Below are positions 1 through 48,922 of a stretch of DNA of 48,922 bases, in pieces (position 1 is the stretch's first letter; every line of letters starts with the position of its first letter). The stretch covers positions 1 to 48,922 of IMG/VR virus record IMGVR_UViG_3300025030_000159. One strand, given 5' to 3'. Made by a program: the position numbers and the translations under genes. Source of the DNA: a virus. Under the pieces are notes generated by a model. It saw only the letters and a program-made list of their open reading frames with translations. It was not told where the DNA came from and ran no database searches.

Positions 1-124
1 GGAGAAAAAGGATAAAAAATGCAAAAAGAAAAAGAAGTAGAACAAAAGAAACAAAACGATATTGTCTTTCCCTTAATCGGGAAGGCTTTTCGGACGGGAG
101 AAATGAGAAAAGAAGAAGAAAGAG
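1..124. repeat. Terminal direct repeat, left copy
   Basis: Bases 1-124 are identical to 48798-48921. The last base of the window (48922, A) differs from its counterpart at 125 (C). The repeat spans the ribosome-binding site and first 35 codons of the gene at 19. It shows that the contig closes into a circle, as expected for a circularly permuted or terminally redundant phage genome. An overlap of this length is typical of an assembler end overlap, so it need not be a physical terminal repeat. Confidence 0.9.
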
Positions 125-300
125 CATGGGCAAAAACCCTTGAGAAGTTAGATCATAATGACCTTCTTCTCCTTTGGCTTTCTATCCCCTTCTCTCACCC
201 TCTCCATGAACCAAATAGCTTCCTCCTCTCTTTCTTCCTACATCGGATAGAAGAAGAGGGGGGATTTACGACTTCTAAAGTTACAAAGTTTAGGGAGTAG
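19..300 (+). CDS. Hypothetical 93-aa early protein
   Basis: I do not recognise this protein. It has a charged Lys/Glu-rich N-terminus (residues 1-15), then a mixed helical region rich in Leu and Phe. A purine-rich ribosome-binding site (GGAGAAAAAGGA) ends about 6 nt before the ATG. It belongs to the rightward early operon that crosses the contig join from 47821 and continues to 4544. Its first 35 codons are duplicated at 48816-48922 because of the terminal repeat. Confidence 0.7.
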   Translation: MQKEKEVEQKKQNDIVFPLIGKAFRTGEMRKEEERAWAKTLEKLDHNDLLLLWLSIPFSHPLHEPNSFLLSFFLHRIEEEGGFTTSKVTKFRE

Positions 301-305
301 TTAAA

Positions 306-530
306 ATGAAAACCTTTTCTAAGAGAATAAAACCAATCCTAAACCAAATAGAAAAACTCCATCGAGAGATAGAAAAAGAACTAAACTCAATAGAGATCCT
401 TCTTGTCTGTTCCAAGTGCTATCGGGAACTTTCAAAAGACTTCATCTCTGGAGTGATAAGTGTGCATCCTTGTAAGTGTCTCTTAGATGAATTTACTCCT
501 ACGGATTTTGAAAAAGAGGAACATTTTTAA
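306..530 (+). CDS. Small Cys-pair protein, 74 aa
   Basis: The function is unknown. An N-terminal basic amphipathic helix (residues 1-30) is followed by a CSKC pair near residue 36 and a CKC motif near residue 57, which together could bind one zinc ion. It starts 5 nt after the previous stop and is one of many small cysteine-pair proteins in the early operons. Confidence 0.7.
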   Translation: MKTFSKRIKPILNQIEKLHREIEKELNSIEILLVCSKCYRELSKDFISGVISVHPCKCLLDEFTPTDFEKEEHF

Positions 531-544
531 AAAGGAGAAAAGAA

Positions 545-736
545 ATGAAAGTTAAAGCCACTCCCGCTGTTTCCTTCATCCCTTTCGATTTAACTATTAG
601 AATAGAAAGTCAAAACGAACTAGATATGCTTTTCAGTTCTATTCTATTTTCCAAAGGAGCTTTCATAGGATGGGGAAGCTCAGGAGTTCCAAGTATTTTA
701 GATGAACTTAAAAGTCAAGGAGCGAAGGAGAAATAA
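545..736 (+). CDS. Hypothetical 63-aa early protein
   Basis: The family is not recognised. A clear AAAAAGGAGAAAAG ribosome-binding region precedes the ATG. The protein is short and mixed alpha/beta, with a glycine/serine turn near residues 42-48. Its stop codon directly abuts the ATG of the next gene, which indicates tight operon packing. Confidence 0.65.
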   Translation: MKVKATPAVSFIPFDLTIRIESQNELDMLFSSILFSKGAFIGWGSSGVPSILDELKSQGAKEK

Positions 737-934
737 ATGGGCGTTAAATATCTCTGCTTTGTAATAGAAGATATAGATGGTTCCACTATCTTTGTCCCTG
801 TAGAAAGTGTTTCTTACTTCCAAAGGGGAGGTCCGGAAGGATGGACAGAAGTGGGACTTAAAGATGGGACTAAAATCGAAACTAAAAAAGAACCAGCAGA
901 AGTAATGGCAAGCAGGACTACTTTTGAATTATAA
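737..934 (+). CDS. Hypothetical 65-aa early protein
   Basis: This is a small protein of alternating hydrophobic and charged residues, suggesting a compact beta fold. The start ATG follows the preceding stop without a gap, so translation is probably coupled. No catalytic motif is visible. Confidence 0.65.
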   Translation: MGVKYLCFVIEDIDGSTIFVPVESVSYFQRGGPEGWTEVGLKDGTKIETKKEPAEVMASRTTFEL

Positions 935-945
935 AAAGGAGAAAC

Positions 946-2022
946 ATGAATAACTTCTCTCTAAAACCCCTTTCAACTGTAGAGGTTATCTCCTCTCTAG
1001 AGTATGAAAGGCCAAAGATAAGTGGATTAACCACTCCTTCTGGATATGTCTTTTTTGACAATTCCACCTTAGACATAGCTAGGACGTGTCTTAGGAAATA
1101 CTATTTCCAAAAAATCCGAGGTTGGAATGTAGACGGCCCTGCGGCACCACTTATCTTTGGAAGTTCTTGGCACTCTGCAATGGACTTCCTCTGGCCAGCA
1201 TGTTCTAAGGGGGAGAAAAAATCCTTCGTCATAGACGGAGCTTTTTCCTCTTTCCTCGAAACTTGGAACGCTTCTGAATACGGGAATTACTCAGACCTAG
1301 ATCTCCTAGATCTCTATCCCCGAACTCCAACTAGAGCCCTAGAAATGCTAGAGGCTTATTACAAAGAATACGGAGAGAGTTTTAAAAAATACAAAATCCT
1401 CTCTATTGAAAGACCTTTCATAATCCCCCTTACAGATGATAGTTCTAAGTTAATGTATATCGGGAAATTAGATAAAGAAATAGAAGATGAAAGGACAGAG
1501 GAGGTAACAATCTGTGATCATAAAACTTCTTCTTTCTTAGAGACTCAGTGGATAAATACCTTCTCTCCCTCGGATCAATTCGATGGTTATCACCATGCCG
1601 GGAAGATGCACTGGGGGAGGAAATTCACTTCCATAATGGTAGATGGAGCGCAAGTTCATAAGACAAAGATCTCTTTCAAACGCCTCCCACTTATGCGCCA
1701 AACTTCCCAAATCGAAAGCTGGCTTTGGGAGACTCTGGAAACGATAAGTGAAATTCAATATAACGAGGAGCTTCTTTTAAACTATCGAAACTCTGGAAAG
1801 CATTTAGAATTCCTCCCGGCTTTTAAAGGGAATCATAAAGTCTGTGCATATCAGTATGGAAAACCATGTCCTTTTAGAGATCTTTGTATTTATCAGAATA
1901 ACCCCGAAGATCATGACATTTCGGATGGGTTTAAAAATGATATTTGGAATCCCTTTTTAATAGAAGAAAAAATAACAAAAGAAGGAATGGAGTTTAACGT
2001 AGTAGTAAAAGATGGAGAATAA
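946..2022 (+). CDS. Cas4/RecB-like PD-(D/E)XK exonuclease
   Basis: This 358-aa protein looks like a Cas4/RecB-family nuclease that would resect DNA ends for phage recombination or replication. The visible active-site set is His76 (in FGSSWHSAMD), Asp176 (GKLDK), Asp191-x-Lys193 (CDHKTS) and a QxxxY-type motif at Gln211-Tyr215. Four cysteines placed as in Cas4/AddB 4Fe-4S nucleases are Cys48, Cys300, Cys308 and Cys314 (CPFRDLC). It lies in one early operon with the Sak4-like ATPase (2870) and the probable ssDNA-binding protein (4119), which supports a recombination role. The third acidic residue is Asp rather than the usual Glu of E-x-K. No CRISPR array or Cas1 is present, so an adaptation role is unlikely. 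Confidence 0.8.
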   Translation: MNNFSLKPLSTVEVISSLEYERPKISGLTTPSGYVFFDNSTLDIARTCLRKYYFQKIRGWNVDGPAAPLIFGSSWHSAMDFLWPACSKGEKKSFVIDGAFSSFLETWNASEYGNYSDLDLLDLYPRTPTRALEMLEAYYKEYGESFKKYKILSIERPFIIPLTDDSSKLMYIGKLDKEIEDERTEEVTICDHKTSSFLETQWINTFSPSDQFDGYHHAGKMHWGRKFTSIMVDGAQVHKTKISFKRLPLMRQTSQIESWLWETLETISEIQYNEELLLNYRNSGKHLEFLPAFKGNHKVCAYQYGKPCPFRDLCIYQNNPEDHDISDGFKNDIWNPFLIEEKITKEGMEFNVVVKDGE

Positions 2023-2042
2023 AAAAGGAGATTTAAAAAGAA

Positions 2043-2141
2043 ATGAAAACAAACTACTTCCTTATCCCCCAGAATCTTTGGTTCCTCGAAACGGTAAGAG
2101 AGCTGAATAGGGAGAATAAAAAGAAAAATGTGCAAAGATAA
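2043..2141 (+). CDS. Possible 32-aa peptide
   Basis: A short reading frame lies between the nuclease gene and the gene at 2128, overlapping the latter by 14 nt. A GGAG element sits about 12 nt upstream of the ATG. The peptide is amphipathic with a basic C-terminus. It is supported only by position, ribosome-binding site and tight packing. Confidence 0.4.
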   Translation: MKTNYFLIPQNLWFLETVRELNRENKKKNVQR

Positions 2142-2373
2142 TAAAAACGATGAGTGTTTTTCCTGTTTCTTTAAAAAAGGAAATGAATTTAAAGAGGGAT
2201 CTATTTGTTGGAATTGTAGGAATGTAAAGTGTAACTTTTTAAAAGAAACCCGTTTCTCTTTCGTCTCTTCTAATCCAACTCCCTTGGAAGAGGAGATCTT
2301 AGAGTTACGGAAGGAGAATGATCTCCTAAGAGAACTTCTAAAAGGGGAGTTGGGAAAGGAAAGGATAAAATGA
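2128..2373 (+). CDS. Zinc-ribbon and coiled-coil small protein, 81 aa
   Basis: The N-terminal half carries C-x2-C pairs (CFSC, CWNC) and a further Cys, typical of a small zinc-binding knuckle. Residues 50-80 form a charged, leucine-spaced helix likely to be a coiled coil. The function is unknown; a nucleic-acid or protein adaptor is plausible. The stop TGA overlaps the ATG of the next frame as ATGA. Confidence 0.65.
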   Translation: MCKDNKNDECFSCFFKKGNEFKEGSICWNCRNVKCNFLKETRFSFVSSNPTPLEEEILELRKENDLLRELLKGELGKERIK

Positions 2374-2575
2374 AAGAAGGAAAAAAGTACGATGCGTAGA
2401 GGCCATCGCTCATAGTTGTCCAGATTTTATGTGCGAGTTTTACATCTCACAGGATATAGAAAATGTAGAAATATCTTTAGCTAATTATTTCTGTCCGATT
2501 AAAAGACAAAAAATAATCTGCGTTCCGATAATTTTAAAAACAGGAGAACAATGTGATATACAGAGTTCTTCTTAA
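2370..2575 (+). CDS. Small Cys-rich protein, probable -1 frameshift
   Basis: The ATG at 2370 overlaps the previous stop but frame 0 ends at TAG 2397-2399 after nine codons. The heptamer A AAA AAG (2381-2387) lies in the correct frame, and slipping back one base continues an open frame to TAA 2573-2575, giving about 68 residues. The -1 product has several cysteines (RCVE, SCPDFMCEF, NYFCP, IICVP) like its neighbours, which argues that the frame is real. No start codon precedes the Cys-rich part in its own frame; the first in-frame ATG is internal at 2429. A sequencing error in the A6 run, or a decaying gene, would look the same. Confidence 0.5.
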
Positions 2576-2588
2576 AGGAGGAAGAGAG

Positions 2589-2714
2589 ATGGAAGGAGAA
2601 TTTCTTACAGATGATGAATTTTACCTCTTTGGTTGTGAGTGTTCCTTTTGTAAGGGAAGAGAAGAGGAGGTTAAAGCCTTGGAGTTGGTAGAGTTAAAAA
2701 TAATGGAGGATTAA
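2589..2714 (+). CDS. Small Cys-rich protein, 41 aa
   Basis: A strong AAAGGAGGAAGAG ribosome-binding site precedes the ATG. The protein is acidic, with a central CECSFC cluster able to bind a metal, followed by a Glu/Leu-rich helix. It is unrecognised and belongs to the early Cys-pair protein set. Confidence 0.6.
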   Translation: MEGEFLTDDEFYLFGCECSFCKGREEEVKALELVELKIMED

Positions 2715-2715
2715 A

Positions 2716-2850
2716 TTGTTCTTTACTTTTTACTACGATCTCTTTGGGACGCTTATTTATATAGAAGCCCTTCCTCTCTGGAGGGAAAGAGATATAATGT
2801 ATTCTACTTTTGATCCGAATTTTCAATACATTTTGGTTTATAGAAATTAA
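2716..2850 (+). CDS. Possible 44-aa protein with TTG start
   Basis: The frame opens with TTG at 2716, 7 nt after the GGAGG element of TGGAGGATTAAA, and runs to TAA 2848-2850. It encodes an aromatic-rich small protein (many Phe and Tyr). No ATG is available near the 5' end. Support comes from the excellent ribosome-binding site and its place in the operon; the family is unknown. Confidence 0.45.
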   Translation: MFFTFYYDLFGTLIYIEALPLWRERDIMYSTFDPNFQYILVYRN

Positions 2851-2869
2851 TTAAAAAAGAGGATTGCAA

Positions 2870-3670
2870 ATGCCAAAAGCGTGTGATATAATGACCTTAA
2901 AGAAACTTCGTCTTCTTATCTATGGCCCAACTGGAGCGGGAAAAACTTCTCTCTTCCGGACTCTTCCGGGAAAGAAATTCCTCTTTGTCTTTGACCCGGC
3001 TGGTCTATGTTCTATCCAACCAGAGGATGATATTGAGTTCGAACTCTTTGTTCCGGACTCAGTAAATCTCGCTATTTCCACAATCCGAGGGGATTCTAGA
3101 TCTTCTGTTTCCTATTCCGGAAGTGATATTTACACTCAGTATGAAAGATTTATTAGTGAGAAAATAGAAGAGGATTATTTCTCCTCTTTCGACTGGGTGG
3201 GGTTTGATTCTATAACTACTTTCCAAGACCTAATGCTAGACCAAGTGGCGAATTTATACGGAAGAGAAGGGAAGATAGCACAGTTAGAGGATTATGGAAT
3301 AATGGCAGATGCGCTTAGAAAGAATCTTCGACAGTTAACCAGTCTCCCTTGTAATATAATCGCCACGGCGCATGAGAAGGCGAATCAAGATAAACTCTTA
3401 AGAACTATCTCTATGGGCCTTATGGTTCCCGGGCAGATGCAACAGAAACTTCCACTCCTTTTCTCAGAGATTTATAAATGCAAAGGGGAGGATGGAAAGT
3501 TCTTTATCCAAACCTCTCCCTCAGAGGATTATCCCCTAGCGAGATGTTCTCTTGGTCTTGAGCAATTCGTAGAAGTTACCATCCCAAAGGGAGCGAAAGA
3601 TCCAACTCTCTATGGCCTCGGGAAGATCATCAGAGAGAAGGGATTTTTTAAAGACGAAAACGAGGAATAA
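2870..3670 (+). CDS. Sak4-like RecA-family ATPase (AAA_24)
   Basis: This 266-aa P-loop ATPase resembles the phage nucleotide-binding/Sak4 group of single-strand annealing or RecA-like recombinases. Walker A is GPTGAGKT at residues 19-26, followed by the family-typical strand FLFVFDPAG. A Walker B-like strand FDWVGFDSITT lies near residues 104-114. I chose ATG 2870 because the AGAGGA element (2857-2862) is 7 nt upstream; an in-frame TTG at 2864 is too close to it. It works in the same operon as the Cas4-like nuclease and the ssDNA-binding candidate, giving a complete phage recombination set. Confidence 0.8.
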   Translation: MPKACDIMTLKKLRLLIYGPTGAGKTSLFRTLPGKKFLFVFDPAGLCSIQPEDDIEFELFVPDSVNLAISTIRGDSRSSVSYSGSDIYTQYERFISEKIEEDYFSSFDWVGFDSITTFQDLMLDQVANLYGREGKIAQLEDYGIMADALRKNLRQLTSLPCNIIATAHEKANQDKLLRTISMGLMVPGQMQQKLPLLFSEIYKCKGEDGKFFIQTSPSEDYPLARCSLGLEQFVEVTIPKGAKDPTLYGLGKIIREKGFFKDENEE

Positions 3671-3672
3671 AA

Positions 3673-3834
3673 ATGAGCGTAACTAATAAACCGATAATCG
3701 AAAATAACCTAACTTGTCCATTCTTTAACTGTATCCACAACTTCGAGGGGGAGTGTTTATGTGAGAACCCAGAGATAGAAAACGACACTTGCTACTCCCT
3801 AGATGAATGTACCGGACTTGGAGGATTTAACTAA
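3673..3834 (+). CDS. Small Cys-rich protein, 53 aa
   Basis: The ATG is 2 nt after the ATPase stop, and the TAA directly abuts the next ATG at 3835. Six cysteines are arranged as CPFFNC, CLC, C and C, which suggests a compact zinc- or disulfide-stabilised fold. It is not recognised. Confidence 0.6.
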   Translation: MSVTNKPIIENNLTCPFFNCIHNFEGECLCENPEIENDTCYSLDECTGLGGFN

Positions 3835-4050
3835 ATGGAAAAGAGTTATAAAGGACAGAGCCAGAAACAAAAGGCGCAGAGGGAATGGAGATTTGACCTA
3901 ATGCGGCTTGCGAATGCGAAGTTAATTCTAGACTATACTATAAAGGATTATGGGTATTATCTAGAAAAAGACTTAAGTCTCCTCTTTGCAGAGCTTAAAG
4001 AGCTAATCGACCAAAGAGCGGAGAGAAGGGGGGTGAGAGTAAAAGGATAA
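3835..4050 (+). CDS. Hypothetical basic helical protein, 71 aa
   Basis: A predominantly helical, charged protein with a basic N-terminus (Lys/Gln-rich, residues 1-18) and a basic C-terminus. It is packed between recombination genes with no gap upstream. No motif is recognised; nucleic-acid binding would fit the charge but is inference. Confidence 0.6.
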   Translation: MEKSYKGQSQKQKAQREWRFDLMRLANAKLILDYTIKDYGYYLEKDLSLLFAELKELIDQRAERRGVRVKG

Positions 4051-4118
4051 AGAAAAGAAAAGAAACTGTCTTTTAAATGGCCATTAACCACAAAAAAGAA
4101 AACAAAAAGGAACTAAAA

Positions 4119-4544
4119 ATGAGCTTTATTGAAAAACCCCTTGATGATGTTCAAGACCCTGAGTGTGGACCGGAAGGACTGTATGACCTCGTGATTGAAA
4201 AAGCAGATGATAAAATGGATGGCGAGATTCGGAAAAACATGCTGGTTATTATCAAAGTAACCAGAGGTCCGGCTGGCGTGAATATTGATGAATTGAAAAA
4301 CATCCTCCATAACCTCTCTTTCATCCTCCCGACAGATGATGAAGAGAAAGCGAAGAATAAGCAGCTATTTTTCAAAAAATTCTGCTACCTCTTCAGTGTA
4401 AATACCAAGGGGAAAATGATGAAGGACTTCGGCCCGATGGATTTTATCGGGAAAAAGGCCCTCAAAGCACAACTGAAAATCAAAGACTACCAAGGACAAA
4501 AATCAAACATCATCAACCTTCCGCAGATCCCGAAGGGGAAGTAA
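4119..4544 (+). CDS. Probable ssDNA-binding protein (DUF669-like)
   Basis: This 141-aa protein has the look of phage OB-fold single-strand DNA-binding proteins: an early GLYDLVIEKA strand, a central region with paired lysines and aromatic residues (FFKKFCYLF), and a late FIGKKALKAQLKIKDYQG segment like DUF669-type proteins. I set the start at ATG 4119, 8 nt after AAAAAGG, rather than at an upstream ATG at 4077 that lacks a ribosome-binding site. Codon choice (more CTG, CTC, CCG, AAC; fewer TTA and ATA) differs from its neighbours and matches the capsid gene, which suggests strong expression. It is the last gene before a strong terminator. Confidence 0.55.
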   Translation: MSFIEKPLDDVQDPECGPEGLYDLVIEKADDKMDGEIRKNMLVIIKVTRGPAGVNIDELKNILHNLSFILPTDDEEKAKNKQLFFKKFCYLFSVNTKGKMMKDFGPMDFIGKKALKAQLKIKDYQGQKSNIINLPQIPKGK

Positions 4545-4579
4545 TTTTCTTTCCTCTTCTAAGTAAATAGTTAAAGAAG

Positions 4580-4619
4580 AAATAGCACCTTTTAGTTTAT
4601 TTAAAAGGTGCTATTTTTT
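4580..4619 (+). terminator. Intrinsic terminator of the recombination operon
   Basis: A 15-bp perfect stem (4580-4594 with 4602-4616) encloses a 7-nt loop and ends in a run of T. It separates the recombination genes from the secreted-fibre cluster. Confidence 0.9.
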
Positions 4620-4676
4620 CATCCCTTTTTCTCTCTAATGAGAAATGACGCAGAACCAAAGGAGAGGGCTTTTAAA

Positions 4677-5039
4677 ATGACCTTCAAAGTTTTCCTTATT
4701 TTCTTTATTTTTCTTCTACTTCCATCTATTTCTTTCTCTGCTGGATACCTCCCTACGGATAAAGGAGAGAAGTCCATTCAAGGTTCCGCACCGGATGTTG
4801 AAGCTGTAACTACTATCGGTGCGACTGGAAGTGCAACTATTGACGTTTCAAAAGATCTAGCGATTCGTTTTAAATGTAACCAGAATATAACTTATCACCT
4901 TGGAGGGGGGGCTGCTTCGGCATGGGAAGTGGATGCCGGGAGTGAGGAGTTTATCCTTATCCCTAGAGGGAAAGAAACTCTAACCCTCCTCTCTTCCGTA
5001 AACCCCACTGTTTGCAAATCCCAAGCTGGAAGGAGATAA
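4677..5039 (+). CDS. Secreted small beta-rich protein, 120 aa
   Basis: Residues 1-20 form a classical Sec signal peptide (basic Met-Thr-Phe-Lys start, long hydrophobic core, SFSA cleavage site). The mature part of about 100 residues is Gly/Ser/Thr-rich and beta-like with two cysteines. The start ATG 4677 follows AAAGGAGAGG; an upstream in-frame start near 4608 would lie inside the terminator. It is the first of four consecutive genes for exported proteins. The function is unknown; an accessory of the adjacent fibre is plausible. Confidence 0.7.
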   Translation: MTFKVFLIFFIFLLLPSISFSAGYLPTDKGEKSIQGSAPDVEAVTTIGATGSATIDVSKDLAIRFKCNQNITYHLGGGAASAWEVDAGSEEFILIPRGKETLTLLSSVNPTVCKSQAGRR

Positions 5040-5045
5040 GAAGAG

Positions 5046-7427
5046 ATGAGTTTTAAAGGTCTTGTTTTTTTCATAATTCTTTCTCTTTCCTTTCCATTTA
5101 ATGCTCTTGCATTTCTTGGAGGGGCGAAGAATATAAAGAATTACATAACTACAATAGATGGATCGAATTTACTAGTCCGAGGAGTCTGGGCAGTTGGAGA
5201 GACTTATCAGACTGGAAATTTAGTAACAAAAGATGGACAGACTTGGATAGCTCTTCAAGAAAATACCGGAGTCACTCCAGTGGAGGGAGTGAATTGGACT
5301 CTCTTTGCGGATAAAGGTCCAGTTGGAGATGCAGGAGCAGATGGAGCAGATGGAACTGCGGCTTCTCTTACTATCGGAACTGTAACTACCGGAGCTGCTG
5401 GGAGTTCTGCTACTGTAGAGAATGTCGGAACTTCCTCTGAGGCAGTTCTGGATTTCTCCCTCCCCCAAGGAGCAACTGGAGCGCAAGGAGTTAAAGGGGA
5501 TAAAGGAGATACTGGAGAAACTGGAGCTACTGGAGCAACGGGAAGTACTGGTCCTGCCGGTGCGGATGGAGCAAATGGAGTAGGAGTCCCCACTGGAGGA
5601 ACTACTGGACAGGTTCTTTCTAAAATAAACGCTACTAACTATAACACCCAATGGATCGCACCACCTACTTCTGTTCCTACTCAGACTGGACATTCAGGGG
5701 AGTATTTAACCACGGATGGGACTAACGCTTCATGGGCAGCGGTAGAGGGAAGTGGAACTGTTACGGGAGTTACTAGTGCGAATGCCGCTCATTTAACTGT
5801 AGCAAATGGGACTATAGCACCAGTTTTAACCGTAGTAAGTGCCCCGAAACTTACTACTGCTAGGACTATCGCAGGGAAGAGTTTTGATGGAACGGCGAAT
5901 ATAACTCTCAATCCCGGGGATGTAGGAGCAGCAAGTTCTGCTTCTACTGTAAATGGCCATCCCCTTTCTGGAAATGTTGTAGTAACTCCAACAGATTTAG
6001 GATTAGTAATAGGAACAAACGTACAAGCATATGATGCGGATTTAACTACATATGCAGGGATAACTCCTAGTGCGAATGTTCAGACTCTTTTAGGTAGTGC
6101 TTCTTATGCAGCTTTTAAAACTTCTCTTTCCCTAGGAAATGTTGATAACACAAGTGATGCAAATAAACCAGTTTCAAGTGCAACTACCACCCAGCTTAAT
6201 TTAAAAGCGCCTTTAGCTAGTCCGACTTTTACCGGAACAGTTAGTGGAATTACAAAAGCTATGGTTGGCTTGGGAAGTGTGGATAATACTACGGACGTAG
6301 GGAAGCCAGTAAGCACTGCCACACAGACTGCTTTGAATTTAAAAGCTAACTTAGCTGACCCGACTTTTACCGGCACTCCTACACTTCCTACGGGAACTAT
6401 TGGAGTTACACAAACCGCTGGAGATAGTAGTACCAAATTAGCTACCACAGCTTTCGTAACCACAGCGGATAACTTAAAAGCTCCTTTGGATAATCCTACT
6501 TTTACCACAGGGATTACTACTCCTCTTCTTACAACTAATGCCGCAGATGGGACACACTTTGTTCGGCCTTATAATTCCGTAGGTTTTAGCGGAACTCCCT
6601 TAGAGGGAATGCTGCAAACTACAAATACCGGATCTCTTCAATTATACCATGAAACTTCTTGGGTAGATTTAGGCAATGGCAGTATGAATCTGCCGGGTGC
6701 CGGGATAGCAGTTAGTACTGGAAGTGCTTGGACTACTTCTTTAGTTGCCCCTAGTGGAATTTTAGTAGGAACTACCGATGCACAGGATTTAACTAACAAA
6801 ACTCTTAATAAAGTTACAATAACTGCCCCAACTACTAGTGCTACGCTTACTTTAGTAAATGGCTCTACTCTTGCTACCAGTGGAGCTTATTCCACTACAC
6901 TTACTGCAAGTGGGACAACTAATGTTACTCTTCCTACCACCGGGACACTTGCTACTCTGGCTGGAACAGAAACTCTTACGAATAAAACTCTTACAAATCC
7001 TACTATAAATAATCCAACTTTAACTACTCCAGCTTTTACTGGCGGAACTATTACTACAGCTGAGGTAAATGGTTCAGCAGCTGCGAGTTTAACAGCTAAC
7101 CAAGTTTCTTCTACTTTTATCTATAACACCGGACAAACTACCGCAGACGTGGCACTTACTCTTCCTACTGCTGCTAGTGGGCTTAGTGCTATCTTTACCG
7201 TAGGAACAGCCCGAAGCAATAAATGGGGAGTTCTGGCAGGAACAAATGATAAGATTTACTTACTAGCCAGTGATGGAACTATAAGTGCAGGAAGTGATAA
7301 TGGCTATGCTAGAATGACAGCTGCACAAGTGGGCCAAAGTTTCGCTTGTTGGACTTTTAAAACCGATGCTTATGACTGGATGTGTAAGGCTATAGCTATC
7401 GGAACTAGTACTTTCGCGGCGAACTAA
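5046..7427 (+). CDS. Fibre-like secreted protein, collagen-like repeats
   Basis: This 793-aa protein begins with a Sec signal peptide (residues 1-22, ending NALA). Residues 46-87 resemble a small CBM5/12-like carbohydrate-binding module (GETYQTGNLVTKDGQTW). Residues 90-101 and 138-178 are Gly-X-Y collagen-like. The long rest contains phage tail-fibre repeats such as LGNVDNTSDANKPVS and its partner LGSVDNTTDVGKPVS, TARTIAGKSFDGTANITL, and ASPTFTG units, followed by Thr-rich beta repeats. The domain order is that of a receptor-binding tail fibre, but a cytoplasmically assembled phage fibre should not need a signal peptide. It is translated from an AGGAGATAAG site and packed with the exported proteins at 4677, 7429 and 8031. 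Confidence 0.75.
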   Translation: MSFKGLVFFIILSLSFPFNALAFLGGAKNIKNYITTIDGSNLLVRGVWAVGETYQTGNLVTKDGQTWIALQENTGVTPVEGVNWTLFADKGPVGDAGADGADGTAASLTIGTVTTGAAGSSATVENVGTSSEAVLDFSLPQGATGAQGVKGDKGDTGETGATGATGSTGPAGADGANGVGVPTGGTTGQVLSKINATNYNTQWIAPPTSVPTQTGHSGEYLTTDGTNASWAAVEGSGTVTGVTSANAAHLTVANGTIAPVLTVVSAPKLTTARTIAGKSFDGTANITLNPGDVGAASSASTVNGHPLSGNVVVTPTDLGLVIGTNVQAYDADLTTYAGITPSANVQTLLGSASYAAFKTSLSLGNVDNTSDANKPVSSATTTQLNLKAPLASPTFTGTVSGITKAMVGLGSVDNTTDVGKPVSTATQTALNLKANLADPTFTGTPTLPTGTIGVTQTAGDSSTKLATTAFVTTADNLKAPLDNPTFTTGITTPLLTTNAADGTHFVRPYNSVGFSGTPLEGMLQTTNTGSLQLYHETSWVDLGNGSMNLPGAGIAVSTGSAWTTSLVAPSGILVGTTDAQDLTNKTLNKVTITAPTTSATLTLVNGSTLATSGAYSTTLTASGTTNVTLPTTGTLATLAGTETLTNKTLTNPTINNPTLTTPAFTGGTITTAEVNGSAAASLTANQVSSTFIYNTGQTTADVALTLPTAASGLSAIFTVGTARSNKWGVLAGTNDKIYLLASDGTISAGSDNGYARMTAAQVGQSFACWTFKTDAYDWMCKAIAIGTSTFAAN

Positions 7428-7428
7428 G

Positions 7429-8016
7429 ATGAAGAGATTTCTTTTCTTTATTTTATTTTCTTTAGTTATGGAAACGGGGGCATTTGCCTTTGCCCCCGGA
7501 TTTATTCAAGCCCTTACTAGTTCTGGAAGTAGTGGTGGGGGTGGAACTGCTAGTCCTGAAATTCTGCGGCCTACTGGCAATGGTGCGGGTGGAGGCGGTT
7601 GGACCGCAAATACTGGTGCATTATGGGATGCTATCAATGACTCTACCTCTGACAGTGACACTACTTACATCTCTACCACGTGGGATCATGATGCAAGAGG
7701 TTTTACACATACTGCGTCTGCTTTAACCACACAAACTATTGATTCTGTAGTGGTGCATGTTGTGGCTAAGTATGTTGGGACTGCTGGCACTATGCAGCCG
7801 GGGCTATACATCGGAACCTCTTGGTATACCATTGACGGTTACAACTTAACTTCTACTTATGCAGACTATACCAATACCTTTACTGTTAATCCTGCTACTT
7901 CTGCTGCATGGACAGTTGCGGATATTAACTCAGCTCAGATAGTAACTTGGACCCTTGGTACTCCGAATACATCGGTTAGGGTCACACAGTGTTGGCTTGA
8001 AATAAACTACCAATAA
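7429..8016 (+). CDS. Secreted beta-sandwich protein, 195 aa
   Basis: The N-terminus (residues 1-21) is a signal peptide with an AFA-type cleavage site. A Gly/Ser linker (residues 30-40) precedes a domain of about 150 residues made of alternating Thr/Val/Trp strands, consistent with a jelly-roll or lectin-like fold. The gene starts 1 nt after the fibre stop. Codon use is richer in GGC, CTG and ACC than in the surrounding early genes, a hint of separate origin. No enzymatic motif is visible. Confidence 0.65.
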   Translation: MKRFLFFILFSLVMETGAFAFAPGFIQALTSSGSSGGGGTASPEILRPTGNGAGGGGWTANTGALWDAINDSTSDSDTTYISTTWDHDARGFTHTASALTTQTIDSVVVHVVAKYVGTAGTMQPGLYIGTSWYTIDGYNLTSTYADYTNTFTVNPATSAAWTVADINSAQIVTWTLGTPNTSVRVTQCWLEINYQ

Positions 8017-8030
8017 GGCAAGGAAAAAAG

Positions 8031-10838
8031 ATGAAAAATTGGATTATATTTCTATGTATAACAGTTCTATTCCCTACTTCTGCTTTTTCTGCCCCCAGCA
8101 TTTCAGGTCCACCTAGCGGGACTGTGGCACACGGCAACTCCATTGTTATCAGCGGTACTGGCTTTGGTACTAAATCCCCAGCGGCACCGCTGAAGTGGGA
8201 TAACTTTGAAGCTTACACAGTTGGCAACAGTATATTTTCAGGAACGGGATTTACTCGTCAAGCAGGGGATGGGGTTTCTACCCCATATATACGTAATGAC
8301 CAAGCTTATGGGCAAGGAGCTAAAAGCGCAAGAATGGATTATTACCCAAGCTACGGTGCAGGGAATTATGGTTCACAATTCCCCCAAGCAGGGGTAAGTT
8401 TATCTGGAAACCCACTTGAAGTTTACATGTCTTATAAAATGCGCTTTACCAGAACAGGAGGTACTGAACAGAATAGCGGGTTTCCTTTTAAACTTAGCCG
8501 AGGAAACGGGGGGGAACCTTACACTGGAACTCCAAGGTTTTACAAAACCATAGGGGGTGGTAATCTCGGGGAAGAAGTAACATGGGGGAATATGGGTTAC
8601 GTCACCGCTGGGACCACAACTGTTTCTATGTGGGAGTGGCCTAATGGAAATGCTAAAGCGGGTAACAGGTCTGATAGGTGGGATAGGGAGGAATTTTATT
8701 ACAGACTGTCAAATCCTGCGGGTACTGCAAATGGAGCATATTTACAATCTACAAACGGAAACCTTAATACATCTGCGTGGAATAATGTAGTCACTCGCCC
8801 TTCAGGGGTTAGCACTGGATTGACCAATGTTATAACAGTTTTCGATGGAATGGATCAATTTTGGGCGAACTACTCAGTCTGGATGGATGATTTTTATTTG
8901 GATATTACAAGGGCTAGAGTCGAGATATGTACTGGTTCGACATGGGCTAACAAAGGACCTGACTGTGAAATCCAGATTCCAACAACTTGGTCTACTACTT
9001 CCATAGGAGTCACAGTAAATCAGGGCGCTTTTGCAACAGGAAGCACTACTAGATATTTGTATATAGTGGACTCAACGGGCGCAGCAAACGTGAACGGACA
9101 GGCTATTACTTTTGGAAGCAGTGGGGGGGATACAACTGCTCCTAGTATCCCTGCTAACTTAACTGCAAATGTTATCGGAACTTCACAGATAAACCTTTCT
9201 TGGTCTGCTTCTACGGATAATAGTGGGGTAGTTAGTGGGTATAAGGTTTATAGAAACGGAGTAAGTACACCTATAGGAACTCCAACAGGGACTACTTTTA
9301 ATGACACCGGTTTAAGTCCTTCTACTTCTTATACCTATAGGGTATCAGCTTTAGATCCTACGGGAAATGAAAGCGCACAGAGTTCCTCTGTTGTAGCTAC
9401 TACCACCGCACTAGGAACTGTTTTATTTACAGAGAATTTCGAAGATGCTTCTTTTTCCCTAAGAGATTGGTATGGGGGGACTACTACAGGGACGTTGGAA
9501 ACTTCCGGTTGTTATAACGGCAATTGTGCTAAGTGGACTTGGGCTACTGGTGGAACTCTTCCTACTAACGGGGATACACTTAGAAAGACTTTTAAAAACA
9601 CAGCCAAAACAGCAGTAGCTCCTACGGATAAGTTATATGTTTCTTTCTATGCCAAATTCCAGTCTGGTTGGAGAGGTAGTGGGGTTGGTTGGCATCCCCT
9701 TCTTTTAATGTTCCCAAGTAACTTAGACGTAGGGACTTCTTTAAACAATGATACTTATCCATCTTTGGAAGATAACTATTTACAAACTTATGTACAATTG
9801 TTAAGTGATACTACCTTAACAAGTGGGAATTATTTAATCCGCCCACAAATTGCTTTGCAAGATGCCCTTAGAACTAATACTTCTAATGGAACTGTGCCAA
9901 ATAACTTAACTACTAATACAGAAAATAGAAGTGCTAACTTTTGTAATACCCCAATTCCAGCTGGCGCTTTCAGTGGCGATTGTTATAACGATGGCGTAGC
10001 TTGGAATAGTACAAATACTTGGAAGTCTTCTCTTAGTATCAACGATGCAGCTTGGCATAAGATAGAAGTTTTTATGCGAATGAATACTGTAACAGGTTCG
10101 CCGGCTAAGGGAAACCAAGATGGGATTATGCAAGTTTGGGTAGATGGAGTTTTATACTTAGATTATAGTAATATTTTATATCGAACCGCACAGGATGCGA
10201 CTAAGAAATGGGCTGGCGTAGTTATATCTCCGAAGATAGGAGTAGGTAGTCCCATAGATCAGAGTATGTGGATTGATGATTTGACAGTAGGAACCGATGC
10301 TCCTACTGGAGCAGTTAATGGTTCTTGTGGATCTGTGAATAATACAGCCGTGGGGAGTTTAACTTCCTCTAGCCCAGATCTTTGCTCTGTTGGGAATATG
10401 GCTCATTTTACGGGAACTGGCCCGTGGAGTTGGGATTGTTTAGGGACTAACAACGGAACAAATGCTTCTTGCTCTGCTACTCTTTTAGACACAGCTACTC
10501 CGGTTCGTTCAGCTGGAGCCCCGAGTGGGATTTTACCTCTAAATACCACAAGTACAAATATGACCCTAACTACTGACGAAGCTGCTACTTGTAAATATTC
10601 TACCACTCCGAATATTGCATATGGAAGTATGACGAATTTATTTACAACTACTGGTGGAACTTCTCATAGTAGAAGTATGACTGGATTAGTAAATGGTGGG
10701 AGTTATAACTACTACGTAAGATGTAACAATGCGACTAACTATCCGAACTTAAACGACTTTCCGATTAGTTTCTCTGTCGCGGCACCTGTCCCGGGAGATT
10801 TTACAATGAGAGCGAATTGTTCTTGTACTTTTAAGTAA
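8031..10838 (+). CDS. Secreted multidomain adhesin- or lyase-like protein
   Basis: This 935-aa protein has a signal peptide (residues 1-20, AFSA). An IPT/TIG-like strand pair follows at about 22-50 (ISGPPSG, VISGTGFG), then a jelly-roll region to about 365. An FN3 domain lies at about 375-460 (PANLTANVIGTSQINLSW, TSYTYRVSALD). A second jelly-roll at about 465-790 resembles polysaccharide-lyase/concanavalin folds (FTENFEDASF, WIDDLTVG). A Cys-bearing module (WSWDCLGTNNGTNASCSA) of a type common in exported proteobacterial proteins and a further beta domain close the protein. The cysteine pairs fit an oxidising, extracytoplasmic location. It may bind or cleave surface polysaccharide; catalytic residues could not be identified. 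Confidence 0.65.
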   Translation: MKNWIIFLCITVLFPTSAFSAPSISGPPSGTVAHGNSIVISGTGFGTKSPAAPLKWDNFEAYTVGNSIFSGTGFTRQAGDGVSTPYIRNDQAYGQGAKSARMDYYPSYGAGNYGSQFPQAGVSLSGNPLEVYMSYKMRFTRTGGTEQNSGFPFKLSRGNGGEPYTGTPRFYKTIGGGNLGEEVTWGNMGYVTAGTTTVSMWEWPNGNAKAGNRSDRWDREEFYYRLSNPAGTANGAYLQSTNGNLNTSAWNNVVTRPSGVSTGLTNVITVFDGMDQFWANYSVWMDDFYLDITRARVEICTGSTWANKGPDCEIQIPTTWSTTSIGVTVNQGAFATGSTTRYLYIVDSTGAANVNGQAITFGSSGGDTTAPSIPANLTANVIGTSQINLSWSASTDNSGVVSGYKVYRNGVSTPIGTPTGTTFNDTGLSPSTSYTYRVSALDPTGNESAQSSSVVATTTALGTVLFTENFEDASFSLRDWYGGTTTGTLETSGCYNGNCAKWTWATGGTLPTNGDTLRKTFKNTAKTAVAPTDKLYVSFYAKFQSGWRGSGVGWHPLLLMFPSNLDVGTSLNNDTYPSLEDNYLQTYVQLLSDTTLTSGNYLIRPQIALQDALRTNTSNGTVPNNLTTNTENRSANFCNTPIPAGAFSGDCYNDGVAWNSTNTWKSSLSINDAAWHKIEVFMRMNTVTGSPAKGNQDGIMQVWVDGVLYLDYSNILYRTAQDATKKWAGVVISPKIGVGSPIDQSMWIDDLTVGTDAPTGAVNGSCGSVNNTAVGSLTSSSPDLCSVGNMAHFTGTGPWSWDCLGTNNGTNASCSATLLDTATPVRSAGAPSGILPLNTTSTNMTLTTDEAATCKYSTTPNIAYGSMTNLFTTTGGTSHSRSMTGLVNGGSYNYYVRCNNATNYPNLNDFPISFSVAAPVPGDFTMRANCSCTFK

Positions 10839-10862
10839 ATAAATAAAAAGAAAAGGGGAGGG

Positions 10863-10890
10863 GTGCGACTCCCGGAAAACGCACTTTTTT
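10863..10890 (+). terminator. Probable intrinsic terminator
   Basis: A GTGCG/CGCAC stem (10863-10867 with 10880-10884) is followed directly by six T. The stem is short with a 12-nt loop. A competing GGGAG/CTCCC pairing nearby could modulate it. It separates the secreted-protein cluster from the replication genes. Confidence 0.6.
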
Positions 10891-10892
10891 AT

Positions 10893-10994
10893 ATGCCCAT
10901 TGAGGAATGTCGTATCTGTAGAGCTTATATCACTTGGAATACCGCTTATCAAATATTCATGTATGAATATCTCTGTTATCATTGTTATAAATGA
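10893..10994 (+). CDS. Small zinc-knuckle peptide, 33 aa
   Basis: Two spaced pairs, CRIC and CYHC, could bind one zinc ion. It opens right after the terminator and its TGA overlaps the next ATG as ATGA, which supports coupled translation. The family is unknown. Confidence 0.5.
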   Translation: MPIEECRICRAYITWNTAYQIFMYEYLCYHCYK

Positions 10995-11218
10995 GGAAAG
11001 AGGATGTTAAAATGAGTGAGAAGATTTGTTTATATTGTCTATCTGTTTTAGTAAGAAAAGAAAAAGAGACAAACTCTAACTGGAAAAGAAGAGAGCATTG
11101 TAATTCAGATTGTGCGAATAAACATAACGCGGAACTTGGAAGGAATAAGAAAAGAGGGGAGTTTCCAAAGATCTTTTATAAAACAGATCGAAGTAGAAAG
11201 TGGGAAAGAGAAGGATGA
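10991..11218 (+). CDS. Treble-clef-like zinc protein, 75 aa
   Basis: The pattern CLYC, a 20-residue basic loop, then HCNSDCANKH resembles a treble-clef zinc finger of small phage proteins. An internal ATG at 11012 with AGAGGA upstream is an alternative start. It is probably a nucleic-acid-binding accessory; no nuclease residues are evident. Confidence 0.6.
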   Translation: MRKEDVKMSEKICLYCLSVLVRKEKETNSNWKRREHCNSDCANKHNAELGRNKKRGEFPKIFYKTDRSRKWEREG

Positions 11219-11472
11219 ATTTATTAGAGCTAAAAACCCCGTTTCATTTACTTTCTAGTGAGGAGAAGACTCTTTTTATCCGTAATCTTAGATATACTAG
11301 GACGTTAAACAATGCTCCGCCGAAGAAGGAGAAGAAAGAAAGGAAGAAGAAAGATCCACTTTTAGAAGTAGATAAACTCTTAAACCTAGCTCCGGATCAG
11401 ATGGAATTATTCTTGGCCTTAATTCAAAAGGAAAAAGAAAAAGGAGAAGAAGATGCAAGATCCATGCTTTGA
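11215..11472 (+). CDS. Hypothetical 85-aa protein
   Basis: The start ATG 11215 overlaps the previous stop (ATGA) and follows AGAGAAGG; the longer GTG-initiated frame is less likely. The central part is a highly basic stretch rich in Lys and Arg (about residues 36-48), and the C-terminal half is helical and acidic. It overlaps the next gene by 20 nt. No family is recognised. Confidence 0.6.
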   Translation: MNLLELKTPFHLLSSEEKTLFIRNLRYTRTLNNAPPKKEKKERKKKDPLLEVDKLLNLAPDQMELFLALIQKEKEKGEEDARSML

Positions 11473-11599
11473 AGTTGACTGCCCGGCAAGAACTAAAGGA
11501 GTTAATGCTTGTCTTGCGATTAAAGAATGTCCTGCAATTCTTGCATGGAGGGCTAGGTTAGGGGAAGAGGTTGAAGAAAAGGAAGGAAAGAAAGAATGA
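11453..11599 (+). CDS. Small four-Cys protein, 48 aa
   Basis: Four cysteines in the first 27 residues (PCFEVDCP, ACLAIKECP) suggest a metal or disulfide knot, followed by a charged helix. AAGGAGAAGAAG precedes the ATG. The TGA overlaps the polymerase ATG as ATGA, so its translation is coupled to the polymerase. Confidence 0.6.
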   Translation: MQDPCFEVDCPARTKGVNACLAIKECPAILAWRARLGEEVEEKEGKKE

Positions 11600-14292
11600 G
11601 CTTTATAGAAATAGAAGAAACATCTCTTCCAACTTTGGACCTCGATGTAAGACAAGAAGGGGCGAGAGTTCTTCTTGTCTTAGATTATCCAAGTGGGGAT
11701 GATGTACGGCAAGGGAAAGCTTGTGCCGGGGCATATGGGACTATTCTAGCCTCGTGTCTTGCCTCAGCGGGAATAGCTCTCTCTACCTGTTCCATTATCT
11801 TTATCTTCCCCTTTCCGAATGAGAACTATTGTGTTAATAAATTCTTTACAGAAAAGACAGGGCTTACAAGTGAAGGGTTGGAGTTTTTAAACCCCCTTAG
11901 AGAAAGGATTTTAGATTTAGACCCAACAGTAATAGTCCCTATAGGGGAAATGGCCCTTCAGTTAATAACAGGAAAAAGAGGAATAGAGAAATACCGAGGG
12001 TCTATTTTAGAAAGCTCTCTAGTCCTAGGACTAAAAGCCATCCCTACTGTGCATCCAAGGGATTCTTTTAAACGTTTCCTCCTTCGTTATCACATCGCTA
12101 GTGATTGTAAGAAAATAGCAAGGGAGAGTCTTAGGAGGGAGATAGTTCTTCCAGTTAGAACTCTTTTAATAAATCCCCTTTTTTCAGAAGTAATTTCTTA
12201 CTTAAAGGATATAAAAGAAAACAAAAAAGAAATCGCGATAGATATTGAATGCCCTGTCCCGAAACCCGTTAAGGATAAAACCACAGGAGTTACTAAAATC
12301 TATGGAACCAAAGGCGTCACTTGTATTTCATTTGCAACTGCTCCGGATTACTGCATGTCTATCCCGTTTAACAACTATGTCTGGACGGAAACTCAGGAGA
12401 TTGAGATTTGGGATATTATTAGCTATATTCTCTTTTCAGAAGAGATTAGAAAGAAGTACCAAAATGGAGCATGTTTTGATATTATTTATCAGTTTATGGT
12501 ACATTCCCTCATTACTCGTGGGGCTATTAGTGATACGCTTATTAAGACTAATATCTTATATCCTGAATTCCCTAAGTCACTCGCTTTTCTTACCTCTACT
12601 AGGACGGATGAACCGTATTACAAGGACGATGGGAAGGAAGTAAATGTAGATGGTACGAGGGATTGGAATCAGTATTATATTTACAATGCCAAAGACTCAG
12701 CGGTGGATTTTGAGATAGATATAGATCTGGATAAAGAGTTGGAAAAGAGTGGGAACTTACCTATGTGGGAATATTCACAGAGACTTATAGAACCTCTTTT
12801 CTATCTACAAGTTAGAGGGATAAAGATAAATGAGAAGAAGCTTAAGGAACATAAAGAAGAGGCAAAGGTATATCTTAAATCTCTCCAAGAGAAACTCAAC
12901 ACACTTGTGGGGGAGCCCATTAATGTCTCTTCTCCAAAACAAATCATGGAGTTTTTCTATACAAAAAAGAATTATCCTTCCATTACTAAAAGCATTAAGG
13001 ATAAGGATGGGAATAGAAAGGAAGTAGTAACGGTGGATAATAAAGCCATGACAAAGATAGCGAGGTTGTATGACTCAGAAGAAGCGAGGCTCGTTAAAAA
13101 AATCCGAGGATGCTCGAAACTTATTGGAACTTATCTTGAACTACCATTTGATGAAGATTCTAGGATGCGAGGAGCATTTAAACAAAGTACTAAATTCGGA
13201 AGACTTGCGTCCTCTAAGACTCCATTTAAAACAGGAATGAATCAGCAGAATCTACCAAAGGTTTTTATGGAGTTCTTAGAAGCCGATGATGGGTTTATGT
13301 GCTTTGAGTTAGACAAGGCCCAAGCGGAATGGGTGGATTCGGCGTATTATTTCAACGAACCAAATATGATCCGAGCGGTGGAAGCAGGAGAGGATGTTCA
13401 TGTCTCTACCGCTATGCTCATGTTTGGAGCGCCAAAGGAGTTAATAGAAAGAGAGAATGAAATCCTTGGCCCACTTACTGAACCGACAGAGATAGAAGCA
13501 CTTAGGAGGGAGAAATGTCCGGAGGTCTTTCTCTATCCCATTCTCCCAAATATGTCCATGCGACAGGCGGGGAAGAAGTGTAACCACTCTTTTAACTACG
13601 GCCTAAGCTCTACCGGATTCTCTATGAACTATGACATGCCAACTGCTCAAGGGAAGATCTGTTATGATCTTTATCACAAAAAAGCCTATCCCGGGATTTT
13701 AAAAGCCCATGAGCGAATTCGAAACCAAATTGTTCTAAATCGAACTTTAATAAATGGCTTCGGCTGGAAGAGGAGGTTTTTAGGAAGACTAGATGATAAT
13801 ACCTTTAGACAAGCATATTCCTACCACGGACAATCCACTGTCGGGAGACTTTTAAATGAAGGGATTATTTCTATTTACTATCAACAGTTTGATCCGGATC
13901 TTGCTCCTTTCATGCGTCCTGTTGATTTATTTAGCCAAGTACATGATAGTGTTAAGGGGCAATATCCAGATACGGAGCTTAGGAATTTCGCCAAGGCCCT
14001 TAAACAAATGCAACTTGATCTTGACATTCCTCTTAAAGCTAATGGAAGGACGTATGTGATTAAGACAGATGCAAAGGTTGGGTATAATTTAAAGAAAATG
14101 GAAACCGTTCCTCTATATGGAACGGAAGAAGAGATATACTTAAAACTCCTAGAGATAAAAAAGAAACTAAAACCCCTTAAAGAAACTAAACCGGAAATAG
14201 AAAACGCAATCCAAGAAGCTCTCGAACAGGAAGAGGAAGATCTACTACTCGAAAAATTACAAAAAGAGGAGAGTGAGAATTATGCTTCTTAG
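11596..14292 (+). CDS. UDG-like/3'-5' exonuclease/PolA DNA polymerase
   Basis: This 898-aa replicative polymerase has three parts. Residues 20-180 resemble the family 4/5 uracil-DNA glycosylase fold (DDVRQGKACAGAYG, IVPIGEMALQLITGKRG, IPTVHP). Residues 190-375 are a DnaQ-like proofreading exonuclease with Asp216/Glu218, Asp295 and Tyr363-xxx-Asp367. Residues 385-830 are a family A polymerase: motif A Asp573 (FELDKAQAEW), motif B Arg656, Lys660, Tyr668 (RQAGKKCNHSFNYG) and motif C His783-Asp784-Ser785. Spacing puts His664 at the position of E. coli Pol I Phe762, a residue that affects nucleotide discrimination. Motif C reads HDS instead of HDE. The UDG-like part lacks the usual GEAPG motif, so glycosylase activity is doubtful and it may be structural. 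The 5' nuclease domain of cellular Pol I is absent. Confidence 0.88.
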   Translation: MSFIEIEETSLPTLDLDVRQEGARVLLVLDYPSGDDVRQGKACAGAYGTILASCLASAGIALSTCSIIFIFPFPNENYCVNKFFTEKTGLTSEGLEFLNPLRERILDLDPTVIVPIGEMALQLITGKRGIEKYRGSILESSLVLGLKAIPTVHPRDSFKRFLLRYHIASDCKKIARESLRREIVLPVRTLLINPLFSEVISYLKDIKENKKEIAIDIECPVPKPVKDKTTGVTKIYGTKGVTCISFATAPDYCMSIPFNNYVWTETQEIEIWDIISYILFSEEIRKKYQNGACFDIIYQFMVHSLITRGAISDTLIKTNILYPEFPKSLAFLTSTRTDEPYYKDDGKEVNVDGTRDWNQYYIYNAKDSAVDFEIDIDLDKELEKSGNLPMWEYSQRLIEPLFYLQVRGIKINEKKLKEHKEEAKVYLKSLQEKLNTLVGEPINVSSPKQIMEFFYTKKNYPSITKSIKDKDGNRKEVVTVDNKAMTKIARLYDSEEARLVKKIRGCSKLIGTYLELPFDEDSRMRGAFKQSTKFGRLASSKTPFKTGMNQQNLPKVFMEFLEADDGFMCFELDKAQAEWVDSAYYFNEPNMIRAVEAGEDVHVSTAMLMFGAPKELIERENEILGPLTEPTEIEALRREKCPEVFLYPILPNMSMRQAGKKCNHSFNYGLSSTGFSMNYDMPTAQGKICYDLYHKKAYPGILKAHERIRNQIVLNRTLINGFGWKRRFLGRLDDNTFRQAYSYHGQSTVGRLLNEGIISIYYQQFDPDLAPFMRPVDLFSQVHDSVKGQYPDTELRNFAKALKQMQLDLDIPLKANGRTYVIKTDAKVGYNLKKMETVPLYGTEEEIYLKLLEIKKKLKPLKETKPEIENAIQEALEQEEEDLLLEKLQKEESENYAS

Positions 14293-14304
14293 GAGAGTCG
14301 CTTT

Positions 14305-15552
14305 ATGTCTAGGAATTACCCTGATTTTCTTTCCGCTTACTTGCAATACAGTGAGCATACAGAACCGCCGCTTTCATTTCATATCTGGACCGCTCTTTCC
14401 ATTATGGGAACGGCTCTTCAAAGGAAGGTTTATTTAAAATGGGGATTTAACACCCTCTATCCGAATATGTATGTAGTGTTTATCGGCCCCTCTGCTTGTG
14501 GAAAGGGCCTAGCAATGAGGCTCGGAAAGGATCTCCTGAGTGGGATTCAAACTGTAAATCTCGCTAGTGAGAGTATTACTAGAGAGGCTCTTATTCAGGA
14601 TATAAAAAACTCCGAGAGTCAATTCATAGACCCTAGTGATGATCTAGCGAAGTACCACTCTTCTCTTGGAGTTTTTAGTGAAGAGTTATCTGTATTTCTC
14701 GGACAGTGTAATGTTAAGTTTATAGCGGATTTAACAGATTGGTTTGACTGTAAGGATCAATGGACTTATAGGACAAAAGGACAAGGGACGGATTCGATTA
14801 ACTGTGTCTGTCTCTCTATCCTCGGAGCAAGCGCACCGGATTGGCTTAGGTCTATTCTCCCTCCAGAGGCTTTCGGAGGAGGTTTTACCTCTAGAATAAT
14901 CTTCGTAGTAGAAGAAGGGAAGAGACAAAGGATAGCAGATCCGACTATAGATCCAAAGATCCTAGCCATGAGGAAATATTTAATCGAAGATTTAGAACAA
15001 ATAAACCTCCTTGCTGGAAGGATGCAATTTCATGAAAAGACAATGGAGCTTTATACCAAGTGGTATTTAGATGCAGAGAAGAACGTCCCGATTAAAGATC
15101 CGACTTTTGCTGGTTATTGTGAGAGGAGAGCAGTTCATCTTCTTAAACTTAGTATGATCTGTAGCGCGAGTAGAAGTGACGAGAAGGTGATTCTACCGGG
15201 AGATTTTGAACGGGCAATGGCATTACTAGGGGCCGTTGAGCCTAAGATGCCAAGGGCATTCATGGGCCTAGGAAAGGCTAGATATGGAGAAATGACCGCG
15301 ATTATTTATGAATACCTAATGAAAGTAAAACACGCCACTACTTCTGAGATCCTAGATAAATTCCACTATGACCTAGATGAATATACCCTCTCGATAGTAA
15401 TGAAAACCCTAATGGCAAGGAAGAGAGTTAATACTTCTTATAACTCAGAAACCGGAGAGACTTCGTATTTATTTGTAGATAGGAGAGAGAATGGAAGAGA
15501 GGAAGAAGACGGAGACGGAGCAGGAGTGGGAATTAGCGGATCAGTATGCTAG
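14305..15552 (+). CDS. DUF3987-type P-loop ATPase, probable helicase
   Basis: This 415-aa protein resembles DUF3987 ATPases, which accompany or replace DnaB-like helicases in many phages. The opening PDFLSAYLQYSE, Walker A GPSACGKG at residues 61-68 and GVFSEELSVFLGQ near residues 113-125 fit the family. A C-terminal winged-helix-like part (residues 335-400) could bind DNA. AGGAGAG lies 7 nt before the ATG and overlaps the polymerase stop region, placing it directly in the replication operon. It overlaps the next gene by 62 nt in another frame. Direct helicase activity is inferred from family and context. Confidence 0.7.
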   Translation: MSRNYPDFLSAYLQYSEHTEPPLSFHIWTALSIMGTALQRKVYLKWGFNTLYPNMYVVFIGPSACGKGLAMRLGKDLLSGIQTVNLASESITREALIQDIKNSESQFIDPSDDLAKYHSSLGVFSEELSVFLGQCNVKFIADLTDWFDCKDQWTYRTKGQGTDSINCVCLSILGASAPDWLRSILPPEAFGGGFTSRIIFVVEEGKRQRIADPTIDPKILAMRKYLIEDLEQINLLAGRMQFHEKTMELYTKWYLDAEKNVPIKDPTFAGYCERRAVHLLKLSMICSASRSDEKVILPGDFERAMALLGAVEPKMPRAFMGLGKARYGEMTAIIYEYLMKVKHATTSEILDKFHYDLDEYTLSIVMKTLMARKRVNTSYNSETGETSYLFVDRRENGREEEDGDGAGVGISGSVC

Positions 15553-16003
15553 TGAGTACAAAGATCACACGGAGGATGAATTGGCTAAATACGCATTTTC
15601 CACTCTTTTAGAACCCGCTACAGTCCGGATGGAGAAGTTGGGTAGAGTTGTGGTTTATCCAAAACCGAATGAGATTCAGTTGGATATAGACACGGAAGAG
15701 GCTTTTGATAGATTTTTAAAGACTTATAAAATAGCAAAAAGACTTCTTGTTTTTACCAAAGACCCAGAGATAAAAAGTAGCGCGAGTGGGAAAGAAGGGC
15801 ATAGACACGTGACACTTTTTATGGAAGAAGAAGTTGGGGATCTAGAAAGAATCGCCCTTCAAGCTATCCTCGGGAGTGATGGGAATAGGGAGCTTTTTAA
15901 CTTCTTCCGCCTATCAGAACTTGGAATTAGTGATAGTTGTTTTTTTGAAAAAAGAGAAGAAGAACTAGGCTTTCCGGATTTTCCTAGTACTAGTATAATA
16001 TGA
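15491..16003 (+). CDS. Possible AEP-like small primase, 170 aa
   Basis: It begins inside the 3' end of the ATPase gene at an ATG preceded by TAGGAG. Residues 58-67 contain a hydrophobic strand ending in Asp65-x-Asp67 (IQLDID), and residues 97-108 read SSASGKEGHRHV, which recalls the D-x-D and s-x-H motifs of archaeo-eukaryotic primase catalytic cores. The third acidic motif could be in EEVGDLE or later. It is far shorter than typical AEP primases. Adjacency to the DUF3987 ATPase and polymerase, and the lack of any DnaG-like gene, support priming. This is a motif-level guess and it could be an accessory protein. Confidence 0.4.
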   Translation: MEERKKTETEQEWELADQYASEYKDHTEDELAKYAFSTLLEPATVRMEKLGRVVVYPKPNEIQLDIDTEEAFDRFLKTYKIAKRLLVFTKDPEIKSSASGKEGHRHVTLFMEEEVGDLERIALQAILGSDGNRELFNFFRLSELGISDSCFFEKREEELGFPDFPSTSII

Positions 16004-16119
16004 GCAATAGACAAGAGAGGAAGAGGATAAAGTATTATAGGAAACTTCGGAAGGAGTTAAGAAAGTTTATAGTAATAGATGATCTAACGGAGGTAGAAAA
16101 TGAAAATCCCAGAATGTGA
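16000..16119 (+). CDS. Basic 39-aa peptide
   Basis: The ATG overlaps the previous stop (ATGA) and the frame overlaps the next gene by 20 nt. Residues 3-23 are dense in Arg and Lys with tyrosines, suggesting nucleic-acid or membrane contact. It is not recognised. Confidence 0.5.
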   Translation: MSNRQERKRIKYYRKLRKELRKFIVIDDLTEVENENPRM

Positions 16120-16321
16120 AGAGTGTAGGAAGAAGAAAGAGGCGTTGGAAAAGAATCCCAAAGGGGGATGTGCTTCTTGTATCAACTCCGCAGAGTCGAA
16201 GGAGAATAAGACTTGTAAGGAATGTTTTAATTCCTATACCCCCTATAACCATTGGCCTAAACATATGCCGAAACCGGCATACTTCCAGAACTACAAAGAC
16301 CCCGAAAGAGGAGGGGAATAA
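16100..16321 (+). CDS. Cys-pair zinc-ribbon-like protein, 73 aa
   Basis: Three Cys pairs (CEEC, CASC, CKEC) are spread over residues 6-42, enough for one or two zinc sites. AACGGAGGTAGAAA precedes the ATG. The C-terminus is rich in Pro and aromatic residues. The function is unknown. Confidence 0.6.
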   Translation: MKIPECEECRKKKEALEKNPKGGCASCINSAESKENKTCKECFNSYTPYNHWPKHMPKPAYFQNYKDPERGGE

Positions 16322-16323
16322 AA

Positions 16324-16899
16324 GTGAGAGAAAGAGAAGACGAGTTGGTTTATTTAACAAGGCCGAAAAAAGTTTGTAATAGCACTAGTTCAGACTGTAA
16401 CTGTAGAGTTTGTAAGGAAGATAAGAATTTGGGAGAGCTTCCTTTTGGACAGGGGCCGGGACATACGGTTCCAGTTGTTGGAAAACTCCCGGGAATGTTT
16501 ATAACAGATTCAGACTTTTTAGAAAGTTATCAAGATATAAATATCCCAAATAGAAAAATAACTCAAGAAAATATAACTAAAAAAGACGAAGTAGAGAAAT
16601 ATAAAAAAATAACCCATAAGGAGAAGATGGATGCAATGCAGGAGATTTTCAATAAATGTCTCGCAATTGCAGATGCTAAGGGAAGAGATTATAGTGGTAC
16701 CCAAGATGCAATGTCTAACTTCCATGACTTTGGATGGAAAGGAATCATCGTTCGATTGGGGGATAAATGGAATAGGATTAAAAACCTCACAAATGCTGGT
16801 AATAACTTTGTTAAAGATGAATCCCTTGAAGATACTCTTTTGGATAATATTAACTACAGTGTACTCGCACTTATTGAAAAAAGGAATCTTATAAAATGA
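16324..16899 (+). CDS. Nmad1/DUF1599-domain protein, 191 aa
   Basis: The start is a GTG at 16324, 8-9 nt downstream of AGGAGGGG. The N-terminal 40 residues hold a Cys cluster (SDCNCRVC). The C-terminal 85 residues match my recollection of nucleotide-modification-associated domain 1 (DUF1599): a CLAIADAKGRDY start, FHDFGWKGIIVRLGDKWNR and a closing DNINYSVLALI helix. That domain is found near phage base-modification genes and in nucleotide-handling proteins. No thymidylate synthase-like or glycosyltransferase partner is visible, so its substrate is unknown. Confidence 0.6.
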   Translation: MREREDELVYLTRPKKVCNSTSSDCNCRVCKEDKNLGELPFGQGPGHTVPVVGKLPGMFITDSDFLESYQDINIPNRKITQENITKKDEVEKYKKITHKEKMDAMQEIFNKCLAIADAKGRDYSGTQDAMSNFHDFGWKGIIVRLGDKWNRIKNLTNAGNNFVKDESLEDTLLDNINYSVLALIEKRNLIK

Positions 16900-16985
16900 A
16901 CAATCCCTGTCCTGAAGGACTTATCTGGCCAGTTGATTGTGGAACAGAGCGTTGCTGTCTTACTTGTGGAAGGAGAAAGAATTAA
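16896..16985 (+). CDS. Small Cys-rich peptide, 29 aa
   Basis: The ATG overlaps the Nmad1 gene stop as ATGA. Five cysteines in 29 residues (C, C, CCLTC) suggest a metal knuckle. The next gene uses AGGAG inside this gene as its ribosome-binding site. Confidence 0.45.
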   Translation: MNNPCPEGLIWPVDCGTERCCLTCGRRKN

Positions 16986-16986
16986 T

Positions 16987-17145
16987 ATGGCAACTAGACC
17001 AAGTTATAAAGAGATGTATTTAAAGGAAAAAAACCTTAGAGAGAAACAGGAGAAACTAATCCCTGAGTTTCTCCTAGCGTATAACAAATACATAGATCTT
17101 CTCTTAGAAGAACTAGAACTAGCAATAGGAATGGTTAAAAAATAA
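16987..17145 (+). CDS. Hypothetical helical protein, 52 aa
   Basis: ATG 16987 is preceded by GGAGAAAGAA. Upstream in-frame codons overlap the Cys-rich peptide and are not needed. The protein is a charged, leucine-rich helix pair. Its TAA overlaps the next ATG (TAATG). Confidence 0.55.
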   Translation: MATRPSYKEMYLKEKNLREKQEKLIPEFLLAYNKYIDLLLEELELAIGMVKK

Positions 17146-17348
17146 TGCAAGATATTAAATATAAACTCCCCACAGGGGAAATTGAAAGAGTAAGGGAATT
17201 TTTCGAAGGAACTTCCACGGAAGATGTTTGGGATAAAATGAGAAAGAGATTTAATGAAATAGAAAAAGAACACAAAGTAGTAAGTATGAATAGAACCGAA
17301 CTAAGTAAAAATCAACTTAAACGACTGAGGAAGAAAGAAAAGAAATAG
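17145..17348 (+). CDS. Hypothetical 67-aa protein
   Basis: Coupled to the previous gene by TAATG. It is helical, highly charged and very basic at the C-terminus (LKRLRKKEKK). Nucleic-acid binding is possible. No family is recognised. Confidence 0.55.
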   Translation: MQDIKYKLPTGEIERVREFFEGTSTEDVWDKMRKRFNEIEKEHKVVSMNRTELSKNQLKRLRKKEKK

Positions 17349-17379
17349 AAAAGAAAAAAATAAAAACAAAAAGGGGGTG

Positions 17380-17460
17380 ATGCTTTTTGGTATCGAGCTT
17401 AATGACGGTGTTTATCGTACTAATCCCGACATTTCTAATGGCCTAAAAGAGGGGGTCTAG
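17380..17460 (+). CDS. Possible 26-aa peptide
   Basis: AAAAGGGGGTG precedes an ATG at 17380 and the frame closes at TAG 17458-17460, just before the convergent terminator. It is the last candidate gene of the rightward transcription unit. Support is limited to ribosome-binding site and position. Confidence 0.35.
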   Translation: MLFGIELNDGVYRTNPDISNGLKEGV

Positions 17461-17485
17461 TGCATCCTCTATAAATAAAACATAA

Positions 17486-17520
17486 AAAAGGGGGACTCTT
17501 TTCTAAGAGATCCCCCTTTT
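17486..17520. terminator. Bidirectional terminator between early and late operons
   Basis: AAAAGGGGGACTCTT (17486-17500) pairs with 17505-17520 around a TTCT loop with one bulged base. The stem is flanked by T-rich DNA on the right and A-rich DNA on the left, so it can stop rightward early and leftward late transcripts where they converge. Confidence 0.9.
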
Positions 17521-17523
17521 CTT

Positions 17524-20500
17524 TTACTCCTCGCCTTCGTTGTAGTTATAAATCGTAGGTCCGATTATTGGTATATCTTTTATCATTGTCCTTTCAAAAG
17601 CACTCCAGTCATCATCTATTAATCCCTGTCTAAGGGCAAAGGCTTTAGTCCCTACATCTCCTATTACCGGACCCCCAAGGGCCTCTGCAAGACCAGAGGA
17701 ACTTCTCATTGCGTTATGAACTGTATCTGCCCATAGGCCAAATCCCCCACCGCTGGTTAAATACCTACTTACCTGTTCCAAGGTAGTCTCATCCCCTCGG
17801 ACTTTTGCAGTTAGAAGATCTATCCCTTCAGCAGTTAATCCACCTAAAACAGTCATACTAGCTAGAAGTTTCCCGGCCATTATTGGATCAGTTTTTAAAG
17901 TCCTACTTATAAGCTTCGCCTGTTGCATTCCGAAAGTTTTAAAAAGAGTTAGGATTCTAATCCATGGGTTTTCACTACTAACCCAACGAGGAAGTTGCAT
18001 GGAGTCATTTATAAACTGTGTTTCTTTTACAAAGTTATAACTTGCAGTTCTTCGATCTAGTTCTGTTAGTTCTGTTTTACTTAGAAGTTCCACCGGATCT
18101 AGGCCTAGTCGTTTAAGTCTCATCGAAGAAGATCTAAAAGCCCTGCTATCCGGTTTGGCATTTTTTAACTCTCTAAAAAGATCCACCGCATACTCTCTCC
18201 CTGTCGTAGCGGCAAAGAGCCTGTTAAAAATCTCACTCTGTTTAAATCCACTAACGGTTAAAAATCCATCTGCGGTATCTCTAGCGATCTTTGCCACTTT
18301 CATAAACCCGATACTGACTTCTTGGCCTCTTTCGAAACGAGCAAAGTCATTTGCATATGAATGAAGCATTGCTCCGGATCTCTCTGCCAGATCCATAGCG
18401 GTTTTCGGGTCAGAGAAGATTTTTCCTAAAGCCTTTAAAGAACTCTTGGTATAAGAAGTCCCGATGGTATTTGCGCTTTGCCCTAGGTTCCTAACTCCTG
18501 CTCGGCCCATTTTAGTCAGAACTGCTAGAGAAGTAGCGGTATCTACAAAGGCCCTTCCAATTACATCATTCCCATAATTCCCACCCATCATTCTTTTATT
18601 TATATCTATCGCATATTTATAAACATAATCCCCACTTTCTTTTTTAATATTCCCTAAGAGTTCAAGGACTCCCTTCCCCTGTTGTCCATAAGCTTTTATA
18701 ACTTCTATCCTTTTTGTCGCCCCTTTGAAGTAATTGTCAAAGACTATGTTTATATCCTTTTCATATCCATCTATATTAAACTCTCTTGCGTATTCCATAT
18801 TCCCATACTTCGGAGAGTTCATCCTACGGCTAAGGATCTTATCTAAGAGAACCTCTGCTTGAGCGGGAGTTTCTGCATACCCTTTCTTCACCATCTGCTT
18901 AATCGCAGCGTCATGCTTCCTTCCCGGGTTTACTAACTCCTCTGGGTTATAAAACCTAGGCCAGTGCGGAGCTTCGGGATCATGGGTATATGGAAGTCTC
19001 TCTCCTTTTAAATTTACTATCTTAACCCCATTAACCTCCATATCTTCTGAGAGTTCGTTGAACTTTTCCCGGATGAATTTAGCTGCATCCTTTACCCTCG
19101 GAGCATCCGGGAGATTTACTATCTCACTAGTAGGGATAGTTTCTACTATCTCTTGAACTCTTACCTTCTCTCCTTCTGTTAGCTTAGATAAAAAGTTTTT
19201 CTTCTCCGCTGCCATCTCTGCAAATCTTAGATCCGAGTTAATCCGAATAGAAGAAATAGTCTCTGCAAGTTTCTTCGCACTAGGACCATGAGATCTTAAA
19301 TAAGCCTCCCCATCTGCAAAGGCTCTGTTACTTAGTTCCTTTATCCCAAAAAGGCCATTAGCCGAAAGGGAGTTTTCTATAAACGCTCTGTCTACGTCTT
19401 TCTTTATTTTCCTATTTCTCGGCCCGGCTTTTTGAAACCCCTTAAACTCCTCTCCATTTTTTAGTTTATAAAGAAACTGAAGTCCATCTATTATAGTCGC
19501 CCTTTCTTCAAAGGACATGAATTTTATTTCTTCTATTCCAGTTAGGTATTTGTTTATAGTTTTTAATTCCTCTGGAGTTACTTTAAGGGCATTCTTAATC
19601 ATCCCGATTGTTCTGGTCTGACTCCTAGCAACTAGGGAGTCTTTACTAGTCAAGTCCTTCCCGATAAAGATAAACTCTTTTATCTGCTCTTCTGTTAAAT
19701 CCGTCTTAGTCCTAAGCCAATCATCAAGAGAGAGTTTCTCCTCTTTAGCAAAGGTCTCTGCTTTTTTATATTCCTCCGCAAGTCTATCGTTTGCTTTCTT
19801 TCTTTCTTCTAAGATCTTCGCTTGAGTTTCAAAGAGAGAAAAACTCCCCCTCTCTTCTTTTAACTTCTTAGTAAAAGTAGCTAAGAAGCTATTCTCTTTC
19901 GGGGATAAATTCTCAATTGCTACCTTTGCCTCTCCAATAATAGTCCCGAGTTTTGTATCAATTGCATTTTTAATAACTCTTTCTTTAACTCCCTCTGGGA
20001 CTATCTCCTTTTTTGCTAAGGTACTATCCTTTAATCCCACACTTTGGAAGAGGGCATCTAAAACCTCTGGGCTAAAATTCATCCCTCGCATTTTTTCAAA
20101 AGTATTTACCAACTCCTCTTGACTCATAGGTTTTCTATAACTTCTCTTATCCGTAGTAAGTGCATCATAAACATCCGCTGCACTTACTATCTGAGCTTCG
20201 ATAGGAATCTCTTTATCCTTAAGCCCATTCGGATACCCTTTCCCATCAAATCTCTCATGGTGATTTTCGATTATATTCATAACCGTAGGGCTTAGTTTAT
20301 CCTTATACCCCTCTGCAAAACCTCCAAGAGGATGAGTTTTTACTATTTCAAACTCTTCCGGAGTTAGCTTCTCGGGTTTATTTAAAATCTTCTTATCTAT
20401 ATTTATCTTCCCGAGATCATGGAGCCAGCTTCCGTACATAATATCATGCTGGATATTTTCCGGAGTTCCTAAGACTTTCGCCATCTTAACTGCAATAGTC

Positions 20501-21888
20501 GCTACATGCTCTCCATGTGCTTTTAAATCCGGATCATATTCTTTTATCTTCTGTGCTAGTTCTTGGATAGTAAGAGGTCTTTCTTCTCCTTTTATTAATG
20601 CTTCTAGGGAAGAGAAGTGTTCATCTAAAAAGCCATTCTCTACTTTAATATGTCTATTTCCTAACTCTGCAAGATCCGCTCTATCATCAAAGACAGCTAG
20701 GAGTTTAGATCCTCTAGGAGTTAGGTGTTCTTTTTCTAAGGCAAGATATTCCGGTCCTCTAGTCCCACCATAATCCCCACCGAGATCCGGAGTAACCGCA
20801 GCTACTCTTTGCTTAACTCCCGCAGTTCTAAGCTCCTCTTGTATATCCCCTATGTCTTTTAAAAGAAGAGAAGTCTGTCTATGAGTAGATCCAACAGCCA
20901 GATCCACATCATCCGGAGTTCTTGCATTCCACTTCTTCACATACTCTGCATCAAATCCCGTAGTGGGACTGAAGACTTTATCTATATCTATCCCTATTAC
21001 TTTAGGTTTTATATCTTCTAGAATAATCCCACCCGTTTCAGTTACGATTTGCCTCGGCCCTGTGGTTATTTCTTCCTTTATCCCTTTCTTACTCTCTATC
21101 AAATCATTAATAACCCCATCAGGGTTAAAGGGTTTTGTTTTTATCTCCTCTGCTTTTAACCCTTTAGATGGAACGGGAAGTTCATCCGTAGCAGGGATTA
21201 CTTTATCCACCACCCCTTTTGCTACTTTTTCTTCTATTCCATTTTTTGTTAAATTATGAAATAACTTTGCTGCAATTACAAATGGAGCCATCTCCCCAAC
21301 TGTCTGAGTCGCGGCATAGGCATTTGGAAATTCCTTCTTAACTCTCTCTCCAGTTTTATCATCTATATAATCAATCGCTATCGGGACACTTTTAAGAACA
21401 GTTTCTATCTTCCCCATTGTTTCTTCCCCGGCTTTTGTCCGAGGCATATAAGTAATCGCATCCATGTTATTTCTTATCCTCTCCCCAAGAGAGGACCAAG
21501 TAGGGGCTACTCCGTTGAACATCCAGTTGGAGAGTTCATTACTCCCACTTACGGCAACATTTGCTAGAGCCATTGCGGGATGGAAGTTAGCAAAACCTGT
21601 TGCCTGTTGGAGGATATTCTCCCCCATTCCTATATCCTTCTTTCCTTGTTCTACTATCTTCTCTCCTATTTTCTTCCCTATATTCTTAATTGGAGCAATG
21701 AAATCTGAAAGAGTAGCTTCGTCTACATCTACTTCTTTCTTCTTAACTGGAGCTTTTCCCCCTTCCATCTGTTGAAACATTTCTAAGGAAGAGAGAGAAG
21801 AAGAGGAAGTGGAAATAGGAGGAGCCGAAGCCCCTCCCTTTTTTCCTTTCTCCTCCTCCATTTGCTGAAACATTTCTAAACTATTCAT
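17524..21888 (-). CDS. 1454-aa polyvalent ejection protein, HD-GYP and HAD
   Basis: This is the last and largest late gene, next to other probable ejection proteins, so it is likely injected with the DNA. The N-terminus holds SLEMFQQME twice (residues 3-11 and 34-42). Residues 297-432 resemble a HAD phosphatase fold (Asp301-x-Asp303; VFDDRADL at 399-406). Residues 440-617 form an HD-GYP domain: His458, His490-Asp491, His519, HHERFDGKGYP at 543-553 and AADVYDALTTD at 570-580, so the metal ligands and GYP signature appear intact. HD-GYP proteins hydrolyse cyclic di-GMP. The remaining 830 residues are helical and resemble the long C-termini of phage polyvalent proteins, with a hydrophobic stretch near residues 1310-1330. 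No transglycosylase motif was found. ATG 21888 follows AAAAGGAC. Confidence 0.8.
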   Translation of the reverse strand: MNSLEMFQQMEEEKGKKGGASAPPISTSSSSLSSLEMFQQMEGGKAPVKKKEVDVDEATLSDFIAPIKNIGKKIGEKIVEQGKKDIGMGENILQQATGFANFHPAMALANVAVSGSNELSNWMFNGVAPTWSSLGERIRNNMDAITYMPRTKAGEETMGKIETVLKSVPIAIDYIDDKTGERVKKEFPNAYAATQTVGEMAPFVIAAKLFHNLTKNGIEEKVAKGVVDKVIPATDELPVPSKGLKAEEIKTKPFNPDGVINDLIESKKGIKEEITTGPRQIVTETGGIILEDIKPKVIGIDIDKVFSPTTGFDAEYVKKWNARTPDDVDLAVGSTHRQTSLLLKDIGDIQEELRTAGVKQRVAAVTPDLGGDYGGTRGPEYLALEKEHLTPRGSKLLAVFDDRADLAELGNRHIKVENGFLDEHFSSLEALIKGEERPLTIQELAQKIKEYDPDLKAHGEHVATIAVKMAKVLGTPENIQHDIMYGSWLHDLGKINIDKKILNKPEKLTPEEFEIVKTHPLGGFAEGYKDKLSPTVMNIIENHHERFDGKGYPNGLKDKEIPIEAQIVSAADVYDALTTDKRSYRKPMSQEELVNTFEKMRGMNFSPEVLDALFQSVGLKDSTLAKKEIVPEGVKERVIKNAIDTKLGTIIGEAKVAIENLSPKENSFLATFTKKLKEERGSFSLFETQAKILEERKKANDRLAEEYKKAETFAKEEKLSLDDWLRTKTDLTEEQIKEFIFIGKDLTSKDSLVARSQTRTIGMIKNALKVTPEELKTINKYLTGIEEIKFMSFEERATIIDGLQFLYKLKNGEEFKGFQKAGPRNRKIKKDVDRAFIENSLSANGLFGIKELSNRAFADGEAYLRSHGPSAKKLAETISSIRINSDLRFAEMAAEKKNFLSKLTEGEKVRVQEIVETIPTSEIVNLPDAPRVKDAAKFIREKFNELSEDMEVNGVKIVNLKGERLPYTHDPEAPHWPRFYNPEELVNPGRKHDAAIKQMVKKGYAETPAQAEVLLDKILSRRMNSPKYGNMEYAREFNIDGYEKDINIVFDNYFKGATKRIEVIKAYGQQGKGVLELLGNIKKESGDYVYKYAIDINKRMMGGNYGNDVIGRAFVDTATSLAVLTKMGRAGVRNLGQSANTIGTSYTKSSLKALGKIFSDPKTAMDLAERSGAMLHSYANDFARFERGQEVSIGFMKVAKIARDTADGFLTVSGFKQSEIFNRLFAATTGREYAVDLFRELKNAKPDSRAFRSSSMRLKRLGLDPVELLSKTELTELDRRTASYNFVKETQFINDSMQLPRWVSSENPWIRILTLFKTFGMQQAKLISRTLKTDPIMAGKLLASMTVLGGLTAEGIDLLTAKVRGDETTLEQVSRYLTSGGGFGLWADTVHNAMRSSSGLAEALGGPVIGDVGTKAFALRQGLIDDDWSAFERTMIKDIPIIGPTIYNYNEGEE

Positions 21889-21891
21889 CTT

Positions 21892-22959
21892 TTATTGTCC
21901 TTTTATAAGATGTGGTGCGGGATGTTTTATCAAAGGAGAAGGACTTACCTCCACCAACTTCCCTTCCTTATCCCTCTTAACTCCATACCAGTTATGATCC
22001 GGACCAAGTTCTAACTTCTCATATCCACCAGCGAGTTTTTTATAATCATTAGTGTTATACGCATCTCCCGGTTTAGCCAGAAGTGCAGCCTGTTGCATTG
22101 TGTAAGTAAAATAATCCCTCTTTGCTCCATCTTTCTTTCCAAACTTCTTCATCATATTACTCTGAGCAGCTTCTTTTAATTTCCCAAACTTCTCATAAGT
22201 AGTAGTTACTTCTACGTTTCGATTATTCTCTCTGGTTATATCTTTTAACTCCTTCGCTTCTCTAGCTCTGAGGCGAAGTTCTTCCAGCCGCATGGAGTTA
22301 TCTTCTTGGTTTCTACTATTCCTTCCCCTCTCTGCTTCTTGTTCTAGTGCAAGCTGTGCCGCTCTATAACTCTGATCCGCTGCAAGGTTTGCCCTTCTAA
22401 TCCCCATCTCTTGAGCTTTCCACTTATTCTCACTAGCAAGGGATTCCGAATGCCACTTATCCTGCATTCCTAAACTTTGTCTTTGTCTTTCAAACTCTGC
22501 ACTGATTGTTTCTCTATGTCTTCTTTCTTGCGATTCGAGGGTTTCTTTTTGGAGCTTACTCTCATGTTCAAAGCCTCTTTCCTGCAATCTTTCCGAATGT
22601 TCGAAACCTTTCTCTTGTCTCTCCGCATTCTTCCCCTCTATAAACATATCCCTAGCTGCTTGCTGTTGGGCTCTCCTATTCTCCGTAATCCCGTAAAGCT
22701 GATCTCTTACATTTACAGCCCCACTTACTTGTTTTAAATTCTCACTCATTATTTTAGTTCTATTATCTATCATCTCATCGAACTGAGCCGGGGTAAGTCC
22801 AGCAAGCTCCACTGGACTATTAAACCCCAAAGATCCACTTAAACTCCCTCCAGATCCAAGGGCATTCTGGATCTGGATAGAGTCTATTCCTTTTATATTC
22901 TCACTTATTTTATTCAAGTTCTTTAAATAATCCTGCCCTATGGCATCTGAAACTGGCAT
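21892..22959 (-). CDS. Probable ejection protein, coiled coil, 355 aa
   Basis: Residues 110-250 form a long charged coiled coil with repeated QERGFEHE/SERLQE-like heptads. The N-terminus is Gly/Ser-rich and the C-terminus ends in a Tyr/Lys/Pro-rich segment. Its place, 3 nt upstream of the giant polyvalent protein and after Gly-rich membrane-prone proteins, matches internal virion protein clusters of podoviruses. No sequence family is recognised. Confidence 0.6.
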   Translation of the reverse strand: MPVSDAIGQDYLKNLNKISENIKGIDSIQIQNALGSGGSLSGSLGFNSPVELAGLTPAQFDEMIDNRTKIMSENLKQVSGAVNVRDQLYGITENRRAQQQAARDMFIEGKNAERQEKGFEHSERLQERGFEHESKLQKETLESQERRHRETISAEFERQRQSLGMQDKWHSESLASENKWKAQEMGIRRANLAADQSYRAAQLALEQEAERGRNSRNQEDNSMRLEELRLRAREAKELKDITRENNRNVEVTTTYEKFGKLKEAAQSNMMKKFGKKDGAKRDYFTYTMQQAALLAKPGDAYNTNDYKKLAGGYEKLELGPDHNWYGVKRDKEGKLVEVSPSPLIKHPAPHLIKGQ

Positions 22960-22962
22960 TGT

Positions 22963-23409
22963 TTATCTCCCTAGAAGAGCATCATCCGCGCCGGCAATAA
23001 GAAGTTTTGGACTAATCCCAAGAGCTTTTGCCTGTTCGGGAGTTAGATCCCCTAAATTCCCTCCCTTCCCAAGGAGATCTTTTAAAAAAGCCATCTGTTG
23101 TTTTTGCTGTTCTTGAGAAGCGAGGGCTTTTAAATGTGTCTGCCCAACTGCACTAGCTACAGCACTTAATCTCCCACCTACGGTATTTCCCCCAATCGCT
23201 TGCCCGATCATTCCACCGATAGCAGCTATATTTGCCGGACTCAGCTGACTAAAAAAACTCTTATCTGCTCCACCACTTCCAACTATTGCCTGTTCGGGGC
23301 TCATCTGCGGAGTTCCAAGTCCATAGTTATTCCCCCCTCCTGCGGTAGCTCCTGCACCAAAGAGAGAGTTATTCAACATATTAGAAGATAAACTTAGATC
23401 GAAAGCCAT
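22963..23409 (-). CDS. Gly-rich internal virion protein candidate, 148 aa
   Basis: It is Gly/Ala-rich with a membrane-prone segment near residues 60-90 (IAAIGGMIGQAIGG) and a Gln-rich helix after it. AAAGGAGAAA precedes the ATG. The composition resembles small ejection proteins that form a membrane channel. The assignment rests on context. Confidence 0.55.
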   Translation of the reverse strand: MAFDLSLSSNMLNNSLFGAGATAGGGNNYGLGTPQMSPEQAIVGSGGADKSFFSQLSPANIAAIGGMIGQAIGGNTVGGRLSAVASAVGQTHLKALASQEQQKQQMAFLKDLLGKGGNLGDLTPEQAKALGISPKLLIAGADDALLGR

Positions 23410-23427
23410 TTTATTTCTCCTTTCTTT

Positions 23428-24675
23428 TTATCCTAAAAGCCCAAGAAGTCCACCAGCTGCTCCACCTACTGCGGCACCTATTGGATTACCCCCACTAAGC
23501 ATATACCCCATACTCGCACCACCTATCGCCCCACCTAAAATCCCACCAGCAGTTCTTCTCCCTCCACCATCATCTGTAGAAACTGCACTACCACTTATAG
23601 ATCCAAGAAAGTTCCCACCATATTGGAAACATTTCAAATCCCAAAGAGCATCTTTTGCTCTCATTTCTATGTTTATGTTATCTAGTTCTGTTCTTAGCCC
23701 CGCATACATTTTTGCAAAATCCAACGCAGTAGTGGCTATATCTCTTTTCGCTAGAATAATCTTAGTCGTATAATCCATCCCGAGAGAGCTAAGTTCTCTT
23801 CTATAAAGAAGATCCTTCGTAGCCAAATCCGCACTGAGGGTTATTAGTTCTTTATGCGTTGCGACTTTAGCGGTTACTAAATCCGCTGCTACTTTTACAA
23901 GTCCCTCTCTAGTGGCTATTTTTAATTTCGCCAGTTCCATAACTATATCTTGATTCTTCATTACTAGTTGGATGTTTTCTTTAAACCCTTGAAGCTGATA
24001 AGTCGCGGTGTCTTTATTAACCTCTCGGAGTTTATGCCCTCGGATTATTGCCTCTCCGATAGCAAAGGCAGAACTCATCACCGCATTGGCATCTCGCATT
24101 CCACTTCTATATCTCGGGAGAGTTACTTGATCTAAGTCACTTTCTAAAACCGCACTCTCTGCAACTATTAAAGAGTCTAACAGATTAGTAATCGCAGCAA
24201 GGAAAGTACTAACACCATTATTCTGACTCGTCCTATATGCGGTTAAAATAGTATCAAAGTCTAAATTCGCAAGAAGACCATTTAAATACGTATTTATATT
24301 TGTATCAAAAACCATTCCGGAGTTATAAGTAGTATTAAAAGAACCCAGAGAAGTAGAAAAACTCGGAATTCCTGCTACGTAAGCGTTATAGAGAGTAACA
24401 AAATCCATCCCGGCATAAGTGTTTAAATACGAAAAAGGCGCCGTGAAGTTCGTTATCACCTGTCCACTACCAAGAAGAGTCTCATTTGCCGTTACGCCTA
24501 CAAATGCCGCATAAGGGCTAACTCCTGTCATAGCAGCACTTAATGCCTGAGAGAGAGTTATGCTCGCTCCTTGTGTTCCAAGAAATGCCCCATGAAAAGT
24601 CTTCATATAATCCGGAAAATCTACTGCACCAGAACTTCCACCACCACCTGAACTACCGCCTCCTCCAAATCCCAT
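23428..24675 (-). CDS. Internal virion protein with glycine-zipper tail
   Basis: This 415-aa protein begins with a Gly/Ser tract (residues 3-16), continues as a Ser/Thr-rich helical region, then a long amphipathic helix (residues 220-345). It ends in glycine-zipper repeats (GGAIGGASMGYMLSGG, GAAVGGAAGGLLG) that could insert in membranes. Such tails fit ejected pore-forming proteins. It lies between the acetyltransferase-like protein and two further ejection candidates. Confidence 0.6.
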   Translation of the reverse strand: MGFGGGGSSGGGGSSGAVDFPDYMKTFHGAFLGTQGASITLSQALSAAMTGVSPYAAFVGVTANETLLGSGQVITNFTAPFSYLNTYAGMDFVTLYNAYVAGIPSFSTSLGSFNTTYNSGMVFDTNINTYLNGLLANLDFDTILTAYRTSQNNGVSTFLAAITNLLDSLIVAESAVLESDLDQVTLPRYRSGMRDANAVMSSAFAIGEAIIRGHKLREVNKDTATYQLQGFKENIQLVMKNQDIVMELAKLKIATREGLVKVAADLVTAKVATHKELITLSADLATKDLLYRRELSSLGMDYTTKIILAKRDIATTALDFAKMYAGLRTELDNINIEMRAKDALWDLKCFQYGGNFLGSISGSAVSTDDGGGRRTAGGILGGAIGGASMGYMLSGGNPIGAAVGGAAGGLLGLLG

Positions 24676-24681
24676 CTCTCT

Positions 24682-25122
24682 TTACTCCTTGCATAAAAAG
24701 CTGGTTACTCTAAACCCAAGTTTATTCGCTAGTCTTACCACCCCGGGATTATCCGTATATGCGATTAAGGTCTTACAGTTATTTAACTCTTTATATCCAA
24801 TTAAGACTTTAAGCCCCTCTTCCCAAGCTGTTATAGGTATTTCTTTAACAGCAAAAAGGGAATAGATCATCAAATTCCTCTGTCTTGTATTTGCGTCAGT
24901 ATCTATAGTAGTTGCGATAAATCCATAGATATTCTCAAGTATATCCCCTTCTTCTTTCTCTATCCCTACCCAAAGTTGAATACTCTCAGTAAGGAGATTT
25001 TTTAAAATCCCAAAAACATTCTCTGGAGAGAGTTCTACTTTAGGAATTAAATTTTCTAATAGAAGAGGCCTAATTCTTTCCCAATAAAAAACAATCTGCT
25101 CGGGAGTTAGTCTAATTAACAT
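24682..25122 (-). CDS. GNAT-fold virion-associated protein, 146 aa
   Basis: The C-terminal part reads like the acetyl-CoA-binding end of GNAT acetyltransferases (TLIAYTDNPGVVRLANKLGF near residues 118-137). Acetyltransferase-like small proteins occur near internal virion genes in several podoviruses. The usual Q/RxxGxG/A loop is not obvious, so the protein may be structural. It overlaps the upstream gene by 11 nt. Confidence 0.5.
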   Translation of the reverse strand: MLIRLTPEQIVFYWERIRPLLLENLIPKVELSPENVFGILKNLLTESIQLWVGIEKEEGDILENIYGFIATTIDTDANTRQRNLMIYSLFAVKEIPITAWEEGLKVLIGYKELNNCKTLIAYTDNPGVVRLANKLGFRVTSFLCKE

Positions 25123-25549
25123 CTTCTACGTTCTCTTTAAAAGTAAACCCAATAATCGGAGGAGTTATGGGCTCTTCATCTCCTACTAAATAACTAGCAG
25201 TTATAATCGTATTTCCTTTTATTGAATAACTATCACTATTTTTAGTAAACCCTGCTTTTACTTTTGTCCGGACGGTTTGAATTAATCCCTCTGTTTGGAT
25301 ATTAAGTAAAACATAAGCCTCTTTACTTTTTGTCTTACTTACATAAATCATTATATCCCCCAAAGTCCCACTAAGTCCCGTTACCATTATAGGATAAACA
25401 ACCTCTGCCACGGGAAGTTCTATTGTCTTCGGGCACTTAGAAATAACATTTATCACATTCTTCATCGGTTTTTTATTCAACCCACAAAGGATTTGATCTA
25501 TAGATTGAATCTTTTCTTCTATACTCTCTCCTTGGATTAACCTGAGCAT
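25112..25549 (-). CDS. Hypothetical structural protein, 145 aa
   Basis: An N-terminal helix precedes a beta-rich body with Val/Ile/Thr strands. It starts with TAATG overlap on the previous stop and ends overlapping the GNAT-like gene, so it is translationally coupled on both sides. Virion assignment comes from its position between nozzle and ejection genes. Confidence 0.55.
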   Translation of the reverse strand: MLRLIQGESIEEKIQSIDQILCGLNKKPMKNVINVISKCPKTIELPVAEVVYPIMVTGLSGTLGDIMIYVSKTKSKEAYVLLNIQTEGLIQTVRTKVKAGFTKNSDSYSIKGNTIITASYLVGDEEPITPPIIGFTFKENVEDVN

Positions 25550-25902
25550 TAGAACTTCTCCTTTATTTTAGTTATTAAATCTATCTGCCTATCTATCTCC
25601 GGAGCGGCAATTTCCAAAACCTCTTCCATAGTCTTAAGAGGATTATTCAACTCCGTACTTTGGACTATTTTAAGAACTATATCTTTATTTTCTTTATACT
25701 CCGGATGTTTTTCGAGGAAAGCGGTAAAGATCTTAGTCGTATGCGCGAGTCTTTTACTTAGTTTATCCACCGCTTCTGGGAGATAAAGAAGCGCCGTTTC
25801 TACTCCTTTGATAAAAACTCTACTAAGAACCTCGTCAAAAACTCTCTTCTCTCCATCTACTACGATTTCTAAAAACTCTTCTTCCGTACAGAAAGGTTCC
25901 AT
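25549..25902 (-). CDS. Hypothetical structural protein, 117 aa
   Basis: It is a helical, acidic protein with no recognised motif. AGGAGTAGAA precedes the ATG. It is sandwiched in the late operon between the nozzle-like protein and the ejection cluster and may be a small tail or chaperone component. Confidence 0.55.
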   Translation of the reverse strand: MEPFCTEEEFLEIVVDGEKRVFDEVLSRVFIKGVETALLYLPEAVDKLSKRLAHTTKIFTAFLEKHPEYKENKDIVLKIVQSTELNNPLKTMEEVLEIAAPEIDRQIDLITKIKEKF

Positions 25903-25904
25903 TT

Positions 25905-27236
25905 CTACTCCTTGGGGTTAAAGCCCCGGTTAAATCTCTTGTCTATTTTTGTATAACTAATAGAAATCCAATTAATAGAAACGAAGGAGAAGTTTGTATC
26001 CTTAACTCCAATTTTAAACTCCACCCCGGCTATGTGAGGTTTTACTAGGTTAAGTTCATTTAGAGAAAAGAAAGGGGTCTGAAACCAATCTCCTCTTAAG
26101 TTTTCCCGGGTGTAGATACAAACCTTAACATCCTCTTCCTCTCCATTAGTATCCATCCCGAGAGATACTTCTTCAATTATCTTCATCCCGGGATCTTCAA
26201 AATCTATAACTCCAGTGGTAAAAATAGAATCTTTAAGAAGTGGGAGAGAGGAAACTACAAATTTATTCCTATCTAAACCGGTTTTAAAAACTCCCCCTAT
26301 GGAGAATAAACCAAAGGGATTTAGAACATAGGTCTTCTCAGAGGAAGAGAGAAACAGCTCCTTAGTAGAAAGTTGGTAAAAAAACCGAACAGAGAGGGAT
26401 TTAAAAATCTCCCTGTATCCAAGAGAGTTTAACTTCTCCAGCCCTAATTGATTCAACCCTCCATTCTTATCTATAAAAAACACTTCCTCTTCTCCAGCAA
26501 CCCAACTATCTACATCTCTCGGAGCTTGCTTTATAAAATCCCTCCTTCCAAAAGTATGCTCAAAAGTAGGAAGGATAGTAAATCCTTTAGAGCAGATAAC
26601 CACTAACTTATTAGAAATAGAAGTTATTCCAAAAATCTCCCCTAGTTCATTTAAACTCCTAAACCCCGCTTCTACATTTATCTCACTCGGAGTACAGTCT
26701 ATATTCCCTATCCCACTCCAAGCAATAAATCCCTTTCCTTCTGCATTACTCGGAACACAATTAGGGACTAAGGAGTTAAACCCCGTTGTCAATCCTCCAA
26801 GAATCAGCTGCCCGTTATAGTTAAAAATAACCCTCGCTTGAGGAATTTCTGTACTAGTAGTCAAAACTCCCGCTTCGTCTACTTTAATCGTCACAACTCC
26901 GTTGGAGAAAAATCCCCAAGTCTGATAATCCGCAACGCTCCATCTACCCCCAACTGTTATATTACTCCTCTTAATCGTAAGACTATTATCACTATTTATT
27001 AAGAAAATCCTAGTAGGAGTTAGGAGATAATCCTTAAAACCTATAGAAAGAACTTGAAGAGTATCCTCTGTTAAATAGATATAAGAAAACTCCTCCGGAT
27101 CTACACTTCTAAATCCCTCCTCACTAGGGCCACAATTCACTAAGTCCGAAAAATACTCTTGATTCTTACTCCTAAGAGAAATAGGATTAATCCCCTTCTC
27201 GAAAAGACCTCTTAAGCTTATCCTTTTCTGTCTCAT
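25905..27236 (-). CDS. Tail nozzle-like beta-propeller protein, 443 aa
   Basis: Repeated beta strands of the form VLSIGFKDYLL, GQLILGG, KLVVICSKGFTIL and EEVFFIDKNGGL recall the beta-propeller tail nozzle proteins of podoviruses (P22 gp10/T7 gp12 type). It follows the adaptor-like protein by 2 nt, the usual adaptor-nozzle order. Similarity is at the level of pattern and synteny, not clear sequence identity. Confidence 0.55.
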   Translation of the reverse strand: MRQKRISLRGLFEKGINPISLRSKNQEYFSDLVNCGPSEEGFRSVDPEEFSYIYLTEDTLQVLSIGFKDYLLTPTRIFLINSDNSLTIKRSNITVGGRWSVADYQTWGFFSNGVVTIKVDEAGVLTTSTEIPQARVIFNYNGQLILGGLTTGFNSLVPNCVPSNAEGKGFIAWSGIGNIDCTPSEINVEAGFRSLNELGEIFGITSISNKLVVICSKGFTILPTFEHTFGRRDFIKQAPRDVDSWVAGEEEVFFIDKNGGLNQLGLEKLNSLGYREIFKSLSVRFFYQLSTKELFLSSSEKTYVLNPFGLFSIGGVFKTGLDRNKFVVSSLPLLKDSIFTTGVIDFEDPGMKIIEEVSLGMDTNGEEEDVKVCIYTRENLRGDWFQTPFFSLNELNLVKPHIAGVEFKIGVKDTNFSFVSINWISISYTKIDKRFNRGFNPKE

Positions 27237-27238
27237 CC

Positions 27239-27958
27239 CTATCCCTCCATTACACTACTACCATTCCCCTCTTCATCCTCTACTGCATCATTGTTTATCT
27301 GAGTAGTGATAAGTTTTATATTTTCAAAAATCTCCATCCCGCCAGAGGAATTTCGGAAGTTAACATCACTGGTATAAATAGCTGCTTGGACTACAACCTC
27401 TGGATAATTAACTCCCCACCAGTTTTCCTTATTACTATCACTAAGAGGGATGGAGTCGAACTTTCCATTTATTTCTACTTTATATTCCTTATCCGCTTTT
27501 GGGAAAAAAGCCATCCCTCGGCACGTACCAGTAGTAAAAGTTATATCCGCAAAGTTCCCATAAACCTCCATCTCTGAGAGATTCTTTCCATAAACCTCTA
27601 CAGAAATCGGCTTATAAACTCTCGCCCTTCCAGTTTCTAAAGACTCACTTCTTATCTCATTTAAATTATACGCTATCCCAACTCTCTCCCTACTCTCTGT
27701 ATCCATTATCCAAACATCCTTTACCGCTCTACAATTCATAGGGAAGATAACCATCCCACTTCCCGCTTCCAAAGTAGCAAAGAATCTTAAATCCTTAACA
27801 GGAGTAAAGGTTATAGAATCCAGAAACTTAATCCCACTATTTATCTGCTTATCCACCCGGGCATTATCCCAATGAGAAAAACCGGAGGCGCTTTTAAACG
27901 CCTCCCTTAATTCAATTATATCCACTTTCCTCTCCCTCTTAACAGGTCTGGATTCCAA
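27239..27958 (-). CDS. Head-tail adaptor-like protein, 239 aa
   Basis: The N-terminal helices (IIELREAFKSASG, HWDNARVDKQINSGIKFLD) followed by a beta domain (FFATLEAGSGMVIFPMNCRA) resemble T7 gp11/P22 gp4-type adaptors that join portal and nozzle. It overlaps the upstream gene by 20 nt and directly precedes the nozzle candidate. The call is based on architecture and order. Confidence 0.55.
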   Translation of the reverse strand: MESRPVKRERKVDIIELREAFKSASGFSHWDNARVDKQINSGIKFLDSITFTPVKDLRFFATLEAGSGMVIFPMNCRAVKDVWIMDTESRERVGIAYNLNEIRSESLETGRARVYKPISVEVYGKNLSEMEVYGNFADITFTTGTCRGMAFFPKADKEYKVEINGKFDSIPLSDSNKENWWGVNYPEVVVQAAIYTSDVNFRNSSGGMEIFENIKLITTQINNDAVEDEEGNGSSVMEG

Positions 27959-28334
27959 TTCCAGTATTTACAAAACTAATAACCTCTTGTTTTAAAACTG
28001 CCTGAACAGAAGTCTCCGTGTCGTTTATATAACTCCCTGCGATAGGAATTAGAGTTATAGTATTATTCGAATCATCTACTTTCTTTATCATATAAATAAT
28101 CCCGGGAATTAGAACTTCCGGATCTGCGATAAAGATCTGTGGAGTAACACCCGCATTGGCTTTTATAAAAGTCTCCAGTTGCCCGATAGAATGAGTAGGA
28201 GCAGTGACCTCTACTGGAGAGTAAAGGGGGATTCCAAGAACTGTCCCTAGATTCAAAACAGCCGCCCTTACCTCCCTAATATACCCGGCAAACTTACTAA
28301 CCTCTTCTTTATCCAACGGCTTTGTTGCGTCCAT
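27939..28334 (-). CDS. Hypothetical structural protein, 131 aa
   Basis: The protein has an N-terminal helical part and a C-terminal beta part with many Ile, Val and Thr. AAAGGAGATAAA precedes the ATG. It sits between the fibre and adaptor genes of the late operon; no family is recognised. Confidence 0.55.
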   Translation of the reverse strand: MDATKPLDKEEVSKFAGYIREVRAAVLNLGTVLGIPLYSPVEVTAPTHSIGQLETFIKANAGVTPQIFIADPEVLIPGIIYMIKKVDDSNNTITLIPIAGSYINDTETSVQAVLKQEVISFVNTGIGIQTC

Positions 28335-28349
28335 TTTTATCTCCTTTTA

Positions 28350-30176
28350 TTACTGTCCTACAGCGATGAAGGAAAACTCCGTAGTTGCTAATGTCCCATT
28401 TAAATCAAAAACCACCTGTGCTTGAGAAGCACTTATGGAAAAAAGATGAACTCCATTCGCTCTATCTTGATTCGACATTGCAACTATCGTAGGCTGTGAA
28501 GAGAAAGCCGGGGAGAAGGTAATTGTATAAAGCCCATCACTTACAGAAGAACTAAACCCTGAGCCATTAACTACCGCCCCTGCTAGACTTACAATTCCTC
28601 TTACTATCCTATCTCCTTTAATAGTCCCGGTATAATCCAACCCACTTCCGGTCCATTTTAAATAATCCGTAGAATTTCCGATATGAAATTTAGGCGTCCC
28701 GCTATCATGCCCGAGCCAATACCCACTAGTAGTATCTGCATAAGAGGTTTTCCCACTGGCAATAGTAATAGCCCCTGCCGCCATGTTAATTGTACTTCCA
28801 AGAGTCGAATCACTAAAAAGCCCAATCCCGGCAACTTTTCCATTTACATCTACTTTTAATGTATACTGCGCGGCATATAGATTTGCATTGTTATATGCGT
28901 TAGTCGCATAAGTACTAGCTGAAGAAGAAGCACTCTGCGCGGTAGACGCATACCCACTTGCATTACTTGCATAGGTAGAAGCATTAGAAGAAGCCGTAGC
29001 TGCATTATTTGCATAAGTCGAAGCATTACTCTCAGAAGTAGAAGCCCCAGAAGCACTTGCACTAGCTAATCCCGCTTGAGTAGTCGCAGTTGTTGCAGCT
29101 GTCGAAGCGGTACTTGCACTTGAACTAGCCTGACTAGCACTCGTACTTGCATTCCCTGCACTTGTCCCTGCACTTGTTTCACTACTCAAAGCCGCACTTG
29201 CACTACTCGCTGCATTACTCGCCGCAGTTTGTGCCGTAGTTGCAAATCCACTAGCATTAGTCGCATAAGTATTTGCATTAGTAACTGCACTAGCAGCAGA
29301 TGAAGAAGCAGTAGAAGCCGCTTGGGAGTAAGTAGAAGCTGCACTTTCACTAGCCGCTGCATCTCCAGCATAATCCTGAGCAGCCGCCGCCCAAGCTTCA
29401 GCAGTAGTTGCATAACTCCCCGCTGTAGTTGAATACCCTTGTGCATCATCCCTATACCCTGCCGCAGTAGAAGCACTAATACTCGCAGCATTTGCAGAAC
29501 TATTAACACTACTAACCGCTTGTTCCGCAGTAGTAGCAAATCCGCTTGCATTATTCGCACTAGTCCCTGCATCACTAGCTGCACTAGATGCACTATTCGC
29601 AGCAGTTACTGCATTTTGCCAATAGGTATAAGCGTTACTTTCATTAGTAACTGCCCCTGCCGCAGCGGTTATAGCAGCATTAGCAAAGTTCTGAGCAGAA
29701 GAAGCGTTAGTAAATGCAATAGCTTTTGCTTCATTCGCCCCTGTCTCTGCCGCTTGTGCTTCTATTACATGGGCGTTTGTGCTTATTTCATTTAAAGCCG
29801 CCTGAGCAGCGGAGGAAAGAGCCTGTCCAGCCGCAATAGCTGCATCATTTGCCTTTAGCGCCGCTTCATTTGCCTGAGCTTCTGCAAGTTGTTTACTTAT
29901 CGCGGCCTCATCTCTAAGAGCTTCCATAGAGAGAGTAAATTCCGTTGAATACTCATCATACTCGTAGTTATTAATTACAACCCCACCTTCACCACCAGTA
30001 CATTGAGAACAGGTTCCAGTCAAATTCCCAATAATCTCCCCACTGACAGTTATATTCTCAAAAGTCGCATCATTACCTACGAACTTATCTGCCGTTACCG
30101 TAGTAGCATAGAGAGGGTTATTGACAAGAAAGATAAAAAGAAAAAGAAAAGAAAAAGACCTTAAATACTTCCGCAT
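28350..30176 (-). CDS. Fibre protein with signal peptide and Ala/Ser repeats
   Basis: This 608-aa protein has residues typical of a Sec signal peptide at 1-25 (RKYLRSFSFLFLFIFLV, PLYA). About residues 85-420 are Ala/Ser/Thr-rich repeats of the AASTYATNASG kind, expected to form a long trimeric coiled-coil shaft as in tail fibres. Residues 420-520 resemble DUF1983-type fibre segments (LKVDVNGKVAGIGLFSD, YWLGHDSGTPKFHIG). The C-terminal 90 residues form a beta tip. It is in the virion operon between head fibre and adaptor genes. A signal peptide on such a fibre is unexpected; AAAGGAGATAAAC before the ATG confirms the start. Confidence 0.75.
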   Translation of the reverse strand: MRKYLRSFSFLFLFIFLVNNPLYATTVTADKFVGNDATFENITVSGEIIGNLTGTCSQCTGGEGGVVINNYEYDEYSTEFTLSMEALRDEAAISKQLAEAQANEAALKANDAAIAAGQALSSAAQAALNEISTNAHVIEAQAAETGANEAKAIAFTNASSAQNFANAAITAAAGAVTNESNAYTYWQNAVTAANSASSAASDAGTSANNASGFATTAEQAVSSVNSSANAASISASTAAGYRDDAQGYSTTAGSYATTAEAWAAAAQDYAGDAAASESAASTYSQAASTASSSAASAVTNANTYATNASGFATTAQTAASNAASSASAALSSETSAGTSAGNASTSASQASSSASTASTAATTATTQAGLASASASGASTSESNASTYANNAATASSNASTYASNASGYASTAQSASSSASTYATNAYNNANLYAAQYTLKVDVNGKVAGIGLFSDSTLGSTINMAAGAITIASGKTSYADTTSGYWLGHDSGTPKFHIGNSTDYLKWTGSGLDYTGTIKGDRIVRGIVSLAGAVVNGSGFSSSVSDGLYTITFSPAFSSQPTIVAMSNQDRANGVHLFSISASQAQVVFDLNGTLATTEFSFIAVGQ

Positions 30177-30187
30177 GTTTATCTCCT

Positions 30188-30487
30188 TTATGTTGGATCT
30201 ATAGTTGTTACTATCCTTCCAGCTACTATTGTAAGAAGTCCTTGTGTCCCACCGGGGGATAGTTTTGCCAAAGGAACCGTCCCTGTAAATCCCCCAGAAA
30301 TCCCCAAGTCACTAGGGGTTAAAACAATATCACTACTAAGAGCCTTTCCATTTATCTTCCTAGTCTTAGGGACTAGGTGATCTGTAGCAGGAAGATCATC
30401 CGAAGTAACCACCTGCCCGGCTACATCAAAACTCTCATCTACTAGAAAAGGCCCCATACTTCCAATCCATATCTTCTTATAAGCCAT
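30188..30487 (-). CDS. Head-fibre or decoration protein, 99 aa
   Basis: It follows the capsid gene after a terminator-like hairpin. Residues 40-67 contain a common fibre repeat (KINGKALSSDIVLTPSDLG). Short proteins with this motif beside the capsid gene are usually head fibres or decoration proteins, which is the most likely role. Confidence 0.6.
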   Translation of the reverse strand: MAYKKIWIGSMGPFLVDESFDVAGQVVTSDDLPATDHLVPKTRKINGKALSSDIVLTPSDLGISGGFTGTVPLAKLSPGGTQGLLTIVAGRIVTTIDPT

Positions 30488-30504
30488 TTCCTTCCCCTTT
30501 AAAA

Positions 30505-30547
30505 AGAGAATAAAGAAAAAGGGATAGCAGTAAAACCACTATCCCTT
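30505..30547 (-). terminator. Terminator or attenuator after the capsid gene
   Basis: On the minus strand a 9-bp stem (30539-30547 with 30519-30527, AAGGGATAG/CTATCCCTT) encloses an 11-nt loop and is followed by T-rich sequence. It lies 22 nt after the capsid stop. Partial termination here would give more capsid mRNA than downstream tail mRNA. Confidence 0.75.
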
Positions 30548-30569
30548 CTTTTTCCTCTTCTTTAGCTAA

Positions 30570-31847
30570 TTAGGGAGAGAGAGTACCATTAAGCCCAATC
30601 CCATCCAGCCAACCATGTGCTTTTTCGAAATGAACTTCCAGACCAGCCTCAGTCAGGAACTCCGATTTTTCCCCATCAAGATCATTCGCTTGCCGATTCG
30701 GGAGATATTTCGTATCATCCACAAAACGATAAACCAAATGCGGGGGATCAAGAATTCCCATCGAATACCGCAACGGAGCAAGGAGAGTAAAGAGCGGATG
30801 AAGTTTCAGATGAAGAGTCCCGAATACGGTATTAAGAGTTACTACCTTAATCCCATATGCCTGAATTCCCGGGGTAATGGTCATATCCCCATCTGCTTCT
30901 ACCATCTGCTGAATGCCCATAAGAGCGCCAGAACCACAGAAAGCGATCTTCTCAGTATTCCCATATCTGAAAAGCTGCTCCAGATAAGCATCCAAGAACG
31001 CCTTCCCACCAGCGGCCCAAGTTGCGCTAGTAGAAGTGGAAAAATCACTTACGTTAGTAGTAAGATAATTCCTAATCCCTCTAGTAGTCCTCTCCGGTTT
31101 GTTATTTGCACCAGTCCGGACAGAAAGAGCAGAGAACCAATATGCTTTTTCTTGTTCGATGGAGTGCATTTCCAGAGCTTGTCTTTTCGCTTCCTTAACC
31201 TGATCTCCAGTTCTCAATCTCGTCTTCATGGCCGTTCTGGTTTGATCCAGAGAGTTTCTGAAGATCTGAGTATAGGACGAAAGCTCATTCGGATCATAGA
31301 TCAAACTAGCAGGAGAAGTCCCACCTTCCGGATTTACAGAACCAATTACCAAAAGAGAAGCATTAGTGGAACCAGCAGCAGTATGAATCGCCCCGCCTTT
31401 GGTAGAACTTCCATCTGCTTCAAGGAGGATACAAGTAATATAAGAAGAAGCCCCATTAATAACCGGGGCAACAGTTACTTTCGCAGTAAGTCTCGTAGAA
31501 GGGAGGTTGTTAATTACCAACATCACTTGATGGCTTACGTTGAACTTAGCTGCATTAGCGGCAGACATTTTTACATAAAAAGTATCCCCAACTACAGCAG
31601 CGGCATATGCGTCAGAAAGGTTCGTTCCACCAAATACACCAGTAACCGCACCAATCTGATCCGGAAGTTCCTGTTGGAACCAGTGAAAAATCGGATCATC
31701 CGTTTTCTCGCTTTTCAGCTTTGCCAGAAGAGCCGTAAGCGGTGCGTGACCATTGGGATAAAGCCAAAGAACCATCTCCCTCCAGTTCTCAGGTCTTTGA
31801 CCAGTAACAGTAAAATCTCCACTTCCTCTCATACCAAGAAAAGGCAT
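30570..31847 (-). CDS. Major capsid protein, SU10/DUF5309-like
   Basis: This 425-aa protein has the family opening GDFTVTGQRPENWREMVLWL, followed by PNGHAPLTALLAKLKSEK, as in DUF5309/SU10-type HK97-fold major capsid proteins. It lies after a scaffold gene and before a head-fibre-like gene. Codons are shifted toward CTG, CCG, ATT and AAC relative to neighbours, consistent with very high expression. A 439-codon open frame on the opposite strand is a by-product of this codon usage. Confidence 0.8.
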   Translation of the reverse strand: MPFLGMRGSGDFTVTGQRPENWREMVLWLYPNGHAPLTALLAKLKSEKTDDPIFHWFQQELPDQIGAVTGVFGGTNLSDAYAAAVVGDTFYVKMSAANAAKFNVSHQVMLVINNLPSTRLTAKVTVAPVINGASSYITCILLEADGSSTKGGAIHTAAGSTNASLLVIGSVNPEGGTSPASLIYDPNELSSYTQIFRNSLDQTRTAMKTRLRTGDQVKEAKRQALEMHSIEQEKAYWFSALSVRTGANNKPERTTRGIRNYLTTNVSDFSTSTSATWAAGGKAFLDAYLEQLFRYGNTEKIAFCGSGALMGIQQMVEADGDMTITPGIQAYGIKVVTLNTVFGTLHLKLHPLFTLLAPLRYSMGILDPPHLVYRFVDDTKYLPNRQANDLDGEKSEFLTEAGLEVHFEKAHGWLDGIGLNGTLSP

Positions 31848-31866
31848 TTCTTTAACTCCTTCTTAT

Positions 31867-32781
31867 TTAAAAATCACGGTCCATTAAATCCGCTGCATTC
31901 ATGTCGAATATCTCTTTCTTCCCACCTTTACTAATCGGGGTGCTCGTTCCAGATTTAACTCCAGCAAAAGCGGGTTTTGTTTCCTTAGATTGGGCCGGGA
32001 GTTCCTGTTGTTTAGACATAGAAACTGGCTCTTTCAATCCTAGCCTTTTTCGGCAAACGCTTGCTGTTTCCATAAAGATCTCTGAATACGGTTTATTCCG
32101 ATCCTTTTCTTCTTCCTCTCTCAAAACCATCTGGACATATTTACTATGCTCAATAAGATCCGGATTAGCCTCGTAGAAAGAGCTTACTGCTTTATGAACT
32201 ATTACCTCTCTATTAACTGCGATATTTACTATCTGAGGAATTACCTCTGCAAGTAGATCTGCCATTTCCGTTCGGCTGTTATAAATAGCTTCATTGATAA
32301 GTTCCGGTTTATCTATTACTTGATCTAGTTGTTCTTTAGACAGAAACTCTTTCTTATCATAAAGGGAGTTAAAAATCTCATTCACTTCTCTTTTCGGTTT
32401 CTTTTCCTTCTCTACCTCTTTCTCTTCCGCCTTCTTCTCTACCGGAGGAAAAACCTGCTCTTTCCCATCCCTAGCAAGAAGGCCACTTAGTCTATTTAAT
32501 TCCTCTCGAAGAGTAGCAAGTTGAAGATCTTTTTCGTCTACTTCTACTTTTTTCTCCTCTACTTTCTCTTCTTCTTTTTTCTCCGGAGGAGTTTCTATTT
32601 CTTTCTTTTCTTCTTTTTTATCTTCTTCTTCCACTTTCTCCAGAGGAATTTCTTCCTTCTTCTCTACCACTTCCGAATCTTCAAAAAAGGAGATCATATC
32701 AGTAATCTCTTTCTTATCAATCGGACCCATTTCAATCATCTCATTTAATTCTTTTTCCATCTCAGGATCATCAATAGGCAT
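31867..32781 (-). CDS. Capsid scaffold protein, 304 aa
   Basis: The highly acidic N-terminal half (residues 25-90) is Lys/Glu-rich coiled coil, followed by a helix-rich body and a flexible C-terminus. Composition and location between portal and capsid genes are typical of scaffolding proteins. AAAAAGGAGAG precedes the ATG. No protease domain is visible. Confidence 0.65.
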   Translation of the reverse strand: MPIDDPEMEKELNEMIEMGPIDKKEITDMISFFEDSEVVEKKEEIPLEKVEEEDKKEEKKEIETPPEKKEEEKVEEKKVEVDEKDLQLATLREELNRLSGLLARDGKEQVFPPVEKKAEEKEVEKEKKPKREVNEIFNSLYDKKEFLSKEQLDQVIDKPELINEAIYNSRTEMADLLAEVIPQIVNIAVNREVIVHKAVSSFYEANPDLIEHSKYVQMVLREEEEKDRNKPYSEIFMETASVCRKRLGLKEPVSMSKQQELPAQSKETKPAFAGVKSGTSTPISKGGKKEIFDMNAADLMDRDF

Positions 32782-32787
32782 AAAAAT

Positions 32788-33093
32788 TTACTCTCCTTTT
32801 TCTCTCTCCCCTTCAAGGGAAGCGATTTGAATATCCCGGATGATAAAAACCGGGAGAGTTTTTAAATATTCCAACTCACTTATTCTACTACGAATATCAC
32901 TATCTGTCCACTTTTTTTCTGGATCTCCGTACCTTAAAAGTTCCATAAGATATTTATCCCTCTCTTCTATCTCAAAGAGGAGAGCCCCCCAGAATGGACC
33001 TTTTGTAAACTCTTCCCACTCTCTGAGACTGATAGAAAAAGGATCTACTCTATTCCCCTCCTCCTCGCATTTGCATGAACTGCTGCATATCAA
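32788..33093 (-). CDS. Hypothetical 101-aa protein overlapping portal
   Basis: The frame overlaps the 3' end of the portal gene by 44 nt. No ATG lies at a suitable place, and I favour TTG at 33093, 6 nt after AAGGAA, but the start is uncertain. The C-terminal 80 residues are acidic and helical (REWEEFTKGPFW, DIRSRISELEYLKTLPVF), a type of small protein often encoded next to portal genes. Confidence 0.5.
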   Translation of the reverse strand: MICSSSCKCEEEGNRVDPFSISLREWEEFTKGPFWGALLFEIEERDKYLMELLRYGDPEKKWTDSDIRSRISELEYLKTLPVFIIRDIQIASLEGEREKGE

Positions 33094-35041
33094 TAAGATT
33101 TCCTTTTTGGCTCTCCTCGGCAACTTCTGGATCAAGCATTTGAGTATTTTGTACATCTCCACCTCTTTTTAGAAACTCGAAAACATTAGTCGCACCATTC
33201 ATCCTCGCCGCATGGCCAAAGATTCTAGTTATATCAAACTGCTGTTGAAGGACAGGATCTTGAGAAACCATCTTCATACTCTCCAGCCAGAATTGAACCT
33301 CCGTCTGAGAAGCACTTTTCTGTGTCCCATCTTTGAAAATAACATCAAAATCTGCCAGAAGATCAAAGGGACTTACTTGGACTTTCTGATTCAACATAGT
33401 CCCAAATTCCTGCGCTAATTGCTCTGGCCAATCCCCTACAGCTTTTACAAAAGTTTCTTGACTCATTAATTGCTGAGTATGAGAAGCATGGAAATAGGCA
33501 AGATCTTGGAGATACTGAACAGAGACTATCTTTGCCATTCTATCTAGACGACTAATTGCCATGTTCATAGTTCCATTAAACTCAGAAGCACTAACCCTCT
33601 CTCCTCTATCCTGAACTATCCCCTGAGTCGAATCACTTGCTCCAGTTGCTCTACTCATCATTCCCATTATCTGCTCTGCATCTACCATGTTTTGTCTAGT
33701 AATATCCACTATCTGAAGCTGCTTAACCGCATTATCCACTCCCCTTCCCCAAGCACTTCTTCTAAGTCTTATTAACTTCCCGGGTTCAGGGTTTTTTAAA
33801 TCTTCCATATTTACCAAAGAAGGATCTACCACTAACATATCATTCATAGCCTTTCGGACATTTGCTATATGGCTATTGAACATAAAATCCAGAGTCGTCT
33901 GTAATCCCCCAACCAGTTCCATCCTAGCAAGTGGAGTAATCGAATATCCATCGAAGTCCGGAGCACTTACTGCGATTGGGTACATATTATGATTAAGCCC
34001 TAGAGGCATGGCTTTTGTGACAAACTGCTCATTCGCCATTTCAAAGAGCCATTTCTCCGGATATTCCCCTCTTTCATTCCCTTCCAAAGTCCCGGGAAGG
34101 CCCCAATCTTTCGGGATAATCTCACAATACATAGGGATAACAGTCAAATACCTAGTAGAATTAGAAGTATCTCTGTCTTCTTTAGAAAGAATCCTCCTAC
34201 TTGGATCTATTGAGTACTTAGACGCCCGACTATTTTGCGTCTTCGGGTCTATATACCTAACATTCACCCTCTCCCCGGTCTGGTCACTAGCAAGGAGTCT
34301 ATTCATAGAGATAAAATCAATCCATCCGATAAATTCCATCGCTTGTAGATTATGAATAGAAGTATTTGGATCTGGAAGAAGTCTATATGGGTCTATATTT
34401 ATACACTCATTCCCTTCAAAAAGAAGAGCCTTTACATTTTCTTTAGTAGAAATAGAAGGAAGTTGCATTCCAGTAGTAGGACTCCATTGACTTACTTGAC
34501 TAATCCTCGGCTTCATCCCCCAATGCTGTTTCCAGTTAAGAGTAGTCGCCCCAACACCATAGGAAAAACAGTCTCTAAGAGAGGAATAAATATCAAGGAT
34601 GGATTTAAATCTCCGAGTTTGTTGATTTACTACAAGTTCTAGGAGTTTCGCCGGGATAGTATCTTCCGGTCCACAGCCTTCATATTGAAAAATATCCCCA
34701 CTTAAAAACGCCCTCATCATATAAGCAAGGATTGTCTCCAAAGTCGCATAAGAATAAGGAACAACTATCGAAACCGGCTTTCTTCCATCCTTATTCCTAA
34801 CTAACCTCTCTGCTTCACTTAGAGGGATATAAACCTTAAGAGTCTTATCTATCTCATTCCAAGCTGCATGTCTCTTAGACATGACGGAAAAACTATCATC
34901 TGTAAATCTAAGGAGCTTTTCTAATATCTTACTATGCAATTCACTCCCGGGCTTTAGATCCAAGTTAAAAGGATATTTATAATCCAAATCCCTTAGAACA
35001 ATCGGCCCGGTTGAGGTACTTCCCATAATCACACTTGGCAC
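33050..35041 (-). CDS. Portal protein, podovirus type, 663 aa
   Basis: The long helical N-terminal part (SKILEKLLRFTDDSFSVMS), the conserved-looking PYSYATLETILAYMMRAF and FSYGVGATTLNW segments, and the C-terminal Gln/Met-rich tail fit podovirus-type portal proteins. The start is GTG 35041, about 8 nt after AGGAGGAG; an ATG at 35026 is too far from that site. It precedes the scaffold and capsid genes in the usual order. Confidence 0.75.
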   Translation of the reverse strand: MPSVIMGSTSTGPIVLRDLDYKYPFNLDLKPGSELHSKILEKLLRFTDDSFSVMSKRHAAWNEIDKTLKVYIPLSEAERLVRNKDGRKPVSIVVPYSYATLETILAYMMRAFLSGDIFQYEGCGPEDTIPAKLLELVVNQQTRRFKSILDIYSSLRDCFSYGVGATTLNWKQHWGMKPRISQVSQWSPTTGMQLPSISTKENVKALLFEGNECINIDPYRLLPDPNTSIHNLQAMEFIGWIDFISMNRLLASDQTGERVNVRYIDPKTQNSRASKYSIDPSRRILSKEDRDTSNSTRYLTVIPMYCEIIPKDWGLPGTLEGNERGEYPEKWLFEMANEQFVTKAMPLGLNHNMYPIAVSAPDFDGYSITPLARMELVGGLQTTLDFMFNSHIANVRKAMNDMLVVDPSLVNMEDLKNPEPGKLIRLRRSAWGRGVDNAVKQLQIVDITRQNMVDAEQIMGMMSRATGASDSTQGIVQDRGERVSASEFNGTMNMAISRLDRMAKIVSVQYLQDLAYFHASHTQQLMSQETFVKAVGDWPEQLAQEFGTMLNQKVQVSPFDLLADFDVIFKDGTQKSASQTEVQFWLESMKMVSQDPVLQQQFDITRIFGHAARMNGATNVFEFLKRGGDVQNTQMLDPEVAEESQKGNLIDMQQFMQMRGGGE

Positions 35042-35053
35042 TTCTCTCTCCTC

Positions 35054-35923
35054 CTATGCAGTTTCAACTGTTAATTGCCAAGAGTCTTTCCCCCAGACAA
35101 ATCCATTTATATGCGCTGCGTCATAAATAATTATCGTAACTAAATGTTTCCCAAGAGGTATCCCGCAATGGCCTAGTTTAAGTGTTATTTTATTTGTAAT
35201 TGCACTCCAGCTAATCTTTCCTCTATCAAAACTAGAATCGATCTTTATCTCCCCAACCTTGACCTCTACTCTACTAACTGTAGAAAGAGGATAAACCACT
35301 CCTCTTCTTAAAAGTTCCACTTCTAAATCATTATCCCTCTTGTCATACACAACCGCGTCATTCATTTTTATCTCTAACTCCTCCGAGCTAACCTCTGAGT
35401 CTAAAAAATCTCCTTCCTGTTGAATTAGCATAAAAGAAGAGAGAAAAGAAACTCTCTCTCTAAGGGCTTTTTTAAGTATCTCTATTACTACATTTACATA
35501 AACACTCTCTGTTTGCTTTTTTTGAATAGACTGCACAACCCCGGTATAGATTTGAGTTATTATCTCTAGTATTATCTCTACCTGCTTTTTCTGGTTACTT
35601 TCTATATTCCCAGTAAAAACTAAACTCCCCTCTATTTCTTCTATTTGATTCTTCTGATTATTAGTTATTGAACTAATAAACTCTAATTTACCAATTAACT
35701 CCTCTACCTGTTTTTCCTGCAAAGAGTTTATGCTTAAAAGAAAAGACAACCCTGCACTAATCTCCTCTATCTGCTTTCCTTGTCCAGCAGTAACTTCTCC
35801 AGTAAACTCTAACTTAGCTAATAAGCTCTCTATTTGCTCTTTTTGACTCCCACTAATATTCCCTATAATTTCTGGAATACCAGGAGTACCTGCAAATATA
35901 GGAATAAACCAAGAGCCTAACAT
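35054..35923 (-). CDS. Structural protein with six ~22-residue repeats
   Basis: Residues 20-145 contain six imperfect repeats of 21-22 residues with the core QKKQIEEI followed by LEFTG or a related strand. The C-terminal 110 residues form an Ig-like domain (DLEVELLRRGVVYPLS, YDAAHINGFVWGKDSW) seen in phage surface proteins. It probably forms an elongated fibre or decoration, and its position near the portal suggests the virion. Confidence 0.6.
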   Translation of the reverse strand: MLGSWFIPIFAGTPGIPEIIGNISGSQKEQIESLLAKLEFTGEVTAGQGKQIEEISAGLSFLLSINSLQEKQVEELIGKLEFISSITNNQKNQIEEIEGSLVFTGNIESNQKKQVEIILEIITQIYTGVVQSIQKKQTESVYVNVVIEILKKALRERVSFLSSFMLIQQEGDFLDSEVSSEELEIKMNDAVVYDKRDNDLEVELLRRGVVYPLSTVSRVEVKVGEIKIDSSFDRGKISWSAITNKITLKLGHCGIPLGKHLVTIIIYDAAHINGFVWGKDSWQLTVETA

Positions 35924-36403
35924 TTACAACACCGATACGAAAATATCTACACTTGTATCATTAATGGCTAAAACAAATGGTTCCACCCAGGCGGCAGTTC
36001 CTACATCAAATACTTGTCCTTCCGAACAATATTTCCCCGCAGCTCCATTTCTAGGTAAGTTCAAGGACTGAAAGGTCCACTGATTAGTAAACCCACAAAA
36101 AGCACTATTTATATCATACTTAGCTAAGACGATAGTAATAGATCCAGTAGCTGTAGTAAATTCAATATCAACATTTACATGCGGTCTATTTCCAATATCA
36201 ATTGCAGCAGCAGTTTTTGTACTAACATCCGCAGAGGAAACTGCTGTTTTAACTATCGCCGTTGGTTTAGCCTTTTTTGGATTAGTTATTACCGAGGCTA
36301 AAGCAGAAGCATCATTGCCTCCAATTTGTCTAAGTTGCACTCCTCCACTATAAGCCGCTTCATCTGAAGCAAAACTTTTTCTTACCTCATCTCCAGTTGC
36401 CAT
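35924..36403 (-). CDS. Hypothetical virion protein, 159 aa
   Basis: An Ala/Ser-rich N-terminus precedes a beta-rich body with two cysteines (AFCGF, KYCSEG). The gene directly abuts the repeat protein. It is likely a minor structural protein of the late operon; no family is recognised. Confidence 0.55.
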   Translation of the reverse strand: MATGDEVRKSFASDEAAYSGGVQLRQIGGNDASALASVITNPKKAKPTAIVKTAVSSADVSTKTAAAIDIGNRPHVNVDIEFTTATGSITIVLAKYDINSAFCGFTNQWTFQSLNLPRNGAAGKYCSEGQVFDVGTAAWVEPFVLAINDTSVDIFVSVL

Positions 36404-36406
36404 GAT

Positions 36407-37495
36407 TTACCTCTGATTTTGAAATTTACGGCGGTTGAGGGGGGCTGGTGGAAATGGGCACTCTGCATCCAGATATAATGCACCAGCGGGGATGTCTGTA
36501 TTATTAAATGTCCACACTCCTGATTCTAATTTGCAGAGTTGATAGTTGAATGGAATGTTAGCCAGATAAGCCGCATCATTTGGGCACGCGCGGGTATACG
36601 GTGTAAAGCTAGCTGCTGATGAGCCATCGCCTACAGGCTCGACCATGATTTGCACTGTGTCACCACCTTGTGCCAAAATCTTTTTTGAAAATGCCCCTGT
36701 CAAGCTAGTACTTCCTGACGTATTAACGTGCGGTTTAGATGTAAAATAAGTTTCACCTTGAAGAATTTGGTTCACATAAATATAAAGCCGGGCATCGGAC
36801 ACAGTGCCCTGTCTGTATACACGTATTCTGGCGCCAGTGATAGAGATTCGAGGGGTACTTTTTGGCAACCTAATTTCCAGCCCACTTGACCTGGTAGTTG
36901 ATGTCCTGTAGGCTGTAATAGGGCCGGAGGCGTGTGGTAAATTTATGCCATACATCCCTTTTGTCGGACCAACTACCACCGCACCTTGATACCCTGCTGC
37001 TGCGCCTGCTGCTGTCCAGATAGTTCCATTCCATGTGCGTATGCTAAACATATCACCAAGAGTGTCATAAGTTATAGCTTCTATGCTTGTATTTAAAAGA
37101 CTCTGGGCGTATGTGACATTAGCGTAATCTGTAGTTGGTGCGATAGATGTATTTTTGAAAACTATCCAATAACGGGCGCCAATAGTTAAATTCAATCCAG
37201 ACCAAAATGGGATAACCTTTACATAAGTGGTTGACAGCATACCCCCTGTTTTTTCATAGGACTGTAAAGCCACGCCAGAGGGTGTGTTATTATTATCTTC
37301 TTGCAACTCAAAGGTCATTTTACGGAGAGCATCTGTGCCGCCTGCTGTTTGAACAGTAACCCAAAAATGATCTATTTCGGGCTCCACTGCCAAAAAAGAT
37401 GCGGCAAAACCTCTTGTATCAAAAGACGCATTCATTCCATAAGAGGCTGACGTACCGAGGCTACCGCCCAGTTGAATGCCGATTAACTCCTTCAT
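36407..37495 (-). CDS. Beta-rich minor structural protein, 362 aa
   Basis: The protein is almost entirely beta-strand-like, with many Thr, Ser and Gly and jelly-roll-type segments (FWVTVQTAGG, RYWIVFKNTS, ISITGARIRVYRQG). Its codons are clearly more GC-rich than those of flanking genes, which suggests recent acquisition. Receptor binding or capsid surface binding would fit but cannot be shown here. Confidence 0.6.
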   Translation of the reverse strand: MKELIGIQLGGSLGTSASYGMNASFDTRGFAASFLAVEPEIDHFWVTVQTAGGTDALRKMTFELQEDNNNTPSGVALQSYEKTGGMLSTTYVKVIPFWSGLNLTIGARYWIVFKNTSIAPTTDYANVTYAQSLLNTSIEAITYDTLGDMFSIRTWNGTIWTAAGAAAGYQGAVVVGPTKGMYGINLPHASGPITAYRTSTTRSSGLEIRLPKSTPRISITGARIRVYRQGTVSDARLYIYVNQILQGETYFTSKPHVNTSGSTSLTGAFSKKILAQGGDTVQIMVEPVGDGSSAASFTPYTRACPNDAAYLANIPFNYQLCKLESGVWTFNNTDIPAGALYLDAECPFPPAPLNRRKFQNQR

Positions 37496-37509
37496 TTACC
37501 CCTCCTCTC

Positions 37510-37914
37510 TTATTTCACCACTTGATGGGTAAAAGAAGCAATACTTACAACTGCATTTGCCTGAATCGCCGTAGTTGCCATAATGCAATCCGCATCACTA
37601 GTCCCGACAGAGCCATCTACAAGAGGAGTAGTTCCATCAGACATGAAAACCCTATACCAAGTAGCACTTCCACTGGCATTTGCAGAGTTATCAGCAGTTA
37701 AAGGATTAGCAGTTAAAAGGCCATTAGTCACCGTATCAATCGCATCTGTGGCAAAACGGGGCTCGGCAAGGAGAACTTGAGTAGTAATAGCCGTATCTGC
37801 CGTAGCAGGTTGAGTTCCATCATAAAGTCTTAAAAACCCATTATCAAAAAGAAGAGCGAGAGCCGCTCCTTCTGCATTTACTGCCGTGTTACTTAGATTT
37901 ATATTACTAGCCAT
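37510..37914 (-). CDS. Minor virion protein, 134 aa
   Basis: The start ATG 37914 follows a GGGGGGG element, and the longer upstream frame overlaps the lipoprotein gene. The pattern FLRLYDGTQPATADTAITTQ followed by a Trp-Tyr-Arg strand is a recurring small beta protein in phage structural operons, probably head decoration or tail. Translation starts 1 nt after the lipoprotein stop. Confidence 0.6.
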   Translation of the reverse strand: MASNINLSNTAVNAEGAALALLFDNGFLRLYDGTQPATADTAITTQVLLAEPRFATDAIDTVTNGLLTANPLTADNSANASGSATWYRVFMSDGTTPLVDGSVGTSDADCIMATTAIQANAVVSIASFTHQVVK

Positions 37915-37915
37915 T

Positions 37916-38110
37916 TTAAAGCCCCCCCAACTTCCCACTCGGGATCGTATTCGTAGACCCTTTAAGTGGATCTCTAAGTGTCTCTACTCTAACGGGTTTA
38001 TCTACGTTATTAGAAGAATAAACCGTAGACCCTTCATTTGCATTTATCGTAGTCTGATTATAAGCACAACTAGTGAGGAAAAGAAAGAGAAATACAGATA
38101 TAACTTTCAT
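37916..38110 (-). CDS. Lipoprotein, possible outer-membrane spanin
   Basis: Residues 1-15 form a lipoprotein signal ending in the lipobox LTSC with Cys15. The mature 50 residues are polar, Asn/Thr-rich and end KLGGL. In the lysis cluster an outer-membrane spanin is the natural role for a small phage lipoprotein, but the proline-rich pattern of Rz1 is missing and no clear inner-membrane spanin partner is present. An exclusion lipoprotein is an alternative. Confidence 0.6.
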   Translation of the reverse strand: MKVISVFLFLFLTSCAYNQTTINANEGSTVYSSNNVDKPVRVETLRDPLKGSTNTIPSGKLGGL

Positions 38111-38117
38111 TTTTTAT

Positions 38118-38255
38118 TTATCTCCCATTTGGAACAAACATCCCTGCAATTGCTCCAACGGCAATACTTGCAAGTTCTGTTTGTTTAAGAACTAAAGCCA
38201 CTATCCCAATAGCCACAAGGCCGATGGCAAAAACCATCCCTTCTCTCTCACGCAT
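38118..38255 (-). CDS. Small membrane protein, 45 aa, holin-like
   Basis: After a charged MREREG start the protein has two hydrophobic stretches (residues 8-22 and 28-41). Its ATG overlaps the lysozyme stop by 8 nt. The size and location in the lysis cluster suggest a holin or antiholin; the topology is inferred. Confidence 0.55.
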   Translation of the reverse strand: MREREGMVFAIGLVAIGIVALVLKQTELASIAVGAIAGMFVPNGR

Positions 38256-38739
38256 CTTTTTTCTCCCAGAGTTTAATTTCTCTTTCTCTTCTAACCTTCA
38301 AATCCGGACAAACTACCAACTTCCCATCTACAGTTATCTTATTCCACATCCTAAAAGCCTTCGGAACGGCGGGATAATTGTAACTATTTATCTCTCTTAA
38401 AACAGAAGAATTAGCAAAAGCATTACAACCGATGTTAAAGACTAGAGACATAACTGCGTTAAACTGATTCTGCCCGAGAGCTACCTTAACTAACATACTA
38501 ACTACTTCTTCCCTATCTTTTAAATCATTCGCTAGGATATCTAAAGCGTCACTTCTGGTTATTGGCCTCTTAAAAAAAACCTTCCTATCCGGAAGCTTTA
38601 TAAACTCATTCACTTTCTCTGCATTAGTTATCAAATGTCCAATCCCAATAGTATCCTTCCCTGCTTGGTCCTTGTAGATATGTAACACACATCCTTCTTC
38701 TTTCTCTAAAAACACCAACCCATCATGATTTACTTTCAT
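38248..38739 (-). CDS. Endolysin, GH24 T4-type lysozyme, 163 aa
   Basis: The protein cleaves peptidoglycan glycan strands. Glu15, Asp24 and Thr30 match the spacing of the T4 lysozyme catalytic residues Glu11, Asp20 and Thr26, and the segment YKDQAGKDTIGIGH is typical of family GH24. I set the start at ATG 38739, after TAAGGAGAAA, instead of a longer frame that overlaps the holin-like gene. There is no signal peptide, so it should need a holin. Confidence 0.88.
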   Translation of the reverse strand: MKVNHDGLVFLEKEEGCVLHIYKDQAGKDTIGIGHLITNAEKVNEFIKLPDRKVFFKRPITRSDALDILANDLKDREEVVSMLVKVALGQNQFNAVMSLVFNIGCNAFANSSVLREINSYNYPAVPKAFRMWNKITVDGKLVVCPDLKVRREREIKLWEKKDA

Positions 38740-38747
38740 TTTTCTCC

Positions 38748-38918
38748 TTAACCCCCAATAAAGGTCTTTGCAATTATTGCTGCAAATGTCGCTGTTCCTA
38801 CTCCAAAGATAGCGAATTGCCATTTCTCTACCCTCGCAAGTCTGGCGTCTACTGCCTTATGTACTGCCTCACATACATCTTTCAATACGTGTTCGTGTTC
38901 ATTACTTCCAGTTGGCAT
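38748..38918 (-). CDS. XhlA-like holin candidate, 56 aa
   Basis: A charged amphipathic N-terminal helix (residues 8-32, ending ARLARVEKWQ) is followed by one hydrophobic segment (residues 34-52) and a Gly-Gly C-terminus, the layout of XhlA-like holin-associated proteins. It starts directly after the terL stop and precedes the lysozyme by 8 nt. Confidence 0.65.
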   Translation of the reverse strand: MPTGSNEHEHVLKDVCEAVHKAVDARLARVEKWQFAIFGVGTATFAAIIAKTFIGG

Positions 38919-40520
38919 TTAAATAATCCTCCCGTAGTCGATGGCTCCTTCTAATTTATCCTCTTCCTCTAATGCTTTAAACTCATCTTCTACTGAGTAG
39001 TCCTCATTTTCTACTAACTCAATAGTCCTAGAGAAATTCCTCTCTCCGAGTTTAAAAAGCTTTATTATATTCGCAAGACAGTCCATTACATCTTTTAGCT
39101 TTGAATATGGAAAGGAAAGGAGTTGACTCTCTAACGGCCCATGGATAGCCACGGAGCTATTATGGAAGATAACCCCCATTCGATAAAAAGGAATTAAACC
39201 CCTAATCCTCTCATCTTTTTCTTTATTCGCTTTTATCTCTACTATTTCATAATACTTCTTTCTAGTATTTATAAACTGCTGAAAAGGCCAAGTAGCATAT
39301 TCACTCAACCCCGTTACTTCAAATCCTATAATATGTGTATTAAGCCTATCTGCCATATCACAGGCTTTTATAAATGTCTCCTCTGGGTGGAACTTCCCAT
39401 TCTCACAATCTCTAAGGAAGATTTGATTATTTGTCGAATTAAATCCTACACCTAGAATAGCCGTATCTGCACTTTTTGGATTAACCGTCTTCGCTGGATC
39501 GACTATTATTACATTCTCGGAGTTATTTAGAAATGGCTTCCACTTCTCTTCTCCCTCTGTGTAGTATTTAAAAAAGGAACTTTGAAAGGGCGAATCCTCC
39601 GTGGCGATAACGATATTTCTAAATTCCATAAAAAAGAGAGACAACTGACCTCTAAATCTATAAGCCGCCGCTTTAGCCCTAATCCTAGCCGTTGACATAT
39701 ACTCCGGCCACATACTTTCATATTTATCATTACAAGCCTCCAAGCGGATAGAGAAGAACTTCTCTCTAGCTTCTAGAATAAGAGCCTCTTCTTCCGTAAG
39801 CCCCATCTCGACTGCGTTCATTTCTTTCTTTTCTTCTAACAGATTTGCAAGAATCGAATCCTGATGAACGACAGTTCCGATAAGAAGTAAACGACTCTCA
39901 CTTAAATCCGCATTGTCCATTGCACCGACTAGATCTGAGAAGAACCAGTCTTTGTCTTTCTTTCTTATTACCTCATTTAGACATTCCTCGGGATCTTCTA
40001 AGTCGTCTACGATGAATAATCCCGGTCTATGCCCTCTCCAGTTAAGACCTCGAACCTGACTCCCTTTCCCCTTTGCTTGGATAAAACAAAAAGGAATCCC
40101 GTTCTCATCTACAAGTTCGATCTCCCCATTTTCCTCTGCCCATTTAATCCCCTTTAAATTCCCAAATAGTTCCTTTATTAAGGGATTATACATAAGCTCA
40201 TTCGCCAGAGTCTTTACCTTCTTCGCCGCTTCTGTCTGACTCTTGCTTATATATACAATATATGGAACAAACCTAAAAAGCGCCTTCCTAGCGCATAAAA
40301 AAAGACCAACGACTGTAGACTTTCCAAATCCCCTTGGAGCCGCTATAGCCACTAGTCTTTTCTCATCATCATCTATAAGTTCAAATATTACATCATGAAC
40401 TCCACAAAATGCTCTTGTTACATAGGATTTAAAAAAAGTAACTGCCATTACTGCGGAAGAGAAAAGACAAGGACCGATTATTTTATCTATCTCTTCGGGG
40501 GTCAGGGGCCTATCACTCAT
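38919..40520 (-). CDS. terL: Terminase large subunit, 533 aa
   Basis: This packaging motor has an N-terminal ATPase with Walker A APRGFGKS (residues 61-68), a Walker B-like strand FIVDDLEDPEE, and a C-terminal RNase H-type nuclease beginning at NVIIVDPAK with later acidic residues (GFEVTGLS). Length and domain order are normal. It overlaps terS by 8 nt. It would pump DNA into the prohead through the portal. Confidence 0.9.
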   Translation of the reverse strand: MSDRPLTPEEIDKIIGPCLFSSAVMAVTFFKSYVTRAFCGVHDVIFELIDDDEKRLVAIAAPRGFGKSTVVGLFLCARKALFRFVPYIVYISKSQTEAAKKVKTLANELMYNPLIKELFGNLKGIKWAEENGEIELVDENGIPFCFIQAKGKGSQVRGLNWRGHRPGLFIVDDLEDPEECLNEVIRKKDKDWFFSDLVGAMDNADLSESRLLLIGTVVHQDSILANLLEEKKEMNAVEMGLTEEEALILEAREKFFSIRLEACNDKYESMWPEYMSTARIRAKAAAYRFRGQLSLFFMEFRNIVIATEDSPFQSSFFKYYTEGEEKWKPFLNNSENVIIVDPAKTVNPKSADTAILGVGFNSTNNQIFLRDCENGKFHPEETFIKACDMADRLNTHIIGFEVTGLSEYATWPFQQFINTRKKYYEIVEIKANKEKDERIRGLIPFYRMGVIFHNSSVAIHGPLESQLLSFPYSKLKDVMDCLANIIKLFKLGERNFSRTIELVENEDYSVEDEFKALEEEDKLEGAIDYGRII

Positions 40521-40995
40521 TATTACTTTCCAAAGTAATAGTCCTCATTCCACCAAGTAATTCCCTTTGTTCTCTTTTAAGTCTCTCCAACCTGCTCTCG
40601 GTACAATGCACCACTACACTGTTTGTATTTACAGTAGTAGATCTTCCAAACCCTGTCCGGTCTAAGAAATCAAGAGCAATCTTCGCCTTTGTAGACTTAG
40701 GGACTTCATCATCTACTAAGAAGTTATTCAAAAGCTGCACTCCCTTCTCTGCTCCTTTTAAAAGCTCCCCTTTTATATCCAACGCTCCTTCATCCCTCTT
40801 TGCAGAGAGAGTAGATAGATATTCCTTAAAAACCGGAGAGTTCATTATTAGGGATAAACGACAAGTCCCCATCCCTAACTTCTCCGCTATATCTATCGGC
40901 CTTAATCCACTCACTACCAACCTAGCTATCTCTTTATGCCTCTCCCACATATACGTAAGAGGCTGAATCGGAACATCTCTTCTCGGGACTCGCAT
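40513..40995 (-). CDS. terS: Terminase small subunit, 160 aa
   Basis: Residues 22-50 form a helix-turn-helix (IARLVVSGLRPIDIAEKLGM) of the kind used by small terminases to recognise packaging sites, followed by oligomerisation helices. It is the first gene of the leftward late operon, about 58 nt downstream of the predicted start site, and overlaps terL. Confidence 0.8.
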   Translation of the reverse strand: MRVPRRDVPIQPLTYMWERHKEIARLVVSGLRPIDIAEKLGMGTCRLSLIMNSPVFKEYLSTLSAKRDEGALDIKGELLKGAEKGVQLLNNFLVDDEVPKSTKAKIALDFLDRTGFGRSTTVNTNSVVVHCTESRLERLKREQRELLGGMRTITLESNNE

Positions 40996-41059
40996 ATTTT
41001 TTAAATCCTTTTTAAGGGTTTTGATTTGAAAGAAGAAAGAAACAAAAAGACCTAAAGAA

Positions 41060-41068
41060 ATTATACCA
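41060..41068 (-). promoter_or_regulatory. Late promoter, extended -10
   Basis: On the minus strand the sequence reads TGG-TATAAT, a perfect sigma70 -10 box with a TGn extension. No good -35 exists 17 nt upstream (TTCCCT), as often seen with extended -10 promoters or when an activator helps. It would start the late transcript about 55-60 nt before terS. Confidence 0.65.
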
Positions 41069-41276
41069 GAAGAGAGAGGAAAAGGGAATAAGAAGAGGAT
41101 GTTTTTGTAGATTTTTATGGAAAGAGAGGATTAAAAAAAATTAACTGTATTTCGAATTTTGCGAAAATTTTGTTGTTTGAGTTATCCCGGGTTTTCCAAA
41201 ATCAAAATCCCCCAAGGGGGGTCTTTCTTTTCTTATTAAAAAGAAAAGAAGAACGTGGATTTTAATGAGAAGTGGA

Positions 41277-41288
41277 AGTTCTAGAACT
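41277..41288. promoter_or_regulatory. 12-bp palindrome, possible operator
   Basis: AGTTCTAGAACT is a perfect palindrome lying between the divergent promoters. It could be bound by a dimeric regulator encoded by one of the early genes. No second copy was noticed. Confidence 0.35.
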
Positions 41289-41332
41289 AGAAAGATTAAA
41301 GAGAGAAATAAAAACTTTAATTCTTTTTTTAT

Positions 41333-41360
41333 TTGTTTTCTTTTCTTTTCTTGATATAGT
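41333..41360 (+). promoter_or_regulatory. Early promoter, extended -10
   Basis: TTGTTT (41333-41338), a 16-nt spacer and TATAGT (41355-41360) preceded by TGA form a probable sigma70 promoter about 50 nt upstream of the first rightward gene. Confidence 0.5.
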
Positions 41361-41411
41361 TTACTTAACAATTAAATAGAAGTTAAAAAAGAGAGAAAGG
41401 AGGAAGGGGAA

Positions 41412-41585
41412 ATGAAAAGATTAAATATAAACACAACGACAGAGGCGGATTATCATAATGAGTTTTACTCTGTAGTATTTTTTATCATGGATAATGAGAT
41501 CTGGTTTTTAGCAGATGATAAGAGTTCTAATTTAAATCTAGAGGGAGAGAGAATCCCGGCAGTTAAACAGATAGAGGAGAGTTAA
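41412..41585 (+). CDS. Hypothetical early protein, 57 aa
   Basis: This is the first gene of the rightward unit, preceded by GGAGGAAGGGG. The protein is acidic and mixed alpha/beta with a hydrophobic centre (VVFFIMDNEIWFL). The function is unknown; first-expressed phage genes often act on the host. Confidence 0.6.
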   Translation: MKRLNINTTTEADYHNEFYSVVFFIMDNEIWFLADDKSSNLNLEGERIPAVKQIEES

Positions 41586-41610
41586 TTAAAAAGAAAGGGG
41601 AGAGATAGAA

Positions 41611-41835
41611 ATGAGAAAAAGTAAACTTATCTATGCAAGTATTTGTGGAAACGAACTAAATGATGATAAGAGTGTTAGAGTTTTTGATTCATTCTTAGAA
41701 GCAAAAGAAGATGTAAGACTCTGGACTAGTGATAATGAGAATAGAAAAGAAGGAGAGAAATATTTCGGAAAGGTAGAAGTAGGATTTTATTGGTATGAAA
41801 CAAAGGAGAGAAAAGGAAAAGGAGAAAGGAAATGA
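41611..41835 (+). CDS. Hypothetical early protein, 74 aa
   Basis: AAAGGGGAGAG precedes the ATG. The protein is charged, with an FDSFLEAKEDV helix and an aromatic VGFYWYE strand, and ends in a Lys/Arg tail. It is coupled to the next gene by ATGA. Confidence 0.6.
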   Translation: MRKSKLIYASICGNELNDDKSVRVFDSFLEAKEDVRLWTSDNENRKEGEKYFGKVEVGFYWYETKERKGKGERK

Positions 41836-41966
41836 AACAGACATTAGAAGAGAAGTTGGAAGAACTCATTAACGAAGGGGAAGTGGAAGCGTTAGATCTC
41901 CTTCTAAGGCTTAAAAAAATGAAGAAAGAAGTAAAAGATCTTAGCCCTTTCCTTGACGTTACGTAA
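41832..41966 (+). CDS. Small helical protein, 44 aa
   Basis: The start ATGA overlaps the previous stop. It consists of one long Leu/Glu/Lys helix and is unrecognised. It could be an anti-host peptide or an oligomerisation module. Confidence 0.5.
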   Translation: MKQTLEEKLEELINEGEVEALDLLLRLKKMKKEVKDLSPFLDVT

Positions 41967-42014
41967 AAAGGATGATAAGATCTAGGTAGAAATAAAAAGG
42001 GGGTGAGAGAGAAA

Positions 42015-42086
42015 GTGTTAGGGTTTTTAATAATCGGGATGTTAGTCGTGGGAGTTATCATTAAAGACGGAAATAAAAGGAGCTAG
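42015..42086 (+). CDS. Single-pass membrane peptide, 23 aa
   Basis: A GTG start at 42015 lies after AAGGGGGTGAG and encodes one hydrophobic segment of about 15 residues followed by a basic tail (KDGNKRS). GTG 42003 is a possible alternative but overlaps the ribosome-binding site. Support is moderate. Confidence 0.4.
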   Translation: MLGFLIIGMLVVGVIIKDGNKRS

Positions 42087-42089
42087 AAA

Positions 42090-42452
42090 ATGGAAAACAC
42101 TAATGAACTGAAAATCGAATCCTCTTTCTCCATGAAACTGAAACCGGAAGACAAAGAAAGAACAGAAGTTAAATTCACCCTTGACTTCTCTCTTCTCTCC
42201 AGAGAAGAAATTGCCAAATGGGCAGAGAAAGAAGTAGGGAGAGGGATTAATAACGAAATAAGGGATGGGAAGAAGAAAGTAGAAGATGTACAGGGGAAAG
42301 TTATAGAAGTTAAGAAACTGGAAAAAGGAGAGAGAGGGAAACCGAAAATCACAGAAGAAATGATGCAAAAGGCCATTGCCGAGAAATTCGGTGTTTCTCT
42401 GGAAGTCCTCCAGAAGTCCATCGAAATGGCGAAGAAAAACGTTTCTAAATAA
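42090..42452 (+). CDS. Highly expressed early protein, 120 aa
   Basis: The family is not recognised. The N-terminal half is beta-like and charged, and the C-terminal half is helical (EEMMQKAIAEKFGVSLEVLQ). Codons (CTG, ATC, ACC, CCG) resemble those of the capsid and SSB-like genes, not those of its neighbours, so strong expression is likely. It is followed directly by a strong terminator. Confidence 0.65.
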   Translation: MENTNELKIESSFSMKLKPEDKERTEVKFTLDFSLLSREEIAKWAEKEVGRGINNEIRDGKKKVEDVQGKVIEVKKLEKGERGKPKITEEMMQKAIAEKFGVSLEVLQKSIEMAKKNVSK

Positions 42453-42476
42453 CTCCTCTTTTAAGAGGGAAGAAAG

Positions 42477-42511
42477 AAACCCCACTTTTAGAAATAGAAG
42501 TGGGGTTTTTT
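42477..42511 (+). terminator. Intrinsic terminator
   Basis: AAACCCCACTT (42477-42487) pairs with AAGTGGGGTTT (42498-42508) and is followed by a T run. It ends the first early transcription unit. Confidence 0.9.
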
Positions 42512-42512
42512 A

Positions 42513-42779
42513 TTCTTTTTTTTAAGAGTAGGAGAGTAGGACTTTAGGACTTTGAAGATTAATATGTTTCTAATTTAGGATTTAAAATTTTCTAATCTAA
42601 AAATGTGATCTAATCTTAAAGATCTATTCATTATCTTATTATAAAATTTTTTTTTTTTAATAAAGAGAAGTACGGGGGGGTCTTAATTAGAATTCCCTAC
42701 ATTAAGACTCATTAATTTATCCATCACCCTAGAATAGCCATTTTCAAAATCCTAATCTCCTACTATCCTACTATCCTAC
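42513..42779. other. AT-rich repeat region, candidate origin or control locus
   Basis: No gene is seen. The region opens with AGTAGGAGAGTAGGA (42527-42541) and closes with three tandem 8-bp units TCCTACTA/TCCTACTA/TCCTACTT (42758-42781), which are its inverted counterparts (14 of 15 bases). Between them are TCTAAT repeats at 42569, 42591 and 42609, an AT-rich stretch, a run of 11 T, and a G7 tract. Iteron-like sites around AT-rich DNA resemble an origin or a looping operator. The final repeats abut the -35 box of the next promoter. Confidence 0.4.
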
Positions 42780-42808
42780 TTGACACTCTCCCCCCCTTCT
42801 TATATACT
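42780..42808 (+). promoter_or_regulatory. Strong sigma70 promoter
   Basis: A consensus -35 TTGACA (42780-42785), a 17-nt spacer with seven consecutive C, and -10 TATACT (42803-42808). It drives the gene group starting at 42846. Three TCCTACTA repeats overlap its upstream edge and may control it. Confidence 0.85.
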
Positions 42809-42845
42809 TATACCAGATAGAAAAACTTTAAAAAAAGGAGCTTTT

Positions 42846-43010
42846 ATGAAAAGCGAAATAAATCTAAAACTTACAGAAATAACTTATGATTCGCTAGGGA
42901 ATATGATTTATACTGTAAGAACGTGTAATTTAGAATCTCTAATAGCGGTGGTGAATAGTATCTTACAGGTAAAACCAGAAACAGAAATAAGGATAAATAG
43001 GGTTAGTTAG
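42846..43010 (+). CDS. Hypothetical early protein, 54 aa
   Basis: ATG 42846 follows AAAAAAGGAGCTTTT, the recurrent leader of this operon; the longer upstream frame overlaps the promoter and is rejected. It is a beta-alpha small protein, unrecognised, and first gene after the strong promoter. Confidence 0.6.
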   Translation: MKSEINLKLTEITYDSLGNMIYTVRTCNLESLIAVVNSILQVKPETEIRINRVS

Positions 43011-43041
43011 AAGAGAAAATATTAAAAAAGGAGCTTTTAAA

Positions 43042-43563
43042 ATGGAAAAAACAAAAGAAACTTCCACTTCCATAACTATCCTTGCTTCCACGTTTAAAAA
43101 AGATCTCTCTCTTTTAGAGAATTATATTTCTCATAAAGAAGGGATAAATGCCCTTGGGAATTTTGGCTTAAAACCTAAGACTATTGTAGGGTGCTATTGG
43201 GAAGAGGAAGAATTGTCTCTTTCTTTTTCTCTTTCTTTCTTTTTAAAAGAAGGAAAGAGTTTTATAGAAAGTCTTTTTCTTTCTAAAACCTTTTCTCTTG
43301 TTTCAAGTCTCTTTTTCGATAGATTTAACCAAGAGTCTATTCTTTTAATAGATGAAAATGGGAATTCTTTTCTTCTTTATTCCAATGGGGATTATGAGTC
43401 TTTGGGACTTTTTGTAAAAGTTTCTAAAGAAATAGCTCTTAAGAATAAATGCTGTTCTTATATAGACGGAGAGTTTTTTATCTGTCTAGGGGAAGATAGG
43501 CCTTTTTATCATCTTTCTAAGACTCTTAATGACTTCTACCTCGAAGCGGAAAAGGAGATCTAA
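43042..43563 (+). CDS. Hypothetical protein, 173 aa
   Basis: The recurrent AAAAAAGGAGCTTTTAAAATGG leader precedes it. The protein is rich in Ser, Phe and Leu, with a very hydrophobic middle (residues 52-95) and a more polar C-terminus (NGDYESLGLFVKVSKE). No family or motif is recognised. Confidence 0.6.
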   Translation: MEKTKETSTSITILASTFKKDLSLLENYISHKEGINALGNFGLKPKTIVGCYWEEEELSLSFSLSFFLKEGKSFIESLFLSKTFSLVSSLFFDRFNQESILLIDENGNSFLLYSNGDYESLGLFVKVSKEIALKNKCCSYIDGEFFICLGEDRPFYHLSKTLNDFYLEAEKEI

Positions 43564-43567
43564 TAAA

Positions 43568-43795
43568 ATGGAAAAAGAGTTTAAAATCCATGAGGAGAAA
43601 GGGGAAAAAGAAGTTTTAAAAGAACAGACTTATAATAGATGTTCTTTTTGTATAAAAGAAATGGATGAATTTACTATCCTTTGTCTTAATCTCTCTAAGA
43701 CTTTTAACTCAGAGGGGAAGGAGAATACTCTAGAATTTTTCCGTCTCTTTAACAAGGTAAGATTTTATATCCAGAGTAATAGATGTGGGAAGTGA
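43568..43795 (+). CDS. Hypothetical Cys-pair protein, 75 aa
   Basis: ATG 43568 lies 4 nt after the previous stop, with GGAG upstream; a longer frame beginning at 43529 overlaps the previous gene and is rejected. A central RCSFC motif and two further cysteines suggest metal binding. Confidence 0.55.
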   Translation: MEKEFKIHEEKGEKEVLKEQTYNRCSFCIKEMDEFTILCLNLSKTFNSEGKENTLEFFRLFNKVRFYIQSNRCGK

Positions 43796-43819
43796 GAAAT
43801 AAAAAAGGAGCTTTAAAAA

Positions 43820-44281
43820 ATGGAAAACAAAAACCCCTCAGAAGAGGAGATTTTAACTCTCTTTAAAAACAATCCAGAGTTTTTAAAAGAAATAGAAAGA
43901 CTTGTAGATCCTGCTCCTACTTCAGACCCGAGAGTCGTGCATTCTACTAAAACTCCTTATCTCGTTAAATCTCTAACTATCTGTCCTCTTTGTGAGGAGA
44001 TAAAGACAGAAGAGGTTTTAATGGAATATGTTCCAAGACTTTCTTCTTACGTCCGAGTTAGACATATAAAACCAGAAGAAAGTAGAGAGGAGTTAGATAA
44101 ATTAAGAAAAGACACTCGTGTCCATGTTTCTATTGTCGAATCTTGTAACCAATGCCCGATTGTTTTAGAGATGTTATCTAAAAATGACCTAATCTCTAAA
44201 CTCCTAGAAACAAAACAAGAGAAAGAGAATCGCCTTTCTTCTCTTAGAAGAGATCTCTTGGAATTAGAAAACGAAAACTAA
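43820..44281 (+). CDS. Hypothetical Cys-pair protein, 153 aa
   Basis: The recurrent AAAAAAGGAGCTTT leader precedes it. A CPLC pair near residue 56 and a SCNQCP pair near residue 113 could build a split zinc site around a beta domain. The C-terminus is a coiled coil (KENRLSSLRRDLLELENEN). The function is unknown. Confidence 0.6.
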   Translation: MENKNPSEEEILTLFKNNPEFLKEIERLVDPAPTSDPRVVHSTKTPYLVKSLTICPLCEEIKTEEVLMEYVPRLSSYVRVRHIKPEESREELDKLRKDTRVHVSIVESCNQCPIVLEMLSKNDLISKLLETKQEKENRLSSLRRDLLELENEN

Positions 44282-44313
44282 CTAAAAACTAACTAAAGAA
44301 AAAGGAGAAAAAA

Positions 44314-44682
44314 ATGAACCTATACCGGGTGGAACATTTAACTCCCTCAGAAGGATATAGAAAAAGAATCGGAGCAGGAAGGGGATATGGAAGAGAGATG
44401 CACTTTATCGACTGCCCGGATCTCCCGTATCACAAAATAAACTACCAATTCTTTTTCACAAAGCCCGGTTTTAGAATCTTTCTCAAAAATGCAAAAAAGA
44501 GAAGAAAAGAGATTGGTAGTAAATTTTTTATCACAAAAATAAACCTAGATCTCCATCAACCTCATATCGCATATGAGGACGAATATCAAGTTGCAATTAT
44601 TCAAGGATGGAAGAGGGATAATAGATCTTTTTTCGACATTCTTGGACCTTCTTTATCTGAACTTATCCCTATTGATTTTTAA
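44314..44682 (+). CDS. Hypothetical protein, 122 aa
   Basis: AAAAAGGAGAAAAAA precedes the ATG. The protein is basic with many aromatics (GRGYGREMHFIDCPD, KINYQFFFTKPGFR) and a closing beta part. No family is recognised; the composition would suit a host-interacting protein. Confidence 0.6.
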   Translation: MNLYRVEHLTPSEGYRKRIGAGRGYGREMHFIDCPDLPYHKINYQFFFTKPGFRIFLKNAKKRRKEIGSKFFITKINLDLHQPHIAYEDEYQVAIIQGWKRDNRSFFDILGPSLSELIPIDF

Positions 44683-44719
44683 AGCCCTCTTAAAAGACAA
44701 AAAAAAGGAGCCTTTAAAA

Positions 44720-44959
44720 ATGGAAGAATTCCTAAAAACTAAAAAAAGCCTAGAGTTAGAGAGAAGATATATAATTAATTATTTCTGGAACTTCTCTCTT
44801 TCTTCCTCTTTCCGTCCGGAGATAGATTTTCTAAACGGATATAGATTCTCTATCCCATATTTCCACGAGGGATATAAATTCTACTCCCTTTTAATAAACC
44901 TCTCTCTGCATAAAATAAATCTAGAAGGGGAGGAGGAGTTAGAAGAGGAGGATTTTTAA
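44720..44959 (+). CDS. Hypothetical protein, 79 aa
   Basis: ATG 44720 follows the AAAAAAGGAGCCTTTAAAAATGG leader. The protein is rich in Phe, Tyr and Leu and ends in an acidic tail (GEEELEEEDF). The longer upstream frame overlaps the previous gene in another frame. Confidence 0.6.
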   Translation: MEEFLKTKKSLELERRYIINYFWNFSLSSSFRPEIDFLNGYRFSIPYFHEGYKFYSLLINLSLHKINLEGEEELEEEDF

Positions 44960-44984
44960 AAGCTTTTTAAAAAAAGGAGCAGGG

Positions 44985-45506
44985 ATGAAAAAAGAAGAAG
45001 AAAAGAAAAAGAGCCGAGTCTTAAGTTTAAAGATCTCGGATCTAGATCTAGCAAGCTGTATGGAATTTGAAGAGATTTTGACCGGTTTTAGTTCTTCCTC
45101 TTTCACAACCGGGATAAATCTCCTCCTTTCTTCAGTCTTAAATGAATTAAGAAAGAGGAAAAAACTCTCTTTCTTAGATGAAAAAGAAGCAACTTTTAAA
45201 ATTGAAAACATCCTAGAGAGAAAGGGAAAGACTTCAATCGGGAGAGAGAAGGTTTTAAAAAAAGGAGAAGAAAGAGCAGAGAATCTCTTTCTCTTCCAAG
45301 AGAGAAAAAGACCAGATTTATCTCTATCTGCCTTTTCCCCTTCTCTTTTAGAAAAAGAAAAAGGAGAGGAGAAAGAAATAGAAAAGAGAAATGAAAAAGA
45401 GATAGAAAATGAATTTAACTCCATAATTGATAACTCGGTAGAAGAGATAATTGCAGAGGAGGAATTGGATCTTCTTTCTAAGATTCTTTTTAAAAGCGAG
45501 AAATAA
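44985..45506 (+). CDS. Charged coiled-coil protein, 173 aa
   Basis: AAAAAAAGGAGCAGGG precedes the ATG. It starts with a Lys/Glu tract, has a helical middle and a Glu/Lys-rich coiled coil (residues 120-150). No motif is recognised; it may be a scaffolding or inhibitor-type protein. Confidence 0.6.
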   Translation: MKKEEEKKKSRVLSLKISDLDLASCMEFEEILTGFSSSSFTTGINLLLSSVLNELRKRKKLSFLDEKEATFKIENILERKGKTSIGREKVLKKGEERAENLFLFQERKRPDLSLSAFSPSLLEKEKGEEKEIEKRNEKEIENEFNSIIDNSVEEIIAEEELDLLSKILFKSEK

Positions 45507-45508
45507 AT

Positions 45509-45536
45509 CCCCCCGAGTTTACGAGGCTTTCATTTT
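45509..45536. repeat. Copy 1 of a dispersed C6-GAG/CGAGG element
   Basis: CCCCCCGAG-TTTA-CGAGG followed by CTTTCATTTT occurs right after the gene ending at 45506. A closely similar element lies at 47468-47495. The two share about 24 bases in order plus an AAATAAA flank, and do not form an ordinary terminator. The role is unknown. Confidence 0.55.
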
Positions 45537-45580
45537 TTAAAAGGCTTTCATTTTCTAAAAAAAAAAAGGAAAAACAAAAA

Positions 45581-45820
45581 ATGCCCTCTTGTCAAAACTG
45601 TCCAGAATATTTTGTTTGTTTTAAAGATCCAAATTCTTGTGAGAGAAAAAACGGAGATCTCGCGAGGGTTGTGTGTAAAGAATGTTCTCATATCCTTACG
45701 CGGAATAAACAATGCCCGAATCCGGATTGTTTCTATTTCTATTTCCTCCAGAATCGAGAGAAAACCCCCGAGAGGCTTTTAGAAGTAGAAGAAACCAAAT
45801 GGAGGAATAAGAAATGGTAG
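45581..45820 (+). CDS. Cys-rich zinc-ribbon protein, 79 aa
   Basis: Cysteine pairs CQNC, a spaced C/C, CKEC and CPNPDC give up to eight ligands, as in tandem zinc ribbons. The C-terminus is charged. AAAAAAAAAAAGG precedes the ATG. It overlaps the next gene by 7 nt. Confidence 0.6.
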   Translation: MPSCQNCPEYFVCFKDPNSCERKNGDLARVVCKECSHILTRNKQCPNPDCFYFYFLQNREKTPERLLEVEETKWRNKKW

Positions 45821-45981
45821 AAGTTAGGATTTTAGAGCTTATTAAAGATTTCATCCTTCCACTTCTTTTTATCTACTTCTCTCTCTTAGTTATTTTTCTA
45901 ACCGTTCTTCATTTCTTTGAAAAAAGGGCGATTAGAAAAGAAGAAAAAGAGAGAAAAAGAGAAGAAAACAAGGAGATCTAA
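45814..45981 (+). CDS. Single-pass membrane protein, 55 aa
   Basis: Residues 12-35 are a strongly hydrophobic helix (FILPLLFIYFSLLVIFLTVL), followed by a very charged Lys/Arg/Glu tail. It probably sits in the inner membrane with its tail in the cytoplasm. The ATG overlaps the previous gene. A superinfection-exclusion or host-takeover role is possible but unproven. Confidence 0.6.
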   Translation: MVEVRILELIKDFILPLLFIYFSLLVIFLTVLHFFEKRAIRKEEKERKREENKEI

Positions 45982-45982
45982 A

Positions 45983-46510
45983 ATGCCACTTTTAAAAGTT
46001 TCTTTAGAGATAGAGATAGAAAAAACCGCCTATAACCACTCAGATTGTTCTAAGCTAGTTCTAGGCTTAGAAAAAGAGGCAAGGATGTATTATGGAGTTT
46101 TAAAAGTCCATAGTTCAGAATGGAATGAATTCCCTATAGAAGGATCTCTTTCAGAAGATATAGAAAGTAAACCTAATTATGATGTAACTATTCCTCCTTC
46201 TTTTAAATCCAGAGGGATCTCTATCTCTGCCGGGATTAGACCCCCTTGGGATTATAACCGGACATTTTGCGGCTGTTCTCTCCTTCCAGTATTTCCTGTC
46301 GATTGGAATGGAGTTATTCAAATTTCCCCTAACTCTGGAATAAATATCCTCTTTAGGCCTATTAGTAGTTGTAATATCTGTGGCCTTGCCCCTTTTTCCT
46401 TCCCGACAGAAGGGGATTTTATTAAATACGAAAGAGAGATAATAACCCAAGGCCTCTGGCAGGATTACTTAGACCTCCTTTCCAGAATGGGATTTACTAG
46501 ACCGATATAA
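45983..46510 (+). CDS. Hypothetical protein, 175 aa
   Basis: ATG 45983 follows AAGGAGATCTAAA and overlaps the preceding gene's end region. The protein begins with a charged beta strand, has a Cys pair FCGC and a CNICG motif, and is Pro/Gly/Ser-rich in the middle. No family is recognised. Confidence 0.6.
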   Translation: MPLLKVSLEIEIEKTAYNHSDCSKLVLGLEKEARMYYGVLKVHSSEWNEFPIEGSLSEDIESKPNYDVTIPPSFKSRGISISAGIRPPWDYNRTFCGCSLLPVFPVDWNGVIQISPNSGINILFRPISSCNICGLAPFSFPTEGDFIKYEREIITQGLWQDYLDLLSRMGFTRPI

Positions 46511-46528
46511 ATAAGGAGGAAAAAGAAA

Positions 46529-46702
46529 ATGCCTTATACAAAAGCAAATGATCCAAATAACTCTTCTTGTGAGGAATATGGACATGGGGATTTAATGTTC
46601 CTTGGAGAGATAGAAGGAGAGGCCTTTTACAGATGTCTTATCTGTAAGAAGACTGTTCAGTTAGGGGAGGATAATGAGGAGGAGAGAGTAGTTGAAATTT
46701 AA
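46529..46702 (+). CDS. Small zinc-ribbon-like protein, 57 aa
   Basis: AAGGAGGAAAAAG precedes the ATG. Cys14, His19 and the CLIC pair near residue 36 form a plausible CH-CC zinc site, and the tail is acidic. It ends just before the next promoter. Confidence 0.6.
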   Translation: MPYTKANDPNNSSCEEYGHGDLMFLGEIEGEAFYRCLICKKTVQLGEDNEEERVVEI

Positions 46703-46716
46703 AAATTTATAACAAT

Positions 46717-46753
46717 TCTCCCCCTTGTCAATCCATCTCCCCCTTGTTATACT
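46717..46753 (+). promoter_or_regulatory. Sigma70 promoter with embedded 12-bp direct repeat
   Basis: The -35 TTGTCA (46725-46730), 17-nt spacer and -10 TATACT (46748-46753) form a strong promoter. TCTCCCCCTTGT occurs twice, at 46717-46728 and 46736-46747, overlapping the -35 and spacer, so an operator is likely. The spacer resembles that of the promoter at 42780. It drives the genes and RNA that follow. Confidence 0.8.
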
Positions 46754-46834
46754 CTCTATAACGTTTCACCTAGTCAACCAAGGGGGTCATTAACCTTAAC
46801 CCCTATTAACCAACTAAAAAAGGAACTAACAAAA

Positions 46835-47179
46835 ATGAAAGTAATCCACGAAGTGAAAGAAGAAGGAAAAGAAGTTCAAAGAAGGGAAATTGAAGTAGAA
46901 GTACCGGGAGTAAAAACTCTCGAAGAAAGTGTTCAAGTTCATGGTAAAGAAGCTGTTCATAAAGCCTTTGTAGCAAAAGCAGAAACGGCCCTTCGCTCTC
47001 TCGTTACTTCCCTTCTGGCTAAAAATAAACCGGAAGCAGAGATCCGGAAAGCAGTAAGTGAATTCCGAGTAACTACCAGAGGGAAAAGAGATCCCCTTGA
47101 AATGGCTCTTAAAGCCTTCCAAGGGCTTTCCGCAGAACAGCAGAAACAAGTTCTGGAGCGGATGAGAAAAGCGGCTTAA
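46835..47179 (+). CDS. Highly expressed early protein, 114 aa
   Basis: The family is unknown. A charged beta N-terminus is followed by three or four helices (EAVHKAFVAKAETALRSL, LEMALKAFQGLSAEQQKQ) and a basic C-terminus. Its own strong promoter, an AAAAAAGGAACTAAC leader and codon use like the capsid gene all point to heavy expression. DNA binding is a possible role. Confidence 0.65.
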   Translation: MKVIHEVKEEGKEVQRREIEVEVPGVKTLEESVQVHGKEAVHKAFVAKAETALRSLVTSLLAKNKPEAEIRKAVSEFRVTTRGKRDPLEMALKAFQGLSAEQQKQVLERMRKAA

Positions 47180-47230
47180 GTTTTTTCTCCTTTCTTCTCC
47201 TTTTAACCTAAAACAGGATAAAAAAATAAA

Positions 47231-47365
47231 ATGACTCCATTAATCATAATCTGTGCTATTTCATTTGTAAGTAGCTTTCTAGCTTTTTACAATCGGGACT
47301 ATCATGAAGGAGTGAGTCAATTAGTTATCCTCCTTCTAAGTATCAGTCTTTTACTTAAACTTTAA
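47231..47365 (+). CDS. Two-segment membrane protein, 44 aa
   Basis: Residues 2-20 and 30-44 are hydrophobic, separated by a charged loop (NRDYHEGVSQ). It has an ACAGGATAAAA upstream element of moderate quality. It lies between the highly expressed gene and the structured RNA region. The role is unknown. Confidence 0.5.
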   Translation: MTPLIIICAISFVSSFLAFYNRDYHEGVSQLVILLLSISLLLKL

Positions 47366-47467
47366 CCTTTAATTCTACTCTTAAAAAAGCAGGGCTCGTA
47401 AATATCTCTATGAAGAAAGAACGAGAGGCGACACTTTTTAAGAGTAGGCTTTAGTGGTTAAATAAAA

Positions 47468-47495
47468 CCCCCCGAGCTAGGCGAGGTTTTCATTT
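47468..47495. repeat. Copy 2 of a dispersed C6-GAG/CGAGG element
   Basis: CCCCCCGAG-CTAGG-CGAGG followed by TTTTCATTT, inside the structured RNA candidate. It corresponds to the element at 45509-45536. Confidence 0.55.
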
Positions 47496-47638
47496 CGGAA
47501 AACCAAAATCCAATGCTCATAACACCGATGTTCTTTCAATTGTCTTTTATGGGACAAATGGAGAGAAAAAAATGAAACCATTCCGTTGAACAGCAGGAGA
47601 GTCGAACGGGACTATAAAAGACCTTTTTTAAAACCTTA

Positions 47639-47673
47639 GTAGTTTCCGGGAGTAACTACCTATAAAAACTCCC
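47639..47673 (+). other. H-type RNA pseudoknot
   Basis: Stem 1 GUAGUU/AACUAC (47639-47644 with 47654-47659) has a loop whose GGGAGU (47648-47653) pairs with ACUCCC (47668-47673). The two 6-bp stems abut without a gap, with loops of 3 and 8 nt, which is classic pseudoknot geometry. Confidence 0.6.
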
Positions 47674-47727
47674 CGTTTAAAACCAAAAGAAACAACAACA
47701 GAAATCGCAAGTGAAAGAAACCATATA

Positions 47728-47764
47728 GGGCAGTAATTACCCCCCGTAGTTACTGCCCTTTTTT
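47728..47764 (+). terminator. Strong intrinsic terminator
   Basis: GGGCAGTAATTAC pairs with GTAGTTACTGCCC (13 bp with one U-G pair) around a C5 loop, followed by T6. It ends the structured RNA region. Confidence 0.95.
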
Positions 47765-47820
47765 CTTTCTTTTCTTTTTCCCTCTTTCTAAAAAGGAGCC
47801 TTAAAAAGGGAGATTTAAAA

Positions 47821-48066
47821 ATGGAAGAACTTATAGACAGAAAAGAGCTTTTAAATGAACTAAACACCACTCCTTTCACTCCTGAGATGAATATGTATCA
47901 AGATATTATAATTACCATGTTCCACAAATCCCCTCTAACCCTCGGGGAGATTACGAAAGTTCTATTCTCCACCCTAAAGGGACTTTTAATAATGAAAAAG
48001 AACAGAAACCTCCCTTCTAGTTTTGTTTTCTCTGCTCCAGTAGTAGATCCGAAGATATATAACTAG
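47821..48066 (+). CDS. Hypothetical protein, 81 aa
   Basis: AAAAAGGAGCC and a second GGGAG element precede the ATG. The protein is helical (MYQDIIITMFHKSPLTLGEI) and could hold a small helix-turn-helix, but this is weak. It opens the operon that runs through the contig join to 4544. Confidence 0.55.
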   Translation: MEELIDRKELLNELNTTPFTPEMNMYQDIIITMFHKSPLTLGEITKVLFSTLKGLLIMKKNRNLPSSFVFSAPVVDPKIYN

Positions 48067-48108
48067 TTAGTAGTTAAATAGAGAATAAAAGAAAAAGGAG
48101 CCTTTATC

Positions 48109-48375
48109 ATGCCTATTATCACCACGCAAGAGATTCTTGGAACTTCCTCCTCTTCCATCACAGCTTATTACCTCGAAACTTTTGAACTTGGAAAGGAAGA
48201 GGAAAAAGAGGGCCTTCTCCTTATCGGTTCGTATAAGGATAAAAAAGAATGTAACAGAACGGTTAAGAAATTCATCCCTTGTGTAGAGATTCCTCTTTAT
48301 AACAAAGAAGATGCACTTAAACTCTGGCTCGGGGATGTTCGACCGGAGAGGAGAAGGGTTAAAAGGGAAGAATAG
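48109..48375 (+). CDS. Hypothetical protein, 88 aa
   Basis: The recurrent GAAAAAGGAGCCTTT leader precedes the ATG. A mixed alpha/beta protein with a strand LLLIGSYKDKKEC and a basic C-terminus. Not recognised. Confidence 0.6.
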   Translation: MPIITTQEILGTSSSSITAYYLETFELGKEEEKEGLLLIGSYKDKKECNRTVKKFIPCVEIPLYNKEDALKLWLGDVRPERRRVKREE

Positions 48376-48377
48376 AA

Positions 48378-48461
48378 ATGATCCTTCCTCTTCTAGATAA
48401 ACTCTTTGATTTTTTAGAAAAAAAGCTAAAACAACTCTCTAACTGGCTGGACGGAAATTAG
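48378..48461 (+). CDS. Possible 27-aa amphipathic peptide
   Basis: It begins 2 nt after the previous stop, with GGGAAG upstream. The whole peptide can form one amphipathic helix (LLDKLFDFLEKKLKQL). Support is limited. Confidence 0.4.
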   Translation: MILPLLDKLFDFLEKKLKQLSNWLDGN

Positions 48462-48494
48462 GGAGAAAAAGAAAAGAAAAAAGGGACTTATAAA

Positions 48495-48812
48495 ATGCCA
48501 AATATCTTCATTCCAAATAAAGGGAACCATGATTTTTCAGATGCCGATAGGTATCTAAAAGGTGGTTCCCTTTTTTTCATCTCCTCTGGAGTTCAGAATC
48601 GTTTCTCAGTAGATCAAATGCTTAGAGAGTGGGAAGAGGGACTTAAGAATGCAAAGAAAGAGGACTATATTCTAGTAACCAGTCTCTCTATTTTAAACAT
48701 AATCGGCGCATGTGCTTTTGTAGCTCGTTTCGGGCGTTTAAACCTCCTCCTCTTTAAAAGTGGAAAATACCTGAGTAGAAGTATTACTTTCTCAAATGGA
48801 GAAAAAGGATAA
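48495..48812 (+). CDS. Hypothetical protein, 105 aa
   Basis: AAAAAAGGGAC precedes the ATG. It has a Gly-rich N-terminal part, a central helix (VDQMLREWEEGLKNAKKED) and a hydrophobic segment near residues 63-80. No family is recognised. The stop lies inside the terminal repeat. Confidence 0.6.
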   Translation: MPNIFIPNKGNHDFSDADRYLKGGSLFFISSGVQNRFSVDQMLREWEEGLKNAKKEDYILVTSLSILNIIGACAFVARFGRLNLLLFKSGKYLSRSITFSNGEKG

Positions 48813-48921
48813 AAAATGCAAAAAGAAAAAGAAGTAGAACAAAAGAAACAAAACGATATTGTCTTTCCCTTAATCGGGAAGGCTTTTCGGACGGGAGAAA
48901 TGAGAAAAGAAGAAGAAAGAG
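48798..48921. repeat. Terminal direct repeat, right copy
   Basis: Identical to 1-124. It carries the ribosome-binding site and first codons of the gene at 19, cut off by the window end. That partial frame (48816-48922) is not a separate gene. Confidence 0.9.
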
Positions 48922-48922
48922 A

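What the first reader, a model, noticed from the sequence alone, without database searches (positions are those of the whole stretch)
20035..20995. HD-GYP cyclic-di-GMP phosphodiesterase-like domain in an injected virion protein
Residues 440-617 of the 1454-aa protein keep the HD-GYP ligands (HD at 490-491, HHERFDGKGYP at 543-553, AADVYDALTTD at 570-580). The gene sits at the end of the ejection protein cluster. If the protein is injected, it could lower host cyclic di-GMP or cleave other cyclic nucleotides (for example anti-phage signals such as cGAMP) from the first minute of infection. Polyvalent proteins are known to carry varied enzymatic domains; an HD-GYP domain in one is, to my knowledge, uncommon.
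Basis: partly seen in the sequence, partly recalled or inferred. Interest (0 to 1): 0.75.

Follow-up and report, generated by a model that had tools for sequence, protein, structure and literature searches.

The report
HD-GYP enzyme inside phage ejection-like protein
A bacterial virus carries, inside a large protein that is probably injected into its host with the DNA, what looks like a complete working enzyme for destroying cyclic-nucleotide messenger molecules; such enzymes are known in phages as separate proteins, but I found no earlier report of one built into an injected virion-type protein.

Summary
The 1454-aa protein (17524-21888, minus strand) has a full HD-GYP domain at residues 440-617 (DNA 20038-20571): Pfam HD_5, 98.7 bits against a cut-off of 27.2. 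AlphaFold2 models it at pLDDT over 90, and the best solved match is PmGH, the tri-iron c-di-GMP phosphodiesterase. All eight PmGH metal-ligand positions are filled, and all 16 key residues checked are identical in a sister phage, where the domain is 64% identical (N-terminus 27%, C-terminal scaffold 67%). The C-terminus is related to ejection-type virion proteins. The gene ends the portal-capsid-virion gene run. The sister's orthologue adds an ART-PolyVal domain next to the HD-GYP, the mark of a 'polyvalent' protein. Of 106 HD-GYP reading frames found in IMG/VR, only those of the sister lie in a protein over 1000 aa. Most likely this is a virion-delivered cyclic-dinucleotide phosphodiesterase. 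Delivery, catalysis, substrate and purpose (counter-defence, c-di-GMP reprogramming or superinfection exclusion) are inferred, not shown. HD-GYPs as free phage proteins and GGDEF domains in polyvalent proteins were already described, so this is a new variant of a known kind.

The parts
17524..21888 (-). 1454-aa gene: ejection-type (gp16-position) polyvalent-like protein
   Evidence: orthologue in the sister phage; AGGA before the ATG
20038..20571 (-). HD-GYP domain, residues 440-617
   Evidence: Pfam HD_5 98.7 bits; AF2 pLDDT>90; VIA Z 23.5 to 4mcw
20416..20421 (-). HD motif H490-D491 (metal ligands)
   Evidence: aligned with PmGH H221/D222
20230..20262 (-). HHERFDGKGYP, residues 543-553 (metal ligands H543, H544 and the GYP loop)
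   Evidence: invariant across 23 HD-GYPs apart from the R/F/K positions
20149..20181 (-). AADVYDALTTD, residues 570-580 (metal ligand D572, structural D575)
20599..21003 (-). Upstream domain, residues 296-430, with HAD/PNK-phosphatase-like motifs (D301xD303, S-T-H-R 334-337, D401-D402-R403)
   Evidence: motif residues kept in the sister; no family or PDB match; fold not resolved
17527..19401 (-). C-terminal virion/ejection scaffold, residues 830-1454
   Evidence: phrog_684 virion structural protein E 4.9e-6 at residues 1310-1412; 67% identical in the sister; weak similarity to epsilon15 gp17 and a T7-type ejection protein
21892..22959 (-). 355-aa charged, helical-looking protein just upstream; possible gp15-position protein
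   Evidence: no family match; 29% identical in the sister
23428..24675 (-). 415-aa protein with glycine-rich C-terminus; possible gp14-position (pore) protein
   Evidence: sequence; Desulfofustis-phage orthologue has a weak Gly-zipper match
30570..31847 (-). Major head protein (gene context)
   Evidence: phrog_1328 E 1.7e-30
33050..35041 (-). Portal protein, SU10-type (gene context)
   Evidence: PF23899 67.7 bits
38919..40520 (-). Terminase large subunit (gene context; marker used to find relatives)
   Evidence: phrog_38 E 2.5e-60; 80% identical in the sister

Best explanation
The gene encodes the large last-position ejection-type protein of a ~49-kb tailed phage, into which a catalytically competent HD-GYP phosphodiesterase has been built. 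Proposed course: the protein is packaged, enters the host with the DNA, and its HD-GYP domain, lying between an N-terminal and a C-terminal hydrophobic segment, comes to face the cytoplasm as the middle part of T7 gp16 does. There it binds two or three Fe/Mn-type ions and linearises 3',5'-cyclic dinucleotides (c-di-GMP and/or 3'3'-cGAMP-like signals), blunting nucleotide signalling early in infection. Newly made, not yet packaged copies would do the same late in infection. Shown here: domain identity, an intact site, purifying selection, virion-gene context and polyvalent kinship. Inferred: packaging, injection, topology, catalysis, substrate and benefit.
For: HD_5 98.7 bits. PDB hits: PmGH 1.6e-26 and the V. 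cholerae 3'3'-cGAMP phosphodiesterase V-cGAP3 2.6e-19. AF2 pLDDT>90 over the domain, Z 23.5 to 4mcw. All eight PmGH ligand positions (D454, H458, H490, D491, H519, H543, H544, D572) plus D452, K494 and D575 are present, positions whose replacement impairs PmGH (PMC4159591; mapping), and are identical in the sister. dN is 0.31 in the HD-GYP against 0.89 in the N-terminus and 0.26 in the C-terminus. The C-terminus hits phrog_684 and weakly phrog_342, an internal virion protein family. The gene lies after terminase, portal and capsid genes in the same direction. The sister has ART-PolyVal directly after the HD-GYP. The syntenic Desulfofustis-phage protein has a sub-threshold LPD38 match, a domain reported only in phage polyvalent proteins (PMC5512222). 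Published analysis predicts that phage HD-GYPs counter cyclic-nucleotide immunity (PMC7824862).
Against: No proteomics or enzyme data exist. The C-terminal relationship to ejection proteins is modest (E 5e-6; hhalign probability 42-68%), and the Desulfofustis-phage protein in the same position shows no detectable sequence similarity. The N-terminal hydrophobic segment is weak (mean hydropathy 0.99). If the topology resembled gp16-N the domain would be periplasmic. T7 packs only about four gp16 copies and HD-GYPs are often slow (own knowledge), so injected copies alone may turn over little signal. The host and its signalling systems are unknown.
Confidence: 0.55

Rival explanations
1. The target is c-di-GMP, and the benefit is a change of host physiology or surface (motility, biofilm, receptor glycan), including superinfection exclusion by shutting off a c-di-GMP-dependent receptor.
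For: c-di-GMP is the commonest HD-GYP substrate (PMC8177086); the PmGH base-contact positions R314/K317 correspond to R582/R585. In E. coli a phosphodiesterase protects cells from phage N4 because its receptor glycan needs c-di-GMP (PMC8669472).
Against: The same arginines occur in V-cGAP3, which cleaves 3'3'-cGAMP, so they do not discriminate. Host and receptor are unknown.
Confidence: 0.4
2. The target is an immune cyclic nucleotide (CBASS-type 3'3'-cGAMP or related), i.e. a counter-defence enzyme; late, unpackaged copies may matter most.
For: Polyvalent proteins are argued to carry such activities (PMC5512222); jumbo-phage HD-GYPs have been predicted to do this (PMC7824862). The sister's neighbouring ART domain is a conflict-type domain. 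The best PDB hit of the two-phage profile is V-cGAP3.
Against: Sequence does not reveal the substrate; no experimental anti-CBASS HD-GYP was seen among the listed papers.
Confidence: 0.3
3. The protein is a non-injected structural or late non-virion protein, and the HD-GYP acts in the infected cell only after late expression.
For: Packaging rests on modest homology and position; the Desulfofustis-phage protein in the same place is unrecognisable in sequence.
Against: The best profile matches are virion structural and internal virion proteins; the gene lies in the virion gene run and ART-PolyVal is present in the sister.
Confidence: 0.2
4. The domain is a catalytically dead cyclic-dinucleotide receptor or a purely structural remnant, like DvhD.
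For: DvhD shows that HD-GYP domains can bind without cleaving (PMC13090378).
Against: DvhD lost its HD and HH ligands; here every ligand is present and invariant in both phages, with low dN.
Confidence: 0.06

Closest known systems
HD-GYP phosphodiesterases (PmGH, 4mcw; PF13487)
   Same: Fold, all eight metal-ligand positions, GYP loop, catalytic D183/K225 equivalents
   Different: No REC, GAF or PAS sensor; the domain is embedded in a 1454-aa phage protein; E185 is replaced by Asp, and the E/D-T-G triplet reads D-L-K
V-cGAP3 3'3'-cGAMP phosphodiesterase, 5z7c
   Same: Sequence relationship (E 2.6e-19; best hit with the two-phage profile)
   Different: V-cGAP3 shows two HD-GYP-type stretches in the alignment and is a bacterial signalling enzyme
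Phage polyvalent proteins (Iyer et al. 2017, PMC5512222)
   Same: Large protein in the virion gene run; the sister orthologue carries ART-PolyVal; GGDEF cyclic-nucleotide domains already known in this class
   Different: 'HD-GYP' does not occur in that paper's main text; the window protein has only one securely identified enzyme domain
Jumbo-phage HD-GYP proteins (PMC7824862)
   Same: Same enzyme class in phages, predicted counter-nucleotide role
   Different: Given there as phage-encoded enzymes, not as part of an ejection-type protein; this genome is ~49 kb
T7 gp16 / epsilon15 gp17 ejection-type proteins
   Same: C-terminal similarity, position last in the virion cluster, size
   Different: T7 gp16 carries a transglycosylase, the smaller ones no known enzyme; detected similarity is restricted to about 100-120 C-terminal residues

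Membership tests
HD-GYP domain family (HD_5/PF13487) | Profile match above the curated cut-off | tested here: met
   98.7 bits vs 27.2; sister 109.5 bits
HD-GYP domain family (HD_5/PF13487) | H...HD...H...HH...D metal-ligand set | tested here: met
   H458, H490-D491, H519, H543-H544, D572
HD-GYP domain family (HD_5/PF13487) | HHExxxGxGYP loop | tested here: met
   HHERFDGKGYP 543-553 in both phages
HD-GYP domain family (HD_5/PF13487) | HD-GYP fold | tested here: met
   AF2 pLDDT>90; Z 23.5, 181 residues, rmsd 2.4 to 4mcw
HD-GYP domain family (HD_5/PF13487) | Hydrolysis of c-di-GMP or another cyclic dinucleotide | not testable with these tools
   needs purified protein
Trinuclear (PmGH) HD-GYP subgroup | Eighth ligand E/D at the PmGH E185 position | tested here: met
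   D454 in both phages
Trinuclear (PmGH) HD-GYP subgroup | E/D-T-G signature triplet | tested here: not met
   D-L-K; PmGH itself reads E-T-Q; not filed in this subgroup, nuclearity left open
Phage polyvalent proteins | Several disparate enzymatic domains in one polypeptide | tested here: inconclusive
   Sister: HD-GYP plus ART-PolyVal. Window protein: HD-GYP plus an unproven HAD-like domain
Phage polyvalent proteins | Gene among virion/late genes | tested here: met
   same-strand run with terminase, portal, head protein
Phage polyvalent proteins | Packaged in the virion and delivered | not testable with these tools
   needs virion proteomics
gp16-type ejection proteins | Profile similarity to internal virion/ejection proteins | tested here: inconclusive
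   phrog_684 E 4.9e-6; phrog_342 E 0.0098; hhalign probability 42-68%
gp16-type ejection proteins | N- and C-terminal membrane-inserting regions | tested here: inconclusive
   hydropathy peaks 192-210 (0.99) and 1335-1363 (up to 1.40), similar places in the sister

The most novel reading that the evidence does not exclude
A virion-delivered cyclic-dinucleotide phosphodiesterase: a phage that strips the host of a cyclic-nucleotide signal from the moment of DNA entry, before any phage gene is expressed, using an enzyme built into its genome-ejection protein. The unassigned upstream HAD-like domain might further dephosphorylate the product.
Probability: 0.35. Interest if true: 0.75.

Novelty: new variant of a known kind. 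Interest (0 to 1): 0.52.

Why it matters
Known phage counters to nucleotide signalling are mostly made after infection starts. An enzyme carried in by the particle would act in the first minutes, when the phage is most exposed, and would link c-di-GMP or CBASS-type signalling to the act of genome entry. It adds signal destruction by HD-GYP to the polyvalent-protein repertoire, which already includes signal synthesis (GGDEF, RelA/SpoT). It can be tested with one purified domain and one virion proteome.

Tried and rejected
Close relatives: the full protein, two-sequence alignments and a C-terminal stretch were scanned for; only the sister records are true relatives. Loci L051-L055 were chance matches to TAKVRGDE or to another reading frame. 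Thirty 'phages' records were hit by tblastn: the nine human-fecal ones inspected encode ordinary bacterial-type HD-GYP proteins, several with REC or GGDEF partners, on unverified scaffolds and were not counted as phage enzymes; Microcystis phage MaAM05 has a separate 493-codon HD-GYP-type protein. HAD-like domain: no Pfam, PHROG, PDB-sequence or tblastn support, two AF2 models unconfident, and its fold search gave nothing better than E 0.1, so the HAD reading rests on motifs alone. PADLOC Cas3 hits reflect the shared HD superfamily. Recognition residues cannot tell c-di-GMP from cGAMP. The Desulfofustis-phage protein in the same position was tested for an HD domain and has no Pfam match to one. 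No tRNA or Rfam match in the window. Papers on the cGAMP-selective HD-GYP PmxA and on the V-cGAPs were not held.
Full report
Observation. The ORF at 17524-21888 on the minus strand encodes 1454 aa. Pfam HD_5 matches residues 447-609 with 98.7 bits against a curated cut-off of 27.2, and a search of solved structures returns only HD-GYP proteins: PmGH (E 1.6e-26), V-cGAP3 (2.6e-19), PA4781, DvhD and Bd1817. The stated interval 20035-20995 also holds a second, upstream domain; the HD-GYP itself is 20038-20571.

Is it a working site? In PmGH the metal ligands are E185, H189, H221, D222, H250, H276, H277 and D305, and D183, K225 and D308 are also needed (PMC4159591). From the alignment these correspond to D454, H458, H490, D491, H519, H543, H544, D572 and to D452, K494 and D575. 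Every one is filled, with Asp for Glu at the eighth ligand, a replacement that paper describes as occurring in that subgroup. All 16 residues checked, GYP and the two base-contact arginines included, are identical in the sister phage (hypergeometric p 5e-4 given 64% identity over the domain). The E/D-T-G triplet of the trinuclear subgroup is not kept, so whether the centre has two or three metals is open. AlphaFold2 gives pLDDT above 90 over the domain; the best solved match is 4mcw, Z 23.5, 181 residues, rmsd 2.4. DvhD, an HD-GYP that binds but cannot cleave, has lost its HD and HH ligands (PMC13090378); this protein has not.

Relatives. The window is an IMG/VR virus record. The terminase led to a sister, IMGVR_UViG_3300025011_000071 (terminase 80% identical), and a more distant GenBank record, Desulfofustis phage LS06-2018-MD01 (terminase 35%). 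The sister's orthologue has 1711 aa. Identity by region: N-terminus 27%, HAD-like region 41%, HD-GYP 64%, C-terminal scaffold 67%. dN follows the same order: 0.89, 0.55, 0.31, 0.26 (dS is saturated, so ratios are only rough). The HD-GYP is thus held nearly as tightly as the structural part, while its flanks drift. Directly after the HD-GYP the sister carries an ART-PolyVal domain (39.6 bits as an isolated domain, cut-off 31.2) that the window protein lacks; such gain or loss of whole enzyme domains is what one expects of polyvalent proteins. The Desulfofustis-phage protein in the same place has no HD-GYP match and a sub-threshold LPD38 match, and is not recognisably similar in sequence, so the HD-GYP looks like a lineage-specific module.

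Is it an injected virion protein? The C-terminus matches phrog_684 'virion structural protein' (best E 4.9e-6) in both phages, and weakly phrog_342 'internal virion protein'. Pairwise profile comparison with epsilon15 gp17 and a T7-type ejection protein gives probabilities of 42% and 68%. The gene is the last of a same-strand run holding terminase, endolysin, portal and head protein, after a protein with a glycine-rich C-terminus and a charged helical-looking one, an order that recalls T7 14-15-16 (PMC8954989; inference). Hydrophobic segments lie at 192-210 and 1335-1363, so the HD-GYP falls between them, where T7 gp16 has its cytoplasmic part. This is analogy, with a weak N-terminal segment; a periplasmic position cannot be ruled out.

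How unusual is it? Exact-motif scans of IMG/VR for HHExFDGxGYP, HHExYDGxGYP and HHExWDGxGYP gave 15, 10 and 87 stretches. Of 106 reading frames examined, most are 190-450 codons, and only the two records of the sister exceed 1000. The window's own record is left out of such scans, variant motifs are missed, and seven stretches were not listed. Papers describe phage HD-GYPs as predicted counter-nucleotide enzymes (PMC7824862) and GGDEF and RelA/SpoT domains in polyvalent proteins (PMC5512222); 'HD-GYP' does not occur in the latter's main text, and no listed paper described an HD-GYP in a virion protein.

Mechanism. The best reading is a delivered cyclic-dinucleotide phosphodiesterase. Whether it serves counter-defence, a c-di-GMP change, or exclusion of later phages (as phosphodiesterase expression protects E. 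coli from N4, PMC8669472) cannot be decided from sequence. A caution about numbers: T7 holds about four gp16 copies, and HD-GYPs tend to be slow (own knowledge), so a few injected copies could lower a small c-di-GMP pool over minutes, but hardly a large immune burst. Late unpackaged copies could. The upstream domain keeps D301xD303, an S-S/T-H-R stretch and D401-D402-R403 in both phages, which resembles HAD phosphatases of the polynucleotide-kinase type (own knowledge), but every database and fold test was empty or unconfident.

Verdict. Observation confirmed; enzyme class secure; delivery plausible; substrate unknown. New variant of a known kind, of moderate interest.

Noticed in passing
L008:8641-9309 (sister phage IMGVR_UViG_3300025011_000071): ART-PolyVal ADP-ribosyltransferase domain directly after the HD-GYP in the sister's 1711-aa orthologue, absent from the window protein.
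   Followed up: partly
window 20599-21003 (-): Domain with HAD/polynucleotide-kinase-phosphatase-like motifs directly before the HD-GYP; no database match.
   Followed up: partly
window 11596-14292 (+): DNA polymerase A whose N-terminus has a sub-threshold uracil-DNA glycosylase match (PF03167, 21.9 bits), suggesting a UDG-like/polymerase fusion.
   Followed up: no
window 16324-16899 (+): Protein with a 'nucleotide modification associated domain 1' (DUF1599) match, next to the convergent end of the HD-GYP gene.
   Followed up: no
window 30615-31934 (+): 439-aa open frame antisense to the major head protein, also open in the sister (356 aa) and shorter in the Desulfofustis phage; probably a codon-usage effect.
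   Followed up: no
L039-L047 (GenBank MT835xxx-MT839xxx 'Bacteriophage sp.' records): Unverified human-fecal 'phage' scaffolds carry ordinary bacterial-type HD-GYP signalling proteins, so they look like bacterial DNA and inflate counts of phage HD-GYPs.
   Followed up: partly
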